DNA from: Ignavibacteria bacterium
GTDB taxonomy: Bacteria > Bacteroidota > Ignavibacteria > Ignavibacteriales > SURF-24
DNA: 41,218 nucleotides
Direction: 5' to 3'
NCBI GenBank assembly: GCA_025612245.1
Contig: JAAXKQ010000025.1
Span: 1-41,218 of the forward strand
Shown here: in pieces, positions 1-41,218 of the stretch
Layout: each line of letters begins with the position of its first letter
How positions within the stretch are numbered: the first letter of the stretch is position 1
Program-made: the position numbers and the translations under genes
The notes under the pieces: model-generated
Database searches by the model: none
What the model saw: the letters and a program-made list of their open reading frames with translations, nothing else
Told to the model about the DNA's origin: nothing

Positions 1-55
1 AAATCTTATGTTTAGGCCTGCATCGGTCAATTACACGGATTCTTGGACAGACTCT
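1..55. repeat. Insertion-sequence end, left copy of a 55-bp inverted terminal repeat
   Basis: These 55 bases are the exact reverse complement of the last 55 bases of the window; identity stops at base 56. The boundary reads GGACAGACTC|T. The outer bases (GAGTCTGTCCAAGAATCCGT, read from the flank inward) resemble the ends of IS256/Mutator-type elements, but no transposase is present to confirm the family. The insertion sequence would lie to the left of the window. A 55-base shared end also fits an assembly graph built with k=55 that broke at a repeated element. Confidence 0.75.
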
Positions 56-174
56 AAATTAAAGATCTGCAGGGCTTTTTTGTTTTTGTTAATCTTAGGT
101 GCATTGAACCTCAAACAGACTGAAGACCTTCCTTATTTTATCATCACCATTCAATATTCAGCCTTTGAGTGAAA

Positions 175-1551
175 CTATACCACAGCCTTTTTCCACTTGC
201 CCCTTGTAAACAGCCAGAGCGTAAAGAGCCCGACAGAAGTCTCCGCTATAAAAATTGCCCAGAAGACTCCCGTATAGTTCATCTCTAATGACTCTGCAAG
301 TATATACGCAAGCGGGATTTCGATTATCCAGAAGAATACTAAGTTGATCTTTGTTGGTGTAGCCGTATCACCTGCACCGTTGAATGCCTGCACTGATACC
401 ATCCACCATGCATATACGAAATATGAATATGAAACTATCCTCAGCCACTCACCGCCTATTGAGACAACTCCCGTATCATTTGAAAATATTCTTACAAGCG
501 GCTCACTGAAAAGATAATAAATAACTGCAACCCCAATAAGAAATATCATTGTCCACAGGCCCGCAATCCATACTGCGCGTTCGGCCCTCTCGGGCTTGTG
601 TGCCCCCAGGTTCTGCCCGACCAGCGTGGCTACTGCATTGGACATTCCTGAGGCAGGCATCATTGTAAACATCATTATCCTGAGCGCAATTGTTGCCCCT
701 GCAACTGCCTGACTGCCAAACTCTGCAAGAATGCGCATTATGAAGATCCATGAAGTCATGGCAACTATCATCTGACCTATTCCGCCTAAGGAAGTGCGGA
801 TTATCCTGGAAATAATTTCCCAGTTAAGCTTTATATAAGAACTGAATACTTTAATGTGTTTGCCCCCATGAAAGAGCATCCAAAGCTGTGCAGTTACTCC
901 GATTGCCCTGCCTGTAGTAGTTGCAATTGCCGCACCCTCGATTCCCATCCGGGGAAAAGGACCAAGTCCTAAGATCAGAGCAGGATCCAGCAAGATATTG
1001 ATCCCGTTTGCAAGCCATAGTACCCTCATTGCAATTGCAGCATCGCCGGCACCCCTGAATATTGCATTGATCATAAAAAGGAGCATGATAACTGCATTCC
1101 CTCCCATCATCACCTGTGTAAAACGGTAGCCATATTCCAGGGCCCATCTGTCAGCGCCCATAAGCAGAAGCAGATCTTTTGCATAGAAAATGCCCGCAAA
1201 GGCAAAGGGGACTGATGCTATGATTGCAATAAATATTGCCTGAATGGCAGTCATCCCGGCCTTCTCTTTATTCTTTTCTCCGATACGCCTTGCAACTATA
1301 GCCGCTACTGCGGTGGACAATCCCATGGCTACAGAATACAAAAGGAATAAATATGTTTCCGTAAGGCCGATAGTTGCAACAGCGGAGGGGCCAAGTGAAC
1401 TTACAAAATAGATATCTACAACAGCAAAGGTCGATTCCATTATGAGTTCCAGGATCATCGGAACGGCTAGCAGAAAGATTGCCCTGCTTAATGGAATTTG
1501 CGTATAATCGGCCTCACTTCCCCTAACGGCATTTTTCAGTTCATTCCACAT
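175..1551 (-). CDS. MATE family multidrug/sodium antiporter
   Basis: Integral membrane exporter of the MATE (multi-antimicrobial extrusion) family, which exchanges Na+ or H+ for cationic drugs or metabolites across the inner membrane. The product is about 458 residues with roughly twelve hydrophobic segments in two homologous halves. The opening LAVPMILELIMESTFAVVD and the repeat-like second-half segment around MIVAMTSWIFIMRILAEFG are typical. An in-frame ATG at 1680 would add 43 hydrophilic residues with no Shine-Dalgarno sequence and no family similarity that I recognise. The ATG at 1551 is preceded by AAAAAGG and puts the first membrane segment about 25 residues in, so I prefer it. The substrate cannot be read from sequence. 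It lies outside the left tRNA scar, so it may belong to an accessory region. Confidence 0.9.
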   Translation of the reverse strand: MWNELKNAVRGSEADYTQIPLSRAIFLLAVPMILELIMESTFAVVDIYFVSSLGPSAVATIGLTETYLFLLYSVAMGLSTAVAAIVARRIGEKNKEKAGMTAIQAIFIAIIASVPFAFAGIFYAKDLLLLMGADRWALEYGYRFTQVMMGGNAVIMLLFMINAIFRGAGDAAIAMRVLWLANGINILLDPALILGLGPFPRMGIEGAAIATTTGRAIGVTAQLWMLFHGGKHIKVFSSYIKLNWEIISRIIRTSLGGIGQMIVAMTSWIFIMRILAEFGSQAVAGATIALRIMMFTMMPASGMSNAVATLVGQNLGAHKPERAERAVWIAGLWTMIFLIGVAVIYYLFSEPLVRIFSNDTGVVSIGGEWLRIVSYSYFVYAWWMVSVQAFNGAGDTATPTKINLVFFWIIEIPLAYILAESLEMNYTGVFWAIFIAETSVGLFTLWLFTRGKWKKAVV

Positions 1552-1968
1552 AGACCTTTTTGCGGGTTCTGCAGAAGAACTGTTTTTTATAGGTATTTCA
1601 AATTTGTCTCCTTCTCTCACACAAATGTCCTTTCTATGAAATTCATCTTGATTCCTAACAATATAACAGAATAAAACCATTCCGGAGAGGCATAAAACAG
1701 GGAATTTACAGGGCCCGTTTCGGCAAATTCAAATTGGCAACTCCTGAAATAAAATGTTGCATATGTGCTAAAAACATATTATATAAAGCTTTAGCGTAAA
1801 TGTATTTTCCAGGGCGCGCACTTTTTGATGGTTATTGCACGAATCATTAGCTATCCGATATTTAATCTAAGGATACGATGATAGCTCTATCTGCCTTTTA
1901 AGGCAGCTATTAGAGCACAACAACTCCCTGACCGATCCCCTTCCTTAGAGTAAGACTTAAGGCACCCG
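1552..1968. other. Intergenic region with an imperfect hairpin
   Basis: No convincing gene. If MATE starts at 1551, the first 129 bases are its upstream codons or leader. A hairpin spans 1884-1916: inner arms CTGCCTT and AAGGCAG around two Ts, outer arms GCTCTA and TAGAGC with an asymmetric internal loop. There is no following T-run, so it is not a typical terminator. It sits 53 bases before the truncated T9SS gene and may mark a rearrangement boundary. Confidence 0.5.
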
Positions 1969-3030
1969 ATGGTTATTATAGTAAGTATTCGGAAGCTGGA
2001 AACTTTAAGGATAAACTCTCAAGGGAGCACTGAACCCGTAAAGCCCGTCCTTGCTTATCCTGCAGGAGGGGTAACAGTCTATGAGTCCTCTCCCACACTT
2101 AACTGGTATATTAACCAGTGGGCATCTCATTTGGAATACCACCTTCAGCTCTCTTTAACAGATGACTTCATAAATCCAATACTGGATGTAACAGGCATAG
2201 AAGGCCTGTCATATAAGGTTCAAGGCTTGTCGGCAGGAGTAACCTACTACACAAGAGTAAGGTCATTTAATTCAGAGGGAAGTTATTCGGAATACTCCAG
2301 TACGGGTTCATTTACTGTATGGGCGGGTGATTATCCCGTAGTGCCAGTTGCGGCAAGCCCTTCAGGAGGAGTTAGTATTCATTCAGGCAGTGCAACTCTC
2401 TCATGGTATTCCCCTGCCGGCAGCACAGAAGAACAGAAGTATGACCTGCAGATCTCAACTGACAAGTCCTTTACAGAATACAATCAGGTCTCAGGCCTAG
2501 ATACGATGTCATACAACTTCAGGGACCTGAAAGGAGAGACCAAATACTTCTGGAGAGTAAGGGCAATGACTTCGGATGGAAAGACAAGTCCATATTCCAG
2601 TGAAGGTACATTTATTACATCAAAGCTTACGAATGTGGCTCTCAGGAGTGATAACCAGATCCCGAAGGACTTTGACTTGAAGCAGAACTATCCTAATCCG
2701 TTTAACCCTGTTACAACAATTGAGTTTTCGCTTCCAAAGGATGAGCATGTAAGACTGGTAGTTTATGATATGCTGGGAAGGGTGGCAAAGGAACTTATCA
2801 ATGGGACTCTGGGTGCAGGAAACTTCAAAGATTCGTTCAAAGCTGAGGGTCTTTCAAGCGGAGTATATATTTATAAGCTATCTACGCCAACTTTTCAGAA
2901 GATTAAGAAGATGATTCTGCAGAGTAGAGATGGCATATTATTTTATGGCAAAAGATGCGGGAATACAAATGACAGAGTGCCGGTTGTTGGAAGAAAACGG
3001 CAGGGCCCATTTTATGACACGCAGGTTTGA
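1969..3030 (+). pseudogene. T9SS-sorted fibronectin-III-like protein, truncated at the N-terminus and run into hipA at the C-terminus
   Basis: The frame encodes two fibronectin-III-like beta-sandwich domains (about residues 25-115 and 125-215; each begins with a PAGG/PSGG turn and ends with RVR plus SxxG/F strands). A linker and a complete type IX secretion sorting domain follow (about residues 240-318, with QNYPNPFNPVTTIEFSLP). Such proteins are exported by Sec and anchored or released at the cell surface by the T9SS. There is no signal peptide, so the 5' part is probably missing. The sorting domain should stop soon after KKMILQ; instead the frame runs about 35 residues into DNA that encodes HipA in another frame. 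Both ends are therefore broken. ATG 1969 is the only early start but lacks a clear ribosome binding site, so expression is doubtful. Confidence 0.75.
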
Positions 3031-3538
3031 CAGGGAGAACGGGAAAGGCAAACTTCATGTGCAAAGTTTTTGCTCAATGGCTCACCTGGACTTCAATAAT
3101 ATAATTGATTATAGTTATGAACAATTATTTGAAACGATGCGAAAATTGTTGCTGCCCTATAGTGAGGCAGAACAGTTATACAGAAGAATGGTCTTCAACA
3201 ACGTTGCATCAAGAAATTGTGATGATCATACAAAGAACTTCAGCTTTATAATGGACAAAACCGGGCAATGGAAGCTCGCTCCAGCATATGACGCCTGCCA
3301 TGCTTATCGTCCGGACAGCAATTGGGTAAATCAGCATTGCTTAAGTATTAACGGAAAACGAAAGGATATTACCCGCCAGGATCTTCTTTCTGTTGCCAGA
3401 AAAATGAACATAAAACGGCCAAGACAGATAATTGACCAGGTGGCAAGTGTTGTCTCCGGGTGGAAAGGTTATGCCGAAGATGCTGGTGTTTCACAGGATT
3501 TAAGGGACGCAATCCAAAAAACTTTATTGAGTCTATAA
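2930..3538 (+). pseudogene. HipA-family toxin kinase, C-terminal half only
   Basis: HipA toxins are serine/threonine kinases of type II toxin-antitoxin modules; E. coli HipA inactivates glutamyl-tRNA synthetase and promotes persistence. This 202-residue frame matches only the C-terminal half of a protein normally about 400-440 residues long. It keeps the catalytic loop (NVASRNCDDHTKNFSF, about residues 91-106) and the metal-binding APAYD motif after it. It lacks the whole N-lobe and phosphate-binding loop, so it cannot be an active kinase. Homology-like sequence (R-V-E before the first Met) begins around 2921, immediately after the T9SS gene's KKMILQ, which places the junction at about 2918-2921. 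No hipB antitoxin is present. The fragment looks like the product of a deletion or illegitimate recombination. Confidence 0.88.
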
Positions 3539-3713
3539 AAGATATTACTTCGACCTTCCTTGATTATTGAATTGGACTGCCTGTGGATTAATTCATTGAA
3601 TCATCGTAACAAAACCGTAGTAAATCATAGAACAATTCAGGTCAATTTGGACGATTGAGAGTCAAAAAATCCTTGAAAATTATTAGAAATCGCACTTTTA
3701 GAAATCCTATTTA
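3539..3713. other. Element-side flank of the tRNA scar
   Basis: AT-rich stretch with no gene I can support. Where a tRNA 5' half should precede the anticodon arm, the sequence instead reads TTAGAAATCCTATTTAG. No D-loop or 5' acceptor strand (expected GGGTCGA) is found. Confidence 0.5.
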
Positions 3714-3759
3714 GCCTGTCACGCAGGAGGTCGAGAGTTCGAGCCTCAGTCGACCCGCA
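3714..3759 (+). tRNA. tRNA-Asp(GTC)-like 3' fragment, probable attachment-site scar
   Basis: The fragment begins in the anticodon stem: GCCTGTCACGCAGG carries anticodon GTC at 3718-3720. It continues through an AGGTC variable loop, a T-arm with loop TTCGAGC, acceptor strand TCGACCC and discriminator G at 3757. Positions 1-29 of a tRNA are absent, so it is not functional. The T-stem does not close fully: GAGAG faces CTCAG, with the two outer pairs mismatched. The stem CTGAG would pair perfectly with CTCAG, so the fragment may join halves of two different tRNAs. A terminator follows directly, as after a normal tRNA gene, so the original host sequence lies to the right and the integrated DNA to the left. 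Confidence 0.75.
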
Positions 3760-3765
3760 TTTAGA

Positions 3766-3797
3766 AAGCCTTGCAAAGCAAGGCTTCCGTGTTTTAA
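3766..3797 (+). terminator. Intrinsic terminator of the original tRNA gene
   Basis: A perfect 9-bp stem, AAGCCTTGC / GCAAGGCTT, with an AAA loop, followed by CCGTGTTTT. It sits 7 bases after the tRNA 3' end. Confidence 0.75.
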
Positions 3798-3934
3798 AAA
3801 CAGAAGGTGGTCCCTGGAACCGGGAATTTCTTCGGCTTGAATTTAAAAAAGCAGGGGCCAATTTGCGTAACATGCGCAGTAATTTAATCCTACCTCTTAT
3901 TCCTTATTGATCCCTTGAGATTGTAGCTTTGTAG

Positions 3935-4063
3935 ATGCCTCAATCCCAGTATTATGCAGTAGTGAATAATGCGGCCAACGGCAGCGGCGGTCCCGTCATA
4001 GGGTTCTTGGATCTGCGCCCACTTGGGGAATCGAAAGAAAAGCAAACAACAATTAACATTTGA
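3935..4063 (+). other. Short 42-codon reading frame upstream of the acetyltransferase, possibly a remnant
   Basis: ATG at 3935, stop at 4061. It contains a coding-like stretch, GSGGPVIGFLDLRPLGES. I recognise no family, and there is no clear ribosome binding site. The rest of 3798-4141 holds nothing else I can support. It may be the tail of a lost gene. Confidence 0.2.
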
Positions 4064-4141
4064 ATTTATTTTAACAATTGCCTTAGTTTGTGTCTTACTA
4101 TTTTTTAATTGGAAAACTAATTCATATTTCGGAGTGTGGTT

Positions 4142-4768
4142 ATGCCGGATAAAAATCTATTGTTCCCACGGAAGGGCGACAAAAATACTGTTTATCTTAA
4201 GAATCTGGTAAAGAGCGAGTTTATAGAAATAGGCGATTATTCATTTTATTACGACATTGAAAATGCCGAGGATTTTGAAAAGAAATGCGTGCTTTATCAT
4301 TATCCCTACGTTAATAACGACAGGCTTAAAATTGGAAAGTTCTATTCCATTGCACAGGGCACAAAGTTCCTTTTCAATGGCGCAAATCATACTTTATCTT
4401 CGCTATCAACTTATCCTTTCCCCGTTTTGGCCGCTGAATGGGACTTAAAGGTGCCTGTTACAGAATCGTGGGATAACAAGGGCGATATTGTAATTGGCAA
4501 CGACGTTTGGATCGGCTTTGAAGCCGTAATAATGGCAGGTGTAACAATTGGGGACGGCGCAATTATCGCTTCGAGAGCTGTCGTGACAAAAGATGTGGAA
4601 CCGTATTCTATTGTTGGCGGTATGCCCGCAAAACTGATTAAAAAGAGATTCCCGGATGATGTAATTGAAAGACTCCTTGAACTTAAATGGTGGAACTGGA
4701 ACGAGGGAAAAATCATGGAAAACCTGGATAAGATAATGGATAAAAACAGAATTAACGAATTAAAATAA
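4142..4768 (+). CDS. Vat-type xenobiotic acetyltransferase (left-handed beta-helix)
   Basis: A 208-residue trimeric hexapeptide-repeat acetyltransferase of the Vat/CatB group, which uses acetyl-CoA to O-acetylate streptogramin A or chloramphenicol-like compounds in the cytoplasm. Diagnostic features are [14 protein letters not shown], with the presumed catalytic His83; the hexapeptide coils [20 protein letters not shown]; the proline-ended loop [13 protein letters not shown]; and the C-terminal helix [16 protein letters not shown], characteristic of Vat proteins. ATG 4142 has GGAG 7 bases upstream; a GTG at 4136 lies too close to it. The true substrate is uncertain, because many environmental members are annotated this way without a resistance phenotype. 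It is the first intact gene on the chromosome side of the left tRNA scar. Confidence 0.88.
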
Positions 4769-4789
4769 TTTGCACTCCCTGAGTGTGAA

Positions 4790-4855
4790 GTTATACCACG
4801 CGGAGCGGCGAAAAGACTTAATAAAGATTTAGATTTTGTCTGGGACGAATACTAA
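4790..4855 (+). pseudogene. Short coding-like remnant between the acetyltransferase and nagA
   Basis: Twenty-one codons ending in a stop (GAAKRLNKDLDFVWDEY at the end) look like the C-terminus of a lost protein. They share the reading frame of the acetyltransferase but follow its stop codon. No start and no family were recognised. Chance is possible at this length. Confidence 0.25.
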
Positions 4856-4885
4856 ATTTGCAGATGAATTAAAAAAGGATTGCAT

Positions 4886-6085
4886 GTGAAATGGTTATTG
4901 GCAAATGGAAATCTTGTTCTGAGGGATTCCATTTTAGAAAATACAAATCTGGTTATCAACGAAAATAAAATTGAAGCCATAGAAAAAGATAGCAGTATGA
5001 CCGACTTCAATGAAATTATTGATGTCAAGGGGTGCTATGTATTGCCGGGTTTTATAGACCTGCATTGCCACGGGGGATATGGAGCGGATGTCATGGACGC
5101 AAGCCTGGAGGCAATCGGCACCATAAGCCGCTTTCACGCTGAAGGCGGTACTGCTTACTTTCTTACTACAACTGCGAGCGATTCATTGGAAAACCTGCAG
5201 AAAGTGCTTCAAATATTAAGAACAAATAAAAATGTCATCAGAGGTGCAAAAACACTGGGGGCTCACCTGGAAGGTCCCTATTTTGCACAGAAAAAGCATG
5301 GCTGTCACCTGCCGCAGTTTGTAAGAACTCCCTCGGAAAGTGAAACGTCATTGCTTCTGGAATATAAGGATGTGATTAGATCTATCACTATTGCTCCGGA
5401 GATACCCGGGGCATTAAGCCTAATAAAAAGGTTTTCGGAAAATGGCATAGTGGTATCTTTGGGCCACACGGAATGCAGCTACGACGAAGCCCTGAAGGCG
5501 GTCGAAATGGGAGCCAGCCACGTAACCCACCTTTATTGCGCCATGTCGGGCATTATAAAAAACGGCGTTGAGAGAAAGGGGGGACTTATAGAAACTGCAC
5601 TGCTGGAAGACAGGCTGAGCGCTGAAATTATTGCTGACGGAATTCATGTGCCCTCCGAACTGATCAGACTCGCGGTAAAGGCTAAAGGCATGGATAAGAT
5701 CTGTGTTGTTACCGATGCCATGCGGGGTGCCGGAATGCCTGAGGGGATCTATACTTTTGGCTCCATGAGAGGCCAGGAGGCGGTAGTTAAGGCTAAGATG
5801 GCGGTAGTTAAAGAAGGAACAGGACTTGCAAGCAGCGTTTTCAAGATGAATGAAATGTTTTGCCACATGTATAATAACTTAGGCTATTCTTATACTGAGC
5901 TGGCAAGTATGTTCTCATATAATCCGGCCTGTGTATTATCGGTGCAGGAGAAAATAGGCAGCATTGAGCAGGGGAAAATGGCGAGTTTTACTATATTGAA
6001 TCGTGACCATGAAGTGGAAGCTACAATAGTTGAAGGAAAGCCGGTTTACTTAAGAAAGGCAGCGTTCAATAAGTCAGAAAAGTAG
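4886..6085 (+). CDS. nagA: N-acetylglucosamine-6-phosphate deacetylase
   Basis: Cytoplasmic metal-dependent amidohydrolase that removes acetate from GlcNAc-6-phosphate to give glucosamine-6-phosphate, in amino-sugar catabolism and cell-wall recycling. The 399-residue length is normal. The N-terminal beta-sandwich leads into a TIM barrel with HCHGG (His60, His62), HLEGPYF (metal ligand Glu129), GHTE (His194), THLYCAM (His215) and catalytic VTDAM (Asp277). In most relatives the last-but-one motif reads THLxNAM; here Cys replaces Asn. GTG 4886 has AAGGA 6 bases upstream, whereas the longer TTG at 4880 would abut that site. No nagB or transporter is adjacent, so it appears to be transcribed alone. 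Confidence 0.92.
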   Translation: MKWLLANGNLVLRDSILENTNLVINENKIEAIEKDSSMTDFNEIIDVKGCYVLPGFIDLHCHGGYGADVMDASLEAIGTISRFHAEGGTAYFLTTTASDSLENLQKVLQILRTNKNVIRGAKTLGAHLEGPYFAQKKHGCHLPQFVRTPSESETSLLLEYKDVIRSITIAPEIPGALSLIKRFSENGIVVSLGHTECSYDEALKAVEMGASHVTHLYCAMSGIIKNGVERKGGLIETALLEDRLSAEIIADGIHVPSELIRLAVKAKGMDKICVVTDAMRGAGMPEGIYTFGSMRGQEAVVKAKMAVVKEGTGLASSVFKMNEMFCHMYNNLGYSYTELASMFSYNPACVLSVQEKIGSIEQGKMASFTILNRDHEVEATIVEGKPVYLRKAAFNKSEK

Positions 6086-6121
6086 TTTTCCCAAAAACAT
6101 GCTCGGACACTTTATAAGGGT

Positions 6122-6152
6122 GCCGTCCCGCATTTGAGCAGGACGGCTTTTC
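6122..6152 (+). terminator. Intrinsic terminator after nagA
   Basis: Stem GCCGTCC / GGACGGC with a 12-base loop, followed by TTTTCTAATTT. It lies between the converging nagA and zinc-ribbon genes. Confidence 0.8.
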
Positions 6153-6189
6153 TAATTTATTCTGGTTTCCTGATTGGCGAAAAATATTT

Positions 6190-7278
6190 CTAAGGCATCT
6201 CCTCAATGTTCATTTCCTGTCGGTGCTTTGCGTTTTTCTTCAGGTCCGCCCTGCATTCGGGGCAGTACTGCCATTCTGGCTTTATTGGATACTGGCATTG
6301 CTGACAGAAATTGATTGACAAATCGTAACCGCAATGCGGGCAGTACGCCCTCATGCCGTTTAGTTCACCTTTGCATTCCGGACAGGTTGTGGATTTTAGC
6401 GTATCAGGCCTTGTTATCAGATAAACAGTCAGTCCGAAAAACAATGAAATTAAGGTAAGGAATGCCCAGATTCCCGGTGTTTTCACGTCACGTTCCTTTG
6501 CATCCACGTAAACCCAGGTGGGAATAAGAAACCAGAGGAACATTCCGGAAATAACTAGCAGCACCGTAGGAATAATTCTTAGCGCATCGCTTAATTCACT
6601 TCTTTCAAACCTCCACTCGGTGTAGTACTTTTTCTCATTTACCCTGTCGTCGACCTTCATGAATAATTTGCCGATTAGTTTTCCGCCCGCATCATAAACC
6701 GGGGTTGAAAAGCTCGTTGTTGCCGGCTGCAGCAGCGACTCGTTGTCGTCTCCTTTATAAAAGCGCCAGCTGTTTTCCTCATCCCACCTTTCCGGGCGCT
6801 CGGCTCTTTCAAACTGCGAGTAATCTATTACGTCAGTTTTATCCACCAGCTTGGTAAGAAAATCATTCCTGTCGCGGTAGAACTCATCGGCTTTTATCCT
6901 GTCGCGGTATTTATCGAATGCATCGTTTGTCTTCTGAAAATCCCCGGAAGGAACTCCGAACAGGAAATCGCCCGTCATGGAAGACATCCATAAATATTTT
7001 TTCGGTTCATCGGCTTTTTGGTGCTCAATCATGTATTCCGACTGAAGTTCGTTAACGAGAACCTGATCGGGCTGCGCCGATTTAATTCTGGAGGCAATTC
7101 CTTTCAGATACTTTGTGTTCTCTTCCATAAAGGAATTGATGTATTTCCTGAATTCTTCTTTGTGTTTATCGTACTGTGCATTATATACAGGTATTGTTGC
7201 CAGCAGAAAAACAATTGATACACCTGCAATTATTACAGCAGGCATTGCAAGTTTGCGAATCAGCTTTCTTTTTGTCAT
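6190..7278 (-). CDS. Membrane protein with an extracytoplasmic domain and double zinc ribbon
   Basis: 362 residues. A membrane anchor near residues 10-32 is followed by an extracytoplasmic domain of about 200 residues, rich in charged and aromatic residues. Two further membrane segments lie at about 233-290. The cytoplasmic tail carries four CxxC knuckles (CPEC, CPHC, CQQC, CPEC; about residues 300-348) that should form two zinc ribbons. The paired anchors around an outer domain resemble a Cache-type sensor, but I cannot assign a family. It is the third gene of a sigma/anti-sigma operon, 21 bases after the anti-sigma gene, so a part in sensing or in sequestering the sigma/anti-sigma pair is a reasonable inference. 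It has no kinase, cyclase or protease motif. Confidence 0.75.
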   Translation of the reverse strand: MTKRKLIRKLAMPAVIIAGVSIVFLLATIPVYNAQYDKHKEEFRKYINSFMEENTKYLKGIASRIKSAQPDQVLVNELQSEYMIEHQKADEPKKYLWMSSMTGDFLFGVPSGDFQKTNDAFDKYRDRIKADEFYRDRNDFLTKLVDKTDVIDYSQFERAERPERWDEENSWRFYKGDDNESLLQPATTSFSTPVYDAGGKLIGKLFMKVDDRVNEKKYYTEWRFERSELSDALRIIPTVLLVISGMFLWFLIPTWVYVDAKERDVKTPGIWAFLTLISLFFGLTVYLITRPDTLKSTTCPECKGELNGMRAYCPHCGYDLSINFCQQCQYPIKPEWQYCPECRADLKKNAKHRQEMNIEEMP

Positions 7279-7299
7279 ATTTTCTCCGAATTATATATT

Positions 7300-7791
7300 T
7301 TAATTGAAACTGTTTTTTCTGTCCGATTCCATCAGCAATACCGGAGCCATTGCAAGAGTTATGAATGAGCCGGCAATGAGAACCAGCGCAACTGACACTC
7401 CGGTATCTCCCAGGGACTGGATTATCCAGTTCTTTTCTATCATATTCCAGAAGGGCAGGAGTGCTATCTGAATTTTGATGAAATAGATAAGTGAGAATAA
7501 AAATACTTCACCGAACGCAATCTGCAGAACAGGAATTAAATCAACGCCGGGTTTCTTTTTGGATGGCTGCGGAACCAGCACGGAGACTTCCGAGAGAATG
7601 TTGCTGAAAAGGTCCTTTGCCGGCTCCTCTTCCTTCAATTCCGAAAGCAGATTCATTGTATCTTTCAGGCTTTCCAGGTATTTCCTGCAGCTTTCGCAGT
7701 TTTTCATATGTTCCGTCACTTCTGTGCGTTCATCTTCACTTCCCTCCAGGAAGTAAAGATCCAGTATGCGATTCTTATTTTCGCAATACAT
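7300..7791 (-). CDS. Anti-sigma factor with a ZAS zinc-finger motif
   Basis: 163 residues. The N-terminal zinc-binding anti-sigma domain has the HxxxCxxC signature (His28, Cys32, Cys35) in HMKNCESCRKYL, plus an upstream Cys3. This domain normally wraps around ECF sigma factors and blocks RNA polymerase binding. Two membrane segments follow, at about residues 93-112 and 130-152, so it is a membrane-bound anti-sigma factor. The start codon comes one base after the sigma gene's stop, which indicates translational coupling and stoichiometric expression. ZAS proteins can respond to thiol oxidation or to regulated proteolysis; the sequence does not say which applies here. Confidence 0.88.
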   Translation of the reverse strand: MYCENKNRILDLYFLEGSEDERTEVTEHMKNCESCRKYLESLKDTMNLLSELKEEEPAKDLFSNILSEVSVLVPQPSKKKPGVDLIPVLQIAFGEVFLFSLIYFIKIQIALLPFWNMIEKNWIIQSLGDTGVSVALVLIAGSFITLAMAPVLLMESDRKNSFN

Positions 7792-7792
7792 T

Positions 7793-8383
7793 TCAGTACT
7801 CCGTCTTTTGCAAAATCTTTTTTAATTGACCAAGGGCTTTATGGAACCTGGCCTTTAAGGTCCCTTCAGGTGTATTTGTTATTTCGGAAATTTCTGAAAA
7901 CTTCATTCTCTGGTAATGCTTTAGAATAATAACTTCTTTCAGAAAGGGGTTTAACTGTTCAAGCGCACTGGCTATGGTATCCTTAAGTTCTGTATACTCA
8001 AGAAAACATCCTGCGGGTTCATCTGCCTCTTTATTGCTGGAATCATCTTCCAGTGTCACTTCCTCAAAGTCAATATGCGGATAACTGTAACGCTTCTTTA
8101 TCATTTCGTTACGGGTTAAATTTATTCCTATAGTGAAGAGCCACGACTTAAAAGCCCCTTTTTCAGGATCAAAGCTATGAGATGAAAACCAGGTCTTTGT
8201 AAATGTCTCCTGAAGAAGGTCTTCTGCTAGTTCCCGGTTATTCGTGTAGCGCAGAATAAAATTATATACGCTTTTACCGTACCTGTCGTACAGGACTTTT
8301 AAGGCATTGGTATTCTTTTCGGTTACCAGGGCCATCAGATCCTCGTCGGAATACTTGGCTATATTTATCTCTGTGTTATCCAT
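7793..8383 (-). CDS. ECF-family RNA polymerase sigma factor
   Basis: 196 residues. Region 2 (about 25-95) contains LYDRYGKSVYNFILRY and ELAEDLLQETFTKTW, the core-binding and -10 recognition parts. Region 4 (about 130-190) has LNPFLKEVIILKHYQRMKFS and the helix-turn-helix ISEITNTPEGTLKARFHKAL. Regions 1.1 and 3 are missing, as expected for extracytoplasmic-function sigma factors. An acidic linker (about 105-125) joins the two. It is the first gene of a three-gene operon with its cognate membrane anti-sigma factor and a zinc-ribbon membrane protein. Autoregulation is usual for this class, but no promoter could be assigned with confidence. Confidence 0.93.
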   Translation of the reverse strand: MDNTEINIAKYSDEDLMALVTEKNTNALKVLYDRYGKSVYNFILRYTNNRELAEDLLQETFTKTWFSSHSFDPEKGAFKSWLFTIGINLTRNEMIKKRYSYPHIDFEEVTLEDDSSNKEADEPAGCFLEYTELKDTIASALEQLNPFLKEVIILKHYQRMKFSEISEITNTPEGTLKARFHKALGQLKKILQKTEY

Positions 8384-8761
8384 TCATATAGCTATACAGG
8401 TTTAAGATGTAAAAGGTTGTCTTCTTTTAGAAAAATTGAAGAAATATTAATCGGTGGGCGAAATATAGGCATCATTAATCAGGATTTCCTCTAAATTTCC
8501 TGCTAACTGTATAATTAATTCTTAAAGAATTGTCAGCATAGCAGATCCCTGACAAATTGGCAGAACTAAGTTAATATTGAACCGGGAACAGGAGCAGGTC
8601 GTGTAAAACCATCAAAAAAGAAGTTTTTGGAAAATAAAGGCGTAGACAAGCTTCAGGAGGTTTTAAGAATTGAATTGAAACAAAAATTCAGTCCCGGTTT
8701 TATAAGTTATTAGAAGTCCGGTTAGTAACGTTTCCAATTGACACAAGGGGAGGGCTGGCCA
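8384..8761. other. Divergent intergenic region between the sigma operon and lepB
   Basis: It must hold the promoters of both flanking units. An open stretch at 8572-8713 (plus strand, no ATG; a TTG is at 8627) encodes a lysine-rich tail with coding-like content, ending KQKFSPGFISY. It could be a gene remnant. No riboswitch or strong hairpin was seen. Confidence 0.4.
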
Positions 8762-9697
8762 TTGAAAGCTAAAGATAGTCTGAAACAATTCTTTGGAATT
8801 AAAACCGAAGAAAAGCTACAGAGAGGAAAAGAAAAGCCGGGAAATAAGATAAAAGATTTAGTTAAGAATCTTTTATTTGCACTTATCGGGGCTCTTATCA
8901 TAAAAACATTTTTCCTGGAATCATCAAGGGTTCCTACAGGCTCCATGGAAGGCACTGTCCTGGTTGGAGACTTTGTGCTTGTCAATAAAGTAATCTATGG
9001 CTCATCTACACCAAGGAATATTCCATTTACAAATATCTCACTCCCGTTCTACACGTTTCCAGCATATCGTGAACCTCAAAGAGGAGAAGTCGTTGTTTTC
9101 GACTATCCGGGCAATTCTGACGAGCTAAATTCACCAGTTATATGGAGCTATGTAAAAAGGCTGATTGGCCTGCCTGGCGACACGGTCCAAATAAAGGATA
9201 AGGTACTGTTTGTAAATGGCAAGGAGTACCGGAGACCTCCGCATATTCAATATGTTGATCCGGGAACGAGACTTGCAGGAATAAATGATACGGATATATT
9301 TCCCCAAGGGGCACCATGGAATAGGGATAATTACGGTCCCTTAACTGTCCCAAAGAAAGGAGACGTGATAAAACTTAATTCCGCAAACATTGAACAGTGG
9401 AGGACGATAATCGACCGTGAATTCTCAGCAAGGGTGGTAAATGTTTCAGATGGTCAGATTACCATAAGTGGGAAACCTGTTAGTTCTTATACCTTGAAGA
9501 AGGATTATTACTTTATGATGGGTGATAACAGGGATAACAGTGCAGACAGCAGATACTGGGGATTTGTCCCAAGGGATAAAATAATCGGAAGAGCTGAAAT
9601 TATTTATTGGTCCTGGGATCCCTCCATTCCTTTTTATGAATTATTTAATTTGCTCGGCTCGGTCAGGCTTGGCAGAATTGCCAGGCTGATAGAATAA
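8762..9697 (+). CDS. lepB: Signal peptidase I
   Basis: Membrane-bound serine protease that cleaves Sec and Tat signal peptides on the outer face of the inner membrane. The 311-residue product has one N-terminal anchor (about 35-52), then box B PTGSMEGT with nucleophile Ser61, box D YVKRLIGLPGD with general-base Lys132, and box E GDNRDNSADSRYWGFV. A large insert between boxes D and E (about 140-235) is common in Bacteroidota-type enzymes. TTG 8762 has GGGGAGG 8 bases upstream and gives the usual short cytoplasmic tail; a TTG at 8738 lies before the ribosome binding site and is rejected. It is monocistronic in this window. Many secreted proteins nearby would be its substrates. Confidence 0.93.
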   Translation: MKAKDSLKQFFGIKTEEKLQRGKEKPGNKIKDLVKNLLFALIGALIIKTFFLESSRVPTGSMEGTVLVGDFVLVNKVIYGSSTPRNIPFTNISLPFYTFPAYREPQRGEVVVFDYPGNSDELNSPVIWSYVKRLIGLPGDTVQIKDKVLFVNGKEYRRPPHIQYVDPGTRLAGINDTDIFPQGAPWNRDNYGPLTVPKKGDVIKLNSANIEQWRTIIDREFSARVVNVSDGQITISGKPVSSYTLKKDYYFMMGDNRDNSADSRYWGFVPRDKIIGRAEIIYWSWDPSIPFYELFNLLGSVRLGRIARLIE

Positions 9698-9711
9698 TTT
9701 TTTCCATTTAA

Positions 9712-9878
9712 GTGAAGTTTCCAATCGGCCTGGACAGCGGAAAAACCATGGAGGATTATGGGCTGGATTGCCTCTAGAGGTTTTTATTACCAACAGAAGC
9801 GGGAAAATAGTAAAGTCTGACCTGCAAATGATTCCATCAGAAAGTACAATTGCCGGCTTATTTAAGACGAGCTCATAA
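9712..9878 (+). pseudogene. Decayed reading frame with a frameshift downstream of lepB
   Basis: From GTG 9712 the frame reads VKFPIGLDSGKTMEDYGLD and stops at 9775-9777. A second frame, offset by 1-2 bases (from about 9777), continues with coding-like sequence including EVFITNRSGKIVKSDLQM and ends at TAA 9876-9878. A single indel near 9775 would join them into one frame of about 54 codons. No family was recognised. It may be the 3' end of a lost gene. Confidence 0.35.
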
Positions 9879-9885
9879 AACAAGA

Positions 9886-9966
9886 GGCTGCCGGGAAGCC
9901 GCAAAATGTGGCAAATCTGAATTTATCTTTTTTTGTCTGCTTTATAGCGGCAGCTTCCCTGCAGCC
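9886..9966. repeat. Long imperfect inverted repeat
   Basis: The arms GGCTGCCGGGAAGCCGC (9886-9902) and GCGGCAGCTTCCCTGCAGCC (9947-9966) pair almost fully, with one mismatch and a 3-nt bulge, around a 44-base AT-rich loop that contains a run of seven Ts. It sits between lepB and the converging CBS gene and could serve as a terminator or be a small mobile palindrome. Confidence 0.6.
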
Positions 9967-9973
9967 CTGAACA

Positions 9974-10393
9974 TTATGAATGCTCCGATACCTTTTCGAG
10001 GACTTCTCCGCTCAACTGCTTGTTGCGTGAGGCAAGAACCAGGTCTCCTAAAGAACAGATTCCAACAAGCCTTTTCTGGCGGTTAAGAATTATAAGCCTT
10101 CTTATCTTATTCTTTTCCATAGTCTCTGCCATCTTTTCCACGGGCTCATCATCATAGCAGTAAACTACTTTTTTTGTCATTATGTCGCGTACCTTATCGG
10201 CTTTAGGGTCGTGCCCTTCGGCGGTTGACCTTATGGCAATATCCCTGTCCGTAATCATTCCTATCAGCTTGTCGTTCTCATAAACAGGCAGAATGCCGCA
10301 ATCCAGCGATTTCATTTTCTGTGCGGCTTCCGTTACGGAAATTTCGGGTTTTATGATCTCAACGTGCGGCGTCATTACATCTTTAATTGTCAT
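9974..10393 (-). CDS. CBS-pair domain protein
   Basis: 139 residues made of two cystathionine-beta-synthase motifs, roughly residues 5-60 (VMTPHVEIIKPEISVTEAA; GILPVYENDKLIGMITDRDI) and 70-125 (IMTKKVVYCYDDEPVEKMA; RRLIILNRQKRLVGICSLGD). They fold together into one Bateman module that binds adenosine nucleotides or S-adenosylmethionine. No catalytic or DNA-binding domain is attached. Stand-alone CBS proteins act as energy or stress sensors, but this one's partner is unknown. ATG 10393 follows a perfect AAGGAGG at 7 bases; a TTG six bases earlier is too close to that site. It appears monocistronic. Confidence 0.9.
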   Translation of the reverse strand: MTIKDVMTPHVEIIKPEISVTEAAQKMKSLDCGILPVYENDKLIGMITDRDIAIRSTAEGHDPKADKVRDIMTKKVVYCYDDEPVEKMAETMEKNKIRRLIILNRQKRLVGICSLGDLVLASRNKQLSGEVLEKVSEHS

Positions 10394-10564
10394 ATCCAAT
10401 CCTCCTTATATTATTTGTTATAATACTATTCTAAAAATCGCTTTAAGTTTCAAGACATTTTCCAGAGGTGAAAATTCATATTTATATTTGTCCAATCCTC
10501 GCTTATGTGTTATTTTAAAGGCAAAATAATTCATCCCATTTTGCTGAAATTCAGGAGCTGATTT

Positions 10565-13500
10565 ATGTCATTTAAGGCATATGTTGTCTTTTTGTTGTGC
10601 CTCATGTCGGTCACATGTCCGGCTGAAACCGTTAAAAGTAAATCCTTTGTCAACGACGGCTGGAAAGCCTGGCAGAAAAATGACCACGGTCTTGTAAAGG
10701 AAAATTTTCTCAACGCAATCAAAGAGGACCCTAAGAACACGCACGCCTACTGGGGACTGGCTTTTTTGTATTCCCTGGAAGCAAAACAACAGGATGCCTG
10801 GAATACCTTTAAGACAGTTCTGGACATTGAACCCAATGCCTACCCATATATTTATTCCATTATGAATCTGAATTGTGTATATGGAAAGGAACTCTCTAAC
10901 CCGGAAATTGTTGAGTGGTACAAAAAAATTATGGAGAACCCAGACTATGGCGGCGTTCTCCGCGCCATGGCCAATGAAAGGCTCGGTAAATATTACATGT
11001 CCAGGCATAATTTTGCCGAGGCTGAAAAGTGCTTTAGCGACATTAACTCCATTGATGACTGGATGTTAATAGGCCCATTTGACAATATTTCAGCCTCTGG
11101 ATACGATAAGGCCTATCCGCCTGAAACCGAGTTCTCCCCAAAGAAATCTTACTCAGGGCAGAACGGCATACCGGCAAAGTGGGTTAAGCTTATAAAACCA
11201 AGAAATGACCGCTGGATAGACTTTCTGCGTTACTATGCCCAGTCCAATGCGGTTATCTATGCCAATACATTTGTTTATTCTCCCACAAAGCAGACCGTGC
11301 AGCTCAGAATAGGCACCTCCGGATTCTTAAGGGCGTTTGTCAACGACCAGCTCGTAATAGACGTCTTTGACGAATATAATAATGATCTCGATACCTACAT
11401 TGCTGAGGTGGAACTGCAGGAGGGCTGGAACAGGCTGCTTGTTAAGTGCGGATCGGCTGAAATTTCAGCCTGCAATTTCCTTGCCCGCATAACCGACGCA
11501 AGGGGAAATAAAATCGATGGACTTAAAATTTCTTCAGACAAGCAGAAATATGGTAAAGCAAATTCTGCAGGTTCAAAAATGATTCCCAATTTTGCCGAGG
11601 AATATTTCCGAGATAAAATTAAATCTAAACCGGACGAACCGGAAAACTATATGCTCCTTGCCGAGACGTATTTAAGGAACGACAAGGCCGTAGATGCCGA
11701 AATGGTTCTTAATGAGGCAATCAGACAGTTTCCGGATTGCATGCTCTTTTACCATAAGATTGCTGAGGCTTACGCCAGGAGCAAAAAGAATGACGAAATG
11801 GAAACAGCCTACGAGAAGATATTCTCTGCAGATAAGAGCATACCGGACGTGCTGAGCTATAAAATTATGCAGCTGCTTAAAAATGAGGATTACGACAAGG
11901 CTGAAGAAATAACAAAATTACTGGAGCAGTCTGCACCGGAATCGCAGGAACTCATAGCGGTTAAACTTGAAACGGCCGGCAACAGAAAACAGATGGATAA
12001 GGTACTTGAGATTTCCCGGAATGCATGCGAAAAATTCCCTTATGAATACCAGTATGCATACCTGGACGCCGCAATAAAATACCAGAAAACAAAAAAGACC
12101 GAGGATGCGGTTAAGGTTTTTCAGGACTATCTGAAGAGGAATTTCTCCGATGACGCCCTTTATGCAATTTCGCAGTTTTACCTTCAGGGCTCGGATATTA
12201 CGAACTGGGAAAAGTACATAGATTCCTTGATTGCATATGAACCCGTCTCGCCGGGATTCTACTATGCCAAGGCTAATACCTTTTATGCCATGCGCGATTA
12301 CGACAAGGCAGAAAGGGAAATAAACAAAGCCCTCGAATTCTGCTACAACAGTCCCCAGTACTGGACACTTCTGGGCGAGATTTGCAGGATGAAAAATGAA
12401 AAGGACCGCGCCATTGAAATGCTGAATAATGCTCTGATTTATAACCCGGCAAACTATGAGGCGCGCGACATGATAAGGGAGCTGCAGGGGAAGAAATCGC
12501 TCTATCAGCAGTTCGCAACCGAGGATATAAATTCACTGGTTAAGAATTCTCCTTCGAAGGAAGCCTACCCTAACGACGACGGCCTCGTTCTATTGAACAG
12601 CATGAAAAGGCTAGTATATGAGAAGGGCGCCTCCGAATCCACACAGGAGCTCCTGGTTAAGGTTTTCAATAAAAAGGGGATTGATTCGTACAAGGAGCAC
12701 TGGGCCGATTGTTATTCAAACCAACAGCTCATAATTGAAAAAGCCGTAACCATCAAGAAAGACGGCAGTGAAATTAAGGCCGATGTTTCAGACGACCACA
12801 TCGTGTTCAAGTCACTTGAAGAAAACGACTGCATTTACATTAAGCACCGCATAAAAAATGTCTTTGCCGGAATTCTGGCCAAGTACTACTGGGATTCCTT
12901 TAATTTCAGCAGCAGCTATCCTGTTAAGAAAGCAAGCTACAGCGTGCTCCTTGAAAATGATTCCGATTTCAGGTACTCTGCTCAGAACATGTCACTTAAG
13001 CCAGAGGTAAAAAAAACCGGGGAAGGCTCAATCTACAGCTGGGTGCTGGAAGATCAGCCGGCTGTTGTTGAAGAGTACGGCATGCCTGAACTCGTTGACG
13101 TGGGAAAAGTACTGAACATATCCAACCTGCCCGACTGGGGAGTTCTGGTTGAATGGTATTCTGACCTGACAAAAAATAAAACAAGATCCGATTATGAAAT
13201 AAAAGACCAGGTAAAAAAACTCTTTGAAGGCAGGACAAGTCTTAGCGAGGAAGATAAAGTCAGGATTATATATGACTTTATTACCGAGAACATCAGATAC
13301 AGCAGCGTTTCTTTCCGCCAGTCGGGCCTCATTCCACAGAGGGCAAGGGACGTGCTCGCAAGTAAAATAGGCGATTGCAAGGACATGGCAACCTTGTGCA
13401 AAGCCATGCTGAAAGAAGAAGGAATCAATTCTCATTATGTGCTTCTCAGTACCATAGACAATGGCCGCTTTGAGAACGTGCTCCCTTCGCTCTTATTTAA

Positions 13501-14311
13501 CCATTGCATACTGGCCGTGGAAACACAGAAAGGAGAGAAGTTCCTGGATCTTACGGCAAGCAATTACCCGGTTAAATCGCTGCCCATTCTGGATATAAAT
13601 GCGTTCTATCTTCTGATCAAGCCTGGAGTCACTTCTCCCGGAAGAATTCCTTCGGACTGCTTTCAACAAAGCCTGTCCTACAGGCACACCACCGTAAGCA
13701 TTAGCCAGGAGGGAAGTGTTCAGGTAAAGTGCAATAGCAGGAAAACGGGCCTTGCCGGAGCCTCATTCAGGGATTCGTTCAGGTTTGTAGACACCACTGA
13801 AGCCAAAGAGGAAATGTCAAAAACATTAAGCCGGATATTCCCCAACCTGAAGCTTCTTGAATACAACTGCAAAAACCTGAATGACTTTGAAGAGCCCGTG
13901 GACTTCAGCTATACCTTTGAAGCTCCCGGTCTGCTTAATGAAACCGGCAACTTTTCCATACTCAGGATGCCATGGCTGGATGAGCTGAACCCCGATTACG
14001 GCTTTTCATACGAGAAAAGACAGTACCCTTACTACAGGCTCTGGCCTATAGACAGCCTGACCGAGGAAATTGACATCAATCTTCCTAAAGGCTATGAGCC
14101 GATGGACAAGGAACAGTCCGCAAAATTTTCATCATCTTTTGCAGATTACTCGCTGAGTACCTCTTATAAGGATGGGGTAATACATGCAAAAAGAATCATT
14201 AACTTTAAGAACTCTTTAATTACACCGGAAGATTATTCGGCGTGCAAGGATTTTTACAATAAAGTTATTAAGGAAGACTCTAAGCAGGTGCTGCTGAAAA
14301 AGAACATTTAG
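10565..14311 (+). CDS. Large secreted TPR / DUF3857 / transglutaminase-like protein
   Basis: 1248 residues with an N-terminal signal peptide (about 1-20). Early TPR repeats (about 30-150) are followed by a beta-sandwich carbohydrate-binding-like segment (about 160-315, WMLIGPFDN to NRLLVKCG), more TPR repeats (about 345-650), a DUF3857 domain (about 690-870), and a transglutaminase-core domain with catalytic Cys938 (IGDCKDMATLCKAML), His980 and Asp995. A final beta-rich domain closes the protein. This domain order is common in Bacteroidota. Transglutaminase-like folds here may act as cysteine peptidases or cross-linkers in the periplasm, but no substrate is known. ATG 10565 has AGGAG 7 bases upstream. 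The gene is monocistronic, with a terminator shared with the converging exonuclease gene. Confidence 0.88.
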   Translation: MSFKAYVVFLLCLMSVTCPAETVKSKSFVNDGWKAWQKNDHGLVKENFLNAIKEDPKNTHAYWGLAFLYSLEAKQQDAWNTFKTVLDIEPNAYPYIYSIMNLNCVYGKELSNPEIVEWYKKIMENPDYGGVLRAMANERLGKYYMSRHNFAEAEKCFSDINSIDDWMLIGPFDNISASGYDKAYPPETEFSPKKSYSGQNGIPAKWVKLIKPRNDRWIDFLRYYAQSNAVIYANTFVYSPTKQTVQLRIGTSGFLRAFVNDQLVIDVFDEYNNDLDTYIAEVELQEGWNRLLVKCGSAEISACNFLARITDARGNKIDGLKISSDKQKYGKANSAGSKMIPNFAEEYFRDKIKSKPDEPENYMLLAETYLRNDKAVDAEMVLNEAIRQFPDCMLFYHKIAEAYARSKKNDEMETAYEKIFSADKSIPDVLSYKIMQLLKNEDYDKAEEITKLLEQSAPESQELIAVKLETAGNRKQMDKVLEISRNACEKFPYEYQYAYLDAAIKYQKTKKTEDAVKVFQDYLKRNFSDDALYAISQFYLQGSDITNWEKYIDSLIAYEPVSPGFYYAKANTFYAMRDYDKAEREINKALEFCYNSPQYWTLLGEICRMKNEKDRAIEMLNNALIYNPANYEARDMIRELQGKKSLYQQFATEDINSLVKNSPSKEAYPNDDGLVLLNSMKRLVYEKGASESTQELLVKVFNKKGIDSYKEHWADCYSNQQLIIEKAVTIKKDGSEIKADVSDDHIVFKSLEENDCIYIKHRIKNVFAGILAKYYWDSFNFSSSYPVKKASYSVLLENDSDFRYSAQNMSLKPEVKKTGEGSIYSWVLEDQPAVVEEYGMPELVDVGKVLNISNLPDWGVLVEWYSDLTKNKTRSDYEIKDQVKKLFEGRTSLSEEDKVRIIYDFITENIRYSSVSFRQSGLIPQRARDVLASKIGDCKDMATLCKAMLKEEGINSHYVLLSTIDNGRFENVLPSLLFNHCILAVETQKGEKFLDLTASNYPVKSLPILDINAFYLLIKPGVTSPGRIPSDCFQQSLSYRHTTVSISQEGSVQVKCNSRKTGLAGASFRDSFRFVDTTEAKEEMSKTLSRIFPNLKLLEYNCKNLNDFEEPVDFSYTFEAPGLLNETGNFSILRMPWLDELNPDYGFSYEKRQYPYYRLWPIDSLTEEIDINLPKGYEPMDKEQSAKFSSSFADYSLSTSYKDGVIHAKRIINFKNSLITPEDYSACKDFYNKVIKEDSKQVLLKKNI

Positions 14312-14362
14312 GCTGCCCCTTACAGCCGAAAAGTAAAACCGGGATTATGATTCTGCTGCCCA

Positions 14363-14405
14363 AAAGCCCTGTAGAGAAATCTTTACAGGGCTTTACTGTT
14401 TTTCT
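14363..14405 (+). terminator. Bidirectional intrinsic terminator
   Basis: An 11-bp perfect stem, AAAGCCCTGTA / TACAGGGCTTT, with a 10-base loop. It is followed by ACTGTTTTT on the plus strand and flanked by As on the other side, between two converging genes. Confidence 0.85.
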
Positions 14406-14428
14406 GAGAAAATATCCGGCTTTCTTTA

Positions 14429-14947
14429 TCATCCGTCTGTAAGAGAGTTCCCGCGAGCACGCGTGTGCTCCAGGGCCCTGATCATTATCCGGGCGCATGC
14501 CTCAGTATCCGATCCCGCCTCGTGGTGGTTTAAGGGAATACCGAAATAATCGCATACATTGTTTAGCTTTGTGGGATAAATATTCCAGAGGCTGCGCGAT
14601 ATTTTGACTGTGCACCTGAAAGGAATTTCCGGGTACCTTATGTCGTAAAGGCGGCAGTAGGCTTTCAGCACCCCCTCGTCAAACGAGGAGTTATGGGCGC
14701 AAAGAAAATCAACGCCATTGAACATGGGCCTTATTTCAGGCCACAGTTCTCCAAATGTAAGTTCATCTTTTACGTCATTCCAAGCAATGCCGTGAAGGCT
14801 GGTAAATACAAACCAGGAGTTTGGCGGTTTTATAAGGCGTGTCTGCCTTTGTACAATAATGCCGTTCTCAACGCGCACAAGCCCAATTGCGCAGGCGCTT
14901 TCCCTTTTATAATTTGCGGTTTCAAAATCTATAGCCAGAAAATTCAA
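14429..14947 (-). CDS. DnaQ-like 3'-5' exonuclease (DEDDh)
   Basis: 172 residues forming a single RNase-H-fold exonuclease domain. The metal ligands are visible: FLAIDFETAN (Asp7, Glu9) in ExoI, CAHNSSFD (Asp90) in ExoII, and HEAGSDTEA (His142, Asp147) in ExoIII, so it is the DEDDh subtype of DNA polymerase III epsilon subunit relatives. The LHGI segment before ExoII is also typical. It has no polymerase-binding tail and no GIY-YIG domain, so a repair or RNA-trimming role is as likely as replication proofreading. It is transcribed divergently from the TlpA-like gene. Confidence 0.9.
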   Translation of the reverse strand: MNFLAIDFETANYKRESACAIGLVRVENGIIVQRQTRLIKPPNSWFVFTSLHGIAWNDVKDELTFGELWPEIRPMFNGVDFLCAHNSSFDEGVLKAYCRLYDIRYPEIPFRCTVKISRSLWNIYPTKLNNVCDYFGIPLNHHEAGSDTEACARIMIRALEHTRARGNSLTDG

Positions 14948-14983
14948 GCTTTACCATGTCCTATTTTTGGCCGAAATATAATT

Positions 14984-15031
14984 CTTTTTGAGCTATTATA
15001 AAATCTGTTTTTATAATAGCTTTTCAAAAAG
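14984..15031. repeat. Long AT-rich hairpin between divergent genes
   Basis: The arms CTTTTTG+AGCTATTATAAA (14984-15002) and TTTATAATAGCT...CAAAAAG (15010-15031) pair over about 19 bp, with a 3-base bulge and a 7-base loop. It lies upstream of both divergent genes (exonuclease and TlpA-like), so a terminator role is unlikely for either. It could be an operator or a cruciform site. Confidence 0.6.
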
Positions 15032-15150
15032 ATAATTAATAATTTAGAACTATCAAAGGCCCGTCAGCCCTCACGTTATTCATTATATACTATGCAGATT
15101 CCCGTTCCGGTAATACATTATTATAATTTTAACTTCAGGAGAGCCTCAAT

Positions 15151-16431
15151 ATGAAAAAAATCATCCTTGTCCTTTTAGTCCTGGCCTCCGGCCTTTTTGC
15201 ACAATCAAAACCCGTTTCGGGGAGTAGTTATACCGTTCAATATGATGCTTCCTTGAGCGGGATACTGGAGAATTCCGAAGGAATAACTCTTGTTTATGCG
15301 TTCGATTACTGGGGCACATTACCCAGCGTTCCAAACAATGCAGGTGACCTCTTTAAGAACGTCCAGACTCCGGACACCGGCAGGGTTTTCAAGGAGAAGA
15401 TGAGAAAGGAGGGGAAGGTCTGGAAAGCCGTAATCAGTATTCCTGAGAAAGCTTCTCTGTTGTCTTATTATTTTACCGACGGCACAAAAAGTGACAACAA
15501 CAACAGGGGAACCTATGTTTCCTATATATACGACAGCAAAATGAAGCCTGTTAGGAATGCTCACTTCTCAAACGTGGATTTCATGGCGATGGCTGGGAAA
15601 TCCATTGATGAACAGATCCGCGAGCTGGAGGCCGAAGTTAAAGCTTATCCCGATAACTTTACGGCAAGATTTGCATACTGGAACAAGAAAATGGAGAAGG
15701 CAAAAGATTACAACGAGCTTCATAAAACAAGAAAGGAATTTGAGAAATACTACACTGACCTTAAAAAGAAATATGCCGGCAATTATGAAGTTTTGAACAT
15801 TGAGGCCAGAACATACGACGTCTACAGGTACAACCTCAGCGAAGTGCTCAACCAGGAATTCATGGATATTGAAGAAGTCTATAAGAACTTAATTATGCAA
15901 ATTCCGGTTGAAAAAATGAATTCCCAGATTCTGCGCCGCTATCAGGCAATGAAAAGAAATGAAGAGAGCAAGAAGTTCAACGAATCCGTTGTGGGTAAAG
16001 ATGCTCCCGAATTCAGCTTTGAGACAATTAAGGGAGAGAAAATGAAACTCTCCGGCCTGAAGGGAAAATTTGTGCTGCTCGATTTCTGGGGAACATGGTG
16101 CGGTCCATGTGTGGGAGAAATACCGAACCTGGTAAAAGCTTACAGGCAGTTTAAGGAAAAGGGCTTTGAAATTGTGAGCATCAGCAGCGACCAGATGAAT
16201 GGGAAAAAGGACAAGGAATACCTCAAGAAATTTACGGATGAGAAAGAGATGACGTGGAATCACGTGCTGGATGACGGGACGATTCATCAGCTGTTTAGGA
16301 TTAATCACTGGCCCACGCTCTATCTGATAGACAAGGACGGGAAAATAATCCGGAATGAAACAGCCTTAAGGGGAGCGGACCTGGAAAGAACGCTCAAAGA
16401 GGTCCTGCCCGAAACCTCGGCAATGAAATAA
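15151..16431 (+). CDS. Secreted TlpA/ResA-like thiol-disulfide oxidoreductase
   Basis: 426 residues. The signal peptide (about 1-17) ends in LFAQ. The N-terminal half (about 20-130) is a beta-rich domain seen in Bacteroidota thioredoxin-like proteins; the middle (about 140-270) is helical and lysine-rich. The C-terminal thioredoxin domain (about 285-420) has FWGTWCGPC, with redox cysteines 317 and 320, and the cis-proline stretch NHWPTLYLID. Such proteins reduce or isomerise disulfides in the periplasm, for example during cytochrome c maturation. The neighbouring genes give no hint of the partner. ATG 15151 follows TTCAGGAGAG. Confidence 0.9.
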   Translation: MKKIILVLLVLASGLFAQSKPVSGSSYTVQYDASLSGILENSEGITLVYAFDYWGTLPSVPNNAGDLFKNVQTPDTGRVFKEKMRKEGKVWKAVISIPEKASLLSYYFTDGTKSDNNNRGTYVSYIYDSKMKPVRNAHFSNVDFMAMAGKSIDEQIRELEAEVKAYPDNFTARFAYWNKKMEKAKDYNELHKTRKEFEKYYTDLKKKYAGNYEVLNIEARTYDVYRYNLSEVLNQEFMDIEEVYKNLIMQIPVEKMNSQILRRYQAMKRNEESKKFNESVVGKDAPEFSFETIKGEKMKLSGLKGKFVLLDFWGTWCGPCVGEIPNLVKAYRQFKEKGFEIVSISSDQMNGKKDKEYLKKFTDEKEMTWNHVLDDGTIHQLFRINHWPTLYLIDKDGKIIRNETALRGADLERTLKEVLPETSAMK

Positions 16432-16478
16432 GAGTAAAATAAAATATTTGCCGTAATGACTGATGAAAAAACGAAGTG

Positions 16479-16500
16479 AGCCCGCGGAAGCGGGCTTAGT
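16479..16500. terminator. Bidirectional terminator between converging genes
   Basis: Stem AGCCCGC / GCGGGCT with loop GGAA. On the minus strand a run of six Ts follows further out; on the plus strand TTAGTTATA follows. Confidence 0.7.
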
Positions 16501-16509
16501 TATATGAGC

Positions 16510-17658
16510 TTATTTGGAAATATAATTTAGAGACGTAATTGCCTTTTCCTGAATGATGCCGGAGAACTTTGCTGTCTGCCGGCTGAAATAATTTTTTACT
16601 ATGCCTGAAAGCCTGCTGCCTTCAATAATAGTAAATGCCATTTTTCTCACGGCGTCAATAACCGCGCAGGTTATAAATATACCGAGTATCGAAGCAACTG
16701 TAACGGGTATAAATGCCGGAGTATTTGAGAAAAGATTAGCATGCAGAACCTTGTCATAAAAGGTGTGTCTAATTAAAATGTTATCGTGTATCAGGTAGAC
16801 GCCGAAAGTCAGGGCGGCTACAGGTCCGATAATCTTATTCAAAAAAATGCTCTTAATGGAAATGCTTTTAAATAGCATAAAGGACATAACTGAAGCCAAT
16901 ATAACGGTTGCAGAATTGCATTCATACAGAAAATATTCAAATCCATGAAAGCCCAGCAGAGTAATTATAACTTTGGAGGCAATCATGAGCGCCGTAATTA
17001 AAAAATACCCGGAAATGCAGTAGCTTTTTTTCAGTTCATAATTCCAGTATAGCCTTATATACGCCCCAATAAAATACAGGAACATGAAATGGGTAATTGT
17101 GTGCCCGTTATTTTTGTCGAGCGCCACTCCGAAAGGCAGTACCGTAGGCCACAGGCTAAGCATAATAAAGAGAATGGCCAGGAGAATCTGCATCTGCTTT
17201 TTGCTTATTGCACGGATGAACATATTTAAAAAGGGTGAAAGTATGTAAAGAGCTATGTATGCCGTAGCGAACCAGTACTGGTCGGTTAAAACAGGTATGC
17301 AGGCCAGCAGTAAATGTTTAATGCTGAAGTGTTCCATGCCTATTCCAGACAGTACAAGGTAAATGCCAATCGAATAAAATAATATCTGAAGCCATAACCT
17401 AAGCAGTCTCTTCAGCCTGAATTGAGCATTTACAAGAAAGTAGCTGCTAATAAGCACGTAGCAGTTTACCGAAACCATACTTATGGCCTCCAGTGTCCAG
17501 GCAAAAGAACAGTTCAAGCCGAAGAGGGTGTTTTGTGTTAAGCCTCCCCCGCGGGCCAGATAGTGGATCGATACCACCATTAACATCGCAACTATTCTTA
17601 ACAGCTCGAAGTTGTTATCTCTGGTTTTATTCTTTTTAAGTTCGGCCGCAGTTGACAT
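16510..17658 (-). CDS. Acyltransferase-3 family membrane protein (OafA/WecH-like)
   Basis: About 382 residues with some ten membrane segments. The N-terminal NNFELLRIVAMLMVVSIHY contains the family's conserved Arg and His, and VYLIHDNILI near the C-terminus is typical. These enzymes move acetyl or other acyl groups onto surface polysaccharides or lipids at the inner membrane. The ATG at 17658 starts a normal family N-terminus; a longer frame from 17772 adds 38 residues without similarity. The gene stands alone rather than in a polysaccharide cluster, so the acceptor is unknown. Confidence 0.88.
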   Translation of the reverse strand: MSTAAELKKNKTRDNNFELLRIVAMLMVVSIHYLARGGGLTQNTLFGLNCSFAWTLEAISMVSVNCYVLISSYFLVNAQFRLKRLLRLWLQILFYSIGIYLVLSGIGMEHFSIKHLLLACIPVLTDQYWFATAYIALYILSPFLNMFIRAISKKQMQILLAILFIMLSLWPTVLPFGVALDKNNGHTITHFMFLYFIGAYIRLYWNYELKKSYCISGYFLITALMIASKVIITLLGFHGFEYFLYECNSATVILASVMSFMLFKSISIKSIFLNKIIGPVAALTFGVYLIHDNILIRHTFYDKVLHANLFSNTPAFIPVTVASILGIFITCAVIDAVRKMAFTIIEGSRLSGIVKNYFSRQTAKFSGIIQEKAITSLNYISK

Positions 17659-17860
17659 TATAAGCCCAAAAAAATTGTTATTACAGCGTTGTAAGAAAGC
17701 ATTGAATAATCGGCAGTGTGCCGGCATAAAAAAGATCCGGGCACTTGCTAACATAACAAAAATAGAAATCAAACTGTAGCAATTCTTTTTACTGCCTTTA
17801 AGGTATGAGTATCGCGTGCAGAATTGAAAAGGGCTTCCGGGGGAGAACGCAGGAACCTCG

Positions 17861-17924
17861 GTATTGTATTTGGGCTTCAGCCCTGTGGAATAACTCAGGG
17901 GGCTAAAGCCCTCATAGGCAATAC
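17861..17924. repeat. Nested palindromic repeat unit (REP-like)
   Basis: Two self-complementary blocks, GGGCTTCAGCCC (17872-17883) and GGGGGCTAAAGCCC (17898-17911), are also complementary to each other. Outer arms GTATTG (17861) and CAATAC (17919) enclose them. GGCTAAAGCC-type palindromes are common as dispersed repeats linked to REP-associated Y1 transposases. No such transposase is in the window. The rest of 17659-18005 shows no gene. Confidence 0.6.
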
Positions 17925-18005
17925 GAATTTAATGCAGATACTGAAGCCGGGGAAAAGCAAGGGCTTAATGACATGGGTAAATCTCCCGGCATTACCGGGG
18001 CGTCC

Positions 18006-18551
18006 TTACATAAAGGCCTGGTACCAGGCTTTCCTTTTTTTCTTCGGCATCATCATTGCCACAATGCCCGCGCTAACTGCCACTGCTGCCGCTGTCTTTA
18101 ATATAAATTCGGTCCTGTTGTATTTCCAGTCGGCCTTATAGCCGCGCTCTGCAAATATGTTTGGGACGTGGCCGTGGCCGATATCGTCAATAATTCCTTC
18201 CACCGCATTTATTCTGTCGGCGAGCATCAGGGGAAGCCAGTGTCCGTAGCTGGATTCGCTGTACTTGAAAGCAAATCTGCGGAGCATCCCGCTAAGGCCC
18301 GATGGCGGCACACTGGTTCCGAAAACAGCCGTAAGGTTTGGCCTTTCAACAGAGTGCAGAACTTCCACATCGGCAGCCTGCTGTTCGGGTCTTTCCCAGG
18401 AATAGCCTCTCTGCTCTTCGTCGGTACGGAGTTTCATCGGGTAAGTGGGGTCGTTATCCGGGTTTGCGTCAATGCCCCATCCTTTTATTTTTGTAGGGTC
18501 AACGGCTTTGACGTTCTTAAAATCCCCGGGGCGTGTTTCATCTGCTGTCAT
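18006..18551 (-). CDS. Conserved-looking hypothetical protein with one C-terminal membrane segment
   Basis: 181 residues, family not recognised. The N-terminal half is hydrophilic and proline-rich (DFKNVKAVDPTKIKGWGIDA; NPDNDPTYPMKLR). The middle has a conserved-looking RRFAFKYSESSYGHWLPLML. A single hydrophobic segment (about 147-166, ILKTAAAVAVSAGIVAMMM) is followed by a basic end, which suggests a tail-anchored or C-terminally anchored protein. It starts 34 bases after the stop of the zinc alcohol dehydrogenase on the same strand, so the two are probably co-transcribed. Codon use is like that of its neighbours, so it is likely a real gene. Confidence 0.75.
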   Translation of the reverse strand: MTADETRPGDFKNVKAVDPTKIKGWGIDANPDNDPTYPMKLRTDEEQRGYSWERPEQQAADVEVLHSVERPNLTAVFGTSVPPSGLSGMLRRFAFKYSESSYGHWLPLMLADRINAVEGIIDDIGHGHVPNIFAERGYKADWKYNRTEFILKTAAAVAVSAGIVAMMMPKKKRKAWYQAFM

Positions 18552-18585
18552 TTTTTATCTTCGGTAATTGTTAAACATCAGTTAA

Positions 18586-19743
18586 TTAGCTTGCCGCCTT
18601 TGGCGGAATGAGCACCGTTTTAATGCAGTTATCAAGTTTGGAAGAAAACATGTGATAAGCTTCCGGCAATTCCTCCAGAGGCAGGCGGTGAGTAATAATT
18701 TCCTTGGGGTTTAATACTCCCGATCGCACGTGTTCAACGAGTCTTGGCAGGAGGCGTTTAACGGAGGCCTGGTTGGCGCGTATGGTAATTCCTTTGTTGA
18801 CAATGTTCCCTACGGGGGCGAGGCTGTCTATGGGTCCATAAACTCCTACCACTGAAACAATGCCGCCTTTTTTAACCGAGTTTATTGCCCAGTGAAGAGC
18901 AGTAGTTGAGCCGCCCTGCATGGGGATTTTTCTTCCCAGGAGTGTTTCAACGGCATTTCCCGCGGCTTCGCATCCGACTGCGTCAATGCAGACGTCGGCC
19001 CCGAGTGAGTCGGTAGTTTGTTTTGCAAACACCACCGGGTCTCTTAGTTCCCTAAAATTCCGGACTTCGCACTGGGCGTAGTTTTTGACGAACTCGAGCC
19101 TGTAGTCGTACTGGTCAATTACCACAACGCGTCCTGCACCAAAGAGCCAGGAGCATTTGGCCGCAATAATGCCTATGGGTCCGGCCCCGAATATGATCAC
19201 CGTATCGCCGGGCTGTATGCCACCCATCTCGGCTGACTGGTAGCCAGTAGGAATAACGTCCGTAAGCAGCACGGCATCCTCGGGGTCCATCCAGTCGGGT
19301 ATTATCATTGGCCCCACGTCAGCATAAGGAACGCGGACGTATTCAGCCTGTCCTCCGTCGTAGCCGCCCGCTGTATGAGAGTAACCGAAAATGCCCCCAA
19401 CGGCCGTAGCCTCCGGGTTAGATTCGTGGCAGTTGCCATAGAGTTCCTGTCTGCAGAAAGAGCATACGCCGCATGCAATATTAAAAGGCACAAGTACATG
19501 GTCGCCCGTTTTCAGCTTTTCTACCGAAGAGCCGACTTCTTCAACTATTCCCGTAAATTCATGCCCGAAAGTCGAGCCGACCCTTGTATCTGGTACAAGT
19601 CCATGATATAAATGCAGATCCGACCCGCAAATGCAGCTCCTTGTTACGCGTACAATTGCGTCATTGGGATGTTTGATTTCCGGGTAGGGCTTGTCATGGT
19701 CAATGCGAATTCTGAAAGGTCCGCGATAGTTCATTGCTAGCAT
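18586..19743 (-). CDS. Zinc-dependent alcohol dehydrogenase family protein
   Basis: About 385 residues of the medium-chain dehydrogenase/reductase superfamily. Catalytic zinc ligands are Cys39 (CICGSDLH) and His61-Glu62 (GHE). The structural zinc loop has four cysteines (CGVCSFC...C, 91-105), and the NAD(P) Rossmann motif reads GAGPIG. The insert and overall length resemble formaldehyde-dismutase / glutathione-independent formaldehyde dehydrogenase relatives rather than classical ADH, but the substrate is not certain. ATG 19743 is preceded by GGGG; ATG 19734 is an equally possible start (MNYRGPF). It is the first gene of a pair with a small membrane protein. Confidence 0.88.
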   Translation of the reverse strand: MLAMNYRGPFRIRIDHDKPYPEIKHPNDAIVRVTRSCICGSDLHLYHGLVPDTRVGSTFGHEFTGIVEEVGSSVEKLKTGDHVLVPFNIACGVCSFCRQELYGNCHESNPEATAVGGIFGYSHTAGGYDGGQAEYVRVPYADVGPMIIPDWMDPEDAVLLTDVIPTGYQSAEMGGIQPGDTVIIFGAGPIGIIAAKCSWLFGAGRVVVIDQYDYRLEFVKNYAQCEVRNFRELRDPVVFAKQTTDSLGADVCIDAVGCEAAGNAVETLLGRKIPMQGGSTTALHWAINSVKKGGIVSVVGVYGPIDSLAPVGNIVNKGITIRANQASVKRLLPRLVEHVRSGVLNPKEIITHRLPLEELPEAYHMFSSKLDNCIKTVLIPPKAAS

Positions 19744-19829
19744 AATTATCCCCGTTGATGTTAAGGAGACACGTTTAATACATAACACGTTTTAAGATAT
19801 AATATATTTATGCCTGCCCTCAGTCAATA

Positions 19830-19958
19830 TTAAAAAATATATCCGCCGAAAGCCTTCCCGTTCATCCAGAGCATGAAGCCGTCGGGAAAGGAAATCCTGC
19901 CGCCTGGAGTTTTTGGGTTCCGTGTGTCTTCCCGGAATAATATCTTTCGTGCAGGTAT
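19830..19958 (-). pseudogene. Short coding-like remnant upstream of the TonB receptor
   Basis: A 42-codon open stretch on the minus strand ends at TAA 19830-19832 and has strongly coding-like content (RNPKTPGGRISFPDGFMLW, then MNGKAFGGYIF). It lacks a start codon near its 5' end. I do not recognise the family. It lies in the divergent region between the alcohol dehydrogenase and the receptor gene and could be a gene tail or chance. Confidence 0.25.
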
Positions 19959-19990
19959 TCAAAGGTATTTATAGAAAATGAGAGAATAAA

Positions 19991-22294
19991 ATGCGTATTG
20001 AAAAGTTTATAACTGTAATGTTATTTTGTGCATCTGTCCTGGTATTCTTTCCCGAGACAGTTGGTGCACAGGAAGCAAAGGGCACCATAAAGGGACACAT
20101 CGTGAGCCTCCAGGGCAGGGAAGCTCTGCCAGGAATTACCGTGCTTATTCGCAATACAAAGCTTGGTGCAACAACGGATTCAGAAGGCACGTACACAATT
20201 GCAAACGTTCCTGCCGGAAACTACACGCTGGAATTCAGGGCGGTTGGATACAATAGCTTAATGAAAACGGATGTACAGGTAAGGCCGGGCAGAATAACAA
20301 CGCTTGAGGCCTCCCTGGCAGATGCTGTAATTCAGACGGGGGACGTTGTTGTTAATGCCGGATACTTTCAGGGGCCCGAGGTCAGCGGCATGGGAACGGT
20401 AAATTTTAACAACGAGGAAATAAAAAGGTCGCCCGGCGCTATGGGCGATGTAAGCCGAATACTGATGGCAATGCCTTCTACGGCAAAGGTCTCGGATGAC
20501 AATAACGACCTTGTCGTACGGGGCGGCAGCCCGAGCGAAAACGGGTTTTATGTAGACGGCATACCCGTTCCGAACATAAACCATTTCCCAAGCATAGGCT
20601 CAACGGGAGGACCAATCGGCATTTTGAACGTGGAGTTCATAGACAATTTTAATTTCCTTACCAGCGGGTTTTCTCCGCAATATGGCGACAGGCTTTCCTC
20701 AATTGTGGACATAAATTTCAGGGAGGGAAACAAGGAAGAAGTTGACCTGCAGGCCGACCTCAACTGGGCAGGATTCGGAGGGGCTCTGGAAGGACCGCTT
20801 CCGGGAAAAAGCGGTGCTTGGCTCGTTTCCTTCAAGAGAAGTTATCTGGACCTTTTCAGCAAGGCTTCCGGCTGGGGCATGGTTATCCGCTACGGCGATG
20901 CACAGGCAAAGGTTACATACGACTTAAGTAAAAAACACAAGCTTTCGCTTCTTAATATTTTTGCCGATGACCACGAAAAGTTCGACCGTAAAGACGCCAT
21001 TGAACAGGGAAGCAGCTATTTTGGAGAAATAGACAATTTCCAGAACACAACTGGCATCTCGTGGAAGGCTTTATGGAATTCAGAAATGTATTCTTTTACC
21101 AGTATTTCTTTTTCCATGCAGAGTTTCAAAAACGATTTCAATAAGGTAAATGCTTCCGGTAAGTATTATGTGGCGGATAACTTCGAAGGCGCGTATTACC
21201 TGAAAAACATTAACTATCTTGAGCCAGGGAAACATCAACACCTTGAGTTCGGTTTCGATATAGCTACTGAAGAAGGGAAGTACGACTATACGAAATATGC
21301 CAATACGAACAGGCTTGGAGCACCCGAAGGCGATTTTGCTGTAAGTCGCAGGCTTATGCCTTCGAGATACGGCGCTTTCTTAACGTACAATATTGGTCCT
21401 CTAAGCAGTTTTACAGTATCTCTTGGCTTGAGAGCCGATTACTATTCGCTGAATGAAGAAGCCTTCCTTTCACCAAGGGTATCGGTTTCATATGAAGTAA
21501 ACAGCAGGCTAAGGCTTAATGCCAACGGCGGAATTTTCTGCCAGAGGATGCCTCTGGTACTCCTTTCGCAGAGGCAGGGATTTCAAAAGCTTAAGAACAT
21601 GAGGGCTTACCACCTGGGAACGGGACTGGAGTACCTCCTGTCGCCAGACATGAGGCTGACATTTGAAGTATACGACAAAGAGTATACAGGCCTCCCTCTT
21701 TCAAAAGAGGACCCATCTATGAGCATCATAGACGGAAGCCTTACGGGCAGTTCGTTTGGAAACTTTGATGAGCTTTCAGGCTCCGGGAAAGGCTATACAC
21801 GCGGTCTGGAACTGCTCATACAGAAAAAGCTGTCCGAAAACTATTACGGCGTTCTAAGCGCTTCTTACTTCAGGAGCAAATACAGCGACTTTGATGGATT
21901 GTGGCATAACAGGGCGTACGATAACAGATTCATTTTCAGCTTTATTGCAGGCTACAAGCCTTCGCAGGAGTGGGAGATAAGTGCAAGGTGGACTTATGCC
22001 GGCGGCTGCCCTTATACTCCTTTTGATGAAGCAAAGTCAAGGGAGTTTAACTCGGGAATGATAGATGAGAACAACATCAATTCCGTAAGGTATCCCGATT
22101 ATCATTCGCTGAATGTCAGGGTAGACAAAAAGTTTTTCTTCAGTTCGCAAAGCCTGGACGTATACCTTTCAGTCTGGAACGCCTACAACAGGAAAAACGT
22201 ATCGGAGTATTACTGGAATTCCGACAAGAAGGCGATGGAGGCCATTTACCAGTGGAGCATAATGCCAATCTTCGGAATTGAGTATGAATTATAA
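19991..22294 (+). CDS. TonB-dependent outer-membrane receptor with N-terminal carboxypeptidase-regulatory domain
   Basis: 767 residues. The signal peptide (about 1-26) ends in VGAQ. A CarboxypepD_reg-like beta-sandwich (about 31-115, GTIKGHIVSLQGREALPGIT) is followed by the plug domain (about 120-230, with LVVRGGSPSENGFYVDGIPV) and a C-terminal beta-barrel ending in an aromatic-containing strand (FGIEYEL). It imports a substrate across the outer membrane using TonB energy. No SusD partner is adjacent, so a SusCD glycan system is unlikely; the barrel is also shorter than SusC. A LytS-type kinase and LytTR regulator follow directly, which suggests they control it or share its signal. No riboswitch was found upstream. 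Confidence 0.9.
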   Translation: MRIEKFITVMLFCASVLVFFPETVGAQEAKGTIKGHIVSLQGREALPGITVLIRNTKLGATTDSEGTYTIANVPAGNYTLEFRAVGYNSLMKTDVQVRPGRITTLEASLADAVIQTGDVVVNAGYFQGPEVSGMGTVNFNNEEIKRSPGAMGDVSRILMAMPSTAKVSDDNNDLVVRGGSPSENGFYVDGIPVPNINHFPSIGSTGGPIGILNVEFIDNFNFLTSGFSPQYGDRLSSIVDINFREGNKEEVDLQADLNWAGFGGALEGPLPGKSGAWLVSFKRSYLDLFSKASGWGMVIRYGDAQAKVTYDLSKKHKLSLLNIFADDHEKFDRKDAIEQGSSYFGEIDNFQNTTGISWKALWNSEMYSFTSISFSMQSFKNDFNKVNASGKYYVADNFEGAYYLKNINYLEPGKHQHLEFGFDIATEEGKYDYTKYANTNRLGAPEGDFAVSRRLMPSRYGAFLTYNIGPLSSFTVSLGLRADYYSLNEEAFLSPRVSVSYEVNSRLRLNANGGIFCQRMPLVLLSQRQGFQKLKNMRAYHLGTGLEYLLSPDMRLTFEVYDKEYTGLPLSKEDPSMSIIDGSLTGSSFGNFDELSGSGKGYTRGLELLIQKKLSENYYGVLSASYFRSKYSDFDGLWHNRAYDNRFIFSFIAGYKPSQEWEISARWTYAGGCPYTPFDEAKSREFNSGMIDENNINSVRYPDYHSLNVRVDKKFFFSSQSLDVYLSVWNAYNRKNVSEYYWNSDKKAMEAIYQWSIMPIFGIEYEL

Positions 22295-22364
22295 AACTGT
22301 AAGCCCTTTGCCTTTTTGACCTGAGGTGTTTACTTTTGCCTATGGACATCTAAGTTTGGAAGAA

Positions 22365-23462
22365 ATGAAAATAATAACAGATAATTTGCGGAAAATTGAA
22401 ATACTTGCGGCACTCTCGCTGCTGATGACGCTAATGTACCATAACTGGCTGCCGGGCCACAAGGTGGAGTTCAGCGGGTCTTATCTTTTGCATTTTTTTG
22501 CAGACAGCCTGTTCAACTTTGTGCTGATTTTAATTACCTGGGAAGCAAACATGCGCGTCAACTCGTGGCTTGACAGGGGCTATAAGTGGGAGGCGCATCC
22601 CATAAAGCGTCTTTCCTTGCAGGTGAGCCTGAACACGGTGCATTCATTTCTTCTGATGTTTACGATTATCTCGGGCTACGGCTTCATGCTTTCGCTCATG
22701 ATCCCTGAGTCTGTCCGCAGGGCGCAGGTAAGCGGGGCTTACCCGGTAATCAGAAATTCCATTTATCTGCTGTTGGTTATATTGCTTTTGTACCAGGTAA
22801 CATACATAAGTTTTTATTTCTTCAGGCAGTGGAGCAGCGCGCTTGTAGAAAAAGAAAGGCTTCGCCGGGAGAATATATCTGCACAGCTCCTTGCACTTCA
22901 GGCGCAGGTAAACCCTCACTTTCTTTTCAACAGCCTCAGCTCACTGGTTTCGCTCATCGAAGCGGATAAAGAGCAGGCGGTGGAATTTGTTCAGGAGCTG
23001 GCAAGCGTGTACAGGTATCTCCTTCAGCAGAAGGGTGAAACTCTGGTTAAAGTATGCGACGAAATGGAGTTTATCCGCTCATATATTTACCTTCATAAGG
23101 TACGGTGCGGGGAGAACCTGAGGACGGAAATTAACATAGATAAAAAATACAGCTCTTATCTGATACCCCCGCAGACACTCCAGATACTGGCTGAAAATGC
23201 AATTAAGCACAATATCGTCTCTTCCTCAAAACCTCTTACATTGAAATTCTATACCGGTGAAAACATGCAGCTCTATGTTGAGAACAACCTGCAGAAAAAG
23301 ATTTCCACGCAGAAGCATACGGGACTCGGGCTTAAAAACATTTCCGAGCGCTATGGACTTCTGGGCAGAATGAATATAAAAATTGAGGATACAAATGGTA
23401 TCTACCGTGTATCTATACCAATGATTAAACCCGAAGAATGGAATGAAAGTACTGATTATTGA
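22365..23462 (+). CDS. LytS/YehU-type sensor histidine kinase
   Basis: About 365 residues. Four hydrophobic segments (about 10-150) form the membrane sensor region, followed by a short coiled linker (VEKERLRRENISAQL) and a His_kinase domain. The phosphoacceptor is His185 in VNPHFLFNSL; the N-box ENAIKHN and glycine box GLGLKNISERYG bind ATP. It has no periplasmic domain, so it probably senses within or near the membrane. ATG 22365 has GGAAG close upstream; a GTG at 22326 is an alternative. The 3' end overlaps the response-regulator gene by 20 bases, and the upstream TonB gene ends 70 bases before it. Confidence 0.92.
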   Translation: MKIITDNLRKIEILAALSLLMTLMYHNWLPGHKVEFSGSYLLHFFADSLFNFVLILITWEANMRVNSWLDRGYKWEAHPIKRLSLQVSLNTVHSFLLMFTIISGYGFMLSLMIPESVRRAQVSGAYPVIRNSIYLLLVILLLYQVTYISFYFFRQWSSALVEKERLRRENISAQLLALQAQVNPHFLFNSLSSLVSLIEADKEQAVEFVQELASVYRYLLQQKGETLVKVCDEMEFIRSYIYLHKVRCGENLRTEINIDKKYSSYLIPPQTLQILAENAIKHNIVSSSKPLTLKFYTGENMQLYVENNLQKKISTQKHTGLGLKNISERYGLLGRMNIKIEDTNGIYRVSIPMIKPEEWNESTDY

Positions 23463-24210
23463 AGATGAAGCGTTAACTTCCAGGCGCCTTAAAGAACTTA
23501 TACACCTCTCCGATGACTCAATTGAAGTCCTGGATATACTCGACAGCATAGAAAGCTCGGTGGATTACTTCGAAAGGAATCCTCAGCCCGACCTGATATT
23601 TATGGATATTCAGCTCTCCGACGGCTTGTCCTTCGAAATCTTTAACCGTGTGGATATTAGTTGCCCGGTCGTCTTTACGACGGCTTTCGATGAATATGCC
23701 GTTCAGGCCTTCAGGGTTAACAGCATCGATTACCTCTTAAAACCGGTAAAGGCCGAAGACCTTCAAAGGAGCCTGGACAAGTTCAACAGGCTTAAAACCC
23801 CATATCAGACCTCTTTTAATCCCGGGGAGATTCATGAAGTTTTGAAAAAGCTGAGCTTAAACCAGACGGTCTATAAATCGGGGTTTCTTCTTAAAACCGG
23901 GCAGACCTACCAGAGGATTAGCTGCCAGGAAGTTGCATATTTCCACACGGAAAATAAACTGACCTATATAGTGCTTTTCAGTGGGAAAATATTTGTAACT
24001 GAGTACACTCTGGACATTCTGGAAAAAGAGCTTAATCCATATTTATTCTTCAGGATCAGCAGGCAGTTTATTGTCAGCCTCAATTCGGTTGAAAGCGTGC
24101 ACGTATACTTTGGCGGGAGCCTTAAACTAAAGCTGAGGCCTGAGAGCGCACTGGAGGCAATAGTAAGCCGCCGCCGCGCCGCGGGTTTCAAGGATTGGAT
24201 GGATCAGTAA
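23443..24210 (+). CDS. LytTR-family response regulator
   Basis: 255 residues. The receiver domain (about 1-120) has acidic residues at 7-8, phosphoacceptor Asp55 (LIFMDIQLSDG) and switch Lys (LLKPVKAEDL). A LytTR DNA-binding domain (about 145-250) includes the stretch KTGQTYQRISCQEVAYFHTE and FFRISRQFIVSLNSVESV. This class binds short direct repeats near target promoters. It overlaps the kinase gene by 20 bases, forming a standard two-component pair. The adjacent TonB receptor gene is the obvious candidate target, but I could not find a convincing pair of direct repeats upstream of it. Confidence 0.93.
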   Translation: MKVLIIEDEALTSRRLKELIHLSDDSIEVLDILDSIESSVDYFERNPQPDLIFMDIQLSDGLSFEIFNRVDISCPVVFTTAFDEYAVQAFRVNSIDYLLKPVKAEDLQRSLDKFNRLKTPYQTSFNPGEIHEVLKKLSLNQTVYKSGFLLKTGQTYQRISCQEVAYFHTENKLTYIVLFSGKIFVTEYTLDILEKELNPYLFFRISRQFIVSLNSVESVHVYFGGSLKLKLRPESALEAIVSRRRAAGFKDWMDQ

Positions 24211-24237
24211 AGGCAATAGCTAGTAAAGGAGAAAATA

Positions 24238-24476
24238 TGTACATTAAAGCAATTTACGGTTTCTCCGGAACAAAACTATTACTTCCGGGACCACGCGGAG
24301 CAACGCTTTCTCAAGGCATTTCGACAGCTACCTGGAAGTTGCAAACAGATCCGAGGCCGGGAAAAGGACGGGCTAGAAGGCACTGCCAGCCGCAATTGAA
24401 AAATTACAAATTAAACAAAAGTTCGCAAAATACGCTTGTCTTATCTCGTGAAATATTTGTATATTCAGCTTCATAA
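24238..24476 (+). CDS. Possible small protein between the LytTR regulator and the trp leader
   Basis: 79 codons from ATG 24238, with AAAGGAG 6 bases upstream. The sequence (for example YIKAIYGFSGTKLLLPG at the start, then a basic stretch) matches no family I know and shows no signal peptide or membrane segment. The good ribosome binding site argues for translation; the low-complexity, basic second half argues against a conserved protein. It ends 2 bases before the trp leader start and runs through the likely trp promoter. Confidence 0.25.
24436..24465 (+). promoter_or_regulatory. Candidate trp operon promoter
   Basis: TTGTCT (24436-24441) and TATATT (24460-24465) are separated by 18 bases, a sigma-70-like arrangement. 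Transcription would start at about 24472, only a few bases before the leader ATG at 24479. This would make the leader nearly leaderless and fits its lack of a Shine-Dalgarno sequence. Confidence 0.4.
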
Positions 24477-24478
24477 TT

Positions 24479-24574
24479 ATGAAACTTCAAAATACTACAT
24501 ATAACTTTAATTTAACCTGGTCCTTCCTGGGAAGCTGGTGGCGTACATCCATATATGGAGACTTAGTGAATTGA
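24479..24574 (+). CDS. trpL: trp operon leader peptide
   Basis: A 31-codon frame ending in TGA. Trp codons occur at positions 14 (24518-24520), 20 and 21 (24536-24541). Trp is about 1% of typical proteins, so three in 31, with two adjacent, strongly suggests a sensing peptide. The frame is followed by a terminator hairpin and then trpE, the classic layout of ribosome-mediated attenuation. In this model ribosomes stall at the Trp codons when charged tRNA-Trp is scarce, which prevents the terminator from forming. The central part reads NLTWSFLGSWWRTSIYGD. No ribosome binding site is evident, which is common in Bacteroidota-related lineages. Confidence 0.75.
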   Translation: MKLQNTTYNFNLTWSFLGSWWRTSIYGDLVN

Positions 24575-24603
24575 AGTAGTGTAATGGAATAAATTTAACC
24601 TGA

Positions 24604-24641
24604 AAAGCCCTTCTTAGTTTACTAAGAAGGGCTTTTTTTTT
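24604..24641 (+). terminator. trp attenuator terminator
   Basis: AAAGCCCTTCTTAGT (24604-24618) and ACTAAGAAGGGCTTT (24621-24635) form up to 15 perfect pairs, followed by nine Ts (24633-24641). It lies 30 bases after the leader stop and 16 bases before the trpE start, so it must control trpE read-through. CTTAGT at 24562-24567 can pair with ACTAAG in the second arm; a stable antiterminator was not obvious by eye. Confidence 0.85.
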
Positions 24642-24656
24642 GTACATGGGAATAAG

Positions 24657-26132
24657 ATGAAATTTACAGATTTTGAAAAACTGGCTTTTCAGTATAACCT
24701 TATACCGGTTTATGAGGTGATAACCGCAGATCTCCTGACGCCTGTTCTTGCATATCTAAAGATTAGAGAAAGGGACAGTCACTGCTTTCTTCTGGAATCG
24801 GTTGAAGGGAAGGAGGTCCTGGGCAGGTACTCTTTTATCGGAAAGGATCCGAAGAAATTTTTCTTTAATTACGGGAAATGCCTTACCGTTTCGGAAAACG
24901 GGCAAGAGACTGTTCTCAAGGAAAATCTTTTTGATTATATACGCAGGGAAATAAACTTAAGGCGCTCTCCTGTACTTGATGAACTCCCCTTCTTTACAGG
25001 TGGACTGGTGGGCTATATTGGATATGAAAACATAAGCCTGATAGAAAACGTGATTGCTCCCGGTGAATATGAATGTGAAAACCCGGATTCCATTCTTGGC
25101 TTTTATGAAACTCTCGTTGCATTTGATCATTACAAGAATCAGATCATCTTAATTACCAATGTTTCAGTTGATGGAAATACAAACCTTGAAAGCGCATATA
25201 AACAAGCTAAAGAGAAGCTTTCGGAACTGAGGCAAGAGCTTGCAAGTACTGTCAACTACAGATCAGATTTCAGTTTAACCGGTAAAGTTGAAAGCAACAT
25301 CGACGCTGACGAGTTTAATGAGCTTGTTCTTGAAAGCAAAAAAAGGATTGCTGAAGGCGATATATTTCAGATTGTGCTTTCCAGACGCTTTTCTTCGGGC
25401 TACGAAGGGGACCTCCTGAACGTCTATAGGGCGCTTAGAATTCTGAATCCATCTCCTTACATGTACTTCCTTGAATTTGGAGACAGGCTTACTGTTATAG
25501 GGACATCTCCCGAAAACCTCGTTAAGGTTAAAAATTATGTGGTTGAGACAATGCCTATTGCAGGCACAAGAAAAAGGGGTAAGACTCCTGAAGAGGACCG
25601 GGAGCTTGAGTCGGAGCTTGTAAACGACCCAAAGGAGCGGGCTGAACACGTAATGCTGCTGGATTTGGGAAGAAATGACCTTGGAAGAGTATGCCGGTAT
25701 AACTCAATTAATGCTGTCCAGCAGATGAGCGTTCAGAGGTATTCACACGTGATGCATATGGTTTCACGCGTTGAAGGAAGGCTTGACGATGGGAAGGACT
25801 GTGTGGATGCTCTGCAGGCGTGCTTCCCGGCAGGGACCGTAACAGGTGCTCCTAAAATTAAAGCAATGCAGCTCATTAAAGGATACGAAAAACAGAGCAG
25901 GAATGTTTATGCCGGGGCAATAGGACACATAGATTTTTCAGGGAATCTCGATATGTGTATTGCAATAAGGACATTATTTGCCGGGAAAAACAGGATACAT
26001 TGGCAGGCAGGAGCAGGAATTGTTGCCGACAGCATTCCTGAGCTTGAAGAAATGGAGATCAGGAATAAATCAGAAGTGTTATGCAGCGCCTTACAATACG
26101 CCGGAGGTATAGATGAAGATACTTGTAGTTGA
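24657..26132 (+). CDS. trpE: Anthranilate synthase component I
   Basis: 491 residues. It makes anthranilate from chorismate, using ammonia from TrpG, in the first committed step of tryptophan synthesis. The N-terminal domain has the tryptophan feedback-site motif LLES (45-48), and NPSPYMYF (264-271) completes the pocket, so allosteric inhibition by Trp is expected in addition to attenuation. The chorismate-binding domain has [26 protein letters not shown] and the C-terminal [15 protein letters not shown]. The start lies 16 bases after the attenuator T-run. The stop overlaps the trpG start by 20 bases. Confidence 0.96.
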
Positions 26133-26679
26133 TAATTATGATTCCTTTACATACAACCTTGTTCAGCTGCTTGGAAGCTTTGGACACAGTCTTACAGTAA
26201 AAAGAAATGATTCTGTAAATGAAGAAGAGATAAAAGAAATTTCTCCCGATAAGATTTTAATATCACCCGGACCCGGCCGTCCCGAAGATTCATGGGGCAC
26301 GCTTAGCGTTCTGAAAAAGTTCAGCCGGCATATCCCAACGCTCGGCGTATGCCTTGGCCATCAGGCAATAGGCTTCAGCTTCGGCTGCAGGATCATTAAG
26401 GCTCCCGTGATGATGCATGGCAAAACCTCGGAGATTGTGCACGACGGCAGGACAATTTTTAGGGGCATAGGCCAGAGGTTCAAAGCTACAAGATACCACT
26501 CACTCATAATTGAAAAAGAAAGCATCTCAAATGAGCTTGAGATATCGGCACAAACAGAAGACGGAATTATTATGGGTATTAGGCATAAATGTTACCCGGT
26601 TGAAGGAATTCAGTTCCACCCGGAATCTATACTAACTACTGAAGGTAAAAAAATAATTAATAACTGGTTAGAACTATGA
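26113..26679 (+). CDS. trpG: Anthranilate synthase component II (glutamine amidotransferase)
   Basis: 188-residue class I glutamine amidotransferase that releases ammonia from glutamine for TrpE. The catalytic triad is Cys80 (LGVCLGHQ), His169 and Glu171 (FHPES). The oxyanion strand SPGPGRPEDS is also present. ATG 26113 has GGAGG 5 bases upstream, inside the end of trpE. It is not fused to TrpD as it is in some bacteria. PabA-like dual use in folate synthesis is possible, since no separate pabA is visible here. Confidence 0.95.
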   Translation: MKILVVDNYDSFTYNLVQLLGSFGHSLTVKRNDSVNEEEIKEISPDKILISPGPGRPEDSWGTLSVLKKFSRHIPTLGVCLGHQAIGFSFGCRIIKAPVMMHGKTSEIVHDGRTIFRGIGQRFKATRYHSLIIEKESISNELEISAQTEDGIIMGIRHKCYPVEGIQFHPESILTTEGKKIINNWLEL

Positions 26680-27698
26680 TGAAGCAATATTTGGAAAAAG
26701 TAATTTCAAAAGAAAATCTTTCCTTCGTGGAATCCTATAATGTTATGGATCAGATAATGAGCGGGAACATCAATACCTCTCAGCTCTCGGGATTCCTCAC
26801 TGCCTTGAAGGCAAAGAAGGAGACCCCTGAGGAAATCGCAGGCTTTACAAAGGCAATGCGGGATAAAAGCATAAAGGTTGACATTGACACCAATAACCTT
26901 ATTGACGTCTGTGGAACCGGGGGTGACTATTCAGGAACCTTTAACATTTCAACCGCAACGGCTTTTGTTGTCGCGGGCGCGGGTGCGAGAGTCGCTAAAC
27001 ACGGCAATCGTTCTATTTCCAGCAAGTGCGGCAGCGCCGACGTGCTAATTGAACTCGGCATAAATATTAATCTCTCGGCAGAGGATACGGCAAGGGCAAT
27101 CAATGAAATCGGAATGGCCTTTTTATTTGCCCCCAATTATCATCCCGCAATGAAATACGCCGCTTGTGTAAGAAGAGAGCTCGGAATTAAAACCGTCTTT
27201 AACCTCCTGGGGCCGCTTACAAATCCTGCCGGAACAAAAAAGCAGCTGATCGGGGTTTTTAACAAGGATGCCTCTGAAGTGCTTTCAAAAGCTGCAATGT
27301 ACCTTGACATGGACAAGGTATGTTTTATCAATACCGGTGACCACTTTGATGAAATATCTCTGACTGAGCCTACAAGCGTATATGAATATTCAAGAGGCAG
27401 AAAGGAATTGTTCTACCAGGTTTCAAATGCAACTTTCGATTATCCGGAAGTAAAAATCGATGAGCTTAAAGGGAATACACCTAAAGACAATGCGGCAATA
27501 ATTATGGACCTCTTTAAGAATAGAAAGAAAAATTCAGCATTCTATGTGATTGCAGCCAATGCAGCAATGGCCCTTTATTGCGCAGATTTATCAGACAACC
27601 TCCTGGACTGCAAAAAGGCAGCCGAGGAATCAATACTAAACGGAGCAGCATTGGCCAAATTAAATGGCCTCAAACGTTTTGGAGCAGTGGCAGCATGA
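26676..27698 (+). CDS. trpD: Anthranilate phosphoribosyltransferase
   Basis: 340 residues. It transfers phosphoribose from PRPP to anthranilate. The glycine-rich PRPP motif CGTGGD, the KHGNRSISSKCGSADVLIELG segment that binds anthranilate and diphosphate, and the later GPLTNPAGTKKQLIGV stretch are all intact. The start overlaps the trpG stop by four bases (ATGA), so translation is probably coupled. The normal length and intact motifs indicate an active enzyme. Confidence 0.96.
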   Translation: MMKQYLEKVISKENLSFVESYNVMDQIMSGNINTSQLSGFLTALKAKKETPEEIAGFTKAMRDKSIKVDIDTNNLIDVCGTGGDYSGTFNISTATAFVVAGAGARVAKHGNRSISSKCGSADVLIELGININLSAEDTARAINEIGMAFLFAPNYHPAMKYAACVRRELGIKTVFNLLGPLTNPAGTKKQLIGVFNKDASEVLSKAAMYLDMDKVCFINTGDHFDEISLTEPTSVYEYSRGRKELFYQVSNATFDYPEVKIDELKGNTPKDNAAIIMDLFKNRKKNSAFYVIAANAAMALYCADLSDNLLDCKKAAEESILNGAALAKLNGLKRFGAVAA

Positions 27699-28483
27699 AT
27701 ATTCTGGACAAAATTCTTGAGGAGAAAAAGGAAGAAGTAAAAAGTCTCAGGAGCAGTTATAGACTTTGCGATTTTTATGATTCACCTTTCTATGGGAGAA
27801 GTGCATTAAGCTTAAAAGGCAAAATTGAAGGCGAAAAGAACCTTTCAATTATAGCTGAAGTTAAAAAGGCCAGCCCTTCTAAAGGGCTGATAAAAAAGGA
27901 CTTTAATCATCTTGAAATTGCAAATATATATATGCAGCAGGGTGCCAGTGCAATCTCTGTACTTACGGATAAAAAGTTCTTTCAGGGGAGCATTGAATTT
28001 TTGAAAGACATTGCTGCGGTAAGGACGGTTCCTTTATTGAGAAAGGATTTCATAATTGACGTTTTCCAGGTTCATGAAGCCAGGGCTAGCGGTGCAGATG
28101 CAATACTGCTTATTGCCGAGGCTCTTTCAAAAGGTCAGATATCAGAACTTACAAATGCAGCCTCAGAGGCAGGGCTTGAAGTTCTGCTGGAAATTCATTC
28201 GGAACGCCAGCTTGATAAAATCGATTTCAGCGTGAACGGGCTGATAGGAATCAATAACCGAAATCTCGAAACTTTTGTAACTGATCTCAATACAACTCTC
28301 GGAGTATCGGCGGCACTTCCTGATGATGTTGTTATAGTTTCTGAAAGCGGAATCAGCAGCCCAGAAAGCGTTGAGATAATAAAGAAAACAAGAGCCGGGG
28401 CCATTCTTGTAGGTGAGCATTTGATGGGAAAAGATGATGCCGCATTGGCATTAAGAGAATTAAAACAGTGGTGCCATAAATGA
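27695..28483 (+). CDS. trpC: Indole-3-glycerol-phosphate synthase
   Basis: 262 residues, a TIM-barrel enzyme that closes the indole ring from CdRP with loss of CO2 and water. Typical motifs are SIIAEVKKASPSKGLI (phosphate and catalytic Lys), VPLLRKDFIID, GADAILLIAEAL and NNRNLETF, with SESGISSPE near the C-terminus. ATG 27695 forms an ATGA overlap with the trpD stop; the longer upstream frame lies within trpD and is not used. It is separate from TrpF, unlike the fused E. coli enzyme. Confidence 0.96.
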   Translation: MNILDKILEEKKEEVKSLRSSYRLCDFYDSPFYGRSALSLKGKIEGEKNLSIIAEVKKASPSKGLIKKDFNHLEIANIYMQQGASAISVLTDKKFFQGSIEFLKDIAAVRTVPLLRKDFIIDVFQVHEARASGADAILLIAEALSKGQISELTNAASEAGLEVLLEIHSERQLDKIDFSVNGLIGINNRNLETFVTDLNTTLGVSAALPDDVVIVSESGISSPESVEIIKKTRAGAILVGEHLMGKDDAALALRELKQWCHK

Positions 28484-29112
28484 AAGTCAAAGTTTGCGGC
28501 ATAACTAATGTTCCGGATGCAATGCTTTGTGAAACTCTGGGTGCCGATATGCTCGGCTTTATATTCTATGCTAAAAGCAAAAGGTTCGTTGAATTTTCTG
28601 CAGCAGAGGAAATAATAGGGAAGCTGAGGCCTGAAACCAGGAAGGTCGGGGTATTTGTAAATGAAACGGCTGGTTATGTAAATAAAGCTGCAAAGCGCCT
28701 TTGTCTGAGCGCTGTACAACTGCATGGAGATGAGTCGCCTGAAGAGGCAAGTAAAATCACTTTTCCTGTAATCAAAAGTTTCAGGATAAAAACGGGGTTC
28801 GATTTTTCACTCCTAAACTCATTCAAGAATGCTACGCCGCTCCTGGATTCTTTTGCAGGCAGCCAGTTCGGCGGCACGGGAACAAGCTTTGACTGGCATA
28901 TTATACCGGATGATATTAAGGGCAGTATAATTCTGGCCGGAGGCATATCGGCTGCAAATATCGGCTGCATATATAAATCAATTAAGCCTTATGCCGTCGA
29001 TCTGTCGTCCTCATTGGAAAGTGAGCCGGGGAAGAAGGATCGCAATAAGGTGCAAGAATTTTTTGACGTTCTAAACTACAACAGAACAAAACAATCATTA
29101 GAGGTGGAATAA
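28480..29112 (+). CDS. trpF: Phosphoribosylanthranilate isomerase
   Basis: 210 residues, a TIM-barrel enzyme performing the Amadori rearrangement of PRA to CdRP. The catalytic Cys lies in the N-terminal KVCGITN and the general-acid Asp in LLDSFAGSQFGGTGTSFDW. VQLHGDE and the phosphate loop LAGGISAANI are also clear. ATGA overlap with trpC; its TAA abuts the trpB ATG directly. Confidence 0.95.
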   Translation: MKVKVCGITNVPDAMLCETLGADMLGFIFYAKSKRFVEFSAAEEIIGKLRPETRKVGVFVNETAGYVNKAAKRLCLSAVQLHGDESPEEASKITFPVIKSFRIKTGFDFSLLNSFKNATPLLDSFAGSQFGGTGTSFDWHIIPDDIKGSIILAGGISAANIGCIYKSIKPYAVDLSSSLESEPGKKDRNKVQEFFDVLNYNRTKQSLEVE

Positions 29113-30321
29113 ATGGAAAGCATTGCCAAATGCGCGTTGCCCGATACCAAAGGCAAATATGGGAAGTATGGTGGAAGGTATGTCCCGGAGACTTTGATAA
29201 ATGCCCTGGAAGAGCTGGAAGCTTTATACAATAAAGTAAAAACGGACGGGAAATTTATTGCAGAACTAAATGACCTTCAGAAAAATTATAACGGGCGCGA
29301 AACTCCCCTTACATTTGCCGAAAGGCTGACAAAGCGGTACGGGAAGGCTAAAATATACCTGAAACGGGAGGACCTCTGTCATACGGGGGCGCACAAGCTG
29401 AACAATACACTGGGGCAGATCCTTCTGGCAAAGAGGCTGGGGAAAAAAAGAATTATTGCCGAAACCGGCGCCGGTCAGCACGGTGTAGCAACGGCAACAG
29501 TCTGTGCAAAGTTTGGCCTTAAGTGTGAGATCTTCATGGGAGAGACTGATATTGAACGCCAGGAAATGAATGTCTACAGGATGAAAATGTTAGGGGCAAA
29601 GGTGTGGCCTGTTAGTTCCGGGAGCAGAACCTTGAAAGATGCGACAAATGAAGCCATACGTGACTGGGTCGCAAACGTGAAGGATACTTTTTATATAATC
29701 GGCTCCGTTGTCGGGCCCCATCCGTATCCACAGATCGTGAGGGATTTTCAGTCGGTTATCGGCAATGAAACATACAGCCAGATCTTTCGGGCTGAGGGAA
29801 GGCTTCCCACTTATGTACTTGCCTGCGTCGGAGGGGGCAGCAATGCAATGGGTATGTTCCATAGGTTTATAAATGAAGACGTGAAACTCATTGGCGTTGA
29901 GGCTGCAGGACTCGGGATAGAATCAGGAAAGCATTGTGCTTCACTCACGCTGGGAAAGGAAGCCATATTCCAGGGAATGAGGACTTATGTTTTACAGGAT
30001 GAAGACGGTCAGATAAATGAAGTATACTCCGTCTCAGCCGGTCTCGACTACCCCGGCGTGGGGCCCGAGCACAGTTTCCTGAAAGACACACAGAGAGTAG
30101 AATACGTTTCAGTAACCGACGATGAAGCCCTGAAAGCCGCTATTGACCTTTCCAGATATGAAGGGATACTTCCCGCTTTGGAAAGCGCACATGCAGTTGC
30201 ATATCTGGAGCATCTGATGCCGGAGACAAGGGAAGATGAAATAGTTATTGTCAATGTCAGCGGCAGAGGCGATAAGGATCTCAATACAATCATCATGTTC
30301 ATGGAGGACAAATTAAAATGA
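29113..30321 (+). CDS. trpB: Tryptophan synthase beta chain
   Basis: 402 residues. This PLP enzyme joins indole and serine to give tryptophan. PLP-binding Lys95 lies in GAHKLNN, and the phosphate loop GGGSNA and the catalytic ETGAGQHG segment are intact. The length and N-terminal [12 protein letters not shown] indicate the standard TrpB1 type that pairs with TrpA, rather than TrpB2. GAGGTGG upstream supports the start, which immediately follows the trpF stop. Confidence 0.97.
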
Positions 30322-31112
30322 ATCTTTCTCAATATATAGATGACGTTAATAAGAAAGAAGAGAAGGCACTTTCCGTATTCCTAACTGCAGGATTTCCTTT
30401 TAAGGACATTTTTGCTGATACGGCTTTAAGCGTGCTCGATTCGGGAGCTGATCTTCTGGAGCTTGGAATTCCCTTCAGTGATCCTCTTGCAGACGGGCCC
30501 GTTATTCAGCATTCATCGCAGGTAGCCCTTGAAAATAAGGTGAACATTAAGAGCGTGCTTGAATATACTTCAAAAATAAAAAGCAAAACGTCAAAACCCG
30601 TTGTGCTTATGGGGTATGCCAACCCCGTATTAAATTACGGGCGCGAAAAGTTTTTTTCTGATGCCGCAGACGCGGGAGCCGATGGGGTGATCATCCCTGA
30701 TGTGCCGATTGACGAATATGACGAGTTTTATGAATCCAACAGAGGCTTGCTCGATACTGTAATGTTGACAACCCCGTTTTCATCGGCAGAAAGGATCAGG
30801 AAAGCTGATGAGTTAAGCCGGGGATTTGTTTACTGCGTCAGTATTTACGGAACAACAGGGCAAAGGACCAGCTTTTCAAAAGAAACTCTTCAGGCGATCG
30901 AAGAAACGCGAAAAATGATAAAGAAAAACAAAATGATGATTGGATTCGGCATCTCGAGTCCTGAAAGCATCAGGAGCATAGCGCCTTTTTGCGACGGTGT
31001 TATAGTGGGAAGCGCCATAATTAAGAAGCTTTTTGAACTGGACAAGGGGAAGGGTCTTTCAGAAATAGCTGACTATGTAAAAGACCTCAAAGAGGCCTGC
31101 ATGGAAGGCTGA
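30318..31112 (+). CDS. trpA: Tryptophan synthase alpha chain
   Basis: 264-residue TIM-barrel subunit that cleaves indole-3-glycerol phosphate and channels indole to TrpB. Catalytic Glu48 and Asp59 lie in [26 protein letters not shown] and the phosphate-binding GFGISSPE are present. The start overlaps the trpB stop by four bases. It is the last gene of the operon, 59 bases before a terminator. Confidence 0.96.
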
Positions 31113-31170
31113 AAGCTGCCGGGCAGTTAAAATAGGCTTTGTATAAATTGATTAATGCCATATTTTATAA

Positions 31171-31196
31171 AAAGGCAGACAAAGGCTGCCTTTTTA
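31171..31196 (+). terminator. Terminator of the trp operon
   Basis: AAGGCAG / CTGCCTT stem with a 7-base loop, followed by TTTTTAATTA. Confidence 0.85.
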
Positions 31197-31244
31197 ATTA
31201 TTGAATGTGTCATTTAGAAATTATATTGGTGTAAAGTTATTTTT

Positions 31245-32153
31245 ATGAAGCCACTTAAGTATATAGCTATCGTAATCGGAATAGCTGCAATTATTGCCGC
31301 CGGTGCGTATTTGGGGATAAAGCTAACACATTCCGAAAAACCGCTTGCCGACCGTTTTCTACCAAAGCTCAGGAAAGCCGAAGTGCAGGTGGTGGACCTT
31401 AAGTCCGAGGAGGCGGAAGTCAACATTAATGCTTATATATATAATCCTGCGCCTTTGGGAATCAGCATAGACAGCCTTTCTTATACCGTGCTTCTTGAGG
31501 GCAACGAGATATCCGAAAGCAGATACTCCAAACCTTTGCACATAGAAGCAAGCCGGACATCCGAAGTGTCTCTTCCCATATCTGTCGAATTCAAGAAACT
31601 GATAAAAATAATGAAGGAGATGGAACAGGCTAAAAAGGACAGCGGAAATTTTCAGATTAACGCCGTCGTTTTTCTGAACAGTAAACTCATTCCGCAAAAA
31701 CGGTTCGACCTGGCGCTCAGCCAGAAAATGCCAATGATGTATTTCCCCGACATGAAAGTTAAGGGAGTTAAACTGGATAAGATAAGGCTTAACGGAGGAA
31801 CCATAGTGGTGGATTTGGAAATTAAAAATAAGAATACTTTCAATATCAGTTTCAAAAACCTTTCTTATCAGGTAAAGATTGAAGACAACGACTGGATAAA
31901 AGGCAGCCGGGATGGCGTCGTTGAGCTGCCGGCAAAGCAGGCGGCCATGGTGTCAATTCCCCTGGAAGTAAATATCGGTACTATGGGTAAAGGCCTTATC
32001 GGCATGCTCCTGAAAGGCGGGGATATGCGTTATCAGATGAAGATGAAGGCCAATATTGTATCCGGCAACAAAACTATTCAGAACAGCAAGCTTGAGATGA
32101 AGGCATCAGGCAACATGAAGTCGCTGAAAGAAGCTGTAAGCAAGAATGGATAA
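31245..32153 (+). CDS. LEA type 2 (WHy-domain) protein
   Basis: 302 residues. One N-terminal membrane segment (about 5-26) anchors two tandem LEA-14/WHy beta-sandwich domains (about 45-150 and 165-285; see EVNINAYIYNPAPLGISIDSL and DLEIKNKNTFNISFKNLSY). Bacterial WHy proteins are linked to desiccation and stress tolerance, but the mechanism is unclear. It probably sits in the periplasm, anchored to the inner membrane. It has its own unit, flanked by terminators on both sides. ATG 31245 lacks a clear ribosome binding site. Confidence 0.85.
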   Translation: MKPLKYIAIVIGIAAIIAAGAYLGIKLTHSEKPLADRFLPKLRKAEVQVVDLKSEEAEVNINAYIYNPAPLGISIDSLSYTVLLEGNEISESRYSKPLHIEASRTSEVSLPISVEFKKLIKIMKEMEQAKKDSGNFQINAVVFLNSKLIPQKRFDLALSQKMPMMYFPDMKVKGVKLDKIRLNGGTIVVDLEIKNKNTFNISFKNLSYQVKIEDNDWIKGSRDGVVELPAKQAAMVSIPLEVNIGTMGKGLIGMLLKGGDMRYQMKMKANIVSGNKTIQNSKLEMKASGNMKSLKEAVSKNG

Positions 32154-32171
32154 TTCATAATTTTTTTTCTT

Positions 32172-32205
32172 AGAGTGCCGGAAGAAGCAGTTCCCGGCAT
32201 TCTCA
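32172..32205 (+). terminator. Probable terminator after the LEA-2 gene
   Basis: Stem GAGTGCCGG / CCGGCATTCTC with a roughly 12-base loop. The T-run is broken (ATTCTCATTTTC), so efficiency is uncertain. The remaining 32206-32507 region is AT-rich and holds the upstream region of the next gene; I see nothing else there. Confidence 0.6.
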
Positions 32206-32507
32206 TTTTCACTTCAACATTTGTAGTCTTTTCAGAATTCCTTATTATCACCCGGAAGCCGCGCTACTTGCATTATTCCTTGTAGTCTTAAATTCTTTAT
32301 TTCTCTTAACGGGCGAAAAAAAGTGGTTGTCGTATAAAAAACAAGGAAAGCAGCAATTAAGCAAGAGCATTTGCCATACATGCCCAGTTCACTTTTTTAT
32401 TGCACTTAAAGCAACCATGAAATGTCCTATATTAATTTTTGTAGCAGCAGTGGATGCCGTTTAATACGAAAATGCGAAAATTAAAAATAAACCAGGAGGA
32501 TAAAAAA

Positions 32508-34049
32508 GTGAAACTCTATACTTATCGAAATCTCATAGTAATTATCTTGCTGCTTTTTGCGGCAAGTTCTTATGCGCAGAAAGGGCATTACCACCCCGAC
32601 TCTCTGAACACTGTTACTGTTACGGGTACAGTAATTACAGACAGTGTTACTACACCTAACAGCCGTTATTATCTGGATGTTGACGGCAATGGAACGCCCG
32701 ACTACCTGCTTAGTTTTGGACCTGCCTGGTACATGCCCGACAGCAGTATCAGCCTGGCAAAAAGGCCCCTTAACGGGCAGAGCGTTACTATTAAAGGCGG
32801 ACTTACAAAAAAGAATGTAATGAACAACGTAAAAATGCTGGTGGTTTATGAAATTGACGGAGCCTTCTGGCGCGATCCGAACGATTCTGCCTGGAATAAC
32901 CTGGGCGACAATATGCACATGGGTGATCACATGAGGGACAGCTGCCGCAGCAACGCTTTTGGCTTCATGCACGACAGCCTTAAGTCCGTAACGCTAAGAG
33001 GCAGAATTCTGGCGGATACCACGTTCATTTATAACCTCACGTTTCTTGATGTGACAGGAGACCAGAAGCCCGATTACTTCCTGAATCTCGGCCCCTACTG
33101 GTATCAGCCGCCTCAGGGAACGCAGTGGCCTGCAAACGGCGATTCAGTTACAATTACAGGCGGCTTGCTACCCAGGTCACCCATGAGAATGATAATAGTT
33201 TATACAATAAACGGAAAGCTCTGGCGCGACAGTAGTACTGTTCGTACAGCTTTAAGAGGCAGATGGGCACATAAAAGCGATAGCTCAGGTGTCAGGTTCC
33301 ATTCTCCATATGACACGACAACCTGGATGGAAATGGGCTCCGGCTGGCATACGGGAATGATGCACGGAGGAATGAAAATGCCAGACAGCCTTTATGGACA
33401 GATAGTTGAGGTCCTGCCGGGCAGCGTTCCCAATGCTGGAAAAATGATGGTGCTGGCTGCCTACGAAATCGGGTTATTTGCTTATAATGGCGTCGACATC
33501 TTAAGAGCAAATAACGGATGCGGAGGCCAGATGAATTTTGGCAGCCAGGTAATGATGCACCTTCACTTTACAAAATCCCAGATACAGGGAGGCAATTTCA
33601 ACTCAAAGACAATTAAGGCACAGTACTGGAACAGTGAAACTAACAGCTGGACACAGGCTGAAAATGCAACAGTGGATTCTGCGACAAATACTGTTTCGTT
33701 TTCTCAGCCAATTGCAAGCAGCTATATAATTCTTACGGCAGAACAAACTGCAACAGCTGTTGAATATACGAGGGATTATACGCCTTCCAGCTATACTCTT
33801 ACACAGAATTACCCGAACCCGTTTAACCCTGCAACTTCCATCAGCTATGAAATACCCAGGACTGGACTGGTTACACTGAGAGTATATGACATTCTTGGAC
33901 GTCTGGTCTTACAGCTTATAAATGAAAATCAGAATCCGGGGAAATATACCGTCAGCTTTAACGCTGCAAATTTACCAAGCGGCATATACATCTATGAACT
34001 TCGGGCAAATGAATTTCAGCAGAGTAAGAAGATGACCCTTCTTAAATAA
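32508..34049 (+). CDS. T9SS-sorted secreted protein with duplicated domain and Met/His-rich segments
   Basis: 513 residues from GTG 32508, which has AGGAGG 8 bases upstream and yields a clean signal peptide (about 1-24, ending SYAQ). An ATG at 32454 adds 18 charged residues before the signal and is less likely. Two repeats of about 90 residues (32-123 and 157-241) share VTxxGxxxxD, a (Y/F)LDVxG(D/N)xxPDY(L/F)L core, SVTIxGGL and a W-R-D end. Met/His-rich stretches occur at NMHMGDHMRD and HTGMMHGGMKMPD, with MMHLHF later, suggesting copper or other soft-metal binding. A complete T9SS sorting domain (about 440-513, QNYPNPFNPATSISYEIP) ends the protein. I know no family for the repeats. Confidence 0.85.
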   Translation: MKLYTYRNLIVIILLLFAASSYAQKGHYHPDSLNTVTVTGTVITDSVTTPNSRYYLDVDGNGTPDYLLSFGPAWYMPDSSISLAKRPLNGQSVTIKGGLTKKNVMNNVKMLVVYEIDGAFWRDPNDSAWNNLGDNMHMGDHMRDSCRSNAFGFMHDSLKSVTLRGRILADTTFIYNLTFLDVTGDQKPDYFLNLGPYWYQPPQGTQWPANGDSVTITGGLLPRSPMRMIIVYTINGKLWRDSSTVRTALRGRWAHKSDSSGVRFHSPYDTTTWMEMGSGWHTGMMHGGMKMPDSLYGQIVEVLPGSVPNAGKMMVLAAYEIGLFAYNGVDILRANNGCGGQMNFGSQVMMHLHFTKSQIQGGNFNSKTIKAQYWNSETNSWTQAENATVDSATNTVSFSQPIASSYIILTAEQTATAVEYTRDYTPSSYTLTQNYPNPFNPATSISYEIPRTGLVTLRVYDILGRLVLQLINENQNPGKYTVSFNAANLPSGIYIYELRANEFQQSKKMTLLK

Positions 34050-34072
34050 CAGCACGCTGTTTTAAGAAACTT

Positions 34073-34118
34073 GCCGGGCACCGTTAATGATTTTCCGCGG
34101 GGCCCGGCTGTTGTTTTT
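34073..34118 (+). terminator. Terminator after the T9SS protein gene
   Basis: Stem GCCGGGC / GCCCGGC with a 22-base loop, followed by TGTTGTTTTT. Confidence 0.7.
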
Positions 34119-34258
34119 CTGCACGGAGTAACTGCACACATTTTGCCTCGCGGAAATACTGTCCATGAGAAAAGAACAAAGTTCTAAGTGAATGCAAAAA
34201 TTGTTATGTTTGTCCTTAAAATTACCGGGAAACAATAACCATAAACTGGAAGATTTGT

Positions 34259-34720
34259 ATGAGAGGTGTAATCCGCCGCGCAGAATTCACTACAAGTGAT
34301 ACAAGGGCAAAAGAAATACTAACGGAAGGGGAATTCGGTGTCCTGTCAACAATATCACCGGACGGGTATCCTTACGGCGTACCGGTGAACTACTGGTACA
34401 AGGACAACATGATATATTTTCACTGCGCTCCGGAAGGGCATAAGCTCGAGAATATAAAGGCAAATAATAACGTGTCTTTTTGCGTAGTCGGCAGTCCTAA
34501 AGTGCTGCCTGAAAAATTTACTGCAAGCTATGAAAGCGTAATTGTCTTTGGAAAAGCCTATGAAGTTTCAGGAAGTGAAAAAGAGAATGCAATGATGGAC
34601 ATGGTCAAAAGGTTTTCACCGGAATTCCTTGAGAAAGGGAAGGAAATGATTAAGAAACTCAGTCCGAGGACAGCAATATATAAAATTGTTGTTGAAACAT
34701 TGACAGGGAAGGCCAGATAG
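34259..34720 (+). CDS. Pyridoxamine-phosphate-oxidase-fold flavoprotein, NimA-like
   Basis: 153 residues with the split-barrel flavin-binding fold. The order GEFGVLSTISPDGYPYGVPVN, then YFHCAPEGHKLENIKANN and VSFCVVG, matches the Nim/PPOX-class family, some of whose members reduce 5-nitroimidazole drugs. Many are general FMN or F420 proteins, so drug resistance is not implied. The gene is alone on its strand and followed by a converging transporter pair. Confidence 0.85.
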   Translation: MRGVIRRAEFTTSDTRAKEILTEGEFGVLSTISPDGYPYGVPVNYWYKDNMIYFHCAPEGHKLENIKANNNVSFCVVGSPKVLPEKFTASYESVIVFGKAYEVSGSEKENAMMDMVKRFSPEFLEKGKEMIKKLSPRTAIYKIVVETLTGKAR

Positions 34721-34760
34721 CAATTCCCCCGGAAGCAGTTTTATTTACTGGAAAAATTAT

Positions 34761-35150
34761 TCAGGCGAAAAGGCTGAACAACAATATGCAAAGTACAATA
34801 ATTGAAATTATTGTATATGTGTAGTCCTTTTCAATTGTAAAGCCTATTATGGCAAAAATAACTCTTGCAACGGGTGTGGCAATCAAGATTAAAAGTCCCA
34901 GCTGGATTATCCCCTGGCTGCTTAATGAAAAAGCCTCACGCATAATTCCTCCGACGCTTTTTAGCTCCGCTGGTTCTCCCTTAAACACGGAATATTCGGG
35001 CAGTCTGAAACCGTTTTTTACAAGGTAGAGCACTGCGCCAATTGCAACAGTTAATGCTGCCAGAATTACTCCCGTTCTAAGCAGGTTCCCCATAATGTTT
35101 TCAATTGCCCTGTCATTTTCTATTCCTGTCGTTTTATTATCTTTTTTCAT
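34761..35150 (-). CDS. DUF1634 membrane protein
   Basis: 129 residues with three hydrophobic segments (about 25-45, 80-100, 107-128). The family is found almost always next to TauE/SafE transporters, as here. The start overlaps the upstream TauE gene's stop by four bases. A role as an accessory subunit of the exporter is an inference from this constant pairing. Confidence 0.85.
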   Translation of the reverse strand: MKKDNKTTGIENDRAIENIMGNLLRTGVILAALTVAIGAVLYLVKNGFRLPEYSVFKGEPAELKSVGGIMREAFSLSSQGIIQLGLLILIATPVARVIFAIIGFTIEKDYTYTIISIIVLCILLFSLFA

Positions 35151-35983
35151 ATCCTGCCCGTAATTCCATTATAGATCATTTCCAGTGCGAGCACGAACAC
35201 AACGACACTGAAGAGCAATCGGAGCCATTTGGTTCTTACCCTTGCAAGTATCCTGGCTCCAAGGACTGAGCCCAGTAGTACTCCCAGCATAACCGGCATT
35301 GCAAGTCCGGGGTCTATGTAACCTCTCGTAAGGTAAATTCCCGCGCTTGCAGCAGCAGTAACGCCAATCATGAAATTGCTGGTTGTAGTGGAAACCTTAA
35401 ACGGGATGTGCATAATCTTATCCATTGCAATAACCTTTGCGGCGCCTGAACCGATGCCGAGCAGTCCGGAAAGTGAGCCCGCAATGAACATCATACTAAA
35501 TCCGCCCGGCACGTTATAAACGTTGTAATGGACCTCCTCGCCCTTTACGGGATAGCTCCCATTCAGCCCTAGCCTGGTTGCCAGTTTGTCGGGAGCGCTG
35601 CCTGAAGTTTTAATGCTGTATTTACTCATTGAAGTAAGGGCAGAATAAATCAGTACAATTCCGAATATGACTGCAATTACTCCGGTTGATACGCTTGCAG
35701 CCAGGAATGCCCCGAATATTGCACCTATGGTTGTAGCGATTTCGAGAAACATGCCGATGCGTATGTTGGAAAAGCCTTCCTTTACGTATGCTGCAGCAGC
35801 ACCGGATGAGGTTGCTATTACAGAAACGAGCGATGCTCCAATGGCGTAGCGTATATCAACGCCAAATAAAAGTGAGAGCATGGGAACAATAACAACGCCG
35901 CCTCCAAGACCCGTAAGCGCGCCAAGCATTCCGGCTAAGAACGCTCCTGCTGAAATTATGAGTGTCCATTCCATTATATTCAT
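35147..35983 (-). CDS. TauE/SafE (TSUP) family anion permease
   Basis: 278 residues with seven to eight membrane segments in two inverted halves. The family motifs GALTGLGGGVVIVPML and GLLGIGSGAAKVIAMD mark the two repeats. Members export sulfite, sulfoacetate or related organosulfur anions, but the substrate cannot be told from sequence. ATGA overlap with the DUF1634 gene indicates co-translation. The upstream region 35984-36157 separates it from the divergent serine hydrolase and must hold both promoters. Confidence 0.9.
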   Translation of the reverse strand: MNIMEWTLIISAGAFLAGMLGALTGLGGGVVIVPMLSLLFGVDIRYAIGASLVSVIATSSGAAAAYVKEGFSNIRIGMFLEIATTIGAIFGAFLAASVSTGVIAVIFGIVLIYSALTSMSKYSIKTSGSAPDKLATRLGLNGSYPVKGEEVHYNVYNVPGGFSMMFIAGSLSGLLGIGSGAAKVIAMDKIMHIPFKVSTTTSNFMIGVTAAASAGIYLTRGYIDPGLAMPVMLGVLLGSVLGARILARVRTKWLRLLFSVVVFVLALEMIYNGITGRI

Positions 35984-36157
35984 CGTGAACCAGTTCTGTT
36001 GAATAGAGTTTCTATAATACCTGTCTATTAGATATGATATACAGTCTGCGGGAAAGTTTCAAAGCACAATTTTATGTTTATGCCGGAAATTAAATTTAGT
36101 GCTTTATAAAAAATTTATTAGATTAACTCATATCAAAAACAATCTTTTGGGCTACAA

Positions 36158-37681
36158 ATGAGAAAAAAGCTACTCCTGCCATTATTTATTCTTGTTCTTT
36201 TTGCAAACATTGCTGCTCAGGAAAAACTTCCTGCTTTTATTACGGACAGCCTCGATACATACGTCGAGCGCGCCCTTAAGGCCTGGAATATTCCAGGCGC
36301 ATCGGTCTGTGTTGTAAAAGACGGCAAAGTAGCCGTAATGAAAGGTTACGGCGTACGTGAAGCCGGAAAGAACGACAAAGTTGACGAGAATACCCTTTTT
36401 TTGATTGGCTCAAATACCAAGGCGTTTACAGGCACCGCGCTTGCAATGCTGGAAGAAAGGGGTAAATGTTCACTTAACGACAGGGTTCAGAAGTACCTTC
36501 CGGATTTCAAAATGAGGGACCCCTGGGTTGCCGAACACCTGAACCTGAGTGACATAGTTTCTCACCGGATTGGAATGGAAACCTTTCAGGGTGACTTTAT
36601 GTACTGGGATGCCAACCTGAGCACTCAGCAGGTTATAGAAAAGTTCGGCCTTCTTACTCCAAAGTACGATTTCCGCACGCGCTGGGGCTATACAAACGCG
36701 GGCTTTGTAATTGCGGGCGAATGCATAAAACAGATAAGCGGGCAAAGCTGGGCGGATTTTGTAAGGGAAAATATCTTCCGCCCGTTGAAGATGACGAATT
36801 CGCTTGCTCTTTTAAGCGAGATCCCACAGGCGAAAAACATTGCAAAGTCGCACGCAATTGTTGACGGTAAACTTTTGGTAGTTCCTTATCCCAGTGTGGA
36901 TCACCTTGCTCCTGCAGGCAGCATCGGCTCTTCAGCTTCTGATATGAGCCACTGGCTTATTGCACAGCTCGACAGCGGCAGGTACGAGGGCAGCCAGGTA
37001 ATTCCATATTCGGCAATCCGCAAAACCCGCCAGCCGCTCTCAATTCTGGGCAGGAATTCCAACCCGTTCGATAGAAACCAGTTCGGCCTTTATGCAATGG
37101 GCTGGAACATTGAAGCCTACAGGGGAAAAGAAGTAGTTTCTCATACAGGAGGCGTAGACGGGTTTGTAACCTCTGTTACACTTATACCGGGTGAAAAGCT
37201 GGGTGTTGTGGTGCTTACCAACAGCGACAACAATGGATTTTATACTTCCCTTAAGTGGGAAATTATAGACGCTTTCCTCGGGCTCCCTTACCGCAATTAC
37301 GACAAGTTCTACCTTGATGCTTACAGGAAAATGCAAGTGAAGGACGAGCAGGAGCTCAAAGCCCAGAGAGATACGGTCGACATGAACCTTAAGCCTGCGC
37401 TTGAGCTTGATGCATATACAGGAAGGTATGTTCATGAAGCCTACGGCTACCTCGATATAACACGCGAGGCAGAGACGCTTGTAATTACTTTTGAGCATCA
37501 TCCAGCGCTTAAAGGAAAGCTTCAATGCCTTGGCGGAAACCGCTTCCTTTGCACATACAGCGATCCTGTATTCGGAACCAAGGTTCTGCCTTTTACAGTT
37601 GAAGGTTCCGGAGTTAAATCCCTGACGCTCAGGGTGGCCGACTTTGTGGAAATGACAAGTTACGATTTTATAAAACAGTAA
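36158..37681 (+). CDS. Secreted serine hydrolase (class C beta-lactamase fold) with DUF3471 domain
   Basis: 507 residues with a signal peptide (about 1-20). The beta-lactamase/DD-peptidase domain (about 25-390) carries SxxK (Ser85-Asn-Thr-Lys88), the YxN motif (Tyr178, Asn180 in WGYTNAGF) and HTGG (in VVSHTGGVDGF), which stands in for KTG. A DUF3471 lipocalin-like C-terminal domain (about 405-505) follows. Such enzymes hydrolyse D-amino peptides, esters or cell-wall fragments; true beta-lactamase activity is not expected. It is transcribed alone. Confidence 0.9.
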   Translation: MRKKLLLPLFILVLFANIAAQEKLPAFITDSLDTYVERALKAWNIPGASVCVVKDGKVAVMKGYGVREAGKNDKVDENTLFLIGSNTKAFTGTALAMLEERGKCSLNDRVQKYLPDFKMRDPWVAEHLNLSDIVSHRIGMETFQGDFMYWDANLSTQQVIEKFGLLTPKYDFRTRWGYTNAGFVIAGECIKQISGQSWADFVRENIFRPLKMTNSLALLSEIPQAKNIAKSHAIVDGKLLVVPYPSVDHLAPAGSIGSSASDMSHWLIAQLDSGRYEGSQVIPYSAIRKTRQPLSILGRNSNPFDRNQFGLYAMGWNIEAYRGKEVVSHTGGVDGFVTSVTLIPGEKLGVVVLTNSDNNGFYTSLKWEIIDAFLGLPYRNYDKFYLDAYRKMQVKDEQELKAQRDTVDMNLKPALELDAYTGRYVHEAYGYLDITREAETLVITFEHHPALKGKLQCLGGNRFLCTYSDPVFGTKVLPFTVEGSGVKSLTLRVADFVEMTSYDFIKQ

Positions 37682-37801
37682 TTCTTTAATCTGAACGCTA
37701 AATATCTTCCGTGGTCGTTAAACGGCAGGGAGGCAACGGATTACATCCGGGAGCACTGGGAGCATAAGCGGGAGATGGTTTATGAGAAGGTCTTCAGTTG
37801 A
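37682..37801 (+). pseudogene. Gene-tail remnant after the serine hydrolase
   Basis: Thirty-nine codons follow the hydrolase stop in the same frame and end in TGA. They have coding-like content (YLPWSLNGREATDYIREHWE, then KREMVYEKVFS). There is no start codon before an internal Met near the end and no recognised family. It looks like the C-terminus of a lost gene. Confidence 0.4.
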
Positions 37802-37841
37802 AAAGACTCACAATGTTTCGAAAAAGGAATATTTGCATAAA

Positions 37842-37868
37842 TAAAAAGCCGGCTTAAAACCCGGCTCT
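37842..37868 (-). terminator. Terminator of the universal stress protein gene
   Basis: On the minus strand: GAGCCGGG, loop TTTTAA, GCCGGCTTTTTATTT. Confidence 0.75.
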
Positions 37869-37889
37869 TAAAAGTAAGTTTTCAGTATG

Positions 37890-38732
37890 CTAGGGCTTTA
37901 CGACGAGAAACTTACCCGGCAGCTGTTTTAATATAAATTCCATGTCATGCTGGAAAATCCTGTCGAAGACCTTAAGTTTTTTCCTGGGTCCCGGAACAAC
38001 AAGTATATCGCCCCCGATTTCGTGAATATACCTGTTAGCCTCCCAGCCCTGTCTTCCATACAGGCAGACGGGTTTAATCTTAATTCCCTTTATGTCCATT
38101 TCTTTTGTAAAAAGCGAGAGCTTATCTTCCTCCTCTTTCTGCCATTGTGTCATCTTATCCTCAACCTCAGAAATTGATCCCGAGTCCTGGACGGTCATTG
38201 CAAGTCCGGGTACCTGGAATTCGCGAAGGAGGACTATCTCTTTGGCATTTTCTAGTTTGGCGTATTCATAAGCCTTTTTAATTGTCGTTTCGCCTTCGGG
38301 CGTATAGTCAACGGCTATGCAGAACTTAGACACTTGTTTAGGCTCTTTCGAGGGGGTTGTCATAATAAGCACGGAAAATGGGGCGTTGCGCAGTATCTTG
38401 CGGGCAACGGAGCCGACGTAATATTTCAGAAGGTTTTCCTTTTCCAGGGCGCCGGCAACAAGGAGGTCAATTTTCTCCTCAACGCATTTTTTAATAATGG
38501 CCTCCGAAGGTTCTCCTCCAACCCAGCTCACCTTATAGGAGCCTTCTGTCAGCTTTGAATTGGAGACCATCTGTCTGAAGGTAGCCTCTTTTTCCCTGCT
38601 TTGCTCCCCGACGTGGATCAGGACCAGCTCAGCCTTAAACAGGTCCTGTAACTTTTTTGTTTCATTAAGCAGCGCCAGAGCATTAGGGGAAAACGTAACG
38701 GCCAGTGCAATTTTACGGAAAGGAAAATTCAT
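37890..38732 (-). CDS. Tandem universal stress protein (UspA)
   Basis: 280 residues made of two Usp domains (about 1-145 and 150-280). The first has KIALAVTFSPNALAL and DLLVAGALEKENLLKYYVGSVARKIL, close to the G-2x-G-9x-G(S/T) ATP-loop pattern but with the first glycines altered. The second (SKFCIAVDYTPEGETTIKKA; DILVVPGPRKKLKVFD) is more degenerate. Cytoplasmic stress-response role; ligand uncertain. It is monocistronic with its own terminator. Confidence 0.88.
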   Translation of the reverse strand: MNFPFRKIALAVTFSPNALALLNETKKLQDLFKAELVLIHVGEQSREKEATFRQMVSNSKLTEGSYKVSWVGGEPSEAIIKKCVEEKIDLLVAGALEKENLLKYYVGSVARKILRNAPFSVLIMTTPSKEPKQVSKFCIAVDYTPEGETTIKKAYEYAKLENAKEIVLLREFQVPGLAMTVQDSGSISEVEDKMTQWQKEEEDKLSLFTKEMDIKGIKIKPVCLYGRQGWEANRYIHEIGGDILVVPGPRKKLKVFDRIFQHDMEFILKQLPGKFLVVKP

Positions 38733-38858
38733 CTGTTGATTAAATTAGTTTATAAAATACACTATAAATTGATTAATAATTCTTAGAAAATCAATCAGTT
38801 TTCGCATCCCCATGTAATGCCGTAATTACTTTTCCCGGTTTTAGTATGTCAGGGAGCT

Positions 38859-39380
38859 CTATAGATATCTGGTCCTTATAATGTCGGTATGGTGGCGTTC
38901 ATGTCCCGCGGTAATAAAGGCCAGGGCCCTTACGGTAACTTCAAACTTGGAAGCCACGCCTTTTCTGAACCAGGCATCTGGCGGAAGAGAGCGGAAAAGG
39001 CTTATCGTTGAGCGTCTTACGTGCTGAAACTCCTCCACCAGGTCGTGCCACGGATACTCATTACAGTCGCTCTGGCGAACGTATTCATCCTGGTCAAATC
39101 CCGGCAGCTCCTGTCGGTCGCCGCGTGCAAAGCGGAGTGCGCGCATGGTAAAGATGCGTTCGGCGTCAATAACGTGTCTTAGTACCTGTTTGATTGTCCA
39201 TTTATCCGGCTGATAGCTTCTAATTGCCTGGGCGTCCGAGATTGCCTTAAAGAGAGTTGAGGCGGTTTCGAGCTGAAGTTCCAGGGTATGTAACAGGTCG
39301 CCATCCGGCACAGCGGAAACGTACTGTTCGTAGTATGGCGCATATTCGGTTGGATCAGGGCGCATGATAGCACTTTCCAT
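38859..39380 (-). CDS. DinB/YfiT-family metal-dependent protein
   Basis: 173 residues, a four-helix bundle. The metal triad is visible: His69 (LRHVIDAERIF), His160 and His164 (AGHERHHTDI). Members include thiol-S-transferases (bacillithiol, mycothiol) and proteins of unknown activity. ATG 39380 follows AAAGGA at a normal distance; the longer start at 39407 adds nine basic residues. It is the last core gene before the right tRNA scar. Confidence 0.9.
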   Translation of the reverse strand: MESAIMRPDPTEYAPYYEQYVSAVPDGDLLHTLELQLETASTLFKAISDAQAIRSYQPDKWTIKQVLRHVIDAERIFTMRALRFARGDRQELPGFDQDEYVRQSDCNEYPWHDLVEEFQHVRRSTISLFRSLPPDAWFRKGVASKFEVTVRALAFITAGHERHHTDIIRTRYL

Positions 39381-39693
39381 ATCTAAATCCTTTCGCTTTT
39401 TTTTCAATTTAACAAAATATATGCAATATTGACAGACGGGGGAGGGGGAAAATGCTTAACGTTTAATGCTTAATGTATTACTTTTTAATTTCTAATTTTT
39501 AATTTTTAATTTCAACGACCTCAGTTTGAAGAATTATTAGTACTCTCCGGGCAAGTGTACATATGTGCGTAACTGCTACCGCGTTAAAGGTAGCATATTT
39601 GGAGGAAACACTTCCAAATTTAATCTCCAACCTGCCCATTTCGGTTACATGTTTTTATGCATTACCCTGGTTGTGGTGGAGGATAGTTTAAAA
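39381..39693. other. AT-rich intergenic region with two small hairpins
   Basis: No gene seen. A run of short AT-rich repeats (TTTTTAATTT type) lies at about 39480-39515. Two adjacent hairpins follow: GCTACC/GGTAGC at about 39576-39595 and ATTTGGA/TCCAAAT at about 39597-39620. Their role is unknown. Confidence 0.4.
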
Positions 39694-39728
39694 TGAAAAA
39701 ACCCTTAAAACAAAAGCTTTAAGGGTTT
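39694..39728 (-). terminator. Terminator of the original right-hand tRNA gene
   Basis: On the minus strand, AACCCTTAAA and TTTAAGGGTT pair across an 8-base loop and run into TTTTTTCATTTT. It starts 6 bases beyond the tRNA 3' end, as expected for a tRNA transcript terminator. Confidence 0.75.
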
Positions 39729-39733
39729 CTTTG

Positions 39734-39764
39734 TAGCGGGGCTAGGACTTGAACCTAGAAACGG
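39734..39764 (-). tRNA. tRNA 3' fragment (T-arm and acceptor strand), attachment site
   Basis: On the minus strand the sequence has a perfect T-arm, CTAGG-TTCAAGT-CCTAG, then acceptor strand CCCCGCT and discriminator A at 39734. The 5' half, D-arm and a proper anticodon arm are missing to the right, where the integrase begins. The tRNA identity cannot be fixed from this part. Because the terminator lies to the left, the host side is left and the integrated element is right; the rebuilt complete tRNA should be at the element's other end. Confidence 0.8.
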
Positions 39765-39820
39765 TTTATAATCTGCTTCTAAATATTTTTCTGAAAGATT
39801 TCTTTAGAAAGGAATCTAAA

Positions 39821-40822
39821 ATGGAAAGCAAGTTCTGGCTAGCGAAGCATAAAAACGGAATTTATTACATATATTATGTTGATGAAAATAATCACAGGCA
39901 AAGCAAGTCCACAAAAACAAGATATAAGAGTGAGGCGCTATCGGCCCATAGGGAATTTTTAGGTAAAAAAAAGAGTGAGGCACTCCAGCTGCTGACATGG
40001 GGGCAGTTCAGAGCGGACTTTATAAGACGCTCAGAGAGCATCCATTCATGGAAGACAACGCTGGATTATAAGAGTACCTTTAACGAGATGGAAAAGCATT
40101 TTGGACTTATTAGCATCTCAGAGTTCACCCAGAAGGGGATAGAGGAATTTATCCATAGAAAGATCCGTGAGGAATCCCTTTACACGGGCAGGAGACATCT
40201 TATAAACATCAAAGCCATGTTCAACCATGCGGTGGAACTGAAGTTACTGGAACATAACCCTGCCTCAAACATTAAACGGATCCGCCCCCCTGAGAAGCTG
40301 CCCGCTTTCTTTACAAAAACTGAATTTGAACGGTTTCTTAACGTAGTAGATGATCTGGAGTATAAATCGGTCATTGAATTCGCCGTTAACACAGGCCTGC
40401 GCCAAATGGAAATTATCTCACTAAAGTCAGGTCAGATCGACAGGGTAAACAGGATTATCATACTCGATAATCAGCATCATATCACAAAGTCGAAAAGGGT
40501 CAGAACAATTCCCTTAAACAAAAGGGCATTCGAAATTCTGGAGGGGAGAAATAATGATCCAGTATTTTCCCGTGAAGGTCGACCTATCTTACCCGATCAT
40601 CTTCAGGACAGATTCAGAAAATATCTGCTTAAGGCTGAAATTAAACACAAATTGACTTTTCACTCCTTAAGACACACCTTTACCACCTGGCTTCTGCAAA
40701 GAGGAGCTTCAATTTATGAAGTCTCCAAACTCTTAGGACATTCAGATATTAAGACGACAGAAATTTACAGCCATTTGAGCCCGAATGACCTCAGGGGGTC
40801 AACTGATTTGCTAAATGATTGA
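39821..40822 (+). CDS. Tyrosine recombinase / integrase
   Basis: 333 residues. An N-terminal arm-binding-like segment (about 1-50) is followed by a SAM-like core-binding domain (about 58-145) and the catalytic domain (about 160-330). The active-site residues are complete: Arg194 (TGLRQMEI), His281 and Arg284 (HSLRHTF), His307 (LGHSD) and nucleophile Tyr316 (TEIYSHL). The enzyme should integrate and excise an element by recombining at the adjacent tRNA. ATG 39821 has AAAGGA at a normal distance; a longer TTG start at 39749 lies inside the tRNA fragment and is rejected. Its position 57 bases from the tRNA fragment, pointing away, is typical of genomic islands. No excisionase is visible. Confidence 0.93.
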   Translation: MESKFWLAKHKNGIYYIYYVDENNHRQSKSTKTRYKSEALSAHREFLGKKKSEALQLLTWGQFRADFIRRSESIHSWKTTLDYKSTFNEMEKHFGLISISEFTQKGIEEFIHRKIREESLYTGRRHLINIKAMFNHAVELKLLEHNPASNIKRIRPPEKLPAFFTKTEFERFLNVVDDLEYKSVIEFAVNTGLRQMEIISLKSGQIDRVNRIIILDNQHHITKSKRVRTIPLNKRAFEILEGRNNDPVFSREGRPILPDHLQDRFRKYLLKAEIKHKLTFHSLRHTFTTWLLQRGASIYEVSKLLGHSDIKTTEIYSHLSPNDLRGSTDLLND

Positions 40823-40837
40823 AGTCAGATTATTAAA

Positions 40838-40897
40838 GGTAGTCTCCCAAACAGAATAAATTGTTATATAGAGAAATATATTAAAATGGAGACTACC
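40838..40897. repeat. Perfect 10-bp inverted repeat downstream of the integrase
   Basis: GGTAGTCTCC (40838-40847) and GGAGACTACC (40888-40897) flank 40 AT-rich bases. There is no T-run after the second arm, so a terminator is doubtful. It might be a recombinase arm site or the ends of a tiny element. Confidence 0.55.
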
Positions 40898-41163
40898 GAC
40901 TACTGTAATTGCCTTAGTTTTCATCAAATGCGGCATTAATTCAATGCTGGAATACTACGTTAAAAATCTTGGAAAGCTGACAGTGATGTCCTTGCCGATA
41001 GTGAGAGAATTATGTTCCTAAATTTGTATCTGCTAGAAGAATTAAAGATCGGACACAATGACTATTTTGGTAACAAAGTATCCTTTATAAAGTAACATAC
41101 TATTAAAATACTACTCGTATTGAGGATGATCTAAGAAATATCCTAATCTATTTTTTAAAATCC
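40898..41163. other. Non-coding tail of the integrated element
   Basis: AT-rich. The only open stretch (about 40906-41021, no start near its 5' end) reads VIALVFIKCGINSMLEYYV and then GKLTVMSLPIVRELCS. It may be a remnant of a membrane protein. No recognisable gene. Confidence 0.35.
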
Positions 41164-41218
41164 AGAGTCTGTCCAAGAATCCGTGTAATTGACCGATGCA
41201 GGCCTAAACATAAGATTT
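41164..41218. repeat. Insertion-sequence end, right copy of the 55-bp inverted terminal repeat
   Basis: The exact reverse complement of bases 1-55. The element's outer end faces left (boundary at about 41163/41164) and its body would extend beyond the window. The flanking bases differ from those at the left end, so no shared target duplication is seen. Confidence 0.75.

Follow-up and report, generated by a model that had tools for sequence, protein, structure and literature searches.

Probable attR junction of a tRNA-Met-targeted integrative element in an Ignavibacteria genome, and the position of the integrase at the attachment sites of its relatives

Results

The window, a stretch of 41,218 nucleotides that is the whole of contig C21, one contig of a 44-contig Ignavibacteria genome, ends on its right in what is, with a probability that we put at about 0.92, the attR junction of an integrative element that targets a tRNA-Met gene and carries its own tyrosine recombinase. 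The features of the junction and of its surroundings are as follows.

38859–39380, minus strand: DinB-superfamily gene (PF12867, E=3.6e-21), chromosomal flank outside the island
39687–39760, minus strand: attR identity block (tRNA T arm, acceptor end and terminator), 74/74 identical to L003:10220-10293 on contig C18
39734–39760, minus strand: 3′ fragment (27 nt) of a tRNA-Met gene, from comparison with the complete tRNA on C18 and its T-arm stem
about 39696–39731, minus strand: intrinsic terminator of the tRNA, from its fold
39789–39796, minus strand: putative arm-type integrase site TTTCAGAA; the motif is also at the C18 edge (three times) and at locus L136 (four times)
39821–40822, plus strand: tyrosine recombinase (integrase), 333 aa, intact frame, from PF00589, PHROG integrases and a XerD alignment
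40838–40897, plus strand: 60-nt hairpin GGTAGTCTCC...GGAGACTACC, 15 bp after the integrase gene; three copies in the genome, fold z −5.0
40944–41092, plus strand: decayed relative of the 70-aa ORF that follows a second integrase on contig C31 (tblastn 40% over 40 aa, E=0.016, frame broken)
41165–41218, plus strand: repeat edge, probably of an insertion sequence, ending the contig; 54 bp identical on C18
1–54, minus strand: the same repeat edge at the left end of the window, opposite in direction to the right-end copy

The fragment comprises the T arm, the acceptor 3′ strand and the discriminator and is followed by the terminator, whose hairpin has a fold z of −5.4 (0 of 200 shuffles were equally stable). 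A minus-strand tRNA 3′ end with its own terminator, as described in the initial annotation of this DNA, is therefore present. In the window no complete tRNA was found by ARAGORN, and Rfam at gathering scores returned nothing. The distance from the fragment to the integrase, given as 57 bases in the same annotation, is 60 bp between the identity block and the ATG at 39821. This ATG is the likely start of an open frame with a stop codon that ends at 40822. The protein matched PF00589 (Phage_integrase) with E=3.7e-32, confirming that an intact integrase stands beside the fragment. The R, HxxR, H and Y motifs of the catalytic domain were all found, and the protein aligned to XerD through the TGLR, HSLRH, LLGHSD and IYSH stretch, where the aligned residues presumably have their catalytic roles.

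A 118-bp query across the junction was found at one other place in the genome, C18:144219-144289, and ARAGORN identified a complete tRNA-Met(CAT) there, at L003:10174-10247. The shared block of 74 bp (C18:144219-144292) begins just before the T arm and ends just beyond the terminator, and the assembly has two copies of it only. An identity of this length is far beyond chance, and a chance resemblance to a tRNA was ruled out by it. A search for a tRNA gene with a matching 3′ end, which had been proposed together with the prediction that the same tRNA is complete at the other end of the island, thus located that copy: the tRNA-Met on C18, identical in its 3′ end and terminator. These results also agree with the claim that the island extends rightward past the window. 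The edge in the window is the fragment side (attR), with the integrase at that end, and the complete tRNA-Met is on C18.

Three G-C pairs at the base of the anticodon stem and the lack of a 1-72 pair are features of initiator tRNAs. Both can be read from the sequence of the C18 tRNA. A search for its anticodon-arm pattern at ≤1 mismatch gave a single site in the genome. The target tRNA-Met looks like an initiator, apparently encoded by the sole initiator gene of the assembly.

The part of the island that is visible on C18 measures 3.6 kb (about 5.0 kb together with that on C21) and has a GC content of 0.324 compared with 0.448 to its left. This low-GC DNA on the island side of the tRNA-Met includes two genes (L003 11442-13380), for which Pfam, PADLOC, NCBIfam and PHROGs gave no family assignment, only weak matches at chance level. 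In these two genes no family, of conjugation genes or otherwise, was found above its cut-off, and no PHROG match, to phage structural genes or otherwise, at E≤0.1. At E≤1e-5 the larger gene has relatives in two of 294 further genomes, one relative being interrupted by stops, and it is therefore regarded as an accessory gene. One of the two genes contains an RNDFFH stretch, which we take to resemble a HEPN motif; the other presumably resembles uracil-DNA glycosylases.

The outer flanks of the island were compared with those of the sister species G001, the sole genome of the same genus among 59 listed. The left flank on C18 matches G001 contig C62 over 10.3 kb (74%), and C62 stops in the middle of the tRNA. 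The DinB/Usp side of the window matches G001 contig C90 in three pieces (78–80%) plus the tRNA 3′ end. C90 starts with this 3′ end, continues with a GIY-YIG frame that the window does not have, and then with DinB and Usp genes as in the window. The DinB protein encoded next to the tRNA 3′ end in G001 is 88% identical to that of the window. Neither C62 nor C90 matches the island parts of C18 or C21, the tRNA 3′ end is a single copy in G001 at ≤3 mismatches, and G001 has no integrase match at E≤1e-40. Both outer flanks of the island thus sit at the two halves of one G001 tRNA gene, on separate contigs that break within it, with no contig across the site. Uninterrupted synteny through this point in relatives that lack the integrase had been named as an observation against the island, and as far as G001 allows a judgment the comparison favors the insertion. 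In C90, the nine bases that precede TTCTAGG are at odds with the sequence of the tRNA, and the complete anticodon-arm pattern was not found in G001, an absence that is expected if the assembly cuts the gene and equally if the site is rearranged; G001 could itself be rearranged there. In another relative, G003, degenerate tRNA-Met-like copies surround a complete tRNA-Met (L090 1140-1680), with a GIY-YIG-like reading frame, recognized by eye, between the copies.

The repeat edge begins at about 41165, 342 bp after the integrase gene, and is found at five contig ends (the end of C18, both ends of C21 and the starts of C31 and C33). It is probably that of an insertion sequence, an identity known from about 54 bp. 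The initial annotation had the contig stop at an insertion sequence after about 0.4 kb; the repeat edge is there, and its identity as an insertion sequence is what those 54 bp leave probable. By eye, the bases flanking the five edges do not pair as duplications, and a single insertion sequence that stayed undisturbed therefore does not by itself account for both ends of the island. No other end variant of the repeat edge was found at ≤3 mismatches. With the flanks unpaired and no such variant found, a single insertion sequence bridging C18 and C21 was unsupported. An inversion between flanking repeat copies as the origin of the position of the integrase gene was set aside by reasoning, because the gene stands outside the stretch between the copies.

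The hairpin after the integrase gene has the same 60-nt length in all three copies (window 40838-40897, L019 455-514 and L003 10558-10617), two of which stand 14–15 bp 3′ of an integrase gene. A search with its arms at one mismatch found them in this genome only, plus a 47-base look-alike in L113 (494-540), a hairpin-like inverted repeat (GGTTGTCTC...) about 1 kb past the 3′ end of a related integrase gene. Exact inverted repeats after the integrase genes at 29 relatives' loci had no common motif by eye. The second integrase of the same family, on C31, is broken by stops and lies beside a complete tRNA-Phe; its locus (L019 455-1850) also carries the hairpin, the 70-aa ORF and the repeat edge. 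Contig C16 (L200 1501-1603) has a decayed copy of tRNA-Phe with its terminator (88% over 103 bp), which may be the far end of the C31 element. By eye, the decayed ORF of the window resembles the 70-aa ORF at its start, and the C18 hairpin, with no integrase gene beside it, has a neighboring frame that resembles the small ORF. The C18 hairpin and this frame leave room for a tandem or decayed history.

The 8-mer TTTCAGAA/TTCTGAAA was counted at the edges of the island and at L136, a related locus. It occurs 11 times in the window, once between the fragment and the integrase gene; five times in the 14 kb of L003, with three copies in the roughly 60 bp that follow the att block; and four times in the 20 kb of L136, all four between the tRNA and the integrase gene. 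At a frequency of 0.22 per kb, three copies in the first 120 bp beyond the C18 block have a Poisson probability of about 3e-6, and one copy in the 60 bp before the integrase gene has a probability of about 0.013; both values are optimistic in that the motif was chosen post hoc. Considered by itself, the copy in the window gap departs only mildly from expectation. When aligned directly, the window gap and the C18 edge were not significantly similar (117 of 500 shuffles scored as high), and the C18 edge and L136 were (4 of 500).

A wider comparison covered this element and 17 others for which both edges were available, and scored 7-mers containing two or more G or C that occur at least three times in the two inner edges and on both sides. 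Such shared 7-mers were found in 15 of the 18 elements; among 5400 pairs of stretches drawn at random from these loci, 370 had one. L138, L152 and L153 had none. The top motif was more frequent on the tRNA 3′ side in 8 of the 15 elements, equally frequent in 6 and less frequent in 1 (L165), the far stretch being usually longer, which favors the tRNA 3′ side in elements with the integrase gene beside the fragment. By analogy with phage integrases, these motifs are probably arm-type integrase sites.

A search of 295 genomes, including that of the window, at E≤1e-40 found relatives of the integrase in 64 genomes (84 matches). Sixty matches were examined, namely the window, C31 and 58 further loci, the 24 left out being mostly weaker. 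The arrangement was assigned manually as T, when the integrase gene follows a complete tRNA in the same direction, or F, when it lies beside a minus-strand 3′ fragment. T accounted for 23 of the 60 loci (L167 being counted by a T arm at the contig end) and F for 16, window included. At 11 F loci the stretch examined also contains the matching complete tRNA, 5.3–17.6 kb away; that of the window is on C18, L139 has a far repeat only, and L148, L168 and L171 have the fragment only. Other tRNA arrangements were seen at five loci, and at 16 of the 60 no tRNA was recognized. L141 and L178 have a complete tRNA-Ser before the integrase gene on the opposite strand, and at L143, L188 and L197 the part of the tRNA duplicated at the integrase site is 5′ and not 3′. 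Two nearly identical integrases were found at tRNA-Glu genes in genomes of two different families (L137 and L140), where the integrase gene and the far tRNA are separated by about 6.3 and 16.3 kb, respectively; their near-identity suggests a recent transfer. A scan of viral contigs gave eight loci, with identities of 24–30% over longer segments, 37% over 59 aa and 50–53% over 40 aa.

A tree of the 23 T and 16 F integrases, in which the 5 rows with other arrangements and the 16 without a tRNA were left out, requires seven changes of label, six of them forced by starred branches. Shuffled labels required a mean of 12.6, and in none of 500 shuffles was the number as low as seven. The labels are therefore clustered and do not have a single origin. 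Seven T/F changes were again obtained on a 58-row tree without L172 and L173. The sister of the window in the tree is L136 (support 100/100), which has the opposite arrangement at a tRNA-Met gene.

Discussion

The island described here is one more example of the known type of tRNA-targeted tyrosine-integrase island. In the Islander database, an island is defined by a tDNA, a displaced fragment and an integrase between them, and 3760 of 3919 islands have a 3′ fragment and 1836 a site in the T-stem region (PMC4383910). Both those islands and this one have a complete tDNA, a displaced 3′ fragment and a tyrosine integrase inside, and in both the crossover spares the anticodon loop and falls in the T-stem region. 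The differences are that the interior is here unassembled and that the integrase gene is at the fragment end. Applied to our data, the Islander definition finds a complete tRNA, a cognate end fragment and a tyrosine integrase inside. The fragment would have the same orientation as the tRNA and lie downstream of it if C18 joins the reversed C21, which the G001 synteny supports. The length range is 2–200 kb, and about 5.0 kb is visible here with the middle missing.

In the KplE1 study (PMC2951348), 736 of 1273 integrase-tRNA pairs have the tRNA before the integrase gene in the same direction, and an irregular orientation among the pairs is remarked upon. As against this commonest arrangement, with the integrase gene after a complete tRNA, the gene in the window lies beside the fragment. 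IntS of KplE1, a self-regulated integrase encoded next to a tRNA, has the 5′ end of its gene next to att, as here (PMC2951348). Since the 5′ end of the window's gene adjoins att, its promoter is probably there too. L136, in the relative G065, is like the window in its integrase (57–59% identical), in its tRNA-Met with the same anticodon arm and in the TTTCAGAA motif; unlike in the window, its integrase gene directly follows the complete tRNA. Within 20 kb of L136 no far tRNA copy was found.

These observations led us to propose, at even odds, that in this clade the integrase gene has repeatedly switched sides of an otherwise conserved att site. The core would have arm-like sites to either side of it, the tRNA 3′ side being more often the denser one, and the gene could lie on either side with its 5′ end always against att. 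The window and L136, with tRNA-Met genes that share an anticodon arm, would be a switched pair. We found no description of a repeated side change within one clade in the open-access literature that was searched, and no claim of priority is made.

In the pathway that we infer, the integrase would bind the arm-like sites and recombine attP of the circular element with the T-arm region of the tRNA gene. The tRNA gene would then receive its 3′ end and its terminator from the element, which displaces the old ones. Upon excision, C18:144219-144292 would recombine with the copy in the window and the site would be restored. The cargo would lie between the C18 and C21 repeat edges, with 3.6 kb and two genes of it seen on C18. 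No single contig joins C18 and C21, and most of the cargo is in the unassembled middle. By reasoning, a swap of partners at the 74-bp blocks gives an empty site and a circle junction, so that a misjoin there would describe the same element.

Three alternatives were weighed. The element may have lost its mobility, leaving a dead remnant in which the integrase frame is still open. The repeat edges on both sides, the decayed small ORF and the stop-broken second integrase of this genome are consistent with such a fate, which we consider doubtful: the frame is intact with its catalytic motifs, and the two att blocks do not differ at all, pointing to an insertion that is recent or has been maintained. 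The second hairpin on C18, without an integrase gene, hints at several elements or at one in decay. A serial entry of at least two such elements into the same tRNA-Met, the integrase being that of the outer one and the C18 edge that of one without an integrase, would account for the orientation of this hairpin, which is that of the unit in the window, and for two inward repeat edges without matching flanks. We regard such a history as unlikely. A tandem is expected to have a middle copy of the att block, of which there are just two unless another is in the missing part, and the arm motif is common to both edges. A degenerate or chance tRNA copy next to an unrelated integrase, as the degenerate tRNA-Met copies of G003 might suggest, is extremely improbable given 74 identical bases, terminator included, and 11 further loci of the family with the same geometry and a complete tRNA at the far end.

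A tRNA-Met-targeted integrative element with its own recombinase is the reading that we prefer. An island edge on one contig correctly foretold the far edge elsewhere in the genome. The set of 39 scoreable att-integrase pairs that differ in the direction of the integrase gene makes the switching of its side at attP a testable proposition. In this organism, the apparent sole initiator tRNA-Met gene would now have a 3′ end and a terminator supplied by a mobile element.
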